Positions 1 through 64,000 of a DNA stretch of 64,000 nt are shown piece by piece. This DNA is from Pseudomonas fulva NBRC 16637 = DSM 17717 (GTDB lineage: Bacteria; Pseudomonadota; Gammaproteobacteria; Pseudomonadales; Pseudomonadaceae), in NCBI RefSeq assembly GCF_000730565.1, contig NZ_BBIQ01000006.1, positions 124,001-188,000 on the forward strand, in the 5' to 3' direction. The notes under the pieces were generated by a model, which had not been told where the DNA came from, did no database searches, and saw only the letters and a program-made list of their open reading frames with translations. The first letter of the stretch is position 1. Every line of letters begins with the position of its first letter. The position numbers and the translations under genes were made by a program.

Positions 1-561
1 GATGATCGCACGGGCCAGGATCGCCATGTCGTGAGCAGAGGAATAATGCTCCGGGTTCGGCAGGCCAGTGGGGTTCATGAAGTGACTGTTGGTCATGCCC
101 AGGTCGGCAGCGGTCTTGTTCATCATGTCGGCGAAAGCGTCTTCGCTGCCGGCGATGTGCTCGGACAGGGCGACGGAAGCATCGTTGCCGGACTGGATGA
201 TGATGCCGTGCAGCAGGTCGCTGACGGTCACCTGGCTGCCCACCTTGATGAACATGCGCGAACCGCCGGTGCGCCAGGCGTTTTCGCTGACGGTCACCGG
301 GTCGTTTTCGCCGATCTGGCCACGGCGGATGTCCAGCGTGGCGATGTAGGCGGTCATCAGCTTGGTCAGGCTGGCTGGCGGAAGACGCTCGTCACCGTTG
401 TTCTCGACCAGCACGTTGCCGCTGGACGCGTCCATGAGTACGTAGGACTTGGCTGCCAGTTGAGGCGGCGCGGGCGTCATCTGCTCGGCCGCGAAGGCCA
501 CCGGGGTGAGCAGGAGCAATACGGGCAAGCAAAGTCGTTTGGCAAGGTTGGTGATGTTCAT
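1..561 (-). CDS. dacA: D-alanyl-D-alanine carboxypeptidase (PBP5 type), 3' part outside window
   Basis: Trims the terminal D-Ala from peptidoglycan pentapeptides in the periplasm. The visible 187 residues begin with a signal peptide ending near AFA. They contain the acylation motif SLTK (Ser64) and the SGN motif in QSGNDAS, in the order expected of class C low-mass penicillin-binding proteins. The KTG motif and the C-terminal amphipathic anchor lie beyond the left edge. The ATG at 561 opens directly into the signal peptide. It is the last gene visible in the minus-strand cell-wall operon, 266 bases after rlpA, so it may have its own promoter. The family assignment is secure; the gene is partial only because the window ends. 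Confidence 0.95.
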   Translation of the reverse strand, partial: MNITNLAKRLCLPVLLLLTPVAFAAEQMTPAPPQLAAKSYVLMDASSGNVLVENNGDERLPPASLTKLMTAYIATLDIRRGQIGENDPVTVSENAWRTGGSRMFIKVGSQVTVSDLLHGIIIQSGNDASVALSEHIAGSEDAFADMMNKTAADLGMTNSHFMNPTGLPNPEHYSSAHDMAILARAII

Positions 562-827
562 CCGTCTCTCGAAAATCGCTAATGGTCTGGAGATGTTTTC
601 TGGGCAAGCACACGGCCCAGCACCGGTCAGTCTAGTTATTGGCCTGGGGCCTGGCCCGGCAACGTGCGACAGGGTGCCGCTGCGGGCAAAACCGGCATTG
701 TACATGGCTGGGCCTGTCAATTCATGACAAAACCGCCACTTTGCACCGCTCTTGTCCATAGGTGGACCCCACCCGCAGGCTGTTCATAGCGTGCGCGAGG
801 GGTCAGTCACCCTGTCGGGACGCCTGG

Positions 828-1835
828 TCAGTCAGCTGTGACCAACTTGGCCTGCCCCAGGTTCGCCAGGCGGATGCTGTTCTGCGCCTGCTGGACTTCA
901 CCCTCGCTGTTGATCGGCCCCAGGCGTACGCGATGCAGCGTCTGCTGGTTGCGTACGATCGAGCTGATGAACACCGGTGCGCTGACCATGCTGCTGAGCT
1001 TGGCGCGCAGCAGCTCGGCCGCATCGGGGTTGGCGAATGCGCCGACCTGCAGGAAGCTGCCGCCAGTGCCGGCGGGCACGTTGTTGCCACCGACCTGCAC
1101 CGGCACCACCGGCGCCGCATGCTGCTGCGGCGGTGGCGTCCACTGCTCTACCCGACCGGAGCTGGCCGGGATCGCCTGGGTCTGGGCCACCTGGGGCTCC
1201 TTGAGCACCATGGGCGGCGTCTGGCCACGTTGAGCCCACCACTGCTGGGGGTCGATGCCTTCGACGCGCACATGGGCAGTGCCGATTTCGGCGTAGCCCA
1301 GCTTCTTCGCCGCCGCATACGACAGGTCGATGATGCGATCGGAATAGAACGGGCCGCGATCGTTCACCCGCAGGATGACGCTGCGACCGTTGGCCAGGTT
1401 GGTCACCTTTACATAGGCGGGCAATGGCAGCGTCTTGTGCGCGGCACTCATGCCGTACAGGTCGTACAGCTCGCCGTTGGCGGTGTTCTGACCATGGAAC
1501 TTGGTGCCATACCACGACGCCGTGCCCTCGGCGCGGTAGTTGCGCGCATCCTGCATCGGGTAGTAGGTCTTGCCCAGGACGGTATAGGGGTTGGCCTTGT
1601 AGTTGCCGGTGTGCAGGGTGGGCGTGGCATCGGGGATCTTGTTGACGTCCACATCCCACCACGGCGCACCGTCCTTGTGGGCACGGTTGATGTCCAGGCC
1701 GGGCTGGCTGCGCACCACGCTCGCGCCGCTGGAACTCTTGGGCGCCGGGCGGCTGGAGGAGCAACTGACCAACGCCAGGCCGATGGCGGCGCAGGTGACC
1801 AGCTTGAAGGAAGTGGTAGAGAAAATTGCGCGCAT
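828..1835 (-). CDS. rlpA: Septal ring lytic transglycosylase / rare lipoprotein A
   Basis: Outer-membrane lipoprotein that cleaves glycan strands lacking stem peptides at the septum. The 335-residue product has a lipoprotein signal with lipobox ALVSC (Cys25). A double-psi beta-barrel domain follows at about residues 95-190 (GTASWYG, then RVNDRGPF), with a proline/glutamine-rich linker and a C-terminal SPOR domain from about 260 that would bind denuded septal glycan. The ATG at 1835 touches the end of mltB. Length and domain order match Pseudomonas RlpA. The neighbours mltB, rodA and mrdA fit a peptidoglycan-remodelling role. Confidence 0.95.
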   Translation of the reverse strand: MRAIFSTTSFKLVTCAAIGLALVSCSSSRPAPKSSSGASVVRSQPGLDINRAHKDGAPWWDVDVNKIPDATPTLHTGNYKANPYTVLGKTYYPMQDARNYRAEGTASWYGTKFHGQNTANGELYDLYGMSAAHKTLPLPAYVKVTNLANGRSVILRVNDRGPFYSDRIIDLSYAAAKKLGYAEIGTAHVRVEGIDPQQWWAQRGQTPPMVLKEPQVAQTQAIPASSGRVEQWTPPPQQHAAPVVPVQVGGNNVPAGTGGSFLQVGAFANPDAAELLRAKLSSMVSAPVFISSIVRNQQTLHRVRLGPINSEGEVQQAQNSIRLANLGQAKLVTAD

Positions 1836-2845
1836 TAGTTGACGCCCCGTGCTTGGACCAGCTGTTGCGCAAGCTGATGCACCGCCATGGCATACATCAC
1901 GCTGCGGTTGTAGCGAGTGATCGCGTAGAAATTCTTCAAGCCCACCCAGTACTCGGGGCCGTTCTCACCCTCCAGGCGGAAGGCCGTGACGGGCAGATCA
2001 TCGCGCAGCGAATCATGAACCGACCAGCCAAGGGCACGCAACTCCCCGACCGTGCTGGCCGGCTCGATACCGGTGGTCAGGCCTTGATCGGCGCGCTCGC
2101 CCTGCACGGTGGCGCGGCTGACCACGCTCTGCCCGGCCATCCAGCCATGGCGCTTGAAGTAGTTCGCCACGCTGCCGATGGCATCATCGGGGTTGGTCCA
2201 GATGTTGATGTGCCCATCACCGTCGAAGTCCACGGCGTAGTTGCGAAAGCTGCTGGGCATGAACTGCGGCAGCCCCATGGCCCCGGCATAGGAGCCCTTG
2301 AGGGTCAGGGGATCGAGTTGTTCTTCACGGGCCAGCAGCAGGAACTCACGCAGTTCCTTGCGGAAGAATTCGGCGCGTGGGGGATAATCGAAGCCCAGGG
2401 TGGACAACGCGTCGAGCACTCGGAAGTTGCCCGTGTTGCGCCCGAAGAAGGTTTCAACGCCAATGATCGACACGATGTATTGTGCCGGCACCCCATATTC
2501 CTGCTCGGCCCTTGCCAGCACGGCTTCGTGCTGGCGCCAGAAGTCCACGCCCCGCGCAATGCGCGCGTCAGTGAGGAACATCGGGCGGTATTCCTTCCAG
2601 GGTTTGACCCGTTCGGCTGGCCGCGAAATCGCATCGAGGATCGACTGCTTGCGCTGCACTTCACGGAACACGCCAATCAGTTGTTCTGGGGCAAAACCAT
2701 GGTCGCGGCTCATCTGGCCAACGAATTCGGCCACCTGGGGCGAGTTGTCGTAGTCGCCGGCCTCGGCCAGCTGTACAGCGCCAAACAGGCTCACCGCACC
2801 AAACCACGGCGCACAACGGGTAGCCCAGTTACGCACTGCTTGCAT
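1835..2845 (-). CDS. mltB: Lytic murein transglycosylase B
   Basis: Cleaves the MurNAc-GlcNAc bond to give 1,6-anhydro-muropeptides. The 336-residue protein has a cleavable signal (AEA before GDYD) and no obvious lipobox, so it may be a soluble periplasmic form. The MltB signature IIGVETFFGRNTGNF carries the catalytic Glu, followed by DALSTLGFDYPPR and QFMPSSFR. The ATG at 2845 is preferred over one 36 bases upstream because AAGGTGA sits 8 bases before it; the longer version would also overlap the end of rodA. It is followed by rlpA with one shared base. Confidence 0.93.
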   Translation of the reverse strand: MQAVRNWATRCAPWFGAVSLFGAVQLAEAGDYDNSPQVAEFVGQMSRDHGFAPEQLIGVFREVQRKQSILDAISRPAERVKPWKEYRPMFLTDARIARGVDFWRQHEAVLARAEQEYGVPAQYIVSIIGVETFFGRNTGNFRVLDALSTLGFDYPPRAEFFRKELREFLLLAREEQLDPLTLKGSYAGAMGLPQFMPSSFRNYAVDFDGDGHINIWTNPDDAIGSVANYFKRHGWMAGQSVVSRATVQGERADQGLTTGIEPASTVGELRALGWSVHDSLRDDLPVTAFRLEGENGPEYWVGLKNFYAITRYNRSVMYAMAVHQLAQQLVQARGVN

Positions 2846-2862
2846 GTAATTGTTCACCTTAT

Positions 2863-4005
2863 TCAAACCTGTGCGATCCACTTTCGATGCGTGTGGATCG
2901 ACATCAGAACGCCAAACGCTGACAGCAGCGTCACCAATGAAGTTCCGCCATAGCTAATGAAGGGCAAGGGCACGCCGACGACGGGCAGAAGGCCACTTAC
3001 CATCCCGATATTGACGAATACGTATACGAAGAACGTCATGGTCAAGCTGCCAGCGAGCAGCTTGCCGAACAATGTCTGTGCCTGCGCCGTGATCATCAGG
3101 CCACGCCCGATCAGCAGCAGGTACACGATCAGCAACAGGCAAATGCCCACCAGGCCGAACTCCTCGCCCAGCACGGCGATGATGAAGTCGGTGTGGCTTT
3201 CAGGCAGAAAGTCCAGGTGCGACTGCGTGCCCAGCAGCCACCCCTTGCCAAATACGCCGCCAGACCCAATCGCCGCCTTGGACTGGATGATGTTCCAGCC
3301 CGTGCCCAGCGGGTCGCTCTCCGGGTCGAGGAAGGTCAGCACCCGCTGCTTCTGGTAGTCGTGCATCACGAAAAACCACATGGCCACCGCCACCGGCACC
3401 GTTGCCGCCAACACGCTGAGAATCCAGCGCCAGCGCAGGCCGCCCATGAACAGGACGAAGGCACCGGAGGCCAGAATCAGCAACGCCGTCCCCAGGTCCG
3501 GCTGGCGCACGATCAGAATGAAAGGCACGCCAATCAGTACCAGGCTGATGGCCACATGCTTGAGGTGCGGCGGCAGGGTGCGCTTGGACAAGTACCAGGC
3601 GATGGTTGCCGGCATGATGATCTTCATGAACTCGGAGGGCTGGAAGCGAATCACCCCGGGTATGTTGATCCAGCGCGTTGCACCCATGGCGTTGTGGCCC
3701 ATGACGTCCACCACCACCAGCAGCAATACCCCGGTCAGGTACGCCAGTGGCACCCAGCGCGCCATGAACCTTGGCTCGAGCTGGGCGATGACGAACATCG
3801 ATACCAGGCCGATGCCAAACGAGGTGGCCTGCTTGAGCAACAGGTCCCAGTTCTTGCCGCTGGCCGAATACAGCACGAACAGGCTGCCCGCGGCCAGGGT
3901 CAGGAGGATGATCAGCAGGGGACCATCGACGTGGATGCGCTGCAGGAAGCTGGCGCGCCGACGCATCACATCCTCGCTGGAGAGCATGCGATCGAAATTG
4001 TTCAT
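2863..4005 (-). CDS. rodA: Rod-shape peptidoglycan glycosyltransferase RodA (SEDS family)
   Basis: Polytopic inner-membrane SEDS glycosyltransferase that polymerises lipid II during elongation, working with PBP2. The 380 residues hold about ten hydrophobic segments. The SEDS landmarks are WINIPGVIRFQPSEFMK and, near the C-terminus, GVPLPFISYGGTS. The ATG at 4005 overlaps the stop of mrdA as ATGA, which favours it over the GTG one codon earlier. The overlap suggests translational coupling of the synthase and its transpeptidase partner. Confidence 0.95.
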   Translation of the reverse strand: MNNFDRMLSSEDVMRRRASFLQRIHVDGPLLIILLTLAAGSLFVLYSASGKNWDLLLKQATSFGIGLVSMFVIAQLEPRFMARWVPLAYLTGVLLLVVVDVMGHNAMGATRWINIPGVIRFQPSEFMKIIMPATIAWYLSKRTLPPHLKHVAISLVLIGVPFILIVRQPDLGTALLILASGAFVLFMGGLRWRWILSVLAATVPVAVAMWFFVMHDYQKQRVLTFLDPESDPLGTGWNIIQSKAAIGSGGVFGKGWLLGTQSHLDFLPESHTDFIIAVLGEEFGLVGICLLLIVYLLLIGRGLMITAQAQTLFGKLLAGSLTMTFFVYVFVNIGMVSGLLPVVGVPLPFISYGGTSLVTLLSAFGVLMSIHTHRKWIAQV

Positions 4006-5894
4006 CACAGCGGCGACTCCTGAGTAGCGGTAACCGGCGCAAGCTCAGGCTTGAGCCGGCCGTTTTCGTCCAGCAGCCAGGCATCCATGATCTGGCGCAC
4101 CACAGGCGCGGCCACCCCAGAGCCCGACTCGCCGTTCTCGACCATGACCGACACCACGATCTTGGGGTCTTCTGCCGGTGCGAAGGCCACGAACAAGGCG
4201 TGGTCGCGGTGACGTTCCTGAAGTTTGTTGCGGTCGTACTTCTCGCCCTGCTTGATGGCCACCACCTGTGCGGTACCACTTTTGCCGGCGATGCGGTACT
4301 GGGCACCGATGGCAGCCTTGCGGGCGGTACCGCGCGCGCCGTGCATCACCTGCTCCATGCCGTGGGTCACACGCGCCCAATCGGCCTTGTCGCGCAGCAC
4401 GATGTCCGGCATCGGGTTTTCATCCACCGGCGGTTCCCCTTCGATGGTCTTGGCCAGGTGTGGCCGGTTCCATACACCCTTGTTGGCAATCAGCGCCGTC
4501 GCCTGGGCCAATTGCAGAGGCGTGGCCTGCATGTAGCCCTGGCCGATACCCAGGATCAGGGTTTCGCCCGGGAACCAGGCCTGCCGGCGCGTAGCCCGCT
4601 TCCACTCCCGCGACGGCATCAACCCTGCGGACTCTTCGAACATGTCCAGCGACACCCGCTGACCGATGCCGAACTTGTTCATGTAGCTGGACAACCGGTC
4701 GATGCCCATCTTGTGGGCCAGGTCGTAGAAGTAGGTGTCGTTGGAGCGCATGATGGCGGTGTCCAGGTCCACCCAGCCGTCACCCGAGCGGTTCCAGTTA
4801 CGGTATTTGTGATCGTAGTTGGGCAGCTGGTAGTACCCAGGGTCGAACACACGGCTGCTCGGGGTCACCGCGCCGCTGTCCAGGCCGGCGATGGCCACGG
4901 CTGGCTTGATCGTCGAACCGGGCGGATAAAGGCCGCGCAAGATGCGGTTGAACAGCGGCCTGTCGATCGAATCACGCAGTTCGGCATAGGCCTTGAAGCT
5001 GATGCCGGTGACGAACAGGTTGGGGTCGAAGCTGGGCTGGCTCACCATGGCGAGCACTTCGCCGGTACGTGGGTCGAGCGCCACCACCGCACCACGGCGC
5101 CCGGCCAGGGCGGCTTCGGCCGCTTCCTGCAACCTGATGTCCAGGCTCAGCACGATGTCCTTGCCAGGCTTGGGGTCGGTACGCTTGAGCACCCTGAGCA
5201 CACGGCCGCGGGCGTTGGTCTCGACTTCTTCGTAGCCGACCTGGCCGTGCAGCGTGGCCTCGTAGAACCGCTCGATACCAGTCTTGCCGATGTGGTGCGT
5301 GCCGCTGTAGTTCACAGGGTCCAGGGTTTTGAGCTCTTTCTCGTTGATACGCCCGACGTAGCCCACCGAATGCGCGAAATGCGCCCCTTGTGGATAGTGA
5401 CGCACCAGTTGGGCGACCACCTCCACCCCTGGCAAGCGGAACTGGTTCACCGCCACACGGGCGATCTGTTCCTCGTTGAGTTCGAACAGGATGGGTACCG
5501 GCTCGAACGGCCTGCGTCCCTGGCGCATGCGCTTTTCGAACAGTGCGCGGTCGTCTGGAGTGAGTTCCAGTATCTCGACGATGCTGTCCAGCACTTGCTG
5601 CCAGTCTCCCGCACGCTCACGGGTCATGGACAGGCTGAAGCTGGGCCGGTTGTCGGCGATCACTACCCCGTTGCGGTCGAAGATCAGCCCGCGTGTCGGC
5701 GGAATCGGCTGCACGTGCACCCGGTTGTTCTCAGACAGCGTGGAGTGGTAGTCGTACTGGATGATCTGCAGGTAATACAGCCGCGCAATCAGCACGCAGA
5801 TGAGCAGCATGACCGCCACGGCGCCGACCACGACGCGGTTGCGCACCAGACGGGCGTCTTTTTCGTGGTCCTTGAGGCGGATCGGCTGCGACAT
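4005..5894 (-). CDS. mrdA: Penicillin-binding protein 2, elongation transpeptidase
   Basis: Bitopic DD-transpeptidase of the Rod complex. The 629-residue protein has one transmembrane helix at about residues 24-43, a pedestal/dimerisation region, then the transpeptidase domain. Its catalytic motifs are STIK (Ser327), SND (MRSNDTYFYD) and KSGT (AGKSGTAQV). Length and motif spacing match E. coli PBP2. The gene overlaps rodA and lies 16 bases after rlmH. Confidence 0.96.
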   Translation of the reverse strand: MSQPIRLKDHEKDARLVRNRVVVGAVAVMLLICVLIARLYYLQIIQYDYHSTLSENNRVHVQPIPPTRGLIFDRNGVVIADNRPSFSLSMTRERAGDWQQVLDSIVEILELTPDDRALFEKRMRQGRRPFEPVPILFELNEEQIARVAVNQFRLPGVEVVAQLVRHYPQGAHFAHSVGYVGRINEKELKTLDPVNYSGTHHIGKTGIERFYEATLHGQVGYEEVETNARGRVLRVLKRTDPKPGKDIVLSLDIRLQEAAEAALAGRRGAVVALDPRTGEVLAMVSQPSFDPNLFVTGISFKAYAELRDSIDRPLFNRILRGLYPPGSTIKPAVAIAGLDSGAVTPSSRVFDPGYYQLPNYDHKYRNWNRSGDGWVDLDTAIMRSNDTYFYDLAHKMGIDRLSSYMNKFGIGQRVSLDMFEESAGLMPSREWKRATRRQAWFPGETLILGIGQGYMQATPLQLAQATALIANKGVWNRPHLAKTIEGEPPVDENPMPDIVLRDKADWARVTHGMEQVMHGARGTARKAAIGAQYRIAGKSGTAQVVAIKQGEKYDRNKLQERHRDHALFVAFAPAEDPKIVVSVMVENGESGSGVAAPVVRQIMDAWLLDENGRLKPELAPVTATQESPL

Positions 5895-5910
5895 CGGGCT
5901 GCTTACAGGC

Positions 5911-6378
5911 TCATTTGTGGTAGGGATGCCCGGACAACACCGTCCAGGCCCGATAGACCTGCTCGCCGATGAGTATCCTGACCAGCGGGTGCGGCAAGGT
6001 CAGCGGCGACAGGGACCAGCGCTGATCGGCGCGGGCGCACACTTGCGGCGCAAGCCCTTCGGGCCCACCCACCATCAGATTCACCGTGCGCGCATCCAGG
6101 CGCCAGCGGTCCAGTTCACCTGCCAGCTGTTCGGTGCTCCACGGCTTGCCATGGACCTCCAGGGTTACGACGCGCTCCCCGGGTTGCACCTTGCTGAGCA
6201 TGGCTTCGCCCTCCTGGCGAATCAGGCGGGCGACGTCGGCATTCTTGCCGCGGGTGTTCAGCGGTATTTCCACCAGCTCGAGCGATAGTTCGGCCGGCAG
6301 GCGCTTGACATACTCATGCCAGCCCTCCTCGACCCACTTCGGCATGCGCGAGCCAACCGCGATCAGGCGCAGACGCAC
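5911..6378 (-). CDS. rlmH: 23S rRNA (pseudouridine1915-N3)-methyltransferase
   Basis: SPOUT-family enzyme that methylates pseudouridine 1915 in helix 69 of 23S rRNA. It has 155 residues from the GTG at 6378 (product [13 protein letters not shown]), matching the family length. An in-frame ATG 75 bases upstream would add an unrelated tail. AAGGAAAG lies just upstream of the GTG. The SAM-binding trefoil-knot signature LMVGGPEG and the C-terminal GEQVYRAW and GHPYHK are present. It follows rsfS by 10 bases. Confidence 0.95.
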
Positions 6379-6388
6379 GGCGCTTTCC

Positions 6389-6808
6389 TTATTCGCGATC
6401 TTTGAGCTTGTCGGAGTACTCGTGGACATGGTCCGGGCTGTGGTGCTTGCCATCGGCGGCGCGGCTCTGCTCGGCGCCCTGCCACAGGCGTTCGAGGTCG
6501 TAGAACTGGCGTGCAGCCGCAGTCATCATGTGCACGATGACATCGTTGAGGTCCAGCAGCACCCAGTCGCTGTCGCCCTTGCCTTCCTCACCCAGAGGCT
6601 GGGCGCCCTTGGCCTTGACTGCCTCGCGGACCTTCTCGGCCATGGCGTTGATCTGACGGTTGGAGGTACCGGTGGCGATGATCATGTAATCGGTCAGGCT
6701 GTGCTTGTCACGCACGTCGATGACCTGGATATCCTGGGCCTTGACGTCTTCCAGCGCTGCCGTGGTCACTGCGACCAGTTCGTCGCCGTAAATTTTCTGC
6801 TTGGTCAT
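6389..6808 (-). CDS. rsfS: Ribosomal silencing factor RsfS
   Basis: Binds ribosomal protein uL14 and blocks subunit joining in starvation. It has 139 residues from the ATG at 6808; the open frame continues upstream but that part is not family-like. The DUF143/Iojap signatures [26 protein letters not shown] and [15 protein letters not shown] are clear. A charged C-terminal tail of about 25 residues extends past the core, as in other pseudomonads. It sits between nadD and rlmH. Confidence 0.94.
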
Positions 6809-6851
6809 ATAAAACTCGTTCAACTCGTAGGATGAGGTGCCAGGGGCACCG

Positions 6852-7511
6852 TCAGTTGGGCGCACGATACAGTTCGTGCGCCTCGATGTAGGCCAGTACG
6901 GCGTCCGGCACCAGGAACCTCACCGACCTGCCGCTGGCCAGCAGCTGTCGGATCTGTGTAGCCGACACCGCAAGCGGTGTCTGCCAGACGAACGAAATGT
7001 TTCCCGCCGGGCCGGACATGGCGGTGGGATCGCTCTGCGAACGGGCAGCCAGCAGGTTGCGCAGTTCGTCGGGGGGGTCTACATCCGCATCCGGGCGTTG
7101 CAGCACCAGGATGTGGCAGTGTTGCAGCAGTTCTTCCCAGCGGTGCCAGCCGGGCAGTCCGCAGAAGGCGTCCCAGCCCAGCACCAGAAACAACTGGTCG
7201 TCAGCGGCAAGCTCGGCACGGATCGACTCCAACGTATCGATGGTGTACGACGGCTTGTCCCGTGCCAGTTCACGCGCGTCCACGCTCAGGCCTGCAACGC
7301 CCGCGACGGCGCCCTGCACCATGGCCAGGCGATCGTGCGCGGCCACTTGCGGCGTGTCTCGGTGCGGCGGGCGAGCATTGGGCAACAGGCGCAGCTCGTC
7401 CAGGGCCATGAACTCGGCGACTTCCAGCGCACTGCGCAGGTGGCCGATGTGGACCGGGTCGAAGGTGCCGCCAAGAATGCCGACGCGGCGAACTGCCTGG
7501 GCCTGACTCAA
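6852..7511 (-). CDS. nadD: Nicotinate-nucleotide adenylyltransferase
   Basis: Makes deamido-NAD from nicotinate mononucleotide and ATP. The 219-residue product begins at a TTG (7511) one base beyond the proA stop. AGGAG about 10 bases upstream and the family-like N-terminus [18 protein letters not shown] support this rare start. The nucleotidyltransferase motifs [11 protein letters not shown] and, near the C-terminus, SATQIR are intact. Close spacing implies co-transcription with proA and rsfS. Confidence 0.94.
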
Positions 7512-7512
7512 C

Positions 7513-8784
7513 TCAGCAGGACTCCTGGCCGCGCAGTTGACCGTCGCCGATCACCACGTATTTCTCGCACGTCAGGCCTTCGAGGCCGACCGGGCCACGG
7601 GCGTGAAGCTTGTCGGTGGAAATGCCGATCTCGGCACCCAGGCCATATTCGAACCCGTCGGCGAAGCACGTCGGGGTGTTGAGCATGACGGAGGCCGAGT
7701 CCACTTCAGCCATGAACTGGCGCGCCTCCCCCTGATGCTCGGTGATGATCGAGTCGGTGTGGTGCGAACCGTAGTGGTTGATGTGCTCGATGGCCTGATC
7801 CAGGCTGTCCACCACACGGATGGACAGTACGGCATCGAGGTACTCGGTGTGCCAGTCGTCCTCGCTGGCCGCGTGCGCGTCGATCAGCGCACAGGTACGC
7901 TCGCAACCGCGCAGCTCAACGCCTTTCTCCTGGAAACGGCGCGCCATTTCGGGCAGGAAGCGCTCGGCGACCAGCTGGTCCACCAGCAGCGTTTCCATCG
8001 CCCCGCAGATACCGTAGCGGTAGGTCTTGGCGTTGAACGCCACGCGCCAGGCCTTGTCCAGGTCGGCATGCTGGCTGACATGGACATGGCAGATACCGTC
8101 GAGGTGCTTGATGACCGGTACCCGTGCGTCGCGGCTGATGCGCTCGATCAGGCCCCGGCCACCGCGCGGTACGATGACATCGACGAACTCGGGCATGCTG
8201 ATCAGCGCGCCCACCGCCTCGCGGTCGGTGGTTTCCACCACCTGAACCACGGCGGCGGGCAAGCCCGCCGCCGCCAGGCCGCGCTGGATACAGGCGGCAA
8301 TCGCGCGGTTGGAGTGGATGGCTTCGGAGCCGCCGCGCAGAATCGTGGCATTGCCTGACTTCAGGCACAGGCTGGCTGCGTCGATGGTGACGTTCGGGCG
8401 TGATTCGTAAATGATGCCGATGACGCCCAGCGGCGTGCGCATCTTGCCGACCTGGATACCCGATGGGCGGTAGCTCATGTCGCGAATGGCGCCGACCGGG
8501 TCCGGCAGGCTGGCGACCTGCCGCAGGCCGGTGATCATGCCGTCGATGCGCGCCGGGGTCAGGGCCAGGCGGTCGAGCAACGCGGCTTCCAGCCCAGAGG
8601 CACGGCCATGGGCCAAGTCCTGCTCGTTGGCTGCGATCAGCGCGTCACGGCCTGCATCCAGCGCGTCGGCGGCAGCGTGCAGGGCACGGTTCTTCTGCGC
8701 GGTGCTGGCACGGCCGATTACCCGGGAGGCTTCACGGGCTGCGCGACCCAGGCGGGTCATGTAGTCAAGAACGGACTCAGTCAT
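7513..8784 (-). CDS. proA: Gamma-glutamyl phosphate reductase
   Basis: NADPH-dependent reduction of gamma-glutamyl phosphate to glutamate semialdehyde, the second step of proline synthesis. The 423 residues have aldehyde-dehydrogenase-fold landmarks: [30 protein letters not shown], and HLDGICHVH carrying the likely catalytic Cys. It appears to be the first gene of the minus-strand operon; the 246-base gap upstream, shared with the divergent glycosylase gene, should hold the promoter. Confidence 0.95.
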
Positions 8785-9030
8785 GGGCTCGGTGTCTTGG
8801 CGGTGGGGAAACGGCTGATTATAACTGTCGCGCAGGTGTACGCCCAGCGGTGGGTGGCGGATGGTAGAAAAAGCTGTGGCAAATCTGTAGGAAAGATGTA
8901 ACCGGTCTTATCCATAAGGAAGCAGAACTCTGTGGAAATCTCTGCCCTGCGCCGTCACATGTTCGAAGGTTTCAGATTCGGTTAAGGTAGCGCCTGTTAC
9001 CCTCATGCCTTTAGCCTGCGAAGCCCTTGC

Positions 9031-9699
9031 ATGCCAGCACTGCCAGACAGCTTTTTCGACCGCGACGCCCAAACCTTGGCCAAAGCCCTGCTGGGCAAGG
9101 TCATTCGCCACCGCCAGGGCAACTTGTGGCTTGCCGCCCGCATCATCGAGACCGAGGCCTATTACCTCACCGACAAGGGTAGCCATGCGTCGCTGGGCTA
9201 CACCGAGAAGCGCAAGGCGCTGTTTCTCGATGGCGGACACATCTATATGTACTACGCCCGCGGCGGCGACTCCCTGAACTTCAGCGCCCAGGGCCCCGGC
9301 AATGCGGTGCTCATCAAGTCCGCCTACCCGTGGCAGGACGCCCTCTCAGGGCCCGACAGCCTGGCGCAGATGCACCTGAACAACCCCGACGCCAGCGGCA
9401 ACCTGCGCTCCGTCGAGCGCCTGTGCGCGGGGCAGACGCTGTTATGCCGGGCGCTGGGCCTCAAGGTGCCACATTGGGATGCGCAGCGCTTCGACCCGCA
9501 GCGGCTGTATGTGGACGACTGCGCCAACCCGGTGCCGCGGGTGATCCAGGCAGCCCGTCTGGGCATTCCCCACGGGCGTGACGAGCACCTGCCGTACCGC
9601 TTCGTCGACGCCGCATACGCCCGGTTCTGCACACGCAACCCATTGCGGCGCGGCCAGGTCGAAGGCCGTGACTTCTCCATCATCGAACAAGAGAGCTGA
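9031..9699 (+). CDS. 3-methyladenine DNA glycosylase (AAG/MPG type)
   Basis: Removes alkylated purines from DNA. The 222 residues include the AAG-family landmarks ALLGKVIRH, ARIIETEAYY (with the catalytic Glu), YMYYARGG and the C-terminal PYRFVDAAYARFC. The ATG at 9031 starts a compact protein of the usual size. It is divergent from proA and followed after 3 bases by the DedA/PAP2 gene, so the two are probably co-transcribed. Confidence 0.9.
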   Translation: MPALPDSFFDRDAQTLAKALLGKVIRHRQGNLWLAARIIETEAYYLTDKGSHASLGYTEKRKALFLDGGHIYMYYARGGDSLNFSAQGPGNAVLIKSAYPWQDALSGPDSLAQMHLNNPDASGNLRSVERLCAGQTLLCRALGLKVPHWDAQRFDPQRLYVDDCANPVPRVIQAARLGIPHGRDEHLPYRFVDAAYARFCTRNPLRRGQVEGRDFSIIEQES

Positions 9700-9702
9700 A
9701 CC

Positions 9703-11019
9703 ATGGAACAATGGCTCGACGGCCTGACCGGTTGGCTGGGTGCCAACCCACAGTGGCTTGGCGTCGCAATCTTCCTGGTCGCGTGCATCGAATGCCTGGC
9801 CATCGCCGGCATCATCGTTCCAGGCACGGTGCTGCTGTTTGCGGTAGCCGTGCTGGCAGGTAGCGGTGTGCTGGGCCTTGGCGAAACCTTGCTGCTGGGC
9901 TTTTTGGGCGGGTTACTGGGTGACGCGCTGTCCTACATGATCGGTAAGCATTTCCACCAGAACATTCGCCGCCTGCCGGTGTTGCGGCACCACCCGGAAT
10001 GGATCGGCAGCGCCGAAACCTACTTCAAGCGCTATGGCATCGCCAGCCTGCTCGTAGGCCGTTTCATCGGCCCGTTGCGGCCCATGCTGCCAATGGTCGC
10101 CGGCATGTTCGACATGCCGCTACTGCGGTTCATCGCCGTGAGCCTGGTTGCAGCCGCAGGGTGGTCGATCGCCTACCTGCTGCCCGGTTGGGCCACCGGT
10201 GCGGCCATGCGCCTGCCCCTGCCCGAAGGCTTCTGGCCCCAGGCCGGGATCATTTTCGGCACGCTGGCGGTGATCATCGGCCTTAGCCTGAGCACCAGCA
10301 TCCGCGACCGTCGCCACGGCACACGGCTGATTGGTGCCCTGTGCCTGCTGGCCTTGGCCGGGGTATTTCTTGGCTGGCCCTACCTGCACGCCTTCGACGA
10401 CGGGGTGATGACGCTGGTCCAGGAGCATCGCAGCCAGGCCATCGACGGCGCTGTGGTGGTGGTGACGCGGCTCGGGGATTTTCGCACCCAGTTCTTCCTC
10501 GGCGGGCTGCTGACAGGCTTGCTGCTGGTGGTACGCCAGTGGCGGCACGCTTTCTTCGCAGCTGGGGCGCTGATGGGCACCGCCATCGCCAATGGCACGC
10601 TCAAGTGGCTGTTCGCCCGGGCCCGGCCGGAAGTGCTGACCGACCCGCTGACCAGCTACAGTATGCCCAGCGGCCACAGTTCGGCGTCGTTTGCGTTCTT
10701 TCTGGTGCTGGCGGTGCTCGCCGGCCGCGGCCAGCCACCGCGCATGCGCCTGACCTGGATCATGCTGGGTTGCATTCCGGCATTGGCCATTGCCCTGTCG
10801 CGGGTATACCTGGGTGCACACTGGCCCACCGACATCCTGGCCGGCGCCCTGCTGGCCTGCTGCGTCTGCGCGATCAGCCTGACGTTGTCCCAGTACCGTC
10901 AGACCCTGCCGGCCCTGCCCCTGAAGGTCTGGTGGCTGGTATTGCCGGCCTGCATCGCCTTGCTGGCTTTCTTTGCCACCCACGCCCTGCCACACGCCCT
11001 GCTCAGGTACCAGTACTGA
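9703..11019 (+). CDS. DedA / PAP2 phosphatase fusion membrane protein
   Basis: The 438-residue inner-membrane protein joins two known families. Residues about 10-170 form a DedA/SNARE-associated domain (GIIVPGTVLLF, GDALSYMIGKHF, GRFIGPLRPMLP), a family linked to lipid-carrier flipping. Residues about 200-435 form a PAP2 phosphatase with all three motifs: KWLFARARP, PSGH and SRVYLGAHWPTD. The substrate cannot be read from sequence; undecaprenyl pyrophosphate or phosphatidyl phosphates are plausible. The fusion would put flipping and dephosphorylation in one chain. Confidence 0.9.
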   Translation: MEQWLDGLTGWLGANPQWLGVAIFLVACIECLAIAGIIVPGTVLLFAVAVLAGSGVLGLGETLLLGFLGGLLGDALSYMIGKHFHQNIRRLPVLRHHPEWIGSAETYFKRYGIASLLVGRFIGPLRPMLPMVAGMFDMPLLRFIAVSLVAAAGWSIAYLLPGWATGAAMRLPLPEGFWPQAGIIFGTLAVIIGLSLSTSIRDRRHGTRLIGALCLLALAGVFLGWPYLHAFDDGVMTLVQEHRSQAIDGAVVVVTRLGDFRTQFFLGGLLTGLLLVVRQWRHAFFAAGALMGTAIANGTLKWLFARARPEVLTDPLTSYSMPSGHSSASFAFFLVLAVLAGRGQPPRMRLTWIMLGCIPALAIALSRVYLGAHWPTDILAGALLACCVCAISLTLSQYRQTLPALPLKVWWLVLPACIALLAFFATHALPHALLRYQY

Positions 11020-11032
11020 CGCCAGGCGCTAT

Positions 11033-11620
11033 TCAGGCAAACAGCTCACCCTGGATGCGCTCGAGCAACCTGTGGATCTCGCCCAGCCGCTGCTCGGGCG
11101 AGTCCTGGGCCAGCAAGTCCAGCTTGTCTTGCTCGGTGAAGGGCAGCAGGTAGGCCAGTTGGTTGGCCAGCGCCTGACGCCCGTCCACAGGCCGGGGCAT
11201 GTCGAGCGCCTCGACCATCGGGTGCTCGCCCAAGGCCAGCAGCAGGGCCAGCAAGTCGTCGTCCGCTTCCTGCAAGGGGCTGTCGTCAAGCTCAGGCAGC
11301 CACTGCACCTGCCCCATCAGCAGTTGATCCTTTTGCACCTCGGTGGCCTGCAGATCGAAACGCCGCACCCCTTCGACGCGAATACCCAACAGGCCATTGT
11401 CCTGCTGGACGAAATCGCGGATCACCGCTTCGCAGCCAATGGACGCCACCACGGGCGGCGCCTTGCCGACCTGCTCGCCCTCCACGATGCAGACCACGCC
11501 AAAGCCTTCGCCTTGTTTCATGCAACGCCCGATCATGTCCAGGTAGCGGGCTTCGAAAATCTGCAGGTCGAGAAAACACCCTGGGAACAGCACGGTGTCG
11601 AGGGGAAACAGCGGTAGCAT
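11033..11620 (-). CDS. Lon N-terminal-domain (substrate-binding) family protein
   Basis: A 195-residue stand-alone version of the Lon protease substrate-binding domain (LPLFPLDTVLFPG, FEARYLDMI, GFGVVCI), with no ATPase or protease part. Role unknown; possibly an adaptor. Three consecutive ATG codons and a GTG open the frame. The ATG at 11620 has the best spacing, 8 bases, to GAGGAG. It is convergent with the DedA/PAP2 gene and directly follows the LrgB-like gene. Confidence 0.82.
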   Translation of the reverse strand: MLPLFPLDTVLFPGCFLDLQIFEARYLDMIGRCMKQGEGFGVVCIVEGEQVGKAPPVVASIGCEAVIRDFVQQDNGLLGIRVEGVRRFDLQATEVQKDQLLMGQVQWLPELDDSPLQEADDDLLALLLALGEHPMVEALDMPRPVDGRQALANQLAYLLPFTEQDKLDLLAQDSPEQRLGEIHRLLERIQGELFA

Positions 11621-11632
11621 CATCATCACTCC

Positions 11633-12349
11633 TCAAGCCACCAGGCTGACGGCCAGCGGCAGGAACACTGCCGTTGCCACGCCCATCAGGCTCATCGCCA
11701 GCGCGGCGAAGGCGCCGCATTCGTCACTTTCCTGCAAGGCCACCGAGGTGCCGACCGCGTGGGCCGTGATGCCCAGGGACATGCCCCGCGCTTCAGGGCT
11801 GAGCACACCGCAGCGGCTCAACAAGGCAGGCCCGAAAATGGCCCCGATCACCCCGGTAATCAGCACGAAGACCGCAGCCAGCGCCGCCACGCCACCGATC
11901 TGCTCGGCTACCAGCATCGCGATGGGCGAGGTGACGGACTTGGGCGCCATGGTCATCAGGATCATGTGCTCGGCGCCAAACCACCACCCTAGCAACAGGC
12001 AGCACACCGTGGCGAACAGGCCTCCGAGTACCAGCGTAGTCAAGGTCGGCCAGAACAACTGGCGAATGCGCCGCAGGTTCAGGAACAGCGGCACCGCCAA
12101 GGCCACGGTGGCAGGGCCCAGCAGGATGTTCATGATTTCGGTGCTCTTGCGGTATTCGGCGTAGTCGATGCCGCACAGCAGCAGCACGCCGATCACCAGG
12201 GCCATCGACACCAGCACCGGCTGCAGGAAGATCCAGCGGGTCTTCTCATACCCGGCCAGCACCAGCTGGTAGGCCCCCAGGGTCACGCCAATGCCGAACA
12301 ATGGGTGGTGGACCACTGCATCCAATGCGCCTTGCCAGTCGAGCATCAT
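11633..12349 (-). CDS. LrgB/CidB family membrane protein
   Basis: A 238-residue polytopic protein. LrgB hallmarks are MTMAPKSVTSPIAM, GVFG-like hydrophobic segments and GITAHAVGTSVAL. LrgAB/CidAB pairs modulate murein hydrolase activity, and related pairs have been linked to pyruvate or glycolate transport. The start overlaps the stop of the LrgA-like gene as ATGA, showing a translationally coupled pair. Confidence 0.88.
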   Translation of the reverse strand: MMLDWQGALDAVVHHPLFGIGVTLGAYQLVLAGYEKTRWIFLQPVLVSMALVIGVLLLCGIDYAEYRKSTEIMNILLGPATVALAVPLFLNLRRIRQLFWPTLTTLVLGGLFATVCCLLLGWWFGAEHMILMTMAPKSVTSPIAMLVAEQIGGVAALAAVFVLITGVIGAIFGPALLSRCGVLSPEARGMSLGITAHAVGTSVALQESDECGAFAALAMSLMGVATAVFLPLAVSLVA

Positions 12350-12708
12350 GGCTGGTCCTCGCGCCGGGCCTGACGATGAATGAGTTTCTGCATCAGCACG
12401 CCCACCACCACCAGCGTCAGCAGGCAGGAAATCAACAGCGCACCGACGATGGCCCAGAAGTCGGCGGCGATGTCACGGGCATACACCATCACCCCCACGG
12501 CCGGAGGCACCAGCAACAGCGGCAAGTAACGCAGCAGGCTGCCGGCAGCTTCGTTGAGGGGCGCACCCACCTCGCCGCGCACCATCAGAAAACCCAGCAA
12601 TAGCAACAGGCCGATGATCGGCCCCGGTAGGACGGGAACCAACAGATGATTGACTGCCGTCCCCAACAGCTGGAACAGCACCAGCCAGGTCAAACCCCGC
12701 AACAGCAT
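12346..12708 (-). CDS. LrgA/CidA family holin-like protein
   Basis: A 120-residue protein with four hydrophobic segments and the family signature PVLPGPIIGLLLL. Holin-like partner of the following LrgB homologue. It is divergent from the MaoC-like gene across 130 bases, where its promoter should lie; no LysR-type regulator, often found beside such pairs, is present here. Confidence 0.87.
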   Translation of the reverse strand: MLLRGLTWLVLFQLLGTAVNHLLVPVLPGPIIGLLLLLGFLMVRGEVGAPLNEAAGSLLRYLPLLLVPPAVGVMVYARDIAADFWAIVGALLISCLLTLVVVGVLMQKLIHRQARREDQP

Positions 12709-12838
12709 AACGTTCTCCTTCAGGCGTGCGGCTCATTATAAGCATGGGCACGCTGCCCGCGCCGAGCGCAACTTGACCGGCCTGGCCAAGCATGCTGATC
12801 TTGCACGCGCGTGCCATTTCATACCCAGGAGGATTACC

Positions 12839-13294
12839 ATGCCGCTAGTGCCGGTCACCGCGCTTACCCAATACGTCGGCAAGTCCCTCGGCCACTCGGC
12901 CTGGCTGACCATCGACCAGCAGCGTATCGATCGTTTCGCCGAGGCGACTGGCGATCATCAGTTCATCCACGTTGACCCGCAGCGAGCTGCGCAAACCGCG
13001 TTCGGCGGCACCATCGCCCATGGCTTTCTGACCCTGTCCCTGATTCCTACGCTGATCGAGGACATCCTGGTCTTGCCGCAGGGGCTGAAGATGGTCGTCA
13101 ACTACGGCCTGGACAGCGTGCGCTTCATTCAGCCGGTGAAGGTCGACAGCCAGGTGCGCCTGCATGTCGAGCTGGCCGATGTGCAGCAAAAGCGCCCCGG
13201 CCAATGGTTGCTCAAGGCCATCGCCACGCTGGAGATAAAAGACGAGGACAAGCCCGCCTACCGGGCTGAATCCCTGTCCCTGTGCTTTGTCTAG
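12839..13294 (+). CDS. MaoC-like (R)-specific enoyl-CoA hydratase
   Basis: A 151-residue single hot-dog domain. The hydratase-2 motif runs from residue 31 ([16 protein letters not shown]) through [15 protein letters not shown], with the catalytic Asp and His. It probably hydrates trans-2-enoyl-CoA to (R)-3-hydroxyacyl-CoA. The ATG at 12839 follows a strong AGGAGG; the open frame extends 63 codons upstream without family similarity. It stands alone, and the CoA substrate is not deducible. Confidence 0.88.
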
Positions 13295-13406
13295 GCACCG
13301 GCACCTGACAGGCGCAGGCGTCTCTACAAACCCTACGCACTCGCGTAAACTGCCAGGCTCCGCGCAGCCTTGGGCTGCCCTTCTGGATCTATCAAAGGTA
13401 CACGCC

Positions 13407-14285
13407 ATGCCCTGGCTGCAAGTACGTCTGGCCATCAGCCCGGAACAAGCCGAAACCTACGAAGACGCGCTGCTGGAAGTCGGCGCGGTGTCGGTCACCT
13501 TCATGGACGCCGAAGATCAACCCATCTTCGAGCCAGACCTCAATACCACGCCGCTGTGGTCGCACACCCACCTGCTGGCCCTGTTCGAGGCTGACACCAA
13601 CCCTGAACAGGTGTTCGCGCACCTGCGCCTGCTGACGGGCGTCGAGCTGCCCCAGCACCAGGCCGAAGTGATCGAAGACCAGGACTGGGAACGCAGCTGG
13701 ATGGACAATTTCCAGCCGATGCGTTTCGGCCGCCGGCTGTGGATCGTGCCGAGCTGGCACGATGCTCCGGAAAAGGACGCCGTGAACCTGTTGCTCGATC
13801 CTGGGCTGGCGTTCGGCACGGGCACGCACCCCACCACGGCGCTGTGCCTTGAGTGGCTCGACGGTCAGCAGTTGCAGGGCACCCAGGTGCTGGACTTTGG
13901 CTGTGGCTCGGGCATTCTGGCGATCGCTGCACTGTTGCTGGGCGCGCGCGAAGCGGTAGGCACGGACATCGACGTGCAGGCGATCGAAGCCTCTCGCGAC
14001 AATGCCCAACGCAACGGCATTGCCGACGAGCTGTTCGCGCTGTACCTGCCCGAGCACTTGCCTGCCATGCAGGCCGACGTGCTGGTGGCCAACATCCTGG
14101 CCGGGCCACTGGTGTCGCTGGCACCGCAGCTCAGCGGCCTGGTCCGCCCGGGCGGTCTGCTGGCGTTGTCGGGCATTCTCGCTGAACAAGGCGAAGAAGT
14201 GGCCGCCGCCTACGCTGCCGATTTCGACCTGGACCCTATCGTCGTTCGCGATGGCTGGGTGCGAATCAGTGGTCGCCGCCGCTAG
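13407..14285 (+). CDS. prmA: Ribosomal protein L11 methyltransferase
   Basis: SAM-dependent methyltransferase that trimethylates uL11. The 292 residues start MPWLQVRL. The N-terminal substrate-recognition domain (to about 100) is followed by the catalytic domain with [26 protein letters not shown] and [12 protein letters not shown]. The ATG at 13407 gives the standard length. It is followed after 42 bases by the zinc-ribbon gene, the usual Pseudomonas order. Confidence 0.96.
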
Positions 14286-14327
14286 TCGAACCTAGAATAG
14301 CCCTCAGCACAGCCTCCGGATTGCCGC

Positions 14328-15656
14328 ATGACCGACAGTTTCGTCACCCAGTGCCCGCATTGCCAGACCAGCTTTCGTGTCACCCACCACCAGTTGAGCG
14401 TGGCCCGTGGCGTGGTGCGTTGCGGCCAGTGCCTGCAAGTGTTCAATGCCGCCAAGCAGCTACTGGAGCAGAACCGCAGCGCCCCCCTCCCGCCGAGCCC
14501 GCTGCCGGCCACCGAGGCAGCGCCGGCGCCTGCCGCGCCCACCCCCGCGCACGTGCACCCTATCGCGCCGGACGACGAGGCCTGGGCCCAGACCGCCCAG
14601 GCCTTGGACGAGCTCGACCTGGACAAGGAACTGGAGCGCCTGGAGCGCCGCCACGCGCCCGTACAGGTGCGTGAGGCCGATCAGGCGTCCATGCTGCAGG
14701 CACGGCGTCACGAGGAGGACGCGGACGAACACCTGGACGAAGTGTTCGGCACTGCAGCAGGCGAGCCGTTTGAACCGGAACAGGCTGCTGCTGCCCCCGT
14801 ACTCGAGCCTGCTCCCCATGCAGATTCGCGGCGCGAGGCGCGTACCGAGCCGACCTTCACCGCCGGCCTGGACGCAGACGCAGAAGATGAGCCGCCGCTG
14901 GGCAGCATCGTGACGGATGAGGATGAGCCAAAACTGGGAGCGCCACTGCGACCCGAAGACGATGACGAGGTGTCGATTGCCGGCCTCACCGCGCACGACG
15001 ACGAACCCTTGGCAACCAGCCTGCGCGCCGACGATGAACACGACGAAGCGCCGTTGCCCATGGGGCGCATGGAGCCTGAGGTCACTGACAAGGCCGAACG
15101 CCCAAGGCGCAAGGAACCCTTGGTGGATGTGGTGGACGACCCGCTGCAACTGGGCTGGGAGAAGCCGGCCCCGGCCTGGGGCAAGCGCCTGCTGTGGGGT
15201 GGGTTGACGCTGATCGCTGCTGCCATGCTCGCCTTGCAGTACGTCTGGTTCCATTTCGACGAGCTGTCCCGACAGGACCAGTACCGCCCGCTGTTCGAGC
15301 AGGTGTGTCCGGCCGTGGGCTGCCAGGTCCCCTCTCGTGTCGATGTGAACCGGATCAAGAGCAGCAACCTGGTGGTGCGCAGCCATCCGGACTTCAAAGG
15401 TGCGCTGATCGTGGACGCCATCATCTATAACCGTGCCCCCTTCGCCCAACCCTTTCCACTGCTCGAACTGCGCTTCTCGGACCTCAATGGCCAGCTGATC
15501 GCCAGTCGCCGTTTCAAGCCGGCCGAATACCTGTCCGGGGAGCTGGCCGGACGCGGCGAAATGCCCAGCCAGACGCCGATCCACATCGCGCTGGATATTC
15601 TCGACCCAGGTCAGCGAGCGGTGAACTACAGCTTGAGCTTCCGCTCCCCGGAATAA
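14328..15656 (+). CDS. Zinc-ribbon (MJ0042) and DUF3426 membrane protein
   Basis: Residues 5-38 form a zinc ribbon with CPHC and CGQC (an MJ0042-type finger). A long acidic, low-complexity linker (about 60-270) is rich in Asp, Glu, Ala and Pro. One transmembrane helix lies near residues 287-308, and a C-terminal DUF3426 domain follows. The topology suggests a cytoplasmic finger and a periplasmic beta domain. Function unknown. It lies between prmA and dusB in many pseudomonads. The linker length is likely variable. Confidence 0.85.
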   Translation: MTDSFVTQCPHCQTSFRVTHHQLSVARGVVRCGQCLQVFNAAKQLLEQNRSAPLPPSPLPATEAAPAPAAPTPAHVHPIAPDDEAWAQTAQALDELDLDKELERLERRHAPVQVREADQASMLQARRHEEDADEHLDEVFGTAAGEPFEPEQAAAAPVLEPAPHADSRREARTEPTFTAGLDADAEDEPPLGSIVTDEDEPKLGAPLRPEDDDEVSIAGLTAHDDEPLATSLRADDEHDEAPLPMGRMEPEVTDKAERPRRKEPLVDVVDDPLQLGWEKPAPAWGKRLLWGGLTLIAAAMLALQYVWFHFDELSRQDQYRPLFEQVCPAVGCQVPSRVDVNRIKSSNLVVRSHPDFKGALIVDAIIYNRAPFAQPFPLLELRFSDLNGQLIASRRFKPAEYLSGELAGRGEMPSQTPIHIALDILDPGQRAVNYSLSFRSPE

Positions 15657-15864
15657 ACCCTGACGGCCAACCCGGTACGCTGCCGCTGCGCCGGCCATGA
15701 TGCCGCTTGTCCGGGGCCTGACGACCCGGAGCCCAGGGTGCAGGGGCGGCAACCCTCAGTTGTTCAGATTTTATCCAAATCCATCTTTATCCGGTCATCC
15801 AGAGCGGGTATCATGCCAACCCTTTTTCGAACCTCAAGATTCGGCCCCACAACAGGGAACACCT

Positions 15865-16878
15865 ATGTCGGCGGTACGCATCGGCCCTTATACACTGCGC
15901 AATAACCTGATCCTCGCACCCATGGCTGGGGTCACGGACCAGCCGTTCCGAACACTTTGCCAGCGCATGGGCGCAGGCATGGTGGTGTCGGAAATGGTCT
16001 CCAGCGACCTGTCCCTGTGGAACAGCCGCAAGTCGAGCCTGCGCCGCATCCACGAAGGCGATCCCGAGCCGCGCTCGGTCCAGATCGCCGGGGGCGACGC
16101 ACAGATGATGGCGGCGGCTGCACAGGCCAATGTCGCAGCGGGCGCCCAGATCATCGATATCAACATGGGCTGCCCGGCAAAAAAAGTCTGCAACAAGGCG
16201 GCAGGCTCTGCTTTATTGAGAGATGAAGCCTTGGTCAGCGACATTCTGCGGGCCGTCGTGGGCGCCGTGGATGTTCCGGTGACGCTGAAGATCCGCACCG
16301 GCTGGGACCGGGCCAACAAGAATGGCCTGAACGTGGCGAAAATAGCCGAACAGGCTGGCATCCAGGCGCTTGCGGTGCATGGCCGCACACGCGCCGACCT
16401 GTACACCGGTGAAGCCGAATACGACACCATCGCCGCTATCAAGCAAGCGGTGTCCATTCCGGTCTTCGCCAACGGCGACATTACCTCGCCGCAAAAGGCC
16501 AAGGCAGTGCTCGACGCCACGGGCGTCGATGGCCTACTGATCGGCCGGGCCGCTCAAGGCCGGCCCTGGATCTTTCGCGAGATCGAGCATTACCTGCGCA
16601 CTGGCGAGCAGTTGCCAGCGCCGCAGCTGGACGAGGTGGAACGCATCCTGCTGGAGCACCTGGCCGCCCTGCACGCCTTCTACGGCGATGTCATGGGTGT
16701 GCGGATCGCCCGCAAGCACGTGGGCTGGTACCTGGCGACACGACCCGGCGGCAAGGAGTTTCGCTCCCGGTTCAACGCTTTGGAAGACACACAAGCGCAG
16801 TGCGCCAACGTTCGCGCGTTTTTCAGTGAACGTCGACAGAGCCTTGAGACAGAGGACGGACAAGGGGTGGCCGCATGA
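15865..16878 (+). CDS. dusB: tRNA-dihydrouridine synthase B
   Basis: FMN enzyme reducing uridine to dihydrouridine in the tRNA D-loop. The 337 residues begin [20 protein letters not shown]. Signatures are [13 protein letters not shown], the catalytic-Cys region [23 protein letters not shown] and GRAAQGRPW. The in-frame extension to 15697 is not family-like. Its end overlaps the fis start (ATGA), the classical dusB-fis operon; a promoter should lie in the 208-base gap upstream. Confidence 0.96.
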
Positions 16879-17195
16879 CGATGATGACCGAAACATTTGT
16901 GAGTGGAACAACGCCCGTGAGCGACAACGCCAACCTGAAACAGCACCTGAACACGCCGAGCGAAGAGGGCCAGACCCTTCGCGACAGCGTCGAGAAGGCG
17001 CTGCACAACTACTTCGCCCACCTCGAAGGCGCGACCGTCACGGACGTGTACAACCTGGTGCTCTCCGAAGTCGAGGCGCCGCTGCTTGAAAGCGTGATGA
17101 GCTATGTGAAGGGCAACCAGACCAAAGCCAGCGAGATGCTCGGGTTGAACCGAGGCACGCTGCGCAAGAAGCTCAAGCAATACGACTTGCTGTAA
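16875..17195 (+). CDS. fis: Nucleoid protein Fis
   Basis: DNA-bending regulator of rRNA and growth-phase genes. The 106 residues have a short variable N-terminus and the conserved Fis core ending in the helix-turn-helix [20 protein letters not shown]. It overlaps dusB by 4 bases and is followed within 20 bases by a good intrinsic terminator. Confidence 0.96.
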
Positions 17196-17211
17196 GCCAG
17201 AATCCCGATCG

Positions 17212-17246
17212 AAAAAGGCGCCTGTCTCAACACAGACGCCTTTTTT
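17212..17246 (+). terminator. Intrinsic terminator of dusB-fis
   Basis: The hairpin pairs GGCGCCTGT with ACAGACGCC (one mismatch, loop CTCAAC), preceded by an A run and followed by TTTTTT. The A/T flanks could let it work in both directions. It separates dusB-fis from purH. Confidence 0.85.
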
Positions 17247-17276
17247 GCTGACTCCACCGCGTTATTGGAACCCGAA

Positions 17277-18884
17277 ATGACCGACCAGACTACCCGCCTG
17301 CCAGTCCGCCGCGCCCTGATCAGCGTCTCCGACAAGACCGGTATCCTCGAATTTGCCCGTGAGCTGCAACAGCTCGGCGTCGAGATACTGTCCACCGGCG
17401 GCACCTACAAGCTGCTCAAGGACAACGGTGTCAACGCGGTGGAAGTGGCCGACTACACCGGCTTCGCCGAAATGATGGATGGCCGGGTCAAGACCCTGCA
17501 CCCGATGATCCATGGCGGCATCCTCGGTCGCCGCGGCACCGACGACGCGATCATGAACGAGCACGGGATCAAGCCCATCGACTTGGTGGCGGTCAACCTG
17601 TACCCCTTCGAAGCCACGATCTCCAAGCCTGGCTGCGACCTGCCTACCGCCATCGAGAACATCGACATCGGCGGCCCGACCATGGTCCGCTCGGCTGCCA
17701 AGAACCACAAGGACGTGGCCATCGTGGTCAACGCCGGTGACTACGCCAGCGTCGTCGAGGGCCTGAAGGCCGGCGGCCTGACCTACGCCCAGCGCTTCGA
17801 CCTGATGCTCAAGGCCTTCGAGCACACCGCAGCCTATGACGGCATGATCGCCAACTACATGGGCACCGTGGACCAGGCCAAGGAAACCCTGAGCACCGAA
17901 GCACGCGGCGACTTCCCGCGCACCTTCAACACCCAGTTCGTCAAGGCCCAGGAAATGCGCTACGGCGAGAACCCGCACCAGCGTGCGGCGTTCTACGTGG
18001 AAGCCAAGAAAGGCGAAGCCAGCATTTCCACTGCCGTGCAGCTGCAAGGCAAGGAGCTGTCCTTCAACAACGTGGCCGACACCGACGCGGCGCTCGAGTG
18101 CGTCAAGAGCTTCGTCAAGCCGGCCTGCGTCATCGTCAAGCATGCCAACCCGTGTGGCGTGGCCGTGGTGCCTGAAGACGAAGGCGGCATCCGCAAAGCC
18201 TACGACCTGGCCTACGCCACCGACACCGAATCGGCCTTCGGCGGCATCATTGCCTTCAACCGCGAGTTGGACGGCGAAACCGCCAAGGCCATCGTCGAGC
18301 GCCAGTTCGTCGAGGTGATCATCGCACCGAAGATCTCCCAGGCTGCCCGCGATGTGGTTGCAGCCAAGCAGAACGTGCGCCTGCTCGAATGTGGCGAGTG
18401 GCCAGCTGAGCGGGCTGCCGGCTGGGACTTCAAGCGAGTCAACGGCGGGCTGCTGGTCCAGAGCCGTGACATCGGCATGATCACGGCCGATGACCTGAAG
18501 ATCGTCACCCAGCGTGCACCGACCGAGCAAGAGATCCACGACCTGGTGTTCGCCTGGAAAGTGGCCAAGTTCGTCAAATCCAACGCCATCGTCTATGCCA
18601 AGCAGCGCCAGACCATCGGCGTGGGCGCGGGCCAGATGAGCCGGGTCAACTCCGCCCGTATCGCCGCCATCAAGGCCGAGCATGCCGGCTTGCAGGTGCA
18701 GGGTGCCGTCATGGCTTCGGACGCCTTCTTCCCGTTCCGTGACGGCATCGACAATGCGGCCAAGGTCGGCATCAGCGCGGTCATCCAGCCAGGTGGCTCG
18801 ATGCGTGACGCCGAGGTGATCGCTGCCGCTGATGAAGCCGGTATCGCCATGGTGTTCACCGGCATGCGCCACTTCCGCCACTGA
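17277..18884 (+). CDS. purH: Bifunctional AICAR formyltransferase / IMP cyclohydrolase
   Basis: Last two steps of IMP synthesis. The 535 residues have the N-terminal IMP cyclohydrolase ([35 protein letters not shown]) and the C-terminal formyltransferase ([41 protein letters not shown]). The start MTDQ at 17277 is preferred to the ATG four codons upstream. purD follows after 99 bases that can form two hairpins. Confidence 0.97.
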
Positions 18885-18899
18885 TTCACGGCAATCGGC

Positions 18900-18961
18900 C
18901 GCACCCAGGCAGGCAACTGCCGCGGTGCGACCTGGCACAGCGAGAGGCAGGGCCTCTCGCT
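18900..18961 (+). promoter_or_regulatory. Two stem-loops in the purH-purD gap
   Basis: First, CGCACC/GGTGCG encloses a GGCAG-GCAA-CTGCC hairpin with a GNRA-type tetraloop. Second, a perfect 10-bp stem AGCGAGAGGC/GCCTCTCGCT has a 3-base loop. No U tract follows either, so they look more like an RNA-processing or leader element than a terminator. Function is inferred only from structure and position. Confidence 0.45.
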
Positions 18962-18983
18962 CGACAGATCTAGAGGTTTTGAC

Positions 18984-20273
18984 ATGAAAGTTTTGATCAT
19001 CGGCAGCGGCGGCCGTGAGCACGCCCTGGCCTGGAAAGTCGCCCAGGACCCACGCGTCGAAAAAGTCTTCGTGGCCCCGGGCAACGCTGGCACCGCCATC
19101 GAGGCCAAGTGCGAGAACGTCGCGATCGACGTCTGCGCCCTGGAGCAACTGGCTGATTTTGCCGAGAAGAACGTCGACCTGACCATCGTCGGCCCGGAAG
19201 CGCCCCTGGTCATCGGTGTGGTCGACCTGTTCCGCAGCCGTGGCCTGGACTGCTTCGGCCCGACCCAGGGCGCTGCCCAGCTGGAAGGGTCCAAGGCGTT
19301 CACCAAGGATTTCCTGGCCCGCCACAAGATCCCGACGGCCGACTACCAGAACTTCACCGAAATCGAACCGGCCCTGGCGTACCTGCAGGAAAAAGGCGCG
19401 CCGATCGTCATCAAGGCCGATGGCCTGGCCGCTGGCAAGGGCGTGATCGTCGCCATGACCTTGGCAGAAGCCGAAGCCGCCGTGCGTGACATGCTCGCGG
19501 GCAATGCCTTTGGGGAAGCAGGTTCACGCGTGGTCATCGAGGAATTTCTCGATGGCGAGGAAGCCAGCTTCATCGTCATGGTCGACGGCCACAACGTGCT
19601 GCCCATGGCCACCAGCCAGGACCACAAGCGCGTCGGCAATCAGGACAGCGGCCCGAACACGGGCGGCATGGGTGCCTACTCCCCTGCCCCGGTAGTCACT
19701 GACGACGTGCACCAGCGGGTCATGGACCAGGTGATCTGGCCGACCGTGCGCGGCATGGCCGAGGAAGGCAACGTCTACACCGGGTTCCTGTATGCGGGCC
19801 TGATGATCGACAAGGCGGGCAACCCCAAGGTCATCGAATTCAACTGCCGCTTCGGCGACCCGGAAACCCAGCCGATCATGCTGCGCCTGGAATCGAGCCT
19901 GGTGCTGCTCATCGAAGCGGCTTTTGCCAAGGCCCTGGACAAGGTCGAAGCGCAGTGGGACCCACGCCCCAGCCTGGGCGTGGTGCTGGCCGCAGGCGGC
20001 TACCCGGGTGACTACGCCAAGGGCGCAGCCATTTCGGGCCTGGAGGCGGCTGCGAAGCTCGAAGGCAAGGTGTTCCATGCAGGCACTGCCTTGAAGGACG
20101 GTGACGTGGTGACCGCTGGGGGTCGCGTGCTGTGCGCCACCGCCATGGGTGAAACCGTCGAGTCCGCCCAGCAGCAAGCCTATCGCCTGGCCGAGCAGAT
20201 CACCTGGGACGGCAGCTTCTACCGTACCGATATCGGCTACCGGGCCATTGCCCGGGAACGTGCCGAGCAATAA
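18984..20273 (+). CDS. purD: Phosphoribosylamine-glycine ligase (GAR synthetase)
   Basis: ATP-grasp enzyme of purine synthesis making GAR from phosphoribosylamine, glycine and ATP. The 429 residues begin MKVLIIGSGGREHALAWK. ATP-grasp landmarks include IVIKADGLAAGKGVIVA, DHKRVGNQDSGPNTGGMGAY and VIEFNCRFGDPETQ. Length is standard. Confidence 0.97.
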   Translation: MKVLIIGSGGREHALAWKVAQDPRVEKVFVAPGNAGTAIEAKCENVAIDVCALEQLADFAEKNVDLTIVGPEAPLVIGVVDLFRSRGLDCFGPTQGAAQLEGSKAFTKDFLARHKIPTADYQNFTEIEPALAYLQEKGAPIVIKADGLAAGKGVIVAMTLAEAEAAVRDMLAGNAFGEAGSRVVIEEFLDGEEASFIVMVDGHNVLPMATSQDHKRVGNQDSGPNTGGMGAYSPAPVVTDDVHQRVMDQVIWPTVRGMAEEGNVYTGFLYAGLMIDKAGNPKVIEFNCRFGDPETQPIMLRLESSLVLLIEAAFAKALDKVEAQWDPRPSLGVVLAAGGYPGDYAKGAAISGLEAAAKLEGKVFHAGTALKDGDVVTAGGRVLCATAMGETVESAQQQAYRLAEQITWDGSFYRTDIGYRAIARERAEQ

Positions 20274-20422
20274 CCGCTTCACCGCTGTAATGTCGAGGCG
20301 CCCGGGCCCGTGCAGCCGGGCGCACGGCAACCGTCTTGTCGGCGTGCCCGCGGGCCTTGCCTTCAACTCGGCACGCCGCGCATAGTTAGCACCCCGCACA
20401 TGGGCCAAGAAGGGATTTCGTA

Positions 20423-23215
20423 GTGCGCCGGCTCCGGATTGCCTCAGCGTTGATCGTCAGCTTGCTGACCCTGATCTGCATGCTCCCCGCGATGGCGGAA
20501 CATGACAGTGGCTGGGCCCTGCTGCTCGACGAACAAGGCAACCTGCAACTGAGCGACGTGCGCTCGGACCGTTATCGCAACCAGTTCAGCCCGTTGGAGC
20601 TGGCTGAACTCGATGCAGCGCCCCCCGACCAGGCCCTGTGGCTGCATTATCGGCTAGAGCCTGGTGAGCAGGAACAATTGCTGCGCGTCTTCGCACCTGA
20701 TCTGTCGGGTCTGGACCTGTATGCGCTGCAAGGCGACAAGCTGATACGCCACCTGCATCACGGCCGCCAAGCCGGCAGTGCCAACCCCACATTGCGCGGC
20801 AGCGACCACGTGCTGCCGTTGCCCAACAGCAAGCAAGGCCTGGATATCTACCTGCGCCTGGTATCGGAACACCAACTGCGCCCGGCCATCAGCCTGGAGC
20901 CTGCTGCGCGAGCCGCCGCCAACCAGACCCAGCCGTTGCTGTTCGGCATGCTGTTCGGTGGCCTGGTGATGCTGATCCTGCATAACCTGATTCGCTTCAT
21001 CTACAGCCGCTCGAGCACTGCGCTGATCCTGGCGTTCTACCATGGCCTGATGTTGCTCAGTGGCCTGATCCTGCTGAACCTCAGCGGCCCATGGTGGCAT
21101 GTGTGGTACAGCGCCCAGACGCCAGCGGCGTACCTTACGCTGGTACTGGCGGGGCTGGCTGGGCTGTATTTCACCCAGCACTTCTTCGCACCGCGCAACA
21201 CGCCGCGCCTTAACCGGCTGTTGAGCGGCGAGATGCTGCTGGTGGGGGTGAGCGGGATCGTGCTGCTGTTCATCGATACCTTGCCGCTCAATCTCATGAC
21301 CTATGCCTTGATGGCACTGGGCAGCGTCACGATGCTGGTGGTCAGCAGCTACCATTGGTACCGAGGTTACGCTCCGGCCCGTTTGTTCGGTCTGGCGATG
21401 ATCATCTTCAACGTTGGCGGGCTGGTGCTGCTGCCTGCCTTGCTTGGGCTTACCCGCACCTCCACGCCTTGGTTGCTGTGCATTCTGTTGGGGCTGGCGG
21501 TGGCGAGCGGGCTGCTGTTGAACCTGGCGGTCAGCGACCGGCTGCGGCGTATCAACGAAGAGCGCTTCAGTGTCAGCCGCGCCTTGGCGGCCAGTGACGC
21601 CGAAATCAACGCCAAGGCCGAGTTTCTGGCCAAGATCAGCCACGAAATACGTACCCCCATGAATGGCGTGCTGGGCATGACCGAACTGCTGCTGGGCACG
21701 CCGTTATCGGTCAAGCAGCGCGATTACGTCCAGACCATTCACAGCGCGGGCAACGAGTTGCTCACATTGATCAACGAGATACTCGATATCTCCAAGCTCG
21801 AGTCCCGCCAGATCGAACTCGACGACGTCCAGTTCGACCTCAACGCGCTGATCGAAGACTGTTTGAACATCTTCAGGGCCAAGGCCGAGCAGCAGAACAT
21901 CGAGCTGATCAGCTTCACCCAGCCCCAGGTGCCCCGCGTGGTCAGTGGCGATCCCACCCGCTTGCGTCAGGCGCTGTCGAGCCTGATGGAAAACGCGCTG
22001 AAAAACACTGACCAGGGGGAAATCCTGCTCGTCGTTGCACTGGACCAGCGCGGCGAGGTGCCCCGCTTGCGCATCGCCGTACAGGACAGCGGCGACCCCT
22101 TGCCGGCAGCCGATCGCGAGGCGCTGTTGCAGGCAGAACTGCACAGCAGGCATTTCCTGTCCAGCAATCGACTGGGCGGCCACCTGGGGCTGGTGATCGC
22201 CAAGCAGCTGATTGGCCTTATGCATGGGGAATTCGGCATCAAGAGCAGCACCGGCACCGGCAATACCTTGTGGCTGACCTTGCCGCTGGACCCAGCCTGC
22301 CTCGAGCAACCTCCGACCGACCTGGACGGACCGCTGCGCGACGCGCGGGTACTGGTGGTGGACGACAACGACACGTGCCGCAAGGTGCTGGTCCAACAGT
22401 GCAGCGCCTGGGGCATGAATGTCAGCGCAGTGCCTTCGGGCAAGGAGGCCCTGGCCCTATTGCGTACCAAGGCTCATCTTCGCGATTACTTCGACGCGGT
22501 GCTCCTGGACCAGAACATGCCCGGCATGACCGGCATGCAACTGGCCGCCAAGATCAAGGAAGACCCCAGCCTCAATCACGACATTCTGGTGGTCATGCTG
22601 ACCGGTATCAGCAACGCGCCCAGCAAGATCATCGCGCGCAACGCCGGGATCAAGCGGATCTTGGCCAAACCGGTGGCTGGCTACACACTCAAGACCACCC
22701 TGGCCGAAGAACTGGCTCAACGCGGCCGCGAGCAGGCGCTGCCGGCGGCTGCACCCGGCCAGCCCCAGGCGCTCGACCTGCCCCCGCATTTCAGCGTGCT
22801 GGTCGCAGAGGACAACACCATTTCGACCAAGGTCATCCGCGGTATGCTCGGCAAGCTGAGCCTGCAGCCCGATACCGCGTCCAACGGCGAAGAAGCTCTT
22901 GAAGCGATGAAAGCCAAGCGCTATGACTTGGTGCTCATGGATTGCGAAATGCCAGTTCTGGATGGTTTCTCGGCAACCAGGCGCCTGCGCGAATGGGAAG
23001 CCGCCAACCAGCGCGCGCACACGCCCGTCGTTGCGCTGACCGCGCATATCCTTGCCGAGCACAAGGACCGCGCCAAGCAAGCCGGCATGGACGGCCACAT
23101 GGCCAAGCCCGTCGAATTGTCGCAACTGCGAGAGTTGATTCAATACTGGGCCAGCCAGCAGCCGGCCAATGCCGATCAGGGCCTGGGTCCGGACGGCAGC
23201 TCGCCGCGCAACTAG
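20423..23215 (+). CDS. retS: Hybrid sensor kinase RetS
   Basis: In Pseudomonas, RetS blocks GacS and so controls Rsm sRNAs, biofilm and secretion. The 930 residues from GTG (AAGGG 9 bases upstream) comprise a signal peptide, a periplasmic 7TMR-DISM-type domain (about 30-170), seven hydrophobic helices (about 175-375) and a HisKA domain with SHEIRTPMNG. The ATPase domain has a degenerate G1 box (DSGDPLP instead of DxGxG) and a shortened G2 box (GGHLGLVI). Two receiver domains keep their phospho-acceptor Asp (LLDQNMPG, LMDCEMPV). Gene order purH-purD-retS matches P. aeruginosa. Its stop shares CTAG with the convergent gene. Confidence 0.9.
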   Translation: MRRLRIASALIVSLLTLICMLPAMAEHDSGWALLLDEQGNLQLSDVRSDRYRNQFSPLELAELDAAPPDQALWLHYRLEPGEQEQLLRVFAPDLSGLDLYALQGDKLIRHLHHGRQAGSANPTLRGSDHVLPLPNSKQGLDIYLRLVSEHQLRPAISLEPAARAAANQTQPLLFGMLFGGLVMLILHNLIRFIYSRSSTALILAFYHGLMLLSGLILLNLSGPWWHVWYSAQTPAAYLTLVLAGLAGLYFTQHFFAPRNTPRLNRLLSGEMLLVGVSGIVLLFIDTLPLNLMTYALMALGSVTMLVVSSYHWYRGYAPARLFGLAMIIFNVGGLVLLPALLGLTRTSTPWLLCILLGLAVASGLLLNLAVSDRLRRINEERFSVSRALAASDAEINAKAEFLAKISHEIRTPMNGVLGMTELLLGTPLSVKQRDYVQTIHSAGNELLTLINEILDISKLESRQIELDDVQFDLNALIEDCLNIFRAKAEQQNIELISFTQPQVPRVVSGDPTRLRQALSSLMENALKNTDQGEILLVVALDQRGEVPRLRIAVQDSGDPLPAADREALLQAELHSRHFLSSNRLGGHLGLVIAKQLIGLMHGEFGIKSSTGTGNTLWLTLPLDPACLEQPPTDLDGPLRDARVLVVDDNDTCRKVLVQQCSAWGMNVSAVPSGKEALALLRTKAHLRDYFDAVLLDQNMPGMTGMQLAAKIKEDPSLNHDILVVMLTGISNAPSKIIARNAGIKRILAKPVAGYTLKTTLAEELAQRGREQALPAAAPGQPQALDLPPHFSVLVAEDNTISTKVIRGMLGKLSLQPDTASNGEEALEAMKAKRYDLVLMDCEMPVLDGFSATRRLREWEAANQRAHTPVVALTAHILAEHKDRAKQAGMDGHMAKPVELSQLRELIQYWASQQPANADQGLGPDGSSPRN

Positions 23216-23868
23216 AGCACCAAATTCCTGATGACGCGCTCGGCCGTTCGCGCAACACTGGCCTCTGCCCGGCGCCGATAATCCTCACGAAACCCTTGCA
23301 GATTGAAATGGATCACTTCCAGTCGCAGGTCTCTCACACTGATTCCGTTGCTCGCGCCCATGAACAGGAAGTCGCTGGCGCTTTTTTCCATCGAGACATC
23401 CATGTGCAGCAGCACCATGTCGATGAAGCCATTGGACTGCTGGGCGCAGGGCAATAACTGCACACGCGCTTGAGTGCCCACGATCGAATGGCTGCTGAAC
23501 AGTCTCAGAGCCTTGTCATCACGACGTAAGGCCTCCAGCGCCTGGTTGGCCGCTTCGCCCAGACGGGCAGAGCCCGCTTGGCTGATATGCTCGATTGCCT
23601 GCGCAGCGAGGCTGCCCCGGTCAGGCCCCGGCCGCCGCCCTGCTGGCGCCAGCTTGCCATCGAAGCCCAGGGCAGCGAGGTTGCGCCAGTAATTCCTGAA
23701 CCAGTCAGGTTCGAGACCGTCTTTCAAATCCCCCCATGCCACCTGCTGAGCAAAGGCGTTGGCCAGCAGTATGTCTGAACGTGCTTGCGGGCATACGCCT
23801 GGCAAAAAGACCAGCACACTGCTGTGTACCAGCTGGCCGGCGATCGATGATGCGTCGGTGTTAGTCAT
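23212..23868 (-). CDS. Unrecognised protein, paralogue cassette member 1
   Basis: A 218-residue protein I do not recognise, with no signal peptide or membrane helix. After a beta-rich start (LVHSSVLVFLPG) comes the segment DWFRNYWRNLAALGF, then an Ala-rich helical middle, then a C-terminal part reading as strands plus the helix DYRRRAEASVARTAERV. The W-x3-Y-x7-G spacing is shared with both neighbouring genes. The start at 23868 overlaps the preceding gene by 8 bases, so it is probably translationally coupled. It is the last gene of a three-gene minus-strand operon. Confidence 0.75.
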   Translation of the reverse strand: MTNTDASSIAGQLVHSSVLVFLPGVCPQARSDILLANAFAQQVAWGDLKDGLEPDWFRNYWRNLAALGFDGKLAPAGRRPGPDRGSLAAQAIEHISQAGSARLGEAANQALEALRRDDKALRLFSSHSIVGTQARVQLLPCAQQSNGFIDMVLLHMDVSMEKSASDFLFMGASNGISVRDLRLEVIHFNLQGFREDYRRRAEASVARTAERVIRNLVL

Positions 23869-24547
23869 GGTTCGGCTCCTGCACGCTGATTTCGCTGCGA
23901 TGAAGGGCGAGCTTGGCCTGAAGTTTTTTTGCAAGCCCCGGCCCGATGAGGTTCATACGCCTGGAATCGATCAAATACTGCCCTTGGAACTGCCAGCAGG
24001 CCGGCACCGCCGGAGGGTCGAACGATTGCCAGAGCCAGTCAGTATCAAGCGGCGCTCGACTTCCAAGGTTCAATTGAGTGCTGATGATGGAATAGTCAGG
24101 CAGCACCAGCCGAACCTCGGCATGCGCGTGGTTCAGGCAGGTGTCGCCAAGGGGTTCGCCAAGGTCACAGCGCCCCCCTATCCGGTTATCACATGTTTCA
24201 TTGCTTGCGCAGGCTTCCAGACACTGCGCGACAGCTTCGCGAAGGTGGTGAGGCGTAGCCTGGAGAAGGCTGTCGCAAAGCATGGTCCAAGGCCTGAAAG
24301 CGGCAACCGGCACCATGGGTGTCGTTTGCGACCGTAGCGTGGCTAGCGTGCAGCCGAAACCGCTCTGCACACGTATGTATTCCTTGAGCCAGCTGTCCCC
24401 ATCAACCCCTGAGACCCCGCCATTGCACGCGGCGAGGTAGGCCGCCAGCTGGATATTGAGCATGTCGAGCCTGCAGGACTCGCTGATGGTCTTGTCGACG
24501 AGCACCAGGCTGTTGCCATTGCGCCACACGCTGTAGTTATTTGACAT
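23861..24547 (-). CDS. Unrecognised cysteine-rich protein, paralogue cassette member 2
   Basis: A 228-residue protein of unknown function starting MSNNYSVWRNGN, with GGAGG 9 bases upstream. It has no signal peptide. At about residues 55-70 is SWLKEYIRVQSGFGC, which keeps the same W-x3-Y-x7-G spacing as its neighbours. The middle holds a Cys-rich stretch (QCLEACASNETCDNR, then GGRCDLGEPLGDTC) that the other two lack and that might bind metal or form disulphides. The C-terminus resembles the strand-helix layout of the flanking proteins. Confidence 0.75.
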   Translation of the reverse strand: MSNNYSVWRNGNSLVLVDKTISESCRLDMLNIQLAAYLAACNGGVSGVDGDSWLKEYIRVQSGFGCTLATLRSQTTPMVPVAAFRPWTMLCDSLLQATPHHLREAVAQCLEACASNETCDNRIGGRCDLGEPLGDTCLNHAHAEVRLVLPDYSIISTQLNLGSRAPLDTDWLWQSFDPPAVPACWQFQGQYLIDSRRMNLIGPGLAKKLQAKLALHRSEISVQEPNHD

Positions 24548-24602
24548 TGATGCACCCTCCAGGCTCACCGAAGCCAAGGCTCCGGTGAGCCATACCGACA
24601 GG

Positions 24603-25286
24603 TTAGATTTCGAGGGCCAGCAACACTTCCAGGGCGTTGTCGTCGAGCTTGGTTTCAACAACGGCGCGTACTTTCTCGTACTGGCGCTGATCAAGGTTCA
24701 GCACGGCACCGCAGGCATAGTTGGTGGTGCCGCTGCTCTCCCATTTGGCCAACAGGTAGTTGGCTTTCTTGTCAGGCTTGGCATCGGTCTGGACTGCGCT
24801 CACCATCATGGCGACCTGGCCAGCACCGGTCTGCTCACACTTGTTCAGGCTCAGGCTGTTGCGGTCATCCTCCACGGACTTGCGGTCCAGCAGTTCGACA
24901 TTCTTGGTGCTGGCAGCCAGTGCGGAAACGACGGTCTTGCCCAACCCTTCCAGCGCCGAGGCCACGTCACCAGTAAAGGCGCCATAGGCAGCTTGCAGCC
25001 CCTTGCCAACCAGGTTGCTGATTTCCAGGTGCCTGTCGCTCTGGGTAATGCGCTGAACATCAACGCGCGTGGGTGTCCAGCCCATCTTCGACATCAGGAA
25101 CACGTACTGGTTGAACCAGGCCTGGGTTTCCTGGATCGGGTGGTGCTGCTTGTTGGCGCCTTGGGTAGCCAGGGCGTGGCAGGCCTTGGCCGCAGTACGG
25201 TTGGCCTCGCTCATGGTGTCGGGGAACACGAACAGGTTCATGTCAGGCAAGACTTGCAGTTCAAGGTTTTCTTTGTTGGTGGTCAT
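24603..25286 (-). CDS. Unrecognised protein, paralogue cassette member 3 (first gene)
   Basis: A 227-residue cytoplasmic-looking protein starting MTTNKENLELQVLPDMN behind CTGGAG. It contains AWFNQYVFLMSKMGW (the same W-x3-Y-x7-G spacing), then a small-residue helical middle (VGKGLQAAYGAF, GLGKTVVSALAA) and a beta-rich C-terminus with YACGAVLNLDQRQYEKVR. GLGKT here is not in a P-loop context. First gene of the cassette; its promoter must lie in the 116 bases before it or inside the end of cobJ. Function unknown. Confidence 0.75.
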   Translation of the reverse strand: MTTNKENLELQVLPDMNLFVFPDTMSEANRTAAKACHALATQGANKQHHPIQETQAWFNQYVFLMSKMGWTPTRVDVQRITQSDRHLEISNLVGKGLQAAYGAFTGDVASALEGLGKTVVSALAASTKNVELLDRKSVEDDRNSLSLNKCEQTGAGQVAMMVSAVQTDAKPDKKANYLLAKWESSGTTNYACGAVLNLDQRQYEKVRAVVETKLDDNALEVLLALEI

Positions 25287-25402
25287 GTCAAAGGCTCCAG
25301 TTAGGTCCGGTCGAAACCAGGTGGCTTCGGCCTTGAACCTAACCGCTCGACGCTGCTCATCCTGCGCCGAAACGCTTCCCCCTCGGATCGAACTACCGTG
25401 CT

Positions 25403-27100
25403 TCAGGGCTTGGCGCCATACCACCGTGGCGTGTAGACCCACTGCCCACCATTTGGGCGTTCGAACGTGCACGTGGTCGATGAGCCCACCAGCACCATGG
25501 TGCGCATATCGACCATTTCTGGCACCAGTTGGGCCAAAGAGACGACGCGCAACGTCTGCCCCGGCCTACCAATGTCACGGCCAAGGACTACAGGTGTATC
25601 AGCACCACGGTGCCGGCGTACGACGTCCAGCGCGGTCCCAAGTTGGTGCGGCCGTGCTTTGGAAATCGGGTTGTAGAAGGCCAGCACCAGATCGGCCTGG
25701 GCAGCGAGGTCCAGGCGTTTCTCGATGATCGACCAGGGCTTGAGATTGTCCGACAGCGACATCACGCAGAAGTCATGCCCCAGCGGCGCGCCAGCCTGTG
25801 CAGCCGTTGCCAAGGAGGCCGATACACCAGGCAGTATCTCCAGGTCGACAGCGTGCCAGGCAGCGTCCGTGGACGCGTGCAACGCCTCGAGCACCGCAGC
25901 GGCCATGGCGAATACGCCTGGGTCCCCCGATGACACCACCACCACCGAACGGCCACGCGCGGCCAGTTCGAATGCGTGCCGGGCGCGCTGCATCTCCTCA
26001 CGGTTGTCGGTGCAGTGCAGCACCTGATCGTCCCGGAACGGCCCTGCCATTCGTACATAGGTTTCGTAGCCCAGCACATCCTCGGCCCGGGCCAGCTCAG
26101 CCTTGACCGCTGGCACCATCAGCTCCGCTGCGCCTGGCCCCAGACCGATGACCGCCAGCCGCCCGCGGCGACGGCCAACCTGAGCCACTTCGATCGGCGC
26201 AGGTGCCACGGCGATGACCACCTCACCCTGGCACTGCAACCGCGCATCGGGCAGTGCAGCGCCCACCATGCCAGCCACATCGTCGGGCCTTGCGGCAAAG
26301 CGCAATTCGACACCCAGCGCCTGCGCGGCAGCCTGCAACCGGGTGTCCGACATGGCCCGCTCATCGGCCAGCACGCAGGCCAGTGACGCCTGCGCAATAC
26401 CGGCCTGCTGCAGCGCGTCACGAATCATCTGCAAATCGCCGCTTGCGACACCGACCACGACGGAGCGGGGATGAATCAACAGCTCGTCTCGGCTGGCGGG
26501 ACGCGCCAGGTGGCCTACATGGATGGTGCGCTGCGCGGCATCACTGGCAGGCAACTGTGCCTGCGCCAGCCACGGCGCCTGACCCTCGATGCGAACCGGC
26601 TCCCCGGCCAGCAGGTCGGAAACGAAGCGCTTGCCTTGTTCCAGGTCCGCCAAGGCGTAACCCTGGGGCGGGTTGAGCAGGCACGTACCAAAGCGCAACT
26701 CGCCGCTGGTGGTGATGGCCGCTGACACACCCAGCGCCGAGGCCATGTCCCGTGCCATCTGGTTGACGCCACTGAGGCCACCGAGCAGGGGCACCACGGC
26801 GCTGCCGTCTTCTGCCACGGCCAGCACCGGCGGCTCGCTGCCCTTCTCCCCCAACAGGCTGGCCAGGCTGCGGATCACGATACCCGCAGCGCACAAGGCG
26901 ATGATTGGCGTACCGCGCTGGTAAAGGCTGCGCAGCAGATCGCCAAAGGCGTTGTAATCCTGGTCTGCTCCCTGAACGCGCCCTTGCAGGCCGTGAATCG
27001 TGGCCTGGGCGTAGACCTGCTGAAGGCAACGGGCAGTGGCCAGGCTGCCCTGTCCCAGGATGACGATGGCCGGTGCTACCTGCGTGTTCAGCCCTGCCAT
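25403..27100 (-). CDS. cobJ: CbiG-CobJ fusion: precorrin-3B C17-methyltransferase with CbiG-like module
   Basis: Ring contraction in corrin synthesis. Residues about 10-305 resemble CbiG ([34 protein letters not shown]). Residues about 312-560 are a SAM-dependent corrin C-methyltransferase ([42 protein letters not shown]). The fusion is seen in other pseudomonads. It overlaps cobI by 13 bases and is last in the cobG-cobH-cobI-cobJ operon. Whether the CbiG half is active when CobG opens the route is unclear. Confidence 0.92.
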
Positions 27101-27819
27101 TTTTCCCCCGGCACGATGATCAGCGAAAAATACGGCGAGGACTGTGGGTCAACCTGGTCCAGCGGTACGATTTTCTGGTTGGCCATGGTGGCGCGTTCCA
27201 CATACAGCGCACGCGCGTGCAGGCCCAGCTCACCGAGCACCTGCCGCACCTTGGGGAAATTGCGCCCCAGTTTCATGATGACGGCCGCATCGGCGTCGGC
27301 CAGGCGGCGCTTGAGGTCTTCGGCCGGCAAGACGCCAGAGAGCACCGACAGGCTCTGGTTGCGATAGACCAGCGGTGCACCCAGCACCGAGGCTCCACCG
27401 AGCATGGAGCACACACCAGGAATCACCTGCGCTTCATAGCGCTGTGCCAGGCGGTCGTGCAGGTACATGTAGGAGCCATAGAAGAAGGGGTCACCCTCGC
27501 AGATCACCGCCACATCACGCCCTGCGTCCAGATGCTCGGCCACCTGTACGCTGGCTTCGTCATAGAAATCGCTGATCACCTGCTCGTAGGACAGGGGGGC
27601 GGGCAAGGATTCGGTGGTCACCGGATAGACCAGCGGCAGCAACGTCTGCTCGGGTTGCAGGTGCGCTTCGATGATGCCGAATGCGTTGCCGCGCTTGCCC
27701 TTGGCGACGAAGTAGCCGACCACGGGCGACTCGCGCAGCAGGCGCAGGGCTTTGAGCGTGATCAGTTCAGGGTCACCCGGCCCTACGCCAAGGCCGATCA
27801 GGCGTCCACGCGGGGCCAT
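27088..27819 (-). CDS. cobI: Precorrin-2 C20-methyltransferase
   Basis: Adds the C20 methyl that makes precorrin-3A. The 243 residues start [21 protein letters not shown]; the SAM-site motif and [17 protein letters not shown] are typical. The ATG at 27819 shares one base with the cobH stop (TGATG), chosen over a GTG one codon upstream. Confidence 0.94.
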
Positions 27820-28445
27820 CACTCCACCTCCGTGGCCAGGGCATTCACGGCCGCGGCGGCCATGGCACTACCGCCCAGCCGCCCCTGCATGATCACGAAG
27901 GGCACGCCACGGCTGTCGGCCGCCAGCATGGCCTTGGATTCGGCAGCGCCAACGAAGCCGACGGGAAACCCCAGAATGAGCGCTGGACGCGGCGCGCCGG
28001 CATCGAGCATTTCCAACAGGTAGAACAACGCCGTCGGCGCGTTGCCGATCACCACCACGCTGCCTTCAAGGTGTGGGCGCCACAGCTCCAGGGCAACGGC
28101 GGAGCGGGTGTTGCCAGCGGCCTTGGCAAGGTCCGGTACGCTCGGGTCGCGCAAGGTGCAGATCACCGGGTTGTTCGCCGGCAGTCGTGCCCGGGTGATG
28201 CCCTCGGCGACCATGTGCGCATCGCACAGGATCGGTGCGCCACGTAGCAAGGCCTGGCGGCCCGCCTGGCCGGCGCCTTCGGAGAATTGCAGGCCATCGA
28301 TCGCATCGACCATGCCGCAGGCATGGATCACGCGCACCGCAAGCTTTTCGAGGTCTGCGGGAATCCGCTCAAGTCGGGCTTCCTCACGAATGATCCGGAA
28401 GGAATTGCGATAGATCTCCTGACCATCGCGGATGTAGTCAATCAT
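27819..28445 (-). CDS. cobH: Precorrin-8X methylmutase
   Basis: Moves the C11 methyl to C12, giving hydrogenobyrinate. The 208 residues from MIDYIRDG include [18 protein letters not shown] with the catalytic His, DAHMVAEGI, and [14 protein letters not shown] with [15 protein letters not shown] lies 8 bases before the ATG, and the start overlaps the end of cobG by 8 bases. Confidence 0.94.
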
Positions 28446-29751
28446 CAAGGTGCTCCGTCGGCAGGTCGAGCATGGCGCCTGCTTCATTCAAGGTAATGTC
28501 AGTGGCGCGCAGGGCGCCGAACCCCGGCAGGCGGGGATCACGCTGGTAAAGATCGTAGCGCCCGGGCGCGCAGGCCAGCAGCGTGGCCGGGGCGGTGTGG
28601 GCCAGGGCACAGGACCGGGGGCAGCCAGTAAGATGCACGCTGGCAGGCGCCCCGGGGCCCAATAATGCGGCCAATGCCACGGCGTCGGCCTTCGTCTCGC
28701 TCAAGGCCTTGGCACAGCCGCTGGCGCCGGTGCAGGCGCTGATGCGCACCAGGGGCTCGGCCGCGTGGCAGAGCAGCCCGACCGTCATCAGGCTGCGCTG
28801 CGCCTGGTCGAGGCCGCTGGGCGCCAGGTTGGGCAGCACCAGGCTCTGCCAGGGGGTCAAGCGCAGGCTGCTGTCGCCCTGTTCACGCGCGACACGCGCC
28901 GCCTCACGCAGCATGGCCGGGGTGAGCCGCCCCAGTGGCGGGGCCACGCCCAGCGCAACCCCACGCCGCTGAGGCAGTGCCCCCAGCCACGTCACCGGGC
29001 GAACCGGTCGGCACCAGCCCAGCACGGCGGGGTCTTGGCGCAACGCCACGCCAAGCCCACCGATGAAATCGGCTGCCGTGCAGGCCTGCAGCACATGCCG
29101 CATGCGCGACTGGGTTGGGGTGGCCAGGTCCAGAAAACGTTCGAGCACGGCGCGCACCAGGGTCAGGCCTTGGCTGAACGGCACCGCACCCAGTACGTCA
29201 CCCTCACCAAGGCTGCCGGCCAGGCCGAATGCGAGCCAGGGCCGCTGCTCAAGCTCAAGCACCGAAAGCCACAGGTCGTGCGGGTGATCGAGCATGGCCA
29301 GGCGTTCACCAGCATCGAGCTGAAGGGCGAACTTGGCCGACAACGCGTGAAAGCGTGGCGTGCCCTCGAGCAGGTCGAGGATCTGCCCTGCCAGCGGCCT
29401 GACGTCCAGCACCCCCGCTGGGTCAAGCCCGGCCAGGGGGCTGAGCATCAGGTTGCGAACATCGTCGCCGGCCGCTTCACGCGGGCCCAGCCCAGCGGCG
29501 AGCAGCGCCGCTACCAGGCCCGGGTGATCAGGCCCCACGCCACGGATCTGCAGGTTGCCCCGGTTGGTGGCCTCGATCACACCGCCTGCGAAGCGCTCGG
29601 CGGCGCTGGCGACGGCCTCGGCCTGCTGGGCCAGCAACACCCCGCCCGGCAGCTTGATCCGGCAGATGCCGCCATCCAGGGCGCTGACGATGCGCCACAA
29701 CCCCGGGCAAGCCGAGGGGCGAGGCGAACTGTAGGAAGCGTGAGGTGGCAT
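28438..29751 (-). CDS. cobG: Precorrin-3B synthase (oxygen-dependent CobG)
   Basis: Oxygen-dependent hydroxylation that prepares precorrin-3A for ring contraction. The 437 residues have two nitrite/sulphite-reductase-like ferredoxin and catalytic halves (GICRIKLPGGVLL, RGNLQIRGVGP-like). The Cys ligands CTGASGC and GCPRSC are those of a 4Fe-4S centre. The ATG at 29751 is chosen; a TTG six codons upstream is possible, and neither has a clear ribosome site. It is divergent from cobL across about 157 bases. Confidence 0.9.
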   Translation of the reverse strand: MPPHASYSSPRPSACPGLWRIVSALDGGICRIKLPGGVLLAQQAEAVASAAERFAGGVIEATNRGNLQIRGVGPDHPGLVAALLAAGLGPREAAGDDVRNLMLSPLAGLDPAGVLDVRPLAGQILDLLEGTPRFHALSAKFALQLDAGERLAMLDHPHDLWLSVLELEQRPWLAFGLAGSLGEGDVLGAVPFSQGLTLVRAVLERFLDLATPTQSRMRHVLQACTAADFIGGLGVALRQDPAVLGWCRPVRPVTWLGALPQRRGVALGVAPPLGRLTPAMLREAARVAREQGDSSLRLTPWQSLVLPNLAPSGLDQAQRSLMTVGLLCHAAEPLVRISACTGASGCAKALSETKADAVALAALLGPGAPASVHLTGCPRSCALAHTAPATLLACAPGRYDLYQRDPRLPGFGALRATDITLNEAGAMLDLPTEHLDD

Positions 29752-29908
29752 CGCTGAGGTGTCCGGCAATCCGTGAAACTGCGCTTGAGTGGAGAAGGCG
29801 CGGTATTATGCCTGCTTTGGCCGCCCGCATGAAAAGCCGGTGGTCGAGCATCTTTCGGGTAAAGGCACAATTGGGCGTGCTGCACACGCACGAACTCTAG
29901 AGGTATCA

Positions 29909-31120
29909 ATGGCACCCTGGCTGACGGTAGTAGGCATCGGCGAAGACGGTTTCAGCGGTCTGGGCAAACAAGCTCGCCGAGCGCTGCTCAGTGGCGCGCG
30001 GATTTTCGGCAGCCCCCGCCAGCTGGCCCTGCTGCCGCGTTGCGTGACCGGCGAACGGCTGCACTGGCCGAGCCCTTTTTCGCTCGCGCCCGTGCTTGCG
30101 CTGCGTGGCGCGCCTGTGTGCGTGCTGGCCAGTGGCGACCCGATGTTCTATGGGGTGGGCGCCAGCCTGGCGCGCCAGGTGCCTGCCGACGAGATGCAGG
30201 TGCTGTCGATGCCCTCCTCGTGCGCCCTGGCGGCTGCGCGCCTGGGTTGGGCGCTGCAGGACGTGCAGGTGGTGTCGCTGGTGGCAAGGCCTCTGGCCGC
30301 ACTCAACGCGCACCTGCATGGTGGGCTGCGTCTGCTGGTATTGAGCAACGATGGAGACAGCCCGGCGGCAATTGCAGCGTTGTTACGCGAACGGGGTTTC
30401 GGCCCCAGCCGCCTGTGGGTCTTCGAACACCTGGGTGGCGAGGCTCAGGGCCAGTTGCACGGGCATGCATCCACGTGGCAGCACGGGCAAACGGCCGCGC
30501 TCAACCTGGTGGCCATCGAGTGCGTGGCAGCGCCCGAAGCGCCGCGCCTGCACCGTCTGGCAGGCCTGCCCGATGACGCCTACCGGCATGACGGCCAACT
30601 GACCAAGCGCGATGTGCGCGCCATCACCCTGGGCCGGCTGGCCCCGGAGCCTGGGCAGCTGCTCTGGGACGTGGGCGCGGGCTGCGGCTCGATCGGCATC
30701 GAATGGATGCGTGCACACCCGGCATGCCGCGCCGTGGCCATCGAGGCCGACGAGGGCCGTCAGGGGTTGATCGAGTACAACCGCGATGCCTTGGGCGTGC
30801 CTGGTCTGCACCTGGTGCGCGGCAAGGCCCCCATGGCACTGGACGGGCTGGAACCCCCGCATGCGGTGTTCATTGGTGGCGGAGTCACCCGTCCAGGGGT
30901 TCTAGCCCACTGCTGGTCCAGCTTGCGCCCAGGCGGACGGCTGGTGGCCAACGCCGTGACGGTACAAAGCGAACTGGCCCTGGCCCACTTCAAGGAGCAG
31001 CACGGCGGCGAACTGACCCGCATCCATGTTGCCCATGCCCAGCCCCTGGGTGCCTTCGATACCTGGCGCCAAGCATTGCCCATCACATTGCTCGACGTGG
31101 TCAAGCCGGCCGATGCGTGA
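29909..31120 (+). CDS. cobL: Precorrin-6Y C5,15-methyltransferase (decarboxylating)
   Basis: Bifunctional enzyme of 403 residues. The N-terminal CbiE-like module ([27 protein letters not shown]) is followed by a C-terminal CbiT-like Rossmann methyltransferase ([18 protein letters not shown]). It methylates C5 and C15 and decarboxylates the acetate at C12. The ATG at 29909 matches the family start. First gene of cobL-cbiD-cobK. Confidence 0.94.
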
Positions 31121-32207
31121 AGAAACCCGCGAACAGGCCGCCCCGCTGCGCAGTGGCCTGACCACTGGCAGCTGCGCCACCGCGACCAGCCTGGCGGCAG
31201 CGCGTCTGCTGCTCACCGGTGCAGACAGCGACGCGGTGAGCATCACCCTGCCCAAGGGCAAGGTGGTGCAGATGCGCCTTGAGTTCTGCCGGCTGGTCGA
31301 CGATTACGCCGAAGCAGGCACCCTCAAGGACGCCGGCGACGACCCGGACGTGACCCACGGTGCACTGCTGTTCAGCCAGGTACGCCTGCGTGTCCAGCCC
31401 GGTGTGCACTTCGTCGCGGGCGCAGGCGTGGGCACCGTGACCCGGCCGGGGCTGGTTCTGGCAGTGGGCGAACCGGCCATCAACCCGGTGCCACGGCGCA
31501 TGATCACGGACCACCTGCAGGGCCTGGCCGTCGAATGCGGCTACACCGGCGGGTTCGAGGTCACCCTCAACGTGCGGGACGGTGAAGCCCTGGCGCTCAA
31601 GACCATGAACCCACGCCTGGGCATCCTCGGCGGCCTGTCGATCCTGGGCACCAGCGGTATCGTCCGCCCCTTCTCCTGCGCAGCCTACATTGCCTCCATC
31701 CATCAAGGTATCGATGTGGCACACACCAACGGCTACACCCACATCGCCGCGTGCACCGGCAACGCCAGTGAGGACACCATGCGTCGTGTCTACGGGCTGC
31801 CGGAAATCGCCCTGATCGAGATGGGCGACTTCGTGGGCGCGGTACTCAAGCACCTGCGCAAGGTCCCGGTGCCCCGCCTGACCCTGTGCGGAGGCTTTGG
31901 CAAGATCAGCAAGCTCGCCGCCGGGCACATGGACCTGCACAGCCGTCATTCGAGCATCGACCTGCCACAGTTGGCGGGCTGGGCGGCGGCAGGCGGGGCC
32001 GATCCGGCGCTTCAGGCAGCCATCGTGGCCGCCAACACCAGCCAGCAAGCCCTGGCGCTGGCCCATAGCGCGGGTGTGCAGTTGGGTGATGCCGTGTGCC
32101 AGCATGCCCTCGCCTTCGCCCGCAGCGTCGTGCCGGCGCAGGTCAGCGTCGAGGTGGTCGCCATCGACCGCCAGGGCGGCATCGTCGGCCGGGCGGGTCA
32201 GCCATGA
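31113..32207 (+). CDS. cbiD: Cobalt-precorrin-5B C1-methyltransferase
   Basis: The 364-residue CbiD type, not the unrelated CobF of the classical oxygen-dependent pathway. Signatures are [43 protein letters not shown] and [16 protein letters not shown]. It overlaps cobL by 8 bases and cobK by 4 bases. Its presence beside CobG makes the pathway a hybrid. Confidence 0.94.
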
Positions 32208-32923
32208 ACGCGCGCATTCTGTTGCTCGGCGGCATTACCGAGGCGCTGGCCATCGCGCGCCTGCTGGGCCCAGACCACATCTACAGCCTGGCCGGCATCG
32301 GCCGGGTGCCCGACGACCTGCAGTGCCAAATACGCGTGGGCGGCTTCGGAGGGACCGAGGGGCTGGCCCAGTACCTGCGTGAAAACGGCATCACACTGCT
32401 GGTCGATGCCACCCACCCCTATGCCGCCCGTATCAGCGCCAACGCGGCCAGCGCCGCGCAGCGTGTCGGGATTCCTTGCTGGGCCCTGCACCGTCCAGCC
32501 TGGCAGGCACAAGCGGGGGATGACTGGCGAGAAGTGGAAGACTGGCCGGCGCTGATGCAGGGCATTGGGCCTTATGCCCGACCGCTGTTCACCCTGGGTC
32601 GGGAACCCCTGCAACACCTGGACGCCATCCCGGATGGCCAGTTCTGGACCCTGCGCGCCTTGCAGGCCTGCCCTGGCAATGCGCGCTGCGAGGTGATCGG
32701 TGCACGCGGGCCTTTCGACCTGGACCAGGAACGTGCGCTGTTCATCGACCGGCGCATCGACGTTCTGATCAGCAAGAACAGCGGCAGCGTCGCCACCGAA
32801 CCCAAGCTGGAGGTAGCCCGCGCGCTGGGTCTGCCGGTGTTCATTCTCAAGCGCCCGACATTGCCGATCACCGATCGGACGTTCCATGCCCTGCCGGAAC
32901 TGGTAGCGGCCTTGTTTGCTTAG
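32204..32923 (+). CDS. cobK: Precorrin-6A reductase
   Basis: NADPH reduction of the corrin macrocycle. The 239 residues start [33 protein letters not shown] and the late [16 protein letters not shown] are family motifs. The ATGA overlap with cbiD shows coupling. Last gene of the plus-strand cobalamin operon. Confidence 0.93.
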
Positions 32924-33060
32924 TGGCGAAAGCCCCTTGCATCGCGCCTAGTGGGGTTGGACTCCTACACACCCTTAGGCTTTTTCCGAGCGCCCGCAAG
33001 TGGCCATGTGTCGCAGTCCTGCCTTAAACTCGGGCGCCCCCCTCGGAAGACGTGCCTGAT

Positions 33061-33498
33061 ATGGAATTGCAATGGTGGATCTGGTTGGTGTTCGGCATCG
33101 CGCTGACGTTGCTCGAGCTGGTCTTGCCTACGTTCTTCATCCTCTGGTTCGGTATCGGCGCCGTGCTGGTGGCCTTGGTTTCCCTGGCGTTTCCAGGCCT
33201 GGAACTGGCCATGCAAGGGCTGCTCTGGGTCGTGCTGTCATCGCTGACTACCCTGCTGTGGTTCAAGGTGTTTCGCCGCAAGCAGCCCGATGAGCGCTGG
33301 ACCGCCGCCAGCGTGATCGGCGAGGTCGGCTTGCTGACCACAGGTGTGTCCGAGTTCCAGAAAGGCCGGGTGCGCTTCCAGAAGCCCGTATTGGGCAACG
33401 AGGAGTGGACCTGCATTGCCGATACCACCATCCCGGCAGGCGAGCGGGTACGCCTGATCGCCGTCGAAGGAAATACCGCCCGCGTCATGCGGGCCTGA
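33061..33498 (+). CDS. NfeD family membrane protein
   Basis: A 145-residue short NfeD: two or three hydrophobic segments (residues 4-70: WWIWLVFGIALTLLELVLP, then WFGIGAVLVALVSL) and a C-terminal OB-fold region (WTCIADTTIPAGERVRLIAV). Such proteins pair with SPFH/band-7 proteins in membrane microdomains; the next gene is exactly that partner. GGAAG lies 11 bases before the ATG. Confidence 0.88.
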   Translation: MELQWWIWLVFGIALTLLELVLPTFFILWFGIGAVLVALVSLAFPGLELAMQGLLWVVLSSLTTLLWFKVFRRKQPDERWTAASVIGEVGLLTTGVSEFQKGRVRFQKPVLGNEEWTCIADTTIPAGERVRLIAVEGNTARVMRA

Positions 33499-33523
33499 AT
33501 CCGTAAAAAAGGAATTTGTCATC

Positions 33524-34377
33524 ATGACCAGCCTCATCGTCGTCGGCGCCATCGCCCTGTTCGTACTGATCACCGTGTTCAAGGGGGTGCGCATTGTCCC
33601 CCAGGGCGAGGAATGGATCGTCGAGCGCCTGGGCCGCTACCACACCACCCTCAAGCCTGGCCTCAACGTCGTCATCCCCTACATGGACGTAGTCGCCTAT
33701 CGCCTGCCGACCAAGGACATCATCCTCGACGTGCAGGAACAGGAAATCATCACCCGCGACAACGCCGTCATCGTCGCCAACGCCCTGTGCTTCGCCAAGG
33801 TCATCGACCCGCAGAAGGCGTCCTATGGCGTGCAGAACTATGCCTTTGCCGTCACCAGCCTGACCATGACATCCCTGCGCGCAATCGTCGGCGCCATGGA
33901 CCTGGACGAAGCCCTCTCCAGCCGCGAACAGATCAAAGCGCGCCTGCGCGAGGCCATGTCCGAGCAGACCGAGGACTGGGGCGTAACCGTACGCTCGGTA
34001 GAAATCCAGGACATCAAGCCGTCCAGAACATGCAACTGGCCATGGAGCGCCAGGCGGCCGCCGAGCGGGAGCGCAAGGCCGACGTCACCCGTGCCGAAGG
34101 CGCCAAGCAGGCGGCAGTACTCGAAGCCGAAGCGCGCCTGCAAGCCGCCCGGCTGGATGCCGAGGCGCAGATCAGCCTGGCCGAAGCTTCGGCGCGGGCC
34201 ATCTCGCTGGTCACCGAAGCGGTCGGCAACGAAACCGTCCCGGCCATGTACCTGCTCGGTGAGCGCTACGTTGGCGCCATGGAAAACCTGGCGAGCAGCA
34301 CTAACGCCAAGGTGGTGGTACTGCCGGCCGACCTGCAGGAAACCGTACGCGGCCTGATGGGCCGCCACAAGGCCTGA
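33524..34377 (+). pseudogene. SPFH/band-7 (stomatin-like) gene with a one-base frameshift
   Basis: An N-terminal membrane anchor and SPFH domain read cleanly to codon 167 (VEIQDIKPS). From about 34025 the family-like sequence (MQLAMERQAAAERER, AISLVTEAVGNETVPAMYL, ending GLMGRHKA) continues in another frame, as if one base were lost. In the original frame translation runs on as an Arg/Pro-rich tail to 34357, giving 277 residues, close to the normal length of about 284, so the defect is easily missed. It may be a real mutation or a sequencing error. NfeD partner upstream. Confidence 0.88.
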
Positions 34378-34385
34378 ACCTGAAC

Positions 34386-34415
34386 GGCTTCGCGGTGCCA
34401 GAGCATCGCGAAGCC
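34386..34415 (+). terminator. Stem-loop after the band-7 gene, terminator-like
   Basis: A 13-bp stem (GGCTTCGCGGTGC with GCATCGCGAAGCC, one G-U pair) has a CAGA tetraloop. It starts 8 bases after the stop. No U tract follows, so it may act as a Rho-assisted or 3'-protecting hairpin. Confidence 0.5.
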
Positions 34416-34515
34416 AGCCGCCATGCACGCCACCTGCGTCACGTCACCGCACCCCGCCAAATTTGCTTATACTCGGCCGTACAATAGTCGCCACGATTCC
34501 TGACCGGATCTCTCC

Positions 34516-34905
34516 ATGCCCCCACGTCGGCACATCGCCTGGATAGCCTGCCTAGCGGTGCTGTTCAACCTGCTGGCCATGCCGTTGTCCTCTGCTGCGC
34601 CCAAAGGCCCGGCAGAGCAACTGCTGTGGGGGGCGTTCTGTTCCAGCATGGCCAACAACGCCAAGGTCGATGTGCAGGCCCTGGCCAAGATCGACCTGGG
34701 TCCGCAAAGCGATGACAGCGCCAGCACGATGCACTGCTGGTGCTGCCTGGGTGCTGCGCCGCCGCTCGCATCAGGCGGCCAAGCGTTACAACTGCATGCC
34801 CCGCCTGTGCGTCTTGCCGGCCCACTGTCGTTGGATGCGCCACCCACGCCTACGCCGCGCCAGCTCCGGCCCGCGCTCAATCCCCGTGCCTCCCCGCTTG
34901 CCTGA
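34516..34905 (+). CDS. DUF2946-type copper-locus protein
   Basis: A 129-residue protein with an N-terminal signal/membrane segment (IAWIACLAVLFNLLAM) and the Cys motif HCWCC near residue 76, which resembles the HxxYC motif of DUF2946. The Pro-rich C-terminus is disordered. It opens a cluster with a PCu(A)C chaperone and an OprC-type receptor, so a periplasmic copper role is inferred from context. Confidence 0.7.
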   Translation: MPPRRHIAWIACLAVLFNLLAMPLSSAAPKGPAEQLLWGAFCSSMANNAKVDVQALAKIDLGPQSDDSASTMHCWCCLGAAPPLASGGQALQLHAPPVRLAGPLSLDAPPTPTPRQLRPALNPRASPLA

Positions 34906-34952
34906 GTGTTTCTCGCTGTCTGCCTGAACCTCATTTCATCGGGACATCCATC

Positions 34953-35432
34953 ATGCTCAAGCACGCCCTTGCCGTGGCCGCCCTCCTGCTGCCCGCCGTC
35001 TTCGCCCATGCTCACGAATACACCGTGGGCGACCTGCATATCGCTCATCCCTGGTCTTTGCAGCTGCCGCCCAATGCCCCCAACGTCGCCGCGTATTTCG
35101 TGGTGCACAACAATGGCAACACCGATGACCGCCTGCTGAGCGCCGAGTCCCCTATCAGCGATGACACCCAGTTGCATGCGCACGCCATGAGCGCGGCCGG
35201 TGCCATGCGCATGCAGCAAGTGCCAAACGTAGTAGTGCCTGCAGGCAAGGATCTGGTGTTCGCGCCCAGCGCTTACCATGTGATGCTCATGCAGCCCAAG
35301 GATCGCAGCCTGCTGACCGATGGCCAGCGTTTCCCGCTGACCCTTCGCTTCGAGAAAGCTGGCCCCGTCACCGTGCAAGTGGCGGTGCAGAAAGCGCCGC
35401 CGACCGGCCAGCCGCAGGCCCATCAGCACTGA
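34953..35432 (+). CDS. PCu(A)C periplasmic copper chaperone
   Basis: The 159-residue secreted protein (signal to about residue 20, AHA) carries the Cu(I)-binding pattern of the family: HAHAM...MRM with the later HVMLMQPK. It probably hands copper to periplasmic cuproenzymes such as cytochrome oxidase. The His-rich end QAHQH adds possible ligands. It lies between two DUF2946 genes. Confidence 0.9.
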   Translation: MLKHALAVAALLLPAVFAHAHEYTVGDLHIAHPWSLQLPPNAPNVAAYFVVHNNGNTDDRLLSAESPISDDTQLHAHAMSAAGAMRMQQVPNVVVPAGKDLVFAPSAYHVMLMQPKDRSLLTDGQRFPLTLRFEKAGPVTVQVAVQKAPPTGQPQAHQH

Positions 35433-35451
35433 TTGGCGCTGACAGGGCGTG

Positions 35452-35883
35452 ATGCGCTCGCTGCCACACCGCCAGCCCCGTACCACCCGCCCTGATCGCA
35501 GGCGCGCCGGTGGCGGATGGCTGAGCCTGTTCGCCATGTGGATGATTTTCATCGGGCCGCTGGTTTCCCAGTCGATGCCCATGGACCACCACGGCGGCGG
35601 CATGGCCATGCCGATGGACATGCCGATGCCGGCTGCTCATCAGCATGGCGACGCTCATCACGGCCCGAGCCAGGACGGCCAGCTTCATGTGATGTGGGAG
35701 AAGTGCGGCTATTGCAGCCTGTTGTTCAACTGCCCTGCATTGCCCCAGGCGCTCAGCCCGCTCAACCTGGCAGCCGCCCTGCCTCAAGTCCACCTTCAGC
35801 CTGCCACGCGCCACGGGCATGCCAGGCAGGCCGTCTTCCCCGGCGCCCGCAGCCGCGCGCCGCCTGCATCGATCAGTGTTTGA
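35452..35883 (+). CDS. DUF2946 protein, His/Met-rich
   Basis: A 143-residue protein with one hydrophobic segment (LSLFAMWMIFIGPLV). A His/Met-rich stretch follows (MDHHGGGMAMPMDMPMP, HQHGDAHH) and the DUF2946 motif WEKCGYCSLL. The residues suit copper binding. It lies 62 bases before the OprC-type receptor gene. The ATG at 35452 is chosen over a GTG one codon earlier. Confidence 0.78.
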   Translation: MRSLPHRQPRTTRPDRRRAGGGWLSLFAMWMIFIGPLVSQSMPMDHHGGGMAMPMDMPMPAAHQHGDAHHGPSQDGQLHVMWEKCGYCSLLFNCPALPQALSPLNLAAALPQVHLQPATRHGHARQAVFPGARSRAPPASISV

Positions 35884-35893
35884 CCCGTTTGCG

Positions 35894-35915
35894 CGCGAAG
35901 CCTGATCGCTTCGCG
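35894..35915 (+). repeat. Hairpin CGCGAAGC/GCTTCGCG before the copper receptor gene
   Basis: A perfect 8-bp inverted repeat with a 6-base loop lies between the stop of the DUF2946 gene and the receptor start. It resembles the stem after the band-7 gene, so it may belong to a common dispersed Pseudomonas motif. Partial termination or 5' stabilisation is possible. Confidence 0.4.
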
Positions 35916-35945
35916 TCTTCTCACGACTGATCGACTGGAATCCTT

Positions 35946-38006
35946 ATGTCCGGCTGCACCCCTCTTTTGTCCCTGCGCGGGACCATCGCCGCCCTGTGTG
36001 GCTCGTTGTTGACGCCTGTCGCACTGGCGGCAGACCCTGGTCACCTTGCCCATTCATCCGATGTACCTGAACTCGGCCCTACGGTGATCACCGCCATCGC
36101 CCCCAGTTCGCCACTGACCGTGGTCACCAACCCCAAGGACCCTCGCCAGCCCGTGCCGGCCAGTGACGGTGCCGATTACCTGAAAACCATCCCCGGTTTT
36201 TCGGCCATTCGTGCCGGAGGCACCAACGGCGACCCAGTACTGCGCGGCATGTTCGGCTCGCGGCTGAACATCCTCACCAATGGCGGGCTGATGCTGGGCG
36301 CCTGCCCTAACCGCATGGATGCCCCAACCTCGTACATCGCCCCGGAAACCTACGACCGACTGACCGTGATCAAGGGCCCACAGAGCGTGATCTGGGGGCC
36401 GGGCGGCTCGGCAGGCACCGTCCTGTTCGAGCGTGATCCCGAGGCATTCGGTACCCTTGGCAGCCGCGTCAATGCCAGCCTGCTCACCGGCTCCAATGGC
36501 CGCTTCGACAAGGTGCTGGACGCTGCTGCCGGCAACAGCCAGGCCTATGCCCGTTTCGTCGGCAATCAGTCGCGCGCTGATGACTACCACGACGGGGCTG
36601 GCGATTCGGTACCGTCGCGCTGGGAAAAGTGGAACGGCGATGTCGCCTTGGGCTGGACGCCCGATGCCGATACATTGCTCGAACTCACCGCGGGCAAGGG
36701 CGATGGGGAGGCGCGCTATGCCGGTCGGGGCATGGACGGTTCGCAGTTCAAGCGTGAAAGCCTGGGCCTGCGCTTTGAAAAGTCCAACCTGGGCGAGGTC
36801 CTCGACAAGCTCGAAGCCCAGGCTTATTACAACTATGCCGACCATGTAATGGACAACTACAGCCTGCGCACACCCTCTGGCAGCGGCATGATGGGCATGC
36901 CAATGGTCAGCAACGTCGACCGCCGCACGATGGGCGCACGCATCAAGGCGACCTGGCGCTGGGCCGATGTGCAGTTGATCAGCGGTATCGACGCGCAGAC
37001 CAACGCGCATCGCCAGCGCGGCGGCATGGGTGTAGACGCGCACAAAGGCCAGGCCTGGACCAAGGATGCCGATTTCCACAATTACGGCGTGTTCGGCGAG
37101 CTGACCTGGTCGCTCAGCGGCGACGACCGGGTCATCACCGGTGCCCGCCTGGACCGCGCGTCTGCGCGGGATCTGCGTCAGGCCAGTCCGACCCGCAACG
37201 ACACCCGCGCCGACACGCTGCCCAGCGGCTTCGTGCGCTATGAACACGACATGGCAGCCCTGCCGGCAACGGCCTACATTGGCCTTGGGCACGCCCAGCG
37301 CTTCCCGGACTACTGGGAGCTGTTTTCGCCGAAGACGGCGCCCACCGGGTCGGTCAATGCCTTCGACGGCATCAAGCCCGAGAAAACGACCCAGCTCGAC
37401 TTTGGTGTCCAGTACCGTAGCGAACGGCTTGAAGCCTGGGCTTCGGGCTATGTCGGTCAGATCCGCGACTACATTTTGTTCGACTACCGCACCGGCATGA
37501 TGGGCATGGGGGCTTCAAAGGCGCAGAACATCGACGCCCGCATAATGGGTGGCGAGGTGGGTGCGGCCTACTCGCTGAGCGATACCTGGAAGGCCGATGC
37601 CACGCTGGCCTACGCCTGGGGCAAGAACAGCAGCGACGGCAAGGCGCTGCCCCAGATGCCGCCCCTGGAAAGCCGCCTGGGCCTGACGTACAGCCGCGAT
37701 GCATGGAGTGCAGGTGCGCTCTGGCGGCTGGTCGCGGCGCAGAACCGCATCGCCTTCAACCAGGGCAATGTGGTCGGCAAGGACTATGACGCCAGTGCAG
37801 GGTTTGGGGTGTTCTCGCTCAACGGCGCGTACAAGGTCAGTAAAAATCTGAAACTCAGCGCCGGGGTCGACAATCTGTTCGACAAGACCTACGCCGAACA
37901 CCTGAACCTGGCAGGCAACGCCGGTTTCGGCTACCCGGCCAGCGACCCTCAACCGGTCAACGAGCCCGGCCGGACCGTCTGGACCAAAGTCGATTTCAGC
38001 TTCTGA
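35946..38006 (+). CDS. oprC: TonB-dependent copper receptor, OprC type
   Basis: Outer-membrane receptor of 686 residues: signal to about residue 29 (ALA), plug domain (PGFSAIRAGGTNGDPVLRG), then a 22-strand barrel ending in the aromatic FSF. It carries CPNRM (Cys120, Met124) and HVM (His300, Met302), matching the CxxxM and HxM copper ligands known for P. aeruginosa OprC. Genes around it are copper-related, and the PepSY gene follows. Confidence 0.9.
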   Translation: MSGCTPLLSLRGTIAALCGSLLTPVALAADPGHLAHSSDVPELGPTVITAIAPSSPLTVVTNPKDPRQPVPASDGADYLKTIPGFSAIRAGGTNGDPVLRGMFGSRLNILTNGGLMLGACPNRMDAPTSYIAPETYDRLTVIKGPQSVIWGPGGSAGTVLFERDPEAFGTLGSRVNASLLTGSNGRFDKVLDAAAGNSQAYARFVGNQSRADDYHDGAGDSVPSRWEKWNGDVALGWTPDADTLLELTAGKGDGEARYAGRGMDGSQFKRESLGLRFEKSNLGEVLDKLEAQAYYNYADHVMDNYSLRTPSGSGMMGMPMVSNVDRRTMGARIKATWRWADVQLISGIDAQTNAHRQRGGMGVDAHKGQAWTKDADFHNYGVFGELTWSLSGDDRVITGARLDRASARDLRQASPTRNDTRADTLPSGFVRYEHDMAALPATAYIGLGHAQRFPDYWELFSPKTAPTGSVNAFDGIKPEKTTQLDFGVQYRSERLEAWASGYVGQIRDYILFDYRTGMMGMGASKAQNIDARIMGGEVGAAYSLSDTWKADATLAYAWGKNSSDGKALPQMPPLESRLGLTYSRDAWSAGALWRLVAAQNRIAFNQGNVVGKDYDASAGFGVFSLNGAYKVSKNLKLSAGVDNLFDKTYAEHLNLAGNAGFGYPASDPQPVNEPGRTVWTKVDFSF

Positions 38007-38061
38007 CATCCACCGCGGGCGCGGCAGTGACCGCGCCCTGTGCGTTTACCTGGAGGTTCCC

Positions 38062-39429
38062 ATGAGAGGAACACGCGTTTCATTCTACAACCTGGCCTGG
38101 CGTTGGCATTTCTATGCAGGGCTGTTCGTGGCCCCCTTCATGATCCTGCTGGCACTTACCGGGCTCGTGTACCTGTTCAAGCCGCAGCTCGATCCGTGGC
38201 TGTACCGCGACCTGATGGTGGTCGAGGCCGGCCATCATCGCCAAGGGGCCGATGTGATGCTGGCCGAGGTGCGCACGGCGTACCCCGAAGGCCATGTGGG
38301 CCAGTACCTGCCGCCGCTGAACGCGCAGCGCAGTGCGCAGTTCGTGGTGCACGACGGCGGGCGCGAGCTGAATGTGTTCGTCGACCCGTACAGCGGCAAG
38401 ATCCTCGGCGAGCAGGACGGCAAGCGCAACCTGCAAGCCATCGCCCGCGCCCTGCACGGCGAATTGATGGTGGGCACCCTGGGTGATCGCCTGGTGGAAC
38501 TGGCCGCAGGCTGGGGCGTCGTGCTGGTGGTTTCGGGCCTGTACCTGTGGTGGCCACGCGGGCGCCTGGGCGCAGGCGTACTGTGGCCGCGCCTGGCCGC
38601 CCGAGGCCGGCTGTTCTGGCGCGACCTGCATGCGGTCAGTGGGTTCTGGGGCTCGGCGCTGCTGCTGTTGATGCTGCTCAGCGGCATGACCTGGACCGGG
38701 TTCTGGGGCAAGCAATATGCCGACCTGTGGAACCGCTTTCCGGTAGCGATGTGGAACGATGTGCCGAAGTCGGACCAGCAGGCACGCGAGCTCAACCATG
38801 CTCACCGCCAGACCGTGCCCTGGGCCGTGGAGAACACGCCGATGCCCCAGTCCGGCGCCCATGCCGAGCACGCCGGGCATCACACCCTGTCCAGCCAACC
38901 GGCCGCACCGAACGTGGGCGTTCAACAAGTCGAGGACATCGCCACGGCGCGGCAGGTGGAGCCGGGCTACAGCATTACCTTGCCTACCACGGCCGACGGC
39001 GTATTCACCGTTGCGGTGTTCGCCGACGATCCACGCAACGATGCCACCCTGCATGTGGACCAGTACACCGGCAAGGTGCTGGCCGATGTGCGCTGGCAGG
39101 ACTACAGCCCTGTGGCCCGCGCCACGGAACTGGGGGTCATGCTGCACGAGGGCAAGATGTTCGGCCCGCTGAACCAGATCGTCATTGCGCTGGTGTGCCT
39201 GATGATTCTGCTGGGGTCGGTCAGTGGCTTGGTGATGTGGTGGAAGCGCAGGCCCGAAGGCGGCCTGGGCGTCCCCCCGTTGCGCCACGACCTGCCGCGC
39301 TGGAAGACGGCCGTGGTAGTGATGCTGGCATTGGGGCTCGTCTTCCCCTTGGTGGGGGTGTCGATGGTGCTGATGTGGGTACTCGACAACCTGATGGTAC
39401 GGCGCGCCAGGTTGGCGGCGCAGGCATAG
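38062..39429 (+). CDS. PepSY-associated transmembrane protein
   Basis: A 455-residue inner-membrane protein with four main helices (about 18-40, 150-172, 190-215, 375-400, with one more near the C-terminus) and PepSY-type periplasmic domains. It starts FYNLAWRWHFYAGLFVAPFM, the family signature. Often located beside TonB receptors, where it may reduce or move the imported metal. It is 55 bases after oprC, so probably co-transcribed. Confidence 0.88.
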   Translation: MRGTRVSFYNLAWRWHFYAGLFVAPFMILLALTGLVYLFKPQLDPWLYRDLMVVEAGHHRQGADVMLAEVRTAYPEGHVGQYLPPLNAQRSAQFVVHDGGRELNVFVDPYSGKILGEQDGKRNLQAIARALHGELMVGTLGDRLVELAAGWGVVLVVSGLYLWWPRGRLGAGVLWPRLAARGRLFWRDLHAVSGFWGSALLLLMLLSGMTWTGFWGKQYADLWNRFPVAMWNDVPKSDQQARELNHAHRQTVPWAVENTPMPQSGAHAEHAGHHTLSSQPAAPNVGVQQVEDIATARQVEPGYSITLPTTADGVFTVAVFADDPRNDATLHVDQYTGKVLADVRWQDYSPVARATELGVMLHEGKMFGPLNQIVIALVCLMILLGSVSGLVMWWKRRPEGGLGVPPLRHDLPRWKTAVVVMLALGLVFPLVGVSMVLMWVLDNLMVRRARLAAQA

Positions 39430-39567
39430 GGCACGGTAGGCGGCTGTCGTGGAACCTCAGGCGAGCCGAAAGGCCCGCCGAGCGTTTCACGGCCCTGCCG
39501 GTCGGTGCAGCTTTATTGTCCAAAGCGCCGACGCTTGACCCTGATCATTTCTAAAGCGCCCTGCACT

Positions 39568-39579
39568 CACGATATCGTG
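39568..39579. promoter_or_regulatory. Perfect 12-bp palindrome upstream of the permease gene
   Basis: CACGATATCGTG lies 92 bases before the permease ATG, within a 241-base intergenic region. A second inverted motif (TCACGC...GCGTGA) follows within about 40 bases. The arrangement would suit a dimeric repressor or activator; the regulator is unknown. Confidence 0.4.
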
Positions 39580-39670
39580 TCGATCTGTCACGCCCGCACC
39601 TTTGCAGTGCGTGATAGCCTAGCCGGCTACGTCAGCCAACGCGACTGACCTCTACAAGGGAATGCAGCCT

Positions 39671-41086
39671 ATGACGCAAACTGCGCCGACTCCATCCGAC
39701 GATCAACACCTGCAACGCAACCTCACCAACCGACACATCCAGCTCATCGCCATTGGCGGTGCCATCGGCACCGGCCTGTTCATGGGCTCGGGCAAGACCA
39801 TCAGCCTGGCTGGGCCGTCGATCATCTTCGTCTACATGATCATCGGTTTCATGCTGTTCTTCGTCATGCGCGCAATGGGCGAACTGCTGCTGTCGAACTT
39901 GAACTACAAGTCGTTCATCGACTTCTCCGCCGACCTGCTCGGTCCCTGGGCAGGCTACTTCACCGGCTGGACCTACTGGTTCTGCTGGGTGGTCACTGGC
40001 ATCGCCGACGTGGTGGCCATTGCGGCCTATACCCAGTTCTGGTTCCCCGACCTGCCTCAGTGGATACCGGCGCTCACCTGCGTGGCCGTGCTGCTGTCGC
40101 TGAACCTGGTCACGGTCAAGCTGTTCGGCGAAATGGAGTTCTGGTTTGCCCTGATCAAGATCATCGCCATTCTGGGCCTGGTCGCCACCGGCCTGTACAT
40201 GGTCATCACCGGCTTCACCTCCCCCAGCGGGCGCACGGCTCAACTGGCCAACCTGTGGAATGACGGCGGCATGTTCCCCCATGGCGTGATGGGCTTCTTC
40301 GCCGGGTTCCAGATCGCGGTGTTCGCCTTCGTGGGCATCGAGCTGGTCGGCACCACGGCGGCCGAAGCCAAGAACCCGGAGCGCACGCTGCCCAGGGCGA
40401 TCAACTCGATCCCGATCCGCATCATCGTGTTCTATGTACTGGCACTGATCGCGATCATGGCCGTGACCCCATGGCGCGACGTGGTTCCGGGCAAGAGCCC
40501 GTTCGTGGAACTGTTCGTGCTGGCAGGCCTGCCAGCGGCGGCGAGCATCATCAATTTCGTGGTGCTGACCTCGGCGGCCTCGTCGGCCAACAGCGGGGTG
40601 TTCTCCACCAGCCGCATGCTGTTCGGCCTGGCCCAGGAAGGCGATGCGCCCAAAGCGTTCGAGAAACTGTCCCGTCGCGCCGTGCCGGCCAACGGCTTGT
40701 ACTTCTCCTGCCTGTGCCTGTTGCTCGGCGCGGTGCTGATCTACCTGGTCCCGAACGTGATCGAAGCCTTCACCCTGGTCACCACGGTGTCGGCGGTGCT
40801 GTTCATGTTCGTCTGGACGTTGATCCTGCTGTCGTACCTGAGCTACCGCAAGCACCGCGCAGCGCTGCACGAGCAGTCGATTTACAAGATGCCTGGCGGG
40901 CGCTTGATGTGCTACGTGTGCCTGGCGTTCTTCGCCGGCATCCTGGTGCTGCTGAGCCTGGAAGCCGACACCCGCTCGGCGCTGCTGGTGACGCCGATCT
41001 GGTTTGTGATCCTGGCGGTGACCTACCAGTTCGTGCGTAGCCGGCGCCAGCCGCGTACTGCCGTACGTGGGTCGTCGAGCAACTGA
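39671..41086 (+). CDS. cycA: D-serine/D-alanine/glycine:H+ symporter
   Basis: A 471-residue APC-superfamily permease with 12 predicted helices. Long stretches match E. coli CycA by recall, including NLTNRHIQLIAIGGAIGTGL, GWTYWFCWVVTG and SSANSGVFSTSRMLFGLAQE. Imports glycine, D-Ala and D-Ser. The ATG at 39671 has AAGGGA 9 bases upstream; the ATG three codons earlier lacks room for it. Confidence 0.9.
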   Translation: MTQTAPTPSDDQHLQRNLTNRHIQLIAIGGAIGTGLFMGSGKTISLAGPSIIFVYMIIGFMLFFVMRAMGELLLSNLNYKSFIDFSADLLGPWAGYFTGWTYWFCWVVTGIADVVAIAAYTQFWFPDLPQWIPALTCVAVLLSLNLVTVKLFGEMEFWFALIKIIAILGLVATGLYMVITGFTSPSGRTAQLANLWNDGGMFPHGVMGFFAGFQIAVFAFVGIELVGTTAAEAKNPERTLPRAINSIPIRIIVFYVLALIAIMAVTPWRDVVPGKSPFVELFVLAGLPAAASIINFVVLTSAASSANSGVFSTSRMLFGLAQEGDAPKAFEKLSRRAVPANGLYFSCLCLLLGAVLIYLVPNVIEAFTLVTTVSAVLFMFVWTLILLSYLSYRKHRAALHEQSIYKMPGGRLMCYVCLAFFAGILVLLSLEADTRSALLVTPIWFVILAVTYQFVRSRRQPRTAVRGSSSN

Positions 41087-41151
41087 TGAGGAAACTGTGC
41101 AGCCCATTCTCAGGCAGAACTGGCGAATGGGCGCACAACAGCCAGGCCGCT

Positions 41152-41448
41152 TCAGCCTTGCTCCAACCCCTTGAGCACTGCCTCGGCCAGGGCCAAGCCT
41201 TTCTCTAGCGAGTTTTCCGTCGCGGTCAGTAAACTACGAAGCGGCTCTCCCACCCTTTCCAGTGCTGCGGCATTGGTTTCATAAGCCGCTTTCAGCGCGG
41301 CAACGGCGCACACAAGTGCATCCTCGCTATCGATTCCAGCCTGAACCGACAGTATTGGATCATGAGCCTGATTGCAGGTGCCGAAATCGGCACTGGCGGT
41401 CACGGAACGCGATGTGTGGGGTGGATCAGGAACGATCTTCTTGAGCAT
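41152..41448 (-). CDS. Small DUF6124-like Pseudomonas protein
   Basis: A 98-residue protein starting MLKKIVPDPPHTS with AAGGAG 7 bases before the ATG. It has no signal or membrane helix. The second half is one long amphipathic helix (EDALVCAVAALKAAYETN, then helical to the C-terminus). The layout resembles the small DUF6124 proteins often found in pseudomonads; function unknown. Its 5' region is unusually structured. Confidence 0.65.
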   Translation of the reverse strand: MLKKIVPDPPHTSRSVTASADFGTCNQAHDPILSVQAGIDSEDALVCAVAALKAAYETNAAALERVGEPLRSLLTATENSLEKGLALAEAVLKGLEQG

Positions 41449-41488
41449 GGTGCATCTCCTTGCAGCTCTCTCTTTATGACGCTCCGAG

Positions 41489-41579
41489 CCCATACGCCAA
41501 TATGGGTGGACGGAGCCGTGCGGGTTGGCGTGCCGGCAGAGAGAACCGGTGAGCCCGAAGGCTCCCACACACGGCTCCG
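41489..41579 (-). promoter_or_regulatory. Structured leader upstream of the DUF6124-like gene
   Basis: 41511-41579 can fold as a three-way junction: a perfect 10-bp closing stem CGGAGCCGTG/CACGGCTCCG, an inner hairpin GAGCC-CGAA-GGCTC, and a CCGG/CCGG arm. Next to it, 41489-41506 forms CCCATA-CGCCAA-TATGGG. On the gene's strand this ends about 40 bases before the start codon. No U tract follows. A cis-regulatory RNA is inferred from structure. Confidence 0.5.
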
Positions 41580-41834
41580 CCCATGACGGGTGCAGCCATG
41601 CAGAGCAAAGTCGCAAGGAGCGTCAATGCTCGATCTCTCTGTAAAACGGGACGCCAATCCCGGTCGCAGAATCTACTGCGGTGCCGAACGGTACTCAAGT
41701 ACCGCTTATGTGTCAAAACTGTTCACCGCCCTGGACCCAATCCTGTGCAGGCCAGTCGCGCAAGCACCAACCTGGCCCCTATCCAAGCCCTGCATAGAAG
41801 CACAACCCTTCTAGACCGCAGCCTTGCGCACCAC

Positions 41835-41849
41835 GGCACAGCCTTTGCA
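41835..41849 (+). promoter_or_regulatory. Sigma-54 promoter candidate for urtABCDE
   Basis: GGCAC-AGCCT-TTGCA has GG at 41835-41836 and GC at 41847-41848, the exact 12-base offset of a -24/-12 promoter. It would start transcription about 35 bases before urtA. Nitrogen control by NtrC of urea uptake is known in related bacteria; a weak NtrC-like half (GCACCAACCTGG) lies about 60 bases upstream. Confidence 0.65.
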
Positions 41850-41893
41850 ATCGCCCTTCTGCCCACACCACAACAACTCAGCGGAGAGAGCAC

Positions 41894-43159
41894 ATGAAGC
41901 GACGCAGTCTGATCAAGGCCTTCACCCTCAGCGCCTCGATGGCGGCGATGGGCCTTAGCTGGAGCCTCCAGGCCGCCGAGACCATCAAGGTCGGCATCCT
42001 GCATTCGCTGTCCGGGACCATGGCCATCTCCGAGACGTCGCTCAAGGACATGGCCTTGATGACCATCGATGAGATCAACGCCAAAGGTGGGGTGAACGGC
42101 AAGATGCTGGAGCCGGTGGTGGTGGACCCGGCGTCCAACTGGCCGCTGTTCGCCGAAAAAAGCCGCCAGTTGCTGACCCAGGACAAGGTCGCGGTGGTGT
42201 TCGGTTGCTGGACGTCGGTGTCGCGCAAATCGGTATTGCCGGTATTCGAGGAGCTCAATGGCCTGCTGTTCTACCCGGTGCAATACGAAGGCGAGGAGAT
42301 GTCGCCGAACGTCTTCTACACCGGCGCTGCGCCCAACCAGCAAGCGATTCCGGCGGTGGAATACCTGATGAGCGAGGATGGCGGCGGCGCCAAGCGCTTC
42401 TTCCTGCTGGGCACCGACTACGTCTACCCGCGCACCACCAACAAGATTCTGCGTGCGTTCCTGCACAGCAAGGGCGTGGCCGACAAGGACATCGAGGAGG
42501 TCTACACGCCGTTCGGCCACGCCGACTACCAGACCATCGTCGCCAACATCAAGAAGTTCTCCGCTGGCGGCAAGACCGCGGTCATCTCTACCGTCAACGG
42601 CGACTCCAACGTGCCTTTCTACAAAGAGCTGGCCAACCAGGGCCTGAAAGCGACCGATGTGCCGGTCGTGGCGTTCTCGGTGGGGGAAGAAGAGCTGCGG
42701 GGCATCGACACCAAGCCGTTGGTGGGTCATTTGGCCGCCTGGAACTACTTCGAGTCGGTGGATAACCCGGTCAACCAGAAGTTCGTCGCTGATTGGAAGG
42801 CGTATGCCAAGGCCAAAGGCCTGCCTGGCGCCGACAAGGCGGTAACTAACGATCCGATGGAAGCCACCTATGTGGGCATTCACATGTGGGCGCAGGCGGC
42901 GGAAAAAGCCAAATCCACCGATGTGGACAAGGTGCGCGAAGCGCTGGCCGGGCAGACCTTCAAGGCCCCTTCGGGCTACACCCTGACCATGGACAAGACC
43001 AATCACCACCTGCACAAGCCCGTGATGATCGGCGAGATCCAGGACGATGGGCAGTTCAGCGTGGTGTGGGAGACCGAGCAACCGCTGCGGGCACAACCCT
43101 GGAGCCCCTTCATCCCAGGCAACGACAAGCGCCCTGATTACGCCGTGAAAGGCAACTGA
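41894..43159 (+). CDS. urtA: Urea ABC transporter, substrate-binding protein
   Basis: Periplasmic receptor of 421 residues with a twin-arginine-like signal (KRRSLIKAF...LQAAE). The mature part has the UrtA pattern ETIKVGILHSLSGTMAISE, DPASNWPLFAEKSRQLL and VFGCWTSVSRKSVLPVFE. GGAGAG precedes the ATG. First gene of urtABCDE. Confidence 0.96.
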   Translation: MKRRSLIKAFTLSASMAAMGLSWSLQAAETIKVGILHSLSGTMAISETSLKDMALMTIDEINAKGGVNGKMLEPVVVDPASNWPLFAEKSRQLLTQDKVAVVFGCWTSVSRKSVLPVFEELNGLLFYPVQYEGEEMSPNVFYTGAAPNQQAIPAVEYLMSEDGGGAKRFFLLGTDYVYPRTTNKILRAFLHSKGVADKDIEEVYTPFGHADYQTIVANIKKFSAGGKTAVISTVNGDSNVPFYKELANQGLKATDVPVVAFSVGEEELRGIDTKPLVGHLAAWNYFESVDNPVNQKFVADWKAYAKAKGLPGADKAVTNDPMEATYVGIHMWAQAAEKAKSTDVDKVREALAGQTFKAPSGYTLTMDKTNHHLHKPVMIGEIQDDGQFSVVWETEQPLRAQPWSPFIPGNDKRPDYAVKGN

Positions 43160-43245
43160 GGCCCAAGGCTGCTTTGCAGCCCGCCCGTAGGCGGCCCGGC
43201 GTTCGGGTACGCCTGCGCGTAAGCGCTGATTTACAGGAGAGCCTC

Positions 43246-44733
43246 ATGCTCAGATTCCTGCTTACCCTGCTACTGCTGCTGCCCATGGCAGCCCAAGCCA
43301 GCGAGGGCGAGTTTTTCCTCGCCGCCAAGCCCGCCGAGCAGGCGCGCCTGCTCGATACCTGGGCCGCCCAACCCGAGCCGGGCCGGCTGGCGCTGTTGGA
43401 AAACCTGCAGGCCGGCCGCATTGCCAAGGACGACAACCGCAAGGTGCGCCTGAACAACCGCCTGCGCGGGCTGATCGACAATGCCCTGGCCAGCCACCGG
43501 TTACTCAGTGACGACAGCGCCACCCGGCTGGCTGCCGCCAGGCAGTTGCAAAAGAGCGCACAACCGGCCCAGGTCGCCTTGCTCGACCGGCGCTACGCCA
43601 GCGAGCCGGATGCGGCCGTGCGGGCAGCCTTGGGCCTGGCGCTGGCCAACCTGCAGCTCGGTGCCAGCGACCCGTCGGTGCGCCTGGCGGCCGTGCGCCT
43701 GTTGGGAGAAACCGGTGACCCAACGGCCCGCACCCGCCTGGAGACACTGTTGCAACCAGAGATGGAAACGGACCCCACGGTGCGTACCGCCGCCGAAACC
43801 AGCCTGGCCCAGGTCAAGCGCAAGCTGCTGGTCGGTGAAGTGCTCGGCCAGGCCTTCAGTGGCCTGTCGCTGGGGTCGATCCTGCTGTTGGCGGCGCTGG
43901 GGCTGGCGATCACGTTCGGCCTTTTGGGGGTGATCAACATGGCGCACGGCGAGATGCTGATGCTCGGCGCCTACAGCACCTACATGGTGCAGGTCGTGGT
44001 GCAGCGCTACGCCCCGGGCGCCCTGGAGTTTTACCCGCTGATCGCCCTGCCCGTGGCGTTCGCCGTCAGTGCCGGTGTCGGCATGGCGCTGGAGCGCACG
44101 GTGATCCGCCACCTGTACGGCCGGCCCCTGGAAACCCTGCTGGCCACTTGGGGCATCAGCCTGATCCTGATCCAGGCTGTGCGGTTGCTGTTCGGCGCAC
44201 AGAACGTCGAGGTCAGCAACCCGGCCTGGTTGTCGGGTGGCATCCAGGTCCTGCCCAACCTGATCCTGCCCTACAACCGCCTGGTGATCATCGCCTTCGC
44301 CCTGGCCGTGGTGCTGCTGACCTGGCTGCTGCTCAACCGCACGCGTCTGGGCCTGAACGTGCGCGCCGTCACCCAGAACCGCAACATGGCGGCCTGCTGC
44401 GGCGTGTCCACCGGGCGTGTGGACATGCTCGCCTTCGGCCTGGGCTCGGGCATCGCAGGCCTGGGCGGCGTGGCCTTGAGCCAGGTCGGCAACGTAGGGC
44501 CGGACCTGGGGCAAAGCTACATCATCGATTCATTCCTGGTGGTGGTGCTAGGGGGGGTCGGCCAACTGGCCGGAAGCCTCTGGGCGGCGTTCGGGCTGGG
44601 CATCGCCAACAAACTGCTGGAGCCGCAGATCGGTGCGGTGCTCGGCAAGATCCTCATCCTTGCGCTGGTCATTCTGTTCATCCAGAAGCGCCCGCAAGGC
44701 CTGTTTGCCCTCAAGGGACGGGTGATCGACTGA
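43246..44733 (+). CDS. urtB: Urea ABC transporter permease UrtB with long N-terminal extension
   Basis: 495 residues: signal peptide (to QAS), then about 180 residues of periplasmic helical repeats (LAAARQLQ, VRLAAVRLLGETGD), and from about residue 200 a LivH-like permease (LGSILLLAALGLAITFGLL, VINMAHGEMLMLGAY). Typical LivH proteins have only about 300 residues; the extension is a known UrtB trait. The stop shares one base with urtC. Confidence 0.95.
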   Translation: MLRFLLTLLLLLPMAAQASEGEFFLAAKPAEQARLLDTWAAQPEPGRLALLENLQAGRIAKDDNRKVRLNNRLRGLIDNALASHRLLSDDSATRLAAARQLQKSAQPAQVALLDRRYASEPDAAVRAALGLALANLQLGASDPSVRLAAVRLLGETGDPTARTRLETLLQPEMETDPTVRTAAETSLAQVKRKLLVGEVLGQAFSGLSLGSILLLAALGLAITFGLLGVINMAHGEMLMLGAYSTYMVQVVVQRYAPGALEFYPLIALPVAFAVSAGVGMALERTVIRHLYGRPLETLLATWGISLILIQAVRLLFGAQNVEVSNPAWLSGGIQVLPNLILPYNRLVIIAFALAVVLLTWLLLNRTRLGLNVRAVTQNRNMAACCGVSTGRVDMLAFGLGSGIAGLGGVALSQVGNVGPDLGQSYIIDSFLVVVLGGVGQLAGSLWAAFGLGIANKLLEPQIGAVLGKILILALVILFIQKRPQGLFALKGRVID

Positions 44734-45812
44734 TGAACCAGCCACTGCTTGTCACCGCCGCGCACAAAGCCGGCCCTCGCCTGTCGCTGGCGCTGGGTAT
44801 CGCCGCCCTGACCCTGCTGCTCGCCTTGCCGCTGTTGTCACTGCTGCCCGCCGATCATGCCCTGCATGTGTCGGCCTATGTGCTCACACTGGTGGGCAAG
44901 ATCCTCTGTTACGCCATCGTGGCCCTGGCCCTTGACCTGGTCTGGGGCTATGCGGGGCTGTTGTCGCTTGGCCATGGCCTGTTCTTTGCCCTGGGCGGCT
45001 ATGCCATGGGGATGTACTTGATGCGCCAGGCCGCCGGGGACGGGCTGCCGGGTTTCATGACGTTCCTGTCCTGGAGCGAGCTGCCCTGGTACTGGGCAGG
45101 GACCCAGCACTTTGCCTGGGCCTTGTGCCTGGCGGTGCTGGCGCCTGGCATGCTGGCCCTGGTGTTCGGCTGGTTTGCCTTCCGCTCGCGGATCAAGGGT
45201 GTGTACTTCTCGATCATGACCCAGGCCCTGACCTTTGCCGGGATGTTGCTGTTCTTTCGCAATGAGACCGGTTTTGGCGGCAACAACGGTTTCACCAGCT
45301 TTCGCACCCTGCTGGGCTTCGACATCGCCGCACCCGGGACCCGCGCGGTGCTGTTCCTGCTCACCGTCGCACTGCTGGTCGCAAGCCTGTACCTGTGCTG
45401 GCGGCTGACGCGCAGCAAGTTCGGGCGCTTGTTGACAGCCGTTCGCGATGCCGAGAACCGATTGATGTTCTGTGGCTACGACCCGCGTGGTTTCAAGCTG
45501 CTGGTATGGGTGCTCAGTGCCATGCTGTGTGGCCTGGCAGGCGCGTTGTACGTGCCACAGGTCGGCATCATCAACCCTAGCGAGATGTCGCCCACCAACT
45601 CCATCGAGGCCGCTGTCTGGGTGGCGCTGGGCGGGCGCGGCACCCTGATCGGTCCCCTGCTGGGCGCAGGGCTGATCAACGGCATGAAGAGCTGGTTCAC
45701 CGTGGCTTTCCCGGAATTCTGGCTGTTTTTCCTCGGCGCGCTGTTCATCCTCGTGACCCTGTACTTGCCCAAGGGCCTGGTCGGCCTGTGGAACAAAAGG
45801 AGCCAGCCATGA
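44733..45812 (+). CDS. urtC: Urea ABC transporter permease UrtC
   Basis: 359-residue LivM-like permease with about ten helices (DLVWGYAGLLSLGHGLFFAL, GYDPRGFKLLVWVLSAM, GRGTLIGPLLGAGLINGMK). It starts at the ATG that overlaps the urtB stop (TGATG), far downstream of the start of the open frame. Confidence 0.95.
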   Translation: MNQPLLVTAAHKAGPRLSLALGIAALTLLLALPLLSLLPADHALHVSAYVLTLVGKILCYAIVALALDLVWGYAGLLSLGHGLFFALGGYAMGMYLMRQAAGDGLPGFMTFLSWSELPWYWAGTQHFAWALCLAVLAPGMLALVFGWFAFRSRIKGVYFSIMTQALTFAGMLLFFRNETGFGGNNGFTSFRTLLGFDIAAPGTRAVLFLLTVALLVASLYLCWRLTRSKFGRLLTAVRDAENRLMFCGYDPRGFKLLVWVLSAMLCGLAGALYVPQVGIINPSEMSPTNSIEAAVWVALGGRGTLIGPLLGAGLINGMKSWFTVAFPEFWLFFLGALFILVTLYLPKGLVGLWNKRSQP

Positions 45813-46666
45813 GAGGCCTGCCCCCGGTACACCCGGAGTTCATGCTCGAACCTGCCTTCGACCCGCAGGGTATCGGCCGCGACGCCATAGGCCTGGGCCA
45901 TGCCCGGGTACCTGGCCTGGACGCGCGGCACGGCACCGTGCTGAGCCTTGAAGAGGTAAGCGTCAGTTTCGATGGGTTCAAGGCGCTCAATGCGCTGACG
46001 CTGTATATCGGCGTGGGCGAGCTGCGCTGCATCATCGGCCCGAACGGCGCCGGCAAGACCACGATGATGGACGTGATCACCGGCAAGACACGGCCCAGCG
46101 CAGGCAGTGCCTACTTTGGCGACACGCTCGACCTGACGCGCATGAGCGAATACCAGATTGCCCAGGCGGGTATCGGCCGCAAGTTCCAGAAACCCACGGT
46201 GTTCGAGGCGTTGAGCCTGTACGAAAACCTCGAGCTGGCGCTCAAGACCGACAAGTCGGTGTGGGCGAGCCTGAGGTCGCGCTTGAGCGGCGAGCAACGC
46301 GACAGGATCGACGAAGTCCTGACCACCGTGCGCCTGAACGGGCTGGCCTCGCGCCAGGCCGGGCTGCTGTCCCACGGCCAGAAGCAATTTCTGGAAATTG
46401 CCATGCTGCTGGTCCAGGAACCCCAATTGCTGTTGCTCGATGAACCCGTGGCCGGCATGACCGACGCCGAAACCGCCTTCACTGCCGAGCTGTTCAAGGG
46501 GCTTGCAGGCAAGCACTCGCTGATGGTGGTCGAGCATGACATGGGGTTCGTGGGCAGCATCGCCGACCATGTGACGGTGCTGCACCAGGGTTCGGTGCTG
46601 GCTGAGGGGTCGCTTGAGCAGGTGCAGGCCGATGATCGTGTGGTCGAGGTGTACCTCGGTCGTTGA
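45809..46666 (+). CDS. urtD: Urea ABC transporter ATP-binding protein UrtD
   Basis: 285 residues. An N-terminal extension of about 45 residues precedes the ABC ATPase: Walker A GPNGAGKTT, signature LLSHGQKQFLEI (degenerate, SHGQ for SGGQ as in the LivG/UrtD class), Walker B LLLLDEP. ATGA overlap with urtC. Confidence 0.95.
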   Translation: MRGLPPVHPEFMLEPAFDPQGIGRDAIGLGHARVPGLDARHGTVLSLEEVSVSFDGFKALNALTLYIGVGELRCIIGPNGAGKTTMMDVITGKTRPSAGSAYFGDTLDLTRMSEYQIAQAGIGRKFQKPTVFEALSLYENLELALKTDKSVWASLRSRLSGEQRDRIDEVLTTVRLNGLASRQAGLLSHGQKQFLEIAMLLVQEPQLLLLDEPVAGMTDAETAFTAELFKGLAGKHSLMVVEHDMGFVGSIADHVTVLHQGSVLAEGSLEQVQADDRVVEVYLGR

Positions 46667-46740
46667 GCAAGCGCACGTTTAATCATGCGTACACCGGTGA
46701 GCTACCGGGGTCGCACAACCGGTTACTTCAGGAGCCTCGC

Positions 46741-47439
46741 ATGCTCAAGATCGATACGCTGCACCAGTACTACGGCGGCAGCCACATCCTGCGCGGCCTG
46801 TCCTTCGAAGCCAGGCTGGGCGAGGTCACCTGCCTGCTGGGTCGCAATGGCGTGGGCAAGACCACGTTGCTGCGTTGCCTGATGGGCCTGGTGCCTGTGC
46901 GCGAAGGCAGCGTGGAATGGGAAGGAAAGCCCATTACCGCACTCAAGCCGCACCAACGGGTGCAGGCCGGCATCGCGTACGTACCGCAGGGCCGCGAAAT
47001 TTTCCCGCGCCTGAGCGTCGAGGAAAACCTGCTGATGGGCTTGTCACGCTTTCCGGGGCGCGAGGCACGTGAAGTGCCTGCCTTCATCTACGAGTTGTTC
47101 CCTGTGCTCGAACAAATGAAGCAACGCCGTGGCGGGGATTTGTCCGGGGGGCAGCAACAGCAGCTGGCTATTGGCCGGGCACTGGCCAGTCGTCCGCGCC
47201 TGCTGATTCTCGATGAGCCCACCGAAGGCATCCAGCCTTCGGTGATCAAGGAAATAGGCACGGTGATCCAGCGGCTGGCGCAGCGCGGCGACATGGCCAT
47301 CCTGCTGGTCGAGCAGTTTTACGATTTTGCCGAAGCATTGGCGGATCACTACCTGGTCATGGCCCGCGGCCAGATCGTACAGCGTGGCCGGGGCGAAAAC
47401 ATGCAGGCCGAAGGTGTACGCGGGCTGGTAACCATTTAA
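46741..47439 (+). CDS. urtE: Urea ABC transporter ATP-binding protein UrtE
   Basis: 232-residue LivF-like ATPase: Walker A GRNGVGKTT, signature LSGGQQQQLAIGRAL, Walker B LLILDEPTEGIQPS. The ATG at 46741 follows AGGAG. It is separated from urtD by 74 bases, the only gap in the operon. No urease genes are in this window. Confidence 0.95.
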   Translation: MLKIDTLHQYYGGSHILRGLSFEARLGEVTCLLGRNGVGKTTLLRCLMGLVPVREGSVEWEGKPITALKPHQRVQAGIAYVPQGREIFPRLSVEENLLMGLSRFPGREAREVPAFIYELFPVLEQMKQRRGGDLSGGQQQQLAIGRALASRPRLLILDEPTEGIQPSVIKEIGTVIQRLAQRGDMAILLVEQFYDFAEALADHYLVMARGQIVQRGRGENMQAEGVRGLVTI

Positions 47440-47470
47440 CCTGCACGCTTCGACCTAGCGAGACGCTGCC

Positions 47471-47992
47471 ATGAGTCACGAAATCCGCGACGCCCTGCCT
47501 GCCGACCTACCGGCCATCCTCGACATCTACAACGATGCCGTGCGCAACACCACGGCTATCTGGAACGAGACGCCGGTGGACCTGGCTAACCGCCAGGCCT
47601 GGTTCGACGCCCGTGCGCAACAGGGTTACCCGATACTGGTGGCCGTGGACGGCGCCGACGTGCTGGGCTACGCCTCGTTCGGGGACTGGCGCCCGTTCGA
47701 GGGCTTCCGCCACACGGTCGAGCATTCGGTGTACGTGCGCAGCGATCAGCGCGGCAAAGGGCTTGGGCCGGCGCTGATGCGTGCATTGATCGAGCGCGCA
47801 CAAGGTGGCGGCAAGCACGTCATGGTCGCGGCCATCGAAAGCGGCAACGCAGCGTCTGTGCACCTGCACGAGCAGCTGGGGTTCGTGGTCACCGGGCAGA
47901 TGCCGCAGGTGGGGGTGAAGTTCGGGCGCTGGCTGGACCTGACCTTCATGCAGCGGGTGCTGAACCCAGGGGCCGAGCCAGACCTGCCATGA
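47471..47992 (+). CDS. GNAT N-acetyltransferase, phosphinothricin/methionine-sulfone type
   Basis: 173 residues matching the PAT-like group: IRDALPADLPAILDIYNDAV, TAIWNETPVDLANRQAWF, acetyl-CoA site VRSDQRGKGLGPALM, and LHEQLGFVVTGQMPQVGVKFGRW (shown in parts). It probably acetylates methionine sulfoximine/sulfone-like amines. Only 31 bases after urtE, so it may be read through from the urt operon. Confidence 0.85.
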   Translation: MSHEIRDALPADLPAILDIYNDAVRNTTAIWNETPVDLANRQAWFDARAQQGYPILVAVDGADVLGYASFGDWRPFEGFRHTVEHSVYVRSDQRGKGLGPALMRALIERAQGGGKHVMVAAIESGNAASVHLHEQLGFVVTGQMPQVGVKFGRWLDLTFMQRVLNPGAEPDLP

Positions 47993-48081
47993 CACTGGGC
48001 AAGGCCGCCCTCACGCAGCCTTGCCCGGTGACACAAGGCTGCGCAGGCCAGCGCTCCAGCCCTGCCCGCGCCTGATTCCCC

Positions 48082-48387
48082 TCACATCTGCGTGAACCTG
48101 CCCAGGCGCTGGCGCAGCATGCTGTTCTCGTTGCGCAGCTGCTGCACCTCCTGGAGCAATTCCAGGGCCAGCGCCACGCCTTCCCATTCCAGCTCCAACT
48201 CCTGGTGCAGCTTGGCCGCGCGCCTTGCCAGCAGCGGTGCCTGATCGTCGAACAGCCAGTCTTCAGGCCTGCGCCCGGTTGGCTCCACAATGCCGTGCTC
48301 GACGATCTCGATCACACAGTCCGCCGTAAGGTCGGCTTCCTGACACAAGGTATGCATGTCCAGTTGAACGATCAGGGTGCTGCTCAT
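48082..48387 (-). CDS. cbpM: CbpA modulator CbpM
   Basis: 101 residues, MerR-like helix-turn-helix start (TLCQEADLTADCVIEIVEHG) and a C-terminal coiled-coil helix. Binds the J-domain of CbpA and inhibits it. It follows the cbpA stop by 2 bases. Confidence 0.9.
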   Translation of the reverse strand: MSSTLIVQLDMHTLCQEADLTADCVIEIVEHGIVEPTGRRPEDWLFDDQAPLLARRAAKLHQELELEWEGVALALELLQEVQQLRNENSMLRQRLGRFTQM

Positions 48388-48389
48388 GA

Positions 48390-49346
48390 TCACTTACTCC
48401 ATTGTGCCCTCGGGTCGAACGCGGCCTTCTCGGAAAGCTTGGCCCACAGTTCCCGGGTAGATTCGTCAGAGGTGGTCGGCATGACGACCTTGAGCTGTGC
48501 ATAGAGGTTGCCGCGCTGGCCATGCTTGTCGGCCAGGCCCTTGCCTGGCACCCGCAGGCGCTGCCCGCTCTGGCTGTCGGGGCGGATGGTCAGGTTGATC
48601 CTGCCTTCGAGCGTGGGCACCGCCACCTTGGTGCCCAAGGCCGCTTCCCAAGGCGCCAGCGGCACGGTGATGATCAGGTCATGCCCCTCGACGTCGAACA
48701 GCGGGTGCGGGGCCATGCGGATGGTCAGGAACAAATCGCCATTGGCACCGCCACCGACACCCGGGGCACCCTGGCCCTTGAGGCGAATGCGCTCGCCATC
48801 GGTCACGCCGGCCGGGATCTTGACGTTCAGGGTCTTGGTGGTGAACCCCGTACGCTGGCCCATGGCATTGGTTTGCGGAACCTGGAAGCTGATCTGCTTG
48901 GACTCCTTGCTCAGGGTTTCTTCCAGAAATACCGCCAGTTCAAGCTCCACGTCCTGCCCTCGCCTGCCGGCACTGCGCTGTTGTTGACGGGCGCCCCCGA
49001 ACGGGTTGCCTCCACGACCGCCGAACATCGAGCTGAAAAAGTCCGAAAAATCGCCACTCTCGAAACCGCCTCCGGCCCCGCCTCGGCTTTCCCAGCCTGG
49101 CGGCGCCTGGAATGGCCGACCATGCTGGCCGCCGTACTTGCGAATTTCATCGAATTCGGCGCGTTTCTGCGCATCGCCCAGCACTTCGTAGGCCTCGTTG
49201 GCTTCCTTGAATTTGTCTTCGGCGTCGCGCTCTTTGCTGACATCAGGGTGATACTTGCGGGCCAGCTTGCGGTAAGCGGCCTTGATCGCCTTGTCGTCCG
49301 CTGTGGGCTCTACGCCAAGTATCTTGTAGTAGTCTTTGAAGTCCAT
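48390..49346 (-). CDS. cbpA: DnaJ-like co-chaperone CbpA
   Basis: 318 residues: J-domain ([21 protein letters not shown] in KYHPDVSKE), a Gly/Phe linker ([19 protein letters not shown]), and two substrate-binding beta domains; no zinc finger, so a class B J-protein. In E. coli it stimulates DnaK and binds curved DNA. Divergent from a YegD-like Hsp70 gene. Confidence 0.94.
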
Positions 49347-49448
49347 CTAGGGATCACCAGTGAGAATGTGCGTGTTGCTGGAGAAGATAGGGATCAAGCA
49401 TAGCCTTTCAAGGCCCGCTTGGGGTTGCTCCATGGCAGACGACCGGTC

Positions 49449-49476
49449 TTGATTCTGTCGCCAGCTGGCATACACT
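49449..49476 (+). promoter_or_regulatory. Sigma-70 promoter candidate for the YegD-like gene
   Basis: TTGATT and TACACT with 16-base spacing, 35 bases before the ATG at 49511, in the cbpA/yegD divergent region. Nothing clearly heat-shock-like was seen. Confidence 0.4.
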
Positions 49477-49510
49477 GCGCGGCCGTTTTGCCTCCGGAAG
49501 CCTTTTCCCC

Positions 49511-50779
49511 ATGTCCGACGTATCCCCGGCCCGCGCCCTTGGCATCGACTTTGGCACCTCCAACTCGACGGTTGGCTGGCACCGACCGGGCACGGAATCG
49601 CTGATTGCCCTGGAAGACGGCAAGATCACGTTGCCCTCGGTGGTGTTCTTCAACATCGAGGAGCGCCGCCCTGTCTACGGTCGGCTGGCCCTGCACGAAT
49701 ACCTCGAAGGCTACGAGGGGCGCCTGATGCGCTCGCTCAAGAGCCTGCTCGGGTCCAAGTTGATCAAGCACGACACCAGCGTGCTGGGCAGCGCACTGCC
49801 GTTCAAGGACCTGCTGGGCATGTTCATCGGTGAGCTGAAAAACCGCGCGCAGGCCGAGGCCGGCCGTGAGTTCGATCAGGTGGTACTCGGCCGCCCGGTA
49901 TTCTTCGTCGACGAGGACCCGGCAGCCGACCAGGAAGCCGAGGACACGCTGGCCGAGGTAGCACGCAAGATCGGCTTCAAGGACGTGTCGTTCCAGTACG
50001 AGCCCATCGCTGCGGCGTTCGACTACGAGTCGGGCATCAGCCGGGAGGAACTGGTGCTGATCGTCGATATCGGCGGCGGTACTTCCGACTTCACCCTCAT
50101 CAGGCTGTCGCCTGAGCGGCACGCGGTAGCCGAGCGCCAGAGCGACATCCTTGCGACCGGTGGCGTACACATCGGCGGCACGGACTTCGACAAGCAGCTG
50201 AGCCTGCAAGGGGTGATGCCGCTGTTCGGTTATGGCAGCCGCATGAAAAGCGGTGCCTTGATGCCAACCAGCTATCACCTGAACCTGGCCACTTGGCACA
50301 CGATCAACGCCTTGTACTCACAGAAGTCGCAGTTGGCCTTGGGCAACATGCGCTACGACATCGAGGACACCCTCGGCGTGGATCGGCTGTTCAAGCTCAT
50401 TGAGGAGCGCGCCGGGCATTGGCTGGCCATGGAAGTGGAAGCCAGCAAGATCGAGCTGACCGAACAGCCCAGTCGTCATGTCGACCTCGGCCGCATCGAA
50501 CCCGGCCTTGGCGTGGACCTGTCTCGCAGCTTGTTCGAGATGGCCATCGAAAGCCTGCTGGAACGGGTGCGGGCCAGTGTCACGGACTTGCTGGCCAAGG
50601 CCGGGGTCAGCCAGGGCCAGGTCGACACGGTATTTTTCACGGGCGGCTCCAGCGGCATTCCAGCCCTGCGCAACAGCGTGGCGGCGATGTTGCCCAATGC
50701 CCGTCATGTGGAAGGCAACATCTTTGGCAGCATCGGCAGTGGGCTGGCCATTGAGGCACGCAAGCGCTACGGCGCGTGA
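49511..50779 (+). CDS. yegD: Hsp70-family chaperone-like protein, YegD type
   Basis: 422 residues of an actin-like Hsp70 ATPase (GIDFGTSNSTVGW, VDIGGGTSDFTLI, FFTGGSSGIPALRNSV) lacking the long substrate-binding domain of DnaK. Role unknown. Divergence from cbpA-cbpM hints at a shared chaperone function. Confidence 0.88.
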   Translation: MSDVSPARALGIDFGTSNSTVGWHRPGTESLIALEDGKITLPSVVFFNIEERRPVYGRLALHEYLEGYEGRLMRSLKSLLGSKLIKHDTSVLGSALPFKDLLGMFIGELKNRAQAEAGREFDQVVLGRPVFFVDEDPAADQEAEDTLAEVARKIGFKDVSFQYEPIAAAFDYESGISREELVLIVDIGGGTSDFTLIRLSPERHAVAERQSDILATGGVHIGGTDFDKQLSLQGVMPLFGYGSRMKSGALMPTSYHLNLATWHTINALYSQKSQLALGNMRYDIEDTLGVDRLFKLIEERAGHWLAMEVEASKIELTEQPSRHVDLGRIEPGLGVDLSRSLFEMAIESLLERVRASVTDLLAKAGVSQGQVDTVFFTGGSSGIPALRNSVAAMLPNARHVEGNIFGSIGSGLAIEARKRYGA

Positions 50780-50901
50780 CGAAATGACCGGGGTACAGGG
50801 CGCTTGGGTCGCCCCTCGTTGGCGGTGGCGCTGGTCAACACCGCCTGACCAAGCCTGACGCCGGCCCTGCTATGCCCTGAGCAGGCCCGCCGTGGCCGCA
50901 T

Positions 50902-51909
50902 TCAAACCAGCTCCATCCTGCGCAGCTCGCTCTTGAGATAGGCGTAATAGACCGGCCCTGCCACCACCCCCGGCAGGCCGAACGCCGCTTCGAACACCAG
51001 CATCGCCAACAGCAGCTCCCAAGCCTTGGCCCTGATCTGCCCCCCGACGATCTTGGCGTTGAGGAAGTACTCCACCTTGTGGATGACGATCAGGTAGACC
51101 AACGCCGCCGCAGCCACCCACACCGACAACGACAACCCCACGATGGTGATCAGGGTGTTGGACATGAGGTTGCCAATGACCGGTAGCAGACCCAACAGGA
51201 ACGTCAGCACGATCAAGGTCTTGGTCAGCGGCAGATGCACCCCGAACAGCGGCAGCACCACGGCCAGGAAGATACCGGTGAATGCGGTATTGAGCAGGGA
51301 AATCTTGATCTGGGCGAAAACGATGTTGCGAAACGCCTGGACCAGCAGGCTCATGCGCTCGAACAGGGCGGCAGCCAGTGGCTTGCGCCGAGAGATGTCG
51401 GGTATGCGCTGCAGGGCGACGATAGCCCCCAGGATCATGCCGATCAGCAGGGTCACGAACATGTGCGCCATGCCCTTGCCCACCAGTTGCAAATCACTGA
51501 GGTGGCTCTTGATCCAGTCGCCGATCGCCACTTTGAACTCTGCCGCGCTGGCCGGCAGGTAGCCCTCGATGAACGGCGGCAACTGGCCGCGTGCCCGCTC
51601 CACCAGCGCCATGAACTTGTCCAGCGAAGCGCCTGGATTTTCCGCTTCATGCAACAGGAAGCTGAATGCCCCGGCGATCAACAGCGCAAGGCTGATCACC
51701 ACCAGCGTCCCCAGCAGCGCCACTGCCAGCCAGCGCGCACGCTGCCCAGCAATCAACGGCTGCAGGCGCGGCGTGAGCATGTTGACCAGTTCGAACACCA
51801 GCAGGCCTGCCAGCAGGCTGGGCAGCAGCTTCAACGGCAATGCCATCAGCAAGCCTGCGAATACGATGATCAAACTTGCCAGGGTGACTTGGCGGGGGGT
51901 GAAGGTCAT
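50902..51909 (-). CDS. AI-2E family transporter
   Basis: 335 residues with about eight helices (LASLIIVFAGLLMALPLKLL at the start; LGLLPVIGNLMSNTLITIVG; late AFGLPGVVAGPVYYAYLKSE). This family includes sodium/proton antiporters and the E. coli TqsA exporter; substrate unknown. It is convergent with the YegD-like gene. Confidence 0.85.
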   Translation of the reverse strand: MTFTPRQVTLASLIIVFAGLLMALPLKLLPSLLAGLLVFELVNMLTPRLQPLIAGQRARWLAVALLGTLVVISLALLIAGAFSFLLHEAENPGASLDKFMALVERARGQLPPFIEGYLPASAAEFKVAIGDWIKSHLSDLQLVGKGMAHMFVTLLIGMILGAIVALQRIPDISRRKPLAAALFERMSLLVQAFRNIVFAQIKISLLNTAFTGIFLAVVLPLFGVHLPLTKTLIVLTFLLGLLPVIGNLMSNTLITIVGLSLSVWVAAAALVYLIVIHKVEYFLNAKIVGGQIRAKAWELLLAMLVFEAAFGLPGVVAGPVYYAYLKSELRRMELV

Positions 51910-51980
51910 ACAGCCTCAGCGGCAGCCAGCGAAGAAGATCCGCAGTCTGCCAGCGTTAGGCCTGCAGGCATAGGCACCGA

Positions 51981-52268
51981 TCATTTCTTCTTCAGGCAGT
52001 CACTCATGAACGCCTTGCGCTCATCACCCTTGAGCACCTTGGCAGTGGCGTCGGCATTGCACGTCTTCATTTTTTCCTGCTGGGTGGGCGGCACCTGTTT
52101 CTTCAGGCACGTACTCATGAAGGCCTTGCGGGCGTCGCCCTTGAGCGATTGCGCCGTGGCATCTGCATTGCACGTTTTCATCTTTTCCTGCTGGGTGGTA
52201 GTTGCCGCAAAGCCCTGGGCGCTGAACACCAGCGCAACCATCAGCAACGGAATGTGCAGCCGTTTCAT
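51981..52268 (-). CDS. PsiF repeat family secreted protein
   Basis: 95 residues: signal to about 22 (GFAA) then two near-identical PsiF repeats (QQEKMKTCNADATAQSLKGD and QQEKMKTCNADATAKVLKGD), each ending FMSxCLKK with two Cys. E. coli PsiF is phosphate-starvation-induced. CAGGAG is upstream of the ATG. Function unknown. Confidence 0.88.
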   Translation of the reverse strand: MKRLHIPLLMVALVFSAQGFAATTTQQEKMKTCNADATAQSLKGDARKAFMSTCLKKQVPPTQQEKMKTCNADATAKVLKGDERKAFMSDCLKKK

Positions 52269-52458
52269 GTCGTGTTCTCCTGAGCCCGCGCCCAACGCAC
52301 GGTGACACCAGCAGTGTAGACAAGCCTGGCGCGAGGCCCGGTTTGCCATCAAGGCACGACAACCATTTGCACGCAGGCAATTGGCTAGCTCGATCGAACT
52401 CCTGGCGCTGCGTGAGGTTCAAAACCTGCACATACCCTTTTGTGCAAGGAGCGGGACG

Positions 52459-52800
52459 ATGTTCAAGCAGACTCTGGCAATCCTTCTGGCCAGCGCCACC
52501 CTGGCGGCATGCGGCAGCCGCCCGGAAAACCCGGTGGACTATGTGACCTACCGCAACGAGCCCCTGGTCAAGCAGGTCGAAAATGGCATGACCATGCAGC
52601 GCGTGATCGCCATCGGCGGCAGCCCGTCCAATGTCATCGACCTGCCCAATGGCGGTACCTGCAACGATTACATCCTCAACCGCGACGGCAAGCAGCAGCC
52701 GTACTACGTGCGCTTCGATGCCACCGGCCATGTGGATGCCAAGGGTTTCAAGACCTGCAAACAACGTGAAGAAGACCGCGAGGCCGTCAAAGGCGCGTAA
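52459..52800 (+). CDS. osmE: OsmE-like outer-membrane lipoprotein
   Basis: 113 residues; lipobox LAAC (Cys18), then a SmpA/OmlA-type fold (NEPLVKQVENGMTMQRVIAI, GTCNDYILNRDGKQQPYYV). Similar to the osmotically induced OsmE of E. coli. The order osmE then ferritin matches other Pseudomonas. Confidence 0.85.
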   Translation: MFKQTLAILLASATLAACGSRPENPVDYVTYRNEPLVKQVENGMTMQRVIAIGGSPSNVIDLPNGGTCNDYILNRDGKQQPYYVRFDATGHVDAKGFKTCKQREEDREAVKGA

Positions 52801-52849
52801 GGCTTCCGCTACCTGACTACGACTACCTGATGCTTTTCGGAGATGAAAC

Positions 52850-53380
52850 ATGAACACGACTGAAATGACCGATATCCAGACCCTGCGCCAGCGTGCACGC
52901 GAGCATGTAGAAAATGGTGCAGTGACCGAAGGCTACAATGCTGATCGCGAGCGCATCATCAAGCTGCTCAACGATTCGCTGGCCACCGAGCTGGTCTGCA
53001 CCCTGCGCTACAAGCGCCACTACTTCATGGCTTCTGGCGTCAAGGCCAGTGTGGCTGCCGAAGAATTCCTGGAGCATGCCAACCAGGAATCCGAACATGC
53101 CGACAAGCTGGCCGAGCGTATCGTGCAACTGGGCGGTGAGCCTGACTTCAACCCGGACAACCTGAGCAAGAACTCTCACGCCCAGTACGTGGCAGGTGCG
53201 ACCCTCAAGGAAATGGTCCTGGAAGACTTGGTGGCCGAGCGTATCGCCATCGACAGCTACCGCGAGATCATCCAGTACATCGGCGACAAGGACCCGACCA
53301 CTCGCCGTATCTTCGAAGACATTCTGGCGCAAGAAGAAGAGCACGCCGATGACATGTCCGACCTGCTCGACGGTCTGTAA
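52850..53380 (+). CDS. Bacterioferritin-like ferritin-family protein
   Basis: 176-residue four-helix protein with the di-iron ligands spread as in ferritins: SLATELVC, EEFLEHANQESEHAD, LVAERIAIDSY and AQEEEHADDM. About 20 residues longer than classical Bfr. It is unclear whether it binds haem. Iron storage or Dps-like stress protection. Confidence 0.85.
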   Translation: MNTTEMTDIQTLRQRAREHVENGAVTEGYNADRERIIKLLNDSLATELVCTLRYKRHYFMASGVKASVAAEEFLEHANQESEHADKLAERIVQLGGEPDFNPDNLSKNSHAQYVAGATLKEMVLEDLVAERIAIDSYREIIQYIGDKDPTTRRIFEDILAQEEEHADDMSDLLDGL

Positions 53381-53719
53381 GGCCAATCGCAACACGCAAG
53401 GCCGCTGATGCGGTAATGCTCGTCACGCAGGGCTGCTTCGCAGCCCATTGCGGTCGGTCCGGCGCCCTGATCGGACCGTTCCCAGCCTCGGTGATTGTGA
53501 AGCGCCGACTGTCTTGTCCCAGACCTTTGAGTTACTGAACCCTGTGATCGGTCCCGCCGAGGTGCTGGGCTGGCTGCCAGGCCACGCAGCGCCAAGGGAT
53601 TCCAGCTCGGCAGCTCAGAGGGTCGGGGCTGCTGCGCAGCCCCCAGCATTCCAGCTCGGCAGCTAACAGGGCCGCAGGGCGCGGCAGGACCTCTGAACCG
53701 CCGCGCCCATCGTCTTCCA
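53381..53719. other. Intergenic region with hairpins and 17-bp direct repeats
   Basis: 339 bases between convergent genes. It holds GGCTGC-TTC-GCAGCC near 53433, a CGGTCCG/CGGACCG pair around 53455-53480, and GGGGCTGCTGCGCAGCCCC at 53625-53643 between two direct copies of ATTCCAGCTCGGCAGCT (53599-53615 and 53648-53664). Probably bidirectional termination plus a REP-like repeat; no gene seen. Confidence 0.6.
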
Positions 53720-55786
53720 TCACTTGCGGCCTTTGACGGCCGCCGGCGCCTTGCCTTCCTTCATCTGCTGCAACAACGGTGTGCACTGGTTGGGATCATC
53801 ACCACTGCTGGGCGCGACCAGCGCCAGGAGACCGGCCGCAGGCCCCGCGACCACCCCAAGGGCAACCATGCCGGCACCGCGCAGCGCCAGCGGTACGGCC
53901 TGCACCCCGGCGCTCGGTTTGGCGAAAGCCCCCCGCACATACAGCGGCGAGCGCAGGGAGAACAGCCTCAGCCCCTTGGATTCCGGTGTGATCTTCAGGT
54001 CCAGCCGCTCATTGGCGAAGTTGGCGGTGCCGTTGATGTAGATGATCGCGTTCTCGGTATCGAAAATGAACAGACGCGTGCTGGCAAGGCCATCCTTGAT
54101 ACCGACATCGGCAGCGGCGCAGTTGATCTTCACGTCTTCATCACCGAACAGTTTGTCGACGATGTAGTTGCCCACGTTCAAACCTGCGATTTCCATGAGG
54201 CTGCGGCTGATGGCGCCATCGTTGACCAGCATGCGCAGGTCGCCATTGGCGCTACCGAGCAGTGCTGCCACGGAGTTGCCGCTACCGGTAATGTCGGCAT
54301 CCCCATTGAGCTCGCCAAAGCTGCTTTGCATCGGCGCGAAAGAAGGGAACAGCTGCTTGAGCTTGAATCCCCTGGCGGTCAGCCGTGCACGCCCCTGCAA
54401 CGGAACGTTGCGGCCGTCCAGGCGGATGCGCGATGCCAGGTTGCCGCCCGCTACGCCAAACCTCAAAGGCTCCAGGCGCAGCAGGCCGTCTTCCAGGATC
54501 ACGTGGGCCGACAGGTCGTTGAAGGGAAGCTGCTCGCTGTGCACGATGCGCTTGCCGGTGAAGGTGACATCGGCATCCATGGCGCGCCAGCGGTCGGTAC
54601 GAAATTCCTCGACCGGCAGGACCTTGTCGGACGGCTGCTTGCTGGCACCGCCACGGGCTTTCTGCTCGGCATTGGAGTCAGCGCCGATCAGTGGCGCCAG
54701 GTCCTTGAACAGGAGCTGGTTGGAAACGAGCTTGCCCGTGAGCTTGGGCCGAGGCTTGCTGGCGACGTACGCCAGGTCACCATGAATGTCGCTGTCACCG
54801 ATCTTGCCATTGAACCCTTGGTACTTGAAGGTGGCGCCCTGCTCAGCGTGCAGGTTGGCGCTAAGGTGGCCATCGGTGGAATATGCCGGGGTGTCAGGCA
54901 ATGTCACGCCGGTCAACGGGAACAGATTGCCAAGGCTCGCGCCCGACAGGCGCAGTCGCAGGTCGAGTGCACCCAGGTTGAGCGGATCGGTCAGGGTACC
55001 GGCCAGTACCACATGGGTGTCGGCGATGCGCACATCCGCTTGCAGTGGGAAGGGTTGATCGGATGCTTTGAGTGCCAGCAGGCCACCGATCTTGCCAGTG
55101 CCGGACACGGGCTGATCCTTGTAGCGCCCCTGCGCCTTGAGGCCGAATGCATAGTCCTGTGCAGGCGCCGACTTCTCGGCCGTGGCCTTGCCCACGATGT
55201 CGCTGAACGGAATGGGCTTACCCAGCGGATCGATCTGGACCTTCATGCGAGCCTTGAGCGTCTGGTCGTCGAAGCTGACGTTACCTTGGTCGAAACCAAT
55301 CGCGCCGATGTCCATTTCCCATTTGGACGGTGCTTCGTTTTCGTCTTTCGGGCCGAAGTCGAAGTTCCAGTTGGCCCTGCCGTCCGCCAGGCGTGTCAGG
55401 CTGGCAGTCGGCTTGGTCAAGTTGATGCGCGGGATGCTGACTTGGTGAAACAACAGGGGCAGCGGCGACAGGCGAAACTCCACGCGCTCCAGTGCTACCA
55501 TCTGCGGCTCTTTGAGCCAGTCCGGGTTGCCCAGGGTGAGGTCTTCAGCCGTGAAATGCGGCCAAGGTATCCATGCCCGCCAGCCCCCTTCTTCAGGCTC
55601 GGTGCGCCAGTGCACTGCAAGGTTGCCGTTGATGGCGAAGGGCCGATGCAAGGCCTCGGACACCTTCTCGTTGAGCAGCGGCTTGACGCGGTTCCAGTCG
55701 AAGGTGGCAATCACCACGACCAGGATTGCCAGCACGGTCAGCAGTGTGGTCAGGGTCCAGAGGATGATTCTGGCGGGGCGCGTCAT
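53720..55786 (-). CDS. AsmA family protein
   Basis: 688 residues: an N-terminal membrane anchor (IILWTLTTLLTVLAILVVV) and a long periplasmic beta-rich repeat rod characteristic of AsmA/TamB-type lipid-transfer proteins (FDWNRVKPLLNEKVSEAL; late GLNVGNYIVDKLFGDED). Inferred role: phospholipid transport to the outer membrane. The ATG at 55786 has GGAGAC 8 bases upstream. Confidence 0.88.
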   Translation of the reverse strand: MTRPARIILWTLTTLLTVLAILVVVIATFDWNRVKPLLNEKVSEALHRPFAINGNLAVHWRTEPEEGGWRAWIPWPHFTAEDLTLGNPDWLKEPQMVALERVEFRLSPLPLLFHQVSIPRINLTKPTASLTRLADGRANWNFDFGPKDENEAPSKWEMDIGAIGFDQGNVSFDDQTLKARMKVQIDPLGKPIPFSDIVGKATAEKSAPAQDYAFGLKAQGRYKDQPVSGTGKIGGLLALKASDQPFPLQADVRIADTHVVLAGTLTDPLNLGALDLRLRLSGASLGNLFPLTGVTLPDTPAYSTDGHLSANLHAEQGATFKYQGFNGKIGDSDIHGDLAYVASKPRPKLTGKLVSNQLLFKDLAPLIGADSNAEQKARGGASKQPSDKVLPVEEFRTDRWRAMDADVTFTGKRIVHSEQLPFNDLSAHVILEDGLLRLEPLRFGVAGGNLASRIRLDGRNVPLQGRARLTARGFKLKQLFPSFAPMQSSFGELNGDADITGSGNSVAALLGSANGDLRMLVNDGAISRSLMEIAGLNVGNYIVDKLFGDEDVKINCAAADVGIKDGLASTRLFIFDTENAIIYINGTANFANERLDLKITPESKGLRLFSLRSPLYVRGAFAKPSAGVQAVPLALRGAGMVALGVVAGPAAGLLALVAPSSGDDPNQCTPLLQQMKEGKAPAAVKGRK

Positions 55787-56125
55787 TGCGTGAGTCTCCA
55801 TGCGGCAAGGCGAAAACAAGCGTAGCGGTGAGGGGTCATGTATCTGGGACTGATGAAAGGCGTGAGGGTTTTATCTCAGGGGGAGGATAGCCAAGAATTT
55901 CCCGCGTCTGGGTGCGTTTGGCTCGTCATGCTCACTCGGTGCATCCCTTACGCACCCCTACCATCAAGCCCATCGGCGGCCCTGCAAGGCTCTGAATAGA
56001 GCCTTTGACGCCTGATATCAATGGGGTCGATTTTTACCATTACCCGGATGAACTTCTCTGTGCAGGTGCGAGGCGTAGCATTGGCTACACACCCACTTTC
56101 CAGCCCCGCAGAGGAGCACCGAATC
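55787..56125. other. Intergenic region, no gene seen
   Basis: 339 bases between the divergent asmA-like gene and the secreted repeat gene. More AT-rich near 55850-55900 and 56000-56050. Promoters for both genes are expected but no clear match or structure was found. Confidence 0.5.
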
Positions 56126-56443
56126 ATGAAACGCCACCTGTTGACCCTCACCTTTTCCTTGCTTGCAGCCAATGCGTTCGCCCTGCCAGGTGCCGAGCAG
56201 CACCTGACGGCCGAATCGCGTTCGAGCGCTGCTCAAACCATCCAACCACTTGAAACACTCGCCGAAGGCGGCTCCGACCGGTTGATCGAGCGCAGCGCCC
56301 GTGTTGCCGAAGGGGGTTCCGACCGCCTGATCGAGCGCAGCGCCCGTGTTGCCGAAGGGGGTTCCGATCGCCTGATCGAGCGCAGCGCCCGTGTCGCCGA
56401 GGGCGGTGCAGATCGCTTGTCGCAAACGGCACGGGTGAGCTGA
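56126..56443 (+). CDS. Small secreted protein with 15-residue tandem repeats
   Basis: 105 residues: signal to about 19 (ANAFA), a short spacer, then three full copies plus a fraction of the 15-residue unit AEGGSDRLIERSARV. GAGGAG lies upstream of the ATG. The charged repeat suggests an extended or amphipathic periplasmic protein. Similar Pseudomonas genes are annotated only as hypothetical; function unknown. Confidence 0.75.
   Translation: MKRHLLTLTFSLLAANAFALPGAEQHLTAESRSSAAQTIQPLETLAEGGSDRLIERSARVAEGGSDRLIERSARVAEGGSDRLIERSARVAEGGADRLSQTARVS
56258..56422 (+). repeat. 45-bp in-frame tandem repeat
   Basis: Copies at 56258-56302, 56303-56347 and 56348-56392, with a partial degenerate fourth. 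Copies 2 and 3 differ at one base (GAC/GAT), which suggests recent duplication; copy 1 differs at several third positions. Confidence 0.9.
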
Positions 56444-56491
56444 CCTTATGGAAGACGCACCGCGCTGTCGTCTACCTGACCTCCCCCTTCG

Positions 56492-56523
56492 AGCCCGGTC
56501 CATTGACCGGGCTTCGTTTTTTT
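56492..56523 (+). terminator. Intrinsic terminator after the repeat-protein gene
   Basis: Perfect 9-bp stem AGCCCGGTC/GACCGGGCT with loop CATT, followed by TCGTTTTTTT. A strong rho-independent terminator 48 bases after the stop. Confidence 0.93.
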
Positions 56524-56562
56524 AACTAGAGTGCCCAGCCACCCTTTATAGAAACCTGCATC

Positions 56563-57195
56563 ATGTTGCCGCGTGCCGAACAGAAGCTACAGACCCGCCA
56601 GGCCCTGCTCGATGCCGCCTGCCTGCTCATGGAGAGTGGTCGTGGCTTTGGCAGCATCAGCTTGCGCGAAGTGGCCAAGGCGGCCGGCATCGTGCCCACC
56701 GGTTTCTACCGGCATTTCCCGGACATGGATGCACTGGGCCTGGCACTGGTCAATGAGGTGGACGATACCTTCCGCCAGACCATCCGGCTGGTGCGGCACA
56801 ACGAGTTCGAGCTGGGCGGTATCACGGATGCGTCAGTTCGTATATTTCTCGATGTAGTCGCTGCCCACCGCGCCCAGTTTCTATTCCTGGCACGGGAGCA
56901 GTACGGAGGGTCGCAGCCCGTGCGCCAGGCCATCGCCCAATTGCGGGAAAACATTACCGCTGACCTGGCCACCGACCTGGCCCGGATGCAGCGTTGGCAG
57001 CACCTGGACAATGCGGCGCTTACCGTCATGGCGGACCTGGTGGTCAAGACCGTGTTCGCCACCTTGCCCGAATTGATCGACAGGCCGGAAAGGGGTGAGC
57101 CGCAGGCGTTGACCCCTCAGGAGAAGATCACCCAGCAGCTGCGCTTCATTTTCGTCGGTGCGCGGCACTGGCAAGGGCTCGGCAACCCCGGCTGA
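56563..57195 (+). CDS. TetR-family regulator, FabR/DesT type
   Basis: 210 residues: helix-turn-helix FGSISLREVAKAAGIVPTGFYRHFPDMDALG, here read in parts, closely follows FabR (SLREVAREAGI..SFYRHF by recall). FabR/DesT regulators sense acyl-CoA or acyl-ACP unsaturation and control desaturase or fabAB genes. No desaturase is adjacent, so the target is likely elsewhere. Confidence 0.82.
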   Translation: MLPRAEQKLQTRQALLDAACLLMESGRGFGSISLREVAKAAGIVPTGFYRHFPDMDALGLALVNEVDDTFRQTIRLVRHNEFELGGITDASVRIFLDVVAAHRAQFLFLAREQYGGSQPVRQAIAQLRENITADLATDLARMQRWQHLDNAALTVMADLVVKTVFATLPELIDRPERGEPQALTPQEKITQQLRFIFVGARHWQGLGNPG

Positions 57196-57257
57196 CGGGC
57201 TCGGCAGACCCGACTTCTGCTACCATGGCGCCCTGCCCGACAGCGACGAGCGCCAAG

Positions 57258-58358
57258 ATGTCCAACCCCCGCCCTACCCTGCCCGAACTGACCCGCTTCA
57301 ATCAGCACTTTGCCGCGTGCATCGTGCCCCTATGGCAGGGGCCAGGTTGGAACACCGAGATGGCGTTGCCTTACGAGGCCCTGGACGCCGAGCATCAGCC
57401 GCTGCCGGTGCAGCGCTATCGGGCCATGGCTTGCGCACGCCAGTTGTACCTGTTCAGCAGCCGCATCGGTCAACCGGGCGCGGCCGAACGCGCCGCGGCA
57501 TTGTTCCGCTCCTTGCAAAAGCACTTTCATGACCCCGAGCACGGTGGCTGGTTCTACAGCATCGACGCCCAGGGCAAACCGCTGGACCGACGCAAGGACC
57601 TCTATACCCACGCGTTCATCGTCTTCGCCTGCGCGCACTATTGGGGCCAGGTCCGCGACAGCCTGGTGGCCTCCACCCTGGCTGGTGCGCTGGACGTCAT
57701 CGAGCATCGCTTTGCCCGGGATGATGGCTTGTACGAGGCCAGTCTGGGTGAAGACTGGGGCAACCTGGGCAGTGGCGCGCTGCAAAACCCGCAGATGCAC
57801 CTGGCAGAGGCCTTCTTGCAGGTGTTGGCCGTGCGTGATGATCAGGCTGTGCAGCAATTGCTTCTACAGTTATGCACAGCGATGCAGGCCCACTTCATCG
57901 ACCCTGCCCACGGGGTGATGCTGGAAAAGCCCCGGGGCACTGTGGATAACTGGTTCGAGCCGGGTCATCAGTTCGAGTGGTTCTATTTGCTGCACACTTC
58001 GCCGCTGCTGCGTGGGACGGCGTTGCATGCGTCCATTGAGCGGGGCTTTGTTTTTGCCGAGCACCATGGCGTGAAGGACGAGGCGGTGCTGGCGATGCTG
58101 GATGTGCAAGGGCATGTGCTGGATGCGACTCAGCGGATCTGGGCACAGGCCGAATACGCCAGGGCCCTGGCATTGCGCCCTGATGCAGATGTAAAGCTGC
58201 CCAAGCTGTTGCAGGCCCTGCAGGGGCGGTTCTTGCGGCAAGCGGGATGGTATGAATGCCGGGACGGGCAAGGCGATGTCAGCCGGCATGATATGCCGTC
58301 GACTACGCCTTATCATCTGGCCACCTGCCTGGAAGGGTTGAAGCGATTGGAGGGGTGA
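57258..58358 (+). CDS. AGE-family sugar epimerase/isomerase
   Basis: 366 residues of the N-acylglucosamine 2-epimerase (alpha/alpha six-barrel) family: RQLYLFSSRIGQPG, DPEHGGWFYSIDAQGKP, KDLYTHAFIVFA and EPGHQFEWFYLL with the expected His residues. Mannose or glucose isomerase activity is likely; substrate unproven. Starts 63 bases after the regulator gene. Confidence 0.85.
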   Translation: MSNPRPTLPELTRFNQHFAACIVPLWQGPGWNTEMALPYEALDAEHQPLPVQRYRAMACARQLYLFSSRIGQPGAAERAAALFRSLQKHFHDPEHGGWFYSIDAQGKPLDRRKDLYTHAFIVFACAHYWGQVRDSLVASTLAGALDVIEHRFARDDGLYEASLGEDWGNLGSGALQNPQMHLAEAFLQVLAVRDDQAVQQLLLQLCTAMQAHFIDPAHGVMLEKPRGTVDNWFEPGHQFEWFYLLHTSPLLRGTALHASIERGFVFAEHHGVKDEAVLAMLDVQGHVLDATQRIWAQAEYARALALRPDADVKLPKLLQALQGRFLRQAGWYECRDGQGDVSRHDMPSTTPYHLATCLEGLKRLEG

Positions 58359-58654
58359 GGTCGGGGCCTGCAATGTTGTTACCGTAATGGGCAGTGAGGC
58401 TCAGATCCTGGAGCCGTCCAGGGCGCTGGCACGTTTTCGTCATTGGAATACGTACAACGGCGAGTGTTTCAAGAGCTGCCACGGTATCAAGTCTTTGACT
58501 TAATGGCGTCGTATGTCCGTACTGCTAATTGTGCTGCCCAATACTTGGAATATGACATAACCAAAGCTCAAAACTCTCTGCTTTTGCAACAGCAACTATA
58601 ACTTCATCCCGTTAGTTAACGCTTGCACATTCCTTTAACACTCCTCAATCCTCA

Positions 58655-58781
58655 TGTAGGAGCGGCCTCGCCGGGGCGCCGGCCCGGCCGCGATGGGCCG
58701 CGCAGCGGCCCCTAGATTTAAGCATTATCGCTGCTACTGGGGCCGCTGCGCGCCCCATCGCGGCACAAGGCCGCTCCTACA
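58655..58781. repeat. Inverted pair of REP-like elements
   Basis: TGTAGGAGCGGCCT on the left mirrors AGGCCGCTCCTACA on the right. The inner arms CGCGCAGCGGCCCC and GGGGCCGCTGCGCG also pair. The left arm carries about 16 extra bases (CCGGGGCGCCGGCCCG). Typical of P. putida-type REP doublets; likely dispersed across the genome. Confidence 0.85.
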
Positions 58782-58834
58782 CGGGATATGTATAGCGACA
58801 AGTTTAGACATTATTAGCCCCACTACAGACGCTG

Positions 58835-58866
58835 TTGATCTTGATCTTGATCTTGCTTTTGATCTT
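58835..58866 (+). repeat. GATCTT hexanucleotide repeat
   Basis: TTGATCTTGATCTTGATCTT followed after CGCTTTT-like spacing by another GATCTT. It borders the left arm of the large inverted repeat. Confidence 0.7.
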
Positions 58867-59451
58867 CGCGACTTCAGAAGGCCGAACGCAGGTCTTGCGG
58901 AGGGAGGTGACAGGCATGGATGCCTGTCAAGCGCTGGGCCCCAGGATGGGGCCTACAGCGCGGTCCTCCCGGGAGCAAGACCGGAGTGAGGGAACCCCGA
59001 AGCGCAGCGTAGGGGCCGTATGAACGGAGCGCAGCCTTTTTTGGTTACTTTTTGTGGCGTTTGACAAAAAGTAACTCGCCGTAAGGGCGAAAAGGTGATT
59101 AAGCGTCGCCATCGCAAATGGACTATGCGTCTCTATCAATACCCACACCAACCCATCGAACTTCAAACTTCAAAGCGTGGGCGCATATATCGAGTTGGTA
59201 TTCATTGGCGCGGGTGGCGCACAGTCACCCTTCCGCCCTTACGGCGGCTCACTTTTTGTCTTGGCAAAAAGTAAGCAAAAACCGCCTGCTCCTATCATCC
59301 GGCCCCTACGCTCCGCTCCGGGGTCCCCTCGCTCCGGGCTTGCTCCCGGGAGGACCGCGCTGCAGGCCCCATCCTGGGGCCCAGCGCTTGACGGGCATCC
59401 ATGCCCGTCACCTCCCTCCGCAAGCCCTGCGCTCGGCCTCCTGAAGTCGCG
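58867..59451. repeat. Large imperfect inverted repeat (arms about 240 bp)
   Basis: The left arm (58867 to about 59110) and right arm (about 59213-59451) match in inverted orientation. Both share CGCGACTTCAG at the outer ends, then GGAGGGAGGTGAC, CAAGCGCTGGGCCCCAGGAT and CGCGGTCCTCCCGGGAGCAA, and end inward at CAAAAAGT and CGCCGTAAGGGCG. The spacer is about 100 bases. No transposase is present. Probably a dispersed Pseudomonas repeat in head-to-head array. Confidence 0.8.
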
Positions 59452-59496
59452 ATCTGCTGCGCTTGGACTACCGCGCACTTAGAAGCAAAAGCCAAA

Positions 59497-59539
<43 letters not shown>

Positions 59540-59640
59540 TCATTCAGGTTCGCGAATAGCCCTTCCGAATGCGGCAGGATTTCGCCGGGGGTTCGCCCGT
59601 GGAGAAGAACTCAGTCATACACCCCGGTCAAAACCCCAAA

Positions 59641-60408
59641 TTACCCCTTCGCCGAGCGATCAATAGAGAACCCAGCCCAGTCCTGGCTAACCGGCATCAA
59701 CTCCAGGCTATTGATGTTGATATGCGCCGGCTGGTTGAGTATCCAGAAAATGGTCTCGGCAATGTCCTGCGGCTGGATCGGCTCGGCCCCCGCGTAGGTA
59801 GCATCGTACTTGGCCTGATCACCGCCAAACCGAACCAGCGAGAACTCGCTCTCGCACAAGCCAGGCTCGATGTTGCTCACCCGCACGCCAGTACCGCGCA
59901 AATCGCAGCGCAGGCTCAACGAGAACTGACCCACGAACGCCTTGGTACCGCCATAAACGTTACTGCCCGGATAGGGGTAATTACCCGCCACCGACCCCAC
60001 GTTCAGAATGGATGCCCCCCGCCCGTGGGCGATCAAGCGGGGCAGCAGCAAGCGCGTGGTGTAGATCAGCCCCTTGATGTTGGTGTCGACCATGGTTTCC
60101 CAGTCGTCGAGGCTGCAGTGCTGTGCAGCGTCCACCCCCAGCGCCAACCCGGCGTTGTTGACCAGTGCGCGGAGCGTGTCGAAGCCCGCTGGCAACGTGG
60201 CGATGGCCTGTTCCATCGCCTGGCGATCACGCACATCCAGCACCAGGCCATGAACTTCGGTTTGCGCAGACAATTCGGCACACAAGGCATCCAGGCGGTC
60301 CTTGCGGCGCCCCGTGAGCACCAGCTTCCAGCCCGCCTCGGCAAACCGGCGGGCAGTGGCCTCGCCAAAGCCGGACGTGGCGCCTGTGATGAAGACGGTC
60401 GAAGTCAT
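59641..60408 (-). CDS. Short-chain dehydrogenase, YdfG-like
   Basis: 255-residue Rossmann enzyme: cofactor site GATSGFGEATARRF, NNAG, and the catalytic YGGTK (Tyr-x3-Lys). The Arg residues in TGRRKDR suggest NADP. Similar to 3-hydroxy acid/L-allo-threonine dehydrogenases. The ATG at 60408 is the family start. The upstream region holds the inverted sites and DnaA-box cluster. Confidence 0.9.
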   Translation of the reverse strand: MTSTVFITGATSGFGEATARRFAEAGWKLVLTGRRKDRLDALCAELSAQTEVHGLVLDVRDRQAMEQAIATLPAGFDTLRALVNNAGLALGVDAAQHCSLDDWETMVDTNIKGLIYTTRLLLPRLIAHGRGASILNVGSVAGNYPYPGSNVYGGTKAFVGQFSLSLRCDLRGTGVRVSNIEPGLCESEFSLVRFGGDQAKYDATYAGAEPIQPQDIAETIFWILNQPAHININSLELMPVSQDWAGFSIDRSAKG

Positions 60409-60489
60409 GCAGTGTTCCTCACGTAAGAGATCCTGGGTGAAACCGCAGCATGCCCGTGCCCGATGCGCCGGGCAAGTCGTCACGCGCAC

Positions 60490-60506
60490 TGATCGTTTTT
60501 TGATCA
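60490..60506 (+). promoter_or_regulatory. 17-bp site, left copy of an inverted pair
   Basis: TGATCGTTTTTTGATCA, itself a TGATC-N7-GATCA inverted repeat, 82 bases upstream of the SDR start. Its exact reverse complement occurs at 60788-60804. Operator-like; the regulator is unknown. Confidence 0.5.
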
Positions 60507-60555
60507 ACACACTGAAGGCCGCATATACACTGGGCTACAGCCACCTATGAGCACC

Positions 60556-60966
60556 TTATCCACAAGCCTTTCCCCGCCAATTGGGGGCAACTGCGGCACC
60601 AGGCGGAACCCTTTCAGCCTTACACGGTCTCGCCTGCCTTTTTCAACCGCGCCAATTCCTTTATCCCATGCCGCATCCAGACGTCTGTCCAACGCTTTTC
60701 CACAACCTTATCCACAGGCGTACGGGTTTATGACATCACCCTTGAAAAGTACTAGTCAGGTAGCGATATCGTCATGCAGCTAGATCCTGATCAAAAAACG
60801 ATCAAGTCTATGGAGCCCCTGAATTCCTTGTCTTGGAGAAAGATGCCACCATGTTTTCCACAGGCACCTCCACACGAACGGTGGACTAAATCAGGCTGTG
60901 GGTAACAAAGGTTGGCCAGTCGCTTCGAGCCTGTGCATAAGCCCGAGGCCGTGGCAGTTGTCCACA
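60556..60966. promoter_or_regulatory. DnaA-box cluster
   Basis: Perfect TTATNCACA matches at 60556-60564 and 60708-60716 (TTATCCACA, plus) and 60932-60940 (TTATGCACA, minus). One-mismatch boxes: 60696-60704 and 60854-60862 (TTTTCCACA), 60897-60905 (TTACCCACA, minus) and 60958-60966 (TTGTCCACA). Seven in 411 bases. The dnaA/rpmH genes are absent, so this is not the known origin position. Confidence 0.65.
60788..60804 (-). promoter_or_regulatory. 17-bp site, right copy of an inverted pair
   Basis: TGATCAAAAAACGATCA, the exact reverse complement of the site at 60490-60506, 298 bases away. It lies between two DnaA-like boxes. Confidence 0.5.
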
Positions 60967-61053
60967 CCAGGCACCGCCTGGTGAAACGTGCAGGCCAGTC
61001 CCTTGAAGCGTTGACCAGCCCCGATTGACTCAGGGCTGGAACACCATCAGGGC

Positions 61054-61770
61054 TCAGTGCCCGCCCAAGTAAGCGCTGCGCACCTCTTCATTGACCAGCA
61101 ACTCCTGGCCCGTACCCGTCATGCGTATCTGCCCGTTGACCATCACGTAAGCCCGGTCCGACAGCTTCAACGCGTGGTTGGCGTTCTGCTCGACCAGAAA
61201 GATGGTCATGCCCGTCTTGGCCAGCTCGCGCAGGGTGGCGAAGATTTGTTTGACGACGATGGGCGCCAGCCCGAGCGAAGGCTCATCCAGAAGCAGCAGC
61301 CGAGGCCGGCTCATCAAGGCGCGGGCGATGGCCAGCATCTGCTGCTCGCCCCCCGACATGGTCATGGCGCGCTGATTGCGTCGCTCCTTCAAACGTGGAA
61401 ACAACGTATACATCCGCTGCATGTCCTCGTCGGCATGCTTGTCGCCGATGGGGATGGTGCCCATCATCAGGTTTTCTTCGACACTCATGTCCGGGAACAC
61501 CCGCCGCCCTTCCGGCGACTGGGCGATGCCGTTGGCGGCAATGTAGTGCGAGGACTTGCGGGTGATGTCGGTGCCCCGGTAGATGATCTGGCCGGAAGCG
61601 GCGCGGGGCTGCCCGAAAATGGACATCAACAAGGTGGACTTGCCCGCCCCGTTGGCACCGATCAGGCTCACCGTCTCACCTTCGTCGATGTGCATGGACA
61701 CCTGCTTCAGGGCCTGGATGGGGCCGTAGAACACATCCAGGTCCTTCAATTCCAGAATGGGTGCAGTCAT
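61054..61770 (-). CDS. livF: Branched-chain amino acid ABC transporter ATPase LivF/BraG
   Basis: 238 residues: Walker A GANGAGKST, signature MSGGEQQMLAIARAL, Walker B LLLLDEPSLGLAP. The start overlaps livG by 4 bases (ATGA). Confidence 0.94.
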   Translation of the reverse strand: MTAPILELKDLDVFYGPIQALKQVSMHIDEGETVSLIGANGAGKSTLLMSIFGQPRAASGQIIYRGTDITRKSSHYIAANGIAQSPEGRRVFPDMSVEENLMMGTIPIGDKHADEDMQRMYTLFPRLKERRNQRAMTMSGGEQQMLAIARALMSRPRLLLLDEPSLGLAPIVVKQIFATLRELAKTGMTIFLVEQNANHALKLSDRAYVMVNGQIRMTGTGQELLVNEEVRSAYLGGH

Positions 61771-62642
61771 ATCAGCTCCTCTTCGTCGGCACCCAGATAG
61801 GCAGCGATCACTGTCGGGTTGTTGCGGATATCCTGAGGCGCGCCCTCGGCGATCACGTTGCCGTGGTCCAGCACGACGATGTGGTCGGAAATGCTCATGA
61901 CCATGCCCATGTCATGCTCGATCAGCACCACGGTGATGTCATGCTCGTCGCGCAGGACCCGCACCATGCGGCTCAACGCTTCGGTCTCCTGAGGGTTCAA
62001 GCCCGCGGCAGGTTCGTCCAGGCAGATCACCTTGGGGCGGGTGCACATGGCACGGGCGATTTCCAGGCGTCGCTGCTGGCCGTAGGACAGTTCGCCGGCC
62101 AGGCGATTGGCGCAGTCGACCAGGTCCACCACCTCCAGCCAGTAGAAGGCATGGTCCAGCGCGTCGCTCTCGGCCTTGCGATACCCCTTGGTGTTGAGCA
62201 CGCCAGCCAACAGGTTGCGGTTGACCCACATGTGTTGGGCCACCAGCAGGTTCTCGACGACAGACATCTCCTTGAATAGCCGGATGTTCTGGAACGTCCG
62301 GGCCAGACCGGCCCGGTTGACCAGGTGGGTGCCGCCGAACATCTTGTAGTACAGCCGGCTGGCGAACCGTGATGGCGAGACGAAGTCCGCCGCCTGGAAG
62401 CGCTCGCCCAGCAACTGAATGACGTTGGTATGGCTACCCCGTGCATTGAGCTCGATTCGTCCGCCGCTGGGCTTGTAGAAGCCGGTCAGGCAGTTGAACA
62501 CCGTGGTCTTGCCTGCGCCATTGGGGCCGATCAGGGCGAAGATCTGATTGCGCCTGACTTTCAGGCTCACATCGCTGAGCGCCTTGATGCCACCGAACTG
62601 CATCATCAGGTGGTCTACCGAAAGAATGATGTCGTCGCTCAT
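61767..62642 (-). CDS. livG: Branched-chain amino acid ABC transporter ATPase LivG/BraF
   Basis: 291 residues: Walker A GPNGAGKTT, signature LSYGQQRRLEIARAM, Walker B CLDEPAAGLNP, LivG-type C-terminus. ATGA overlaps on both sides show a coupled operon. Confidence 0.94.
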   Translation of the reverse strand: MSDDIILSVDHLMMQFGGIKALSDVSLKVRRNQIFALIGPNGAGKTTVFNCLTGFYKPSGGRIELNARGSHTNVIQLLGERFQAADFVSPSRFASRLYYKMFGGTHLVNRAGLARTFQNIRLFKEMSVVENLLVAQHMWVNRNLLAGVLNTKGYRKAESDALDHAFYWLEVVDLVDCANRLAGELSYGQQRRLEIARAMCTRPKVICLDEPAAGLNPQETEALSRMVRVLRDEHDITVVLIEHDMGMVMSISDHIVVLDHGNVIAEGAPQDIRNNPTVIAAYLGADEEELI

Positions 62643-63940
62643 GGCGCCACTCCTTTACGCGGGGTCACACCGGACCGGCTGATGCGGATCAGCCCGCGCG
62701 GTCGCCAGATCATCATCAGCACCATCAGCACCCCAAACAGCAGTACCCGATACTCGGAGAAGCTGCGCAGCAGTTCTGGCGCAACGGTGAGCACGAACGC
62801 GGCAATCACCACGCCGACCGTCGAGCCCATGCCGCCCAGTACGACGATGGCCAGGATCAGCGCTGACTCGAAGAAGGTGAACGAGGACGGGTTGACGAAG
62901 CCTTGGTAGGTGGCGAAGAACACCCCCGCCAGCCCCGCAGTCGAGGCGCCCAGGGTAAACGCCGAGAGCTTGACCAGCACATGATTGAGCCCCATGGAGC
63001 GGCAGGCGATCTCGTCTTCGCGCAGGGCCTCCCATGCTCGACCTACCGGCATGCGTGTCAGCCTGTGCTTGATGTACAGCACGGCCAGCACCACCAAAAA
63101 CAGCACCGCGTAGATGAACACGAACTTGAGATTGGGGTTGTAATCGATACCCATGAACTCGTGGATGGGCACGCCCCCGTCCTTGGCCCGCCGACCGAAC
63201 TCCAGGCCGAGGAACGTCGGCGCCGGGGCCGGCATGCCATTCGGCCCACCGGTGAACGACAGCCAGTTGTTGAGCACCAGGCGAATGATTTCGCCAAAAC
63301 CCAGGGTGACGATGGCCAGGTAATCACCGTGCATGCGCAACACTGGAAAGCCCAGGATGCACCCGGCCAGCGCTGCGGCAATGGCCGCCAGGGGCAGCAC
63401 GCTCCAGAAGCCAAGCCCCAGGTACTGGTAGCCCAGCGCCAGGCCATAGGCACCGATGGCATAGAACGCGACATAACCCAGGTCCAGCAGCCCGGCCAGG
63501 CCAACCACGATATTCAGGCCGAGACCAAGCAGCACATAGATCAGCCCGAGGATCACCACCGTCAGCAGGTACTTGTTGGCAAAGATCGGGAAGACGATGG
63601 CGATCACGATGAGCGCAGGAATGATGTAGCGCAGCCGCGACTTGTAGTCCGGCGGGTTCACATGCACGCCTGAACCGCCATTGTCGAAGCCTTGCAGCAT
63701 GCGCCGACCGGCAGCGGTTTGCAGGTAAAGGCTGAGCAGGAAGCGCCCGAGCATCACGCCGCCGACCAGCCACGCCACACGCCGCGGTTCGGCGTTGAAG
63801 CTGTAGCCGTCGAGCACCACACCGACGACCGGGCCGAACACGATGAGCGCCAGCAGCCCTGCAACCAGGGTTTCCACTACGCTGCGCTTGAGATCGAAAC
63901 CTGTCTTTTGGGGAACGGATACGGATTTGGCAACGGACAT
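62639..63940 (-). CDS. livM: Branched-chain amino acid ABC transporter permease LivM/BraE
   Basis: 433 residues, about ten helices (LGLNIVVGLAGLLDLGYVAF, GFGEIIRLVLNNWLSFTGGP, GVFFATYQGFVNPSSF). A cytoplasmic N-terminus and loop extend it, as in gammaproteobacterial LivM. The ATG at 63940 has AAGGTG 6 bases upstream and follows the livH stop by 2 bases; a GTG two codons earlier is less likely. Confidence 0.93.
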   Translation of the reverse strand: MSVAKSVSVPQKTGFDLKRSVVETLVAGLLALIVFGPVVGVVLDGYSFNAEPRRVAWLVGGVMLGRFLLSLYLQTAAGRRMLQGFDNGGSGVHVNPPDYKSRLRYIIPALIVIAIVFPIFANKYLLTVVILGLIYVLLGLGLNIVVGLAGLLDLGYVAFYAIGAYGLALGYQYLGLGFWSVLPLAAIAAALAGCILGFPVLRMHGDYLAIVTLGFGEIIRLVLNNWLSFTGGPNGMPAPAPTFLGLEFGRRAKDGGVPIHEFMGIDYNPNLKFVFIYAVLFLVVLAVLYIKHRLTRMPVGRAWEALREDEIACRSMGLNHVLVKLSAFTLGASTAGLAGVFFATYQGFVNPSSFTFFESALILAIVVLGGMGSTVGVVIAAFVLTVAPELLRSFSEYRVLLFGVLMVLMMIWRPRGLIRISRSGVTPRKGVAP

Positions 63941-63942
63941 GG

Positions 63943-64000
63943 TCACACCTTAGCCACGAGTGGGCGACCCAGCAGGCCTTGGGGGCGGAAGATAAGGATC
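63943..64000 (-). CDS. livH: C-terminal end of permease LivH/BraD
   Basis: Only the last 18 codons are inside the window: ILIFRPQGLLGRPLVAKV then TGA, a typical LivH ending. The rest lies beyond the right edge. Confidence 0.85.
   Translation of the reverse strand, partial: ILIFRPQGLLGRPLVAKV

Follow-up and report, generated by a model that had tools for sequence, protein, structure and literature searches.

A probable DARS-type DnaA-regulating locus beside livF in Pseudomonas fulva and units of the same layout elsewhere in the genus

To our knowledge, E. coli is the only organism in which the control of initiation by recharging of DnaA has been worked out in detail. In strain MG1655, DARS1 lies in the bioD–uvrB gap and DARS2 in the gap before mutH. 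As described in PMC8682772 and PMC10380432, the two sites share a core of three DnaA boxes in which boxes I and II stand in opposing orientation, and DARS2 is activated by Fis and IHF; according to the second of these sources, this facing pair is both typical of DARS and indispensable to it. In the account of PMC8682772, DARS2 further has a strong extra box together with head-to-tail weak boxes, the box V cluster. Two reviews, of which PMC10380432 is one, state that a number of gammaproteobacteria, or many proteobacteria, possess DARS-like sequences. We found no report of DARS-type sites in Pseudomonas in the open-access literature (most subscription journals lay outside the search); their presence in this genus may have been noted in a 2009 paper which those reviews cite. 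The genus is not named in PMC12371093, PMC4245941, PMC10380432 or PMC4585315, and where PMC4285127, PMC4451416 and PMC6784150 name it they treat different subjects. In this work we have analysed a window, that is, a whole stretch of 64 kb of P. fulva DNA, in which a cluster of DnaA boxes lies beside livF. Judged by its sequence, this stretch is probably a DARS-type DnaA-regulating locus which consists of two tandem units and a head-to-tail array of boxes between them.

The box cluster beside livF

An earlier reading of the sequence without database searches had reported three exact and four one-mismatch DnaA boxes within 411 bp, in an intergenic region 3' of livF. A pattern scan located all seven at the places reported: the exact boxes TTATNCACA begin at 60556 (+), 60708 (+) and 60932 (-), and the one-mismatch boxes at 60696 (+), 60854 (+), 60897 (-) and 60958 (+). 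Two of the latter four read TTTTCCACA and thereby agree with the broader consensus TT[A/T]TNCACA. The region is the gap between livF and a short-chain dehydrogenase gene. That reading had also likened nearby T-rich GATC sites to the 13-mers of oriC; they are better read as two copies of a 17-bp Fis-type palindrome, at 60490-60506 and 60788-60804, which are perfect inverted repeats of each other. The first copy lies outside the 411 bp originally singled out, and the stretch which belongs together runs from about 60490 to 60966. The parts given below were placed by pattern scan, by a unit PWM built partly from livF-flank loci, and by R2, a model made from 62 Pseudomonadales sequences with E. coli left out.

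60408, - strand: placed ATG of the short-chain dehydrogenase gene (Pfam adh_short)
60490..60590, + strand: putative DARS-type unit 1, whole (unit PWM 90.2 bits)
60487-60592: match of R2 to unit 1 (62.6 bits, E 1.5e-18; the sequence itself is in R2)
60490..60506: Fis-type palindrome of unit 1, TGATCGTTTTTTGATCA, starting 66 bp before box III
60512..60540: dyad of unit 1, CTGAAGGCC-N11-GGGCTACAG
60556..60564, + strand: DnaA box III of unit 1, TTATCCACA, exact
60568..60576, + strand: box II position of unit 1, CTTTCCCCG, weak with 3 mismatches, placed by the unit spacing
60582..60590, - strand: box I position of unit 1, reversed, TTGCCCCCA, weak with 3 mismatches, placed by the unit spacing
60684..60716, + strand: three box-like 9-mers TCTGTCCAA, TTTTCCACA and TTATCCACA, head to tail in 12-bp steps, between the units
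60788..60888, + strand: putative DARS-type unit 2, whole (unit PWM 84.1 bits)
60785-60888: match of R2 to unit 2 (63.3 bits, E 9.3e-19; the sequence itself is in R2)
60788..60804: Fis-type palindrome of unit 2, TGATCAAAAAACGATCA
60810..60838: dyad of unit 2, degenerate in this genome
60854..60862, + strand: DnaA box III of unit 2, TTTTCCACA, one mismatch
60866..60874, + strand: box II position of unit 2, ACCTCCACA, 3 mismatches
60880..60888, - strand: box I position of unit 2, reversed, TAGTCCACC, 3 mismatches
60897..60905, - strand: DnaA-like box TTACCCACA, one mismatch
60932..60940, - strand: exact DnaA box TTATGCACA, common to the relative of highest LivF identity (L012)
60958..60966, + strand: box TTGTCCACA, 104 bp after box III of unit 2
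61054-61770, - strand: livF (Pfam ABC_tran; the gene name comes from the sequence-only reading)

Units 1 and 2 are the only matches of the unit PWM of at least 12 bits in the window. The window holds five exact boxes where shuffled sequence gives 0.48, and 20 sites with at most one mismatch, the exact ones included, where 16.7 are expected; the latter count alone is ordinary. The draft genome of 4.77 Mb (G000) contains 96 exact boxes, compared with 23 occurrences of the reversed control pattern. A uniform spread would yield about 0.001 windows of 411 bp with at least three exact boxes, and there are four such places only: the livF cluster, oriC with seven boxes, C46:46778 and C46:58919. The genome-wide count, which had been proposed as a check, thus makes the cluster an outlier. 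Taken together, the counts in the window and in the genome rule out a chance origin of the cluster.

Several further observations concern boxes and other elements in this genome. A facing pair of exact boxes lies at 57870-57949, 2.6 kb from the cluster, inside a reading frame of 377 codons (57225-58358). The origin is found in contig C46 at about 28.8-29.1 kb, and 35 of the 96 exact TTATNCACA boxes fall within the 78 kb round it (C46:1-78000), a density of one per 2.2 kb compared with one per 77 kb elsewhere. In the window, two matches to the TwoAYGGAY RNA, at 58906-58965 (+) and 59353-59412 (-), score 41.6 and 38.8 bits, the gathering score being 43, and a reading frame at 56021-56443 encodes a product with a repeated 15-residue peptide of the VAEGGSDRLIERSAR type.

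The unit across loci and genomes

Is the arrangement kept in relatives? LivF was found in 130 of the 149 genomes of the genus (E 1e-100), and we took the 3' flanks of 80 of these genes, with single-contig genomes and close relatives favoured. The positions of the boxes recur at fixed spacing, despite much divergence of the gap. A DNA-level search with the whole gap matched only 8 of 57 genomes, its own included, and most of the matching pieces lie on the motifs. Scored with the unit PWM, 70 flanks have two units, four have three or more and six have none. The sequence-only reading was to fall if the boxes were not conserved in close relatives; with at least two units in 74 of the 80 flanks, it withstands that test. 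In 560 kb of other sequence (28 stretches of G000 and of G241, a genome of another genus in the same family), the PWM gave no match of 10 bits. A unit is present at 27 of 80 named loci (many of the 80 being paralogues from other genera), and these 27 include the loci of P. putida 31753, P. fluorescens ISL-62, P. fragi D12 and P. lurida 114A4. As regards the array, a loose pattern places a box 12 bp ahead of a TTATCCACA in 66 of the 80 flanks. The sequence TT[T/G]TCCACA was seen at a spacing of about 104 bp after box III in 61 flanks, which were chosen for having it.

The unit is not confined to livF. R1, a sequence-only model of the core, matches all 148 genomes of the genus in which it was run (E 0.01), and part of it matches several further places in most of them. 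When the places matched by R1 in six genomes and in G000 were aligned, one rigid unit emerged. Its parts include a palindrome TGNTCAAAAAAYGANCA, which begins 66 bp ahead of a strong box TTATCCACA (box III), and a dyad (GCC...GGCCT), whose end is 15 bp ahead of that box. At +12 there is a weak box and at +26 a reversed one, so that the core reads III-N3-II-N5-I with box I reversed. For 46 register-fitting units away from livF, of which at least one (L100, 8001-8112) looks like chance, the best offset for a reversed box was +26, with a mean of 7.15 of 9 letters (offset mean 3.1). This offset was again the best in 144 units of the livF locus (6.09), where +12 was also the best offset for a second forward box (6.42). 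Among the 46 units, +12 was only the third-best forward offset besides the strong box, behind +25 and -2.

Conservation within the unit is highest at the strong box, and the dyad and the palindrome are placed as rigidly as the boxes. The palindrome stands in a single register in 193 of 228 scored units; the entry condition was a score of 6 of 8 anywhere within offsets -3 to +3, and some of the 228 are chance. Compared with the Fis consensus GnnYAnnnnnTRnnC, as given in PMC8682772, the palindrome has no mismatch or a single one in 44 of the 46 and 138 of the 144 units, the score by which they were selected sharing most of these positions. It is also close to the footprinted P. putida Fis site TGGATCAAAAATGAAACAAT quoted in PMC5612765. 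Pairing within the dyad was 0.48 in the 46 units, compared with 0.22-0.28 in shifted registers, and 0.46 compared with 0.21-0.30 in the 144 units. No consistent covariation was found in either set. A dyad which is symmetric but shows no consistent covariation suits a bound protein and not an RNA stem; as a search of Rfam gave no match at the element either, an RNA gene was ruled out.

Two variants were noticed on the side. Another DARS-type unit (L225-L230; in G000 at C45:174 kb, L286) has its palindrome at -55 and not at -66, about one helical turn shorter, an offset read by script for L286 and by eye for two others; in six of 15 genomes its distance from dnaA is about 35-40% of the genome. 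In G000, a dyad half resembling that of the unit, GGCCTTCAG, stands a few bases before TTATCCACA, with no Fis-type palindrome, at C46:29075 in oriC and at C46:33561, in the gap before an mnmG-like gene named by eye.

Where do the units lie on the chromosome? In 15 single-contig genomes there are 9-14 R1 matches each and 172 in total, of which 150 are listed, the weakest being absent. Of these 150, 130 lie within 15% of the genome from dnaA, as do 102 of the 113 listed matches with E 1e-5 or better. Most recurring loci are 5-15% of the genome from dnaA, on both arms round it in most of the 15 genomes. The locus at livF is 9.2-12% from dnaA in 14 of them; the exception is G029, in which it is 34% away and all loci are on one arm. 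According to E. coli work described in PMC5010248, relocating the DARS and datA loci alters cell-cycle control and fitness, and this is a possible reason for the conserved positions.

By their neighbours the recurring loci can be told apart as A (livF and the dehydrogenase gene), B (UPF0029), C (histone-deacetylase-like and HI0933-like genes), D (an EamA transporter) and E (GMC oxidoreductase, GNAT and ETF genes), the neighbours having been assigned with Pfam in G010 and the window only and by eye or distance in the other genomes. Not all five occur in each genome: no B is listed for G142 and no E for G112, which has B and C on exchanged arms at similar distances. In G000, contig C35 carries the UPF0029-type locus B and C41:73 kb the HI0933-like locus C, as judged by neighbours (by eye) and sequence likeness. 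R1 also matched all of 11 further single-contig genomes, seven of which have no LivF at E 1e-100. The dnaA gene of G241 was not found in the 240 kb examined, and the loci of this genome are thus unplaced. As a separate observation, G015, G086, G112, G125 and G131 have matches to the array part of R1, mostly without a Fis–core unit, at one further origin-proximal distance, about 5-6% of the genome away from dnaA.

R2 reaches beyond the genus. At E 1e-4 it matches 125 of 135 genomes in a sample of the order, 155 of 229 in one of the class and 58 of 150 in one of the phylum. At this threshold the model lacks specificity, as it picks up 34 of about 113 genomes of other classes, in many cases by the box part only (the figure of 113 assumes that 72 unlisted rows belong to other classes). 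At E 1e-8 there are matches in 60 of 130 genomes of the order outside the family, six of which gave sequences to R2, in 40 of about 226 of the class outside the order and in one of about 113 of other classes. Gammaproteobacteria of other orders in the phylum sample matched at this threshold in only one of 20 cases, fewer than in the class sample. Most other families have 1-4 R2 matches per genome, at most 8, compared with nine in G000 and 18-20 in G241, G269 and G630, which belong to another genus of the same family. We inspected 26 loci (L247-L272), selected as the best R2 matches besides those of G000 and G241; seven of them are in R2, L253 is from the same genus, and L248 and L250 are from the same family. 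They show 0-5 mismatches in the 24 core positions, and all have a Fis-type palindrome at -66 or -67. Box II is an exact TTATCCACA in 16 of the 17 loci from other families outside R2, which does not demand it. We also considered that the core might be mirrored in other families, and this was disproved. By R2, loci of like layout, one to a few per genome, are present in many other Pseudomonadales and in some other gammaproteobacteria.

What the locus may do

The sequence-only reading had proposed either a locus for titration or regeneration of DnaA or a cryptic secondary origin. The first proposal is supported, and its regeneration branch fits best, given the core spacing of DARS and the Fis-type site at a fixed distance. 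We read the locus as a DARS-type site which would help to reload DnaA with ATP, probably with the assistance of Fis. DnaA on boxes III and II, which share one orientation, would meet DnaA on box I head to head, and this contact would make ADP-DnaA release its ADP and be reloaded with ATP, as described for E. coli DARS. Fis, bound at one fixed distance and on roughly the same helical face, would assist this step or set its timing. It may be that the array between the units gathers ATP-DnaA and exerts feedback on Fis, in the manner of box V at E. coli DARS2. Since most of the loci are this close to dnaA (5-15% of the genome), they would double in copy number shortly after initiation, and the supply of DnaA would be tied to the passage of the fork. 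The boxes would titrate DnaA too.

Could the locus restrain initiation instead? In a site of the datA type DnaA would collect there and its ATP would be hydrolysed, or DnaA would be plainly titrated. The number of boxes speaks for this, as does the origin-proximal position, which is like that of datA; in addition, 35 of the 96 exact boxes are crowded into the 78 kb round oriC, a pattern which PMC12371093 reports for E. coli and connects with titration. However, head-to-head boxes at N5 are a hallmark of DARS and not a feature of datA as described in PMC10380432, and the helper described for datA is IHF, whereas the fixed partner site here is of the Fis type. We consider a datA-type function rather unlikely. 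A cryptic or secondary origin, as the sequence-only reading had suggested, would also explain a cluster of DnaA boxes, and PMC4285127 cites a paper whose title speaks of testing two putative P. aeruginosa origins. Yet the units occur at several loci per genome, the stretch contains no A+T-rich unwinding region (it has 52.6% G+C, with 40% in the lowest 60-bp stretch), and the unit PWM has no match in the dnaA-side stretches of six relatives or in the oriC stretch of G000 (L093). This proposal is not supported, and it is extremely improbable that an origin is present here.

The position of unit 1, just upstream of the dehydrogenase gene, raises the question of a promoter of this gene or of livF under the control of DnaA and Fis, both of which are able to act on transcription. 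All 69 flanks with the dehydrogenase gene have units, and the six flanks without units all lack the gene within 3.5 kb. But units are still carried by five of the 11 flanks without the gene within this distance, and DARS-type units adjoin unrelated genes at the other loci. Moreover, four of the six genomes with unit-less flanks (G023, G071, G098 and G151) have a strong element elsewhere, which in G071 and G098 is just beyond the fetched stretch; G008 and G168 have weaker matches only. A promoter element is thus unlikely, to the point that we would be surprised to find one. Perhaps, then, the sites serve another conserved protein which binds the dyad or the palindrome and organises the origin-proximal chromosome, and the DnaA boxes are secondary. 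The rigid placing of dyad and palindrome would suit such a protein, and so would the loci on both arms round dnaA in most of the 15 genomes. On the other hand, no part is better conserved than the strong box, and in most of the listed loci from outside the family box II has turned into an exact DnaA box; this explanation seems to us very improbable.

Returning to the DARS-type reading, we can tentatively extend it, to a picture which is possible but which we hold with some doubt. Pseudomonas would have multiplied the DARS-type element to about ten composite units of Fis site, dyad and DnaA boxes, or up to twenty in a sister genus, at a handful of loci round oriC. Recharging would then rise stepwise with the passage of the forks, a protein would sit on the central dyad, and the unit of a Fis site 66 bp from the core would be an old gammaproteobacterial form of DARS. 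If Pseudomonas does use such arrays at set distances from oriC, the genus would offer a second system, with built-in variation in copy number, for asking why these loci lie where they do. It would also supply concrete loci for study, together with a conserved dyad whose binder could be found.

Comparison with DARS1, DARS2 and datA

The closest likeness is to the E. coli DARS sites. When DARS1 is read in reverse in the MG1655 sequence, its boxes fall at 0, +12 and +26, which is the III-N3-II-N5-I spacing, with box I reversed, of the Pseudomonas unit. R2, which contains no E. coli sequence, finds DARS1 of MG1655 with a partial match of 23.5 bits (E 2.4e-6 in 70 kb); the alignment spans the region of the dyad and the core, but not the Fis part. 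DARS1 also differs in being a single unit with no array, in its strong box II and in its neighbours. The core of DARS2 has the same spacing as the Pseudomonas unit and Fis participates in its function, although with R2 it gave only 9.1 bits (E 0.075), which is not a significant match. The sole exact Fis match in the DARS2 gap is on the side of box I, whereas the Pseudomonas palindrome is on the side of box III, and DARS2 has the IHF sites IBS1-2. The Pseudomonas units have the three-box geometry of DARS and its box quality in part, boxes II and I having three mismatches each in this genome: box III is strong and boxes II and I are weak, whereas DARS1 and DARS2 of E. coli have an exact TTATCCACA at box II. 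In the rppH–mutH gap of MG1655 we also noticed a second arrangement resembling a DARS core (L223, about 2636-2670), TTCTTCACA-N3-CTATCCACA-N5-reversed box with three mismatches, about 320 bp from the core near mutH.

With datA the locus shares its non-coding nature, its DnaA boxes and its proximity to the origin. The site described in PMC10380432, however, is based on IHF, has an IHF site at a set distance from the essential boxes 2, 3 and 7 in a box layout different from that of the livF element, and is given no head-to-head N5 pair in that account. Lastly, a concentration of boxes near oriC is common to Pseudomonas and to E. coli as treated in PMC12371093; the enrichment described there is one in the density of single boxes, whereas in Pseudomonas it is composite units that are repeated, at recurring loci.
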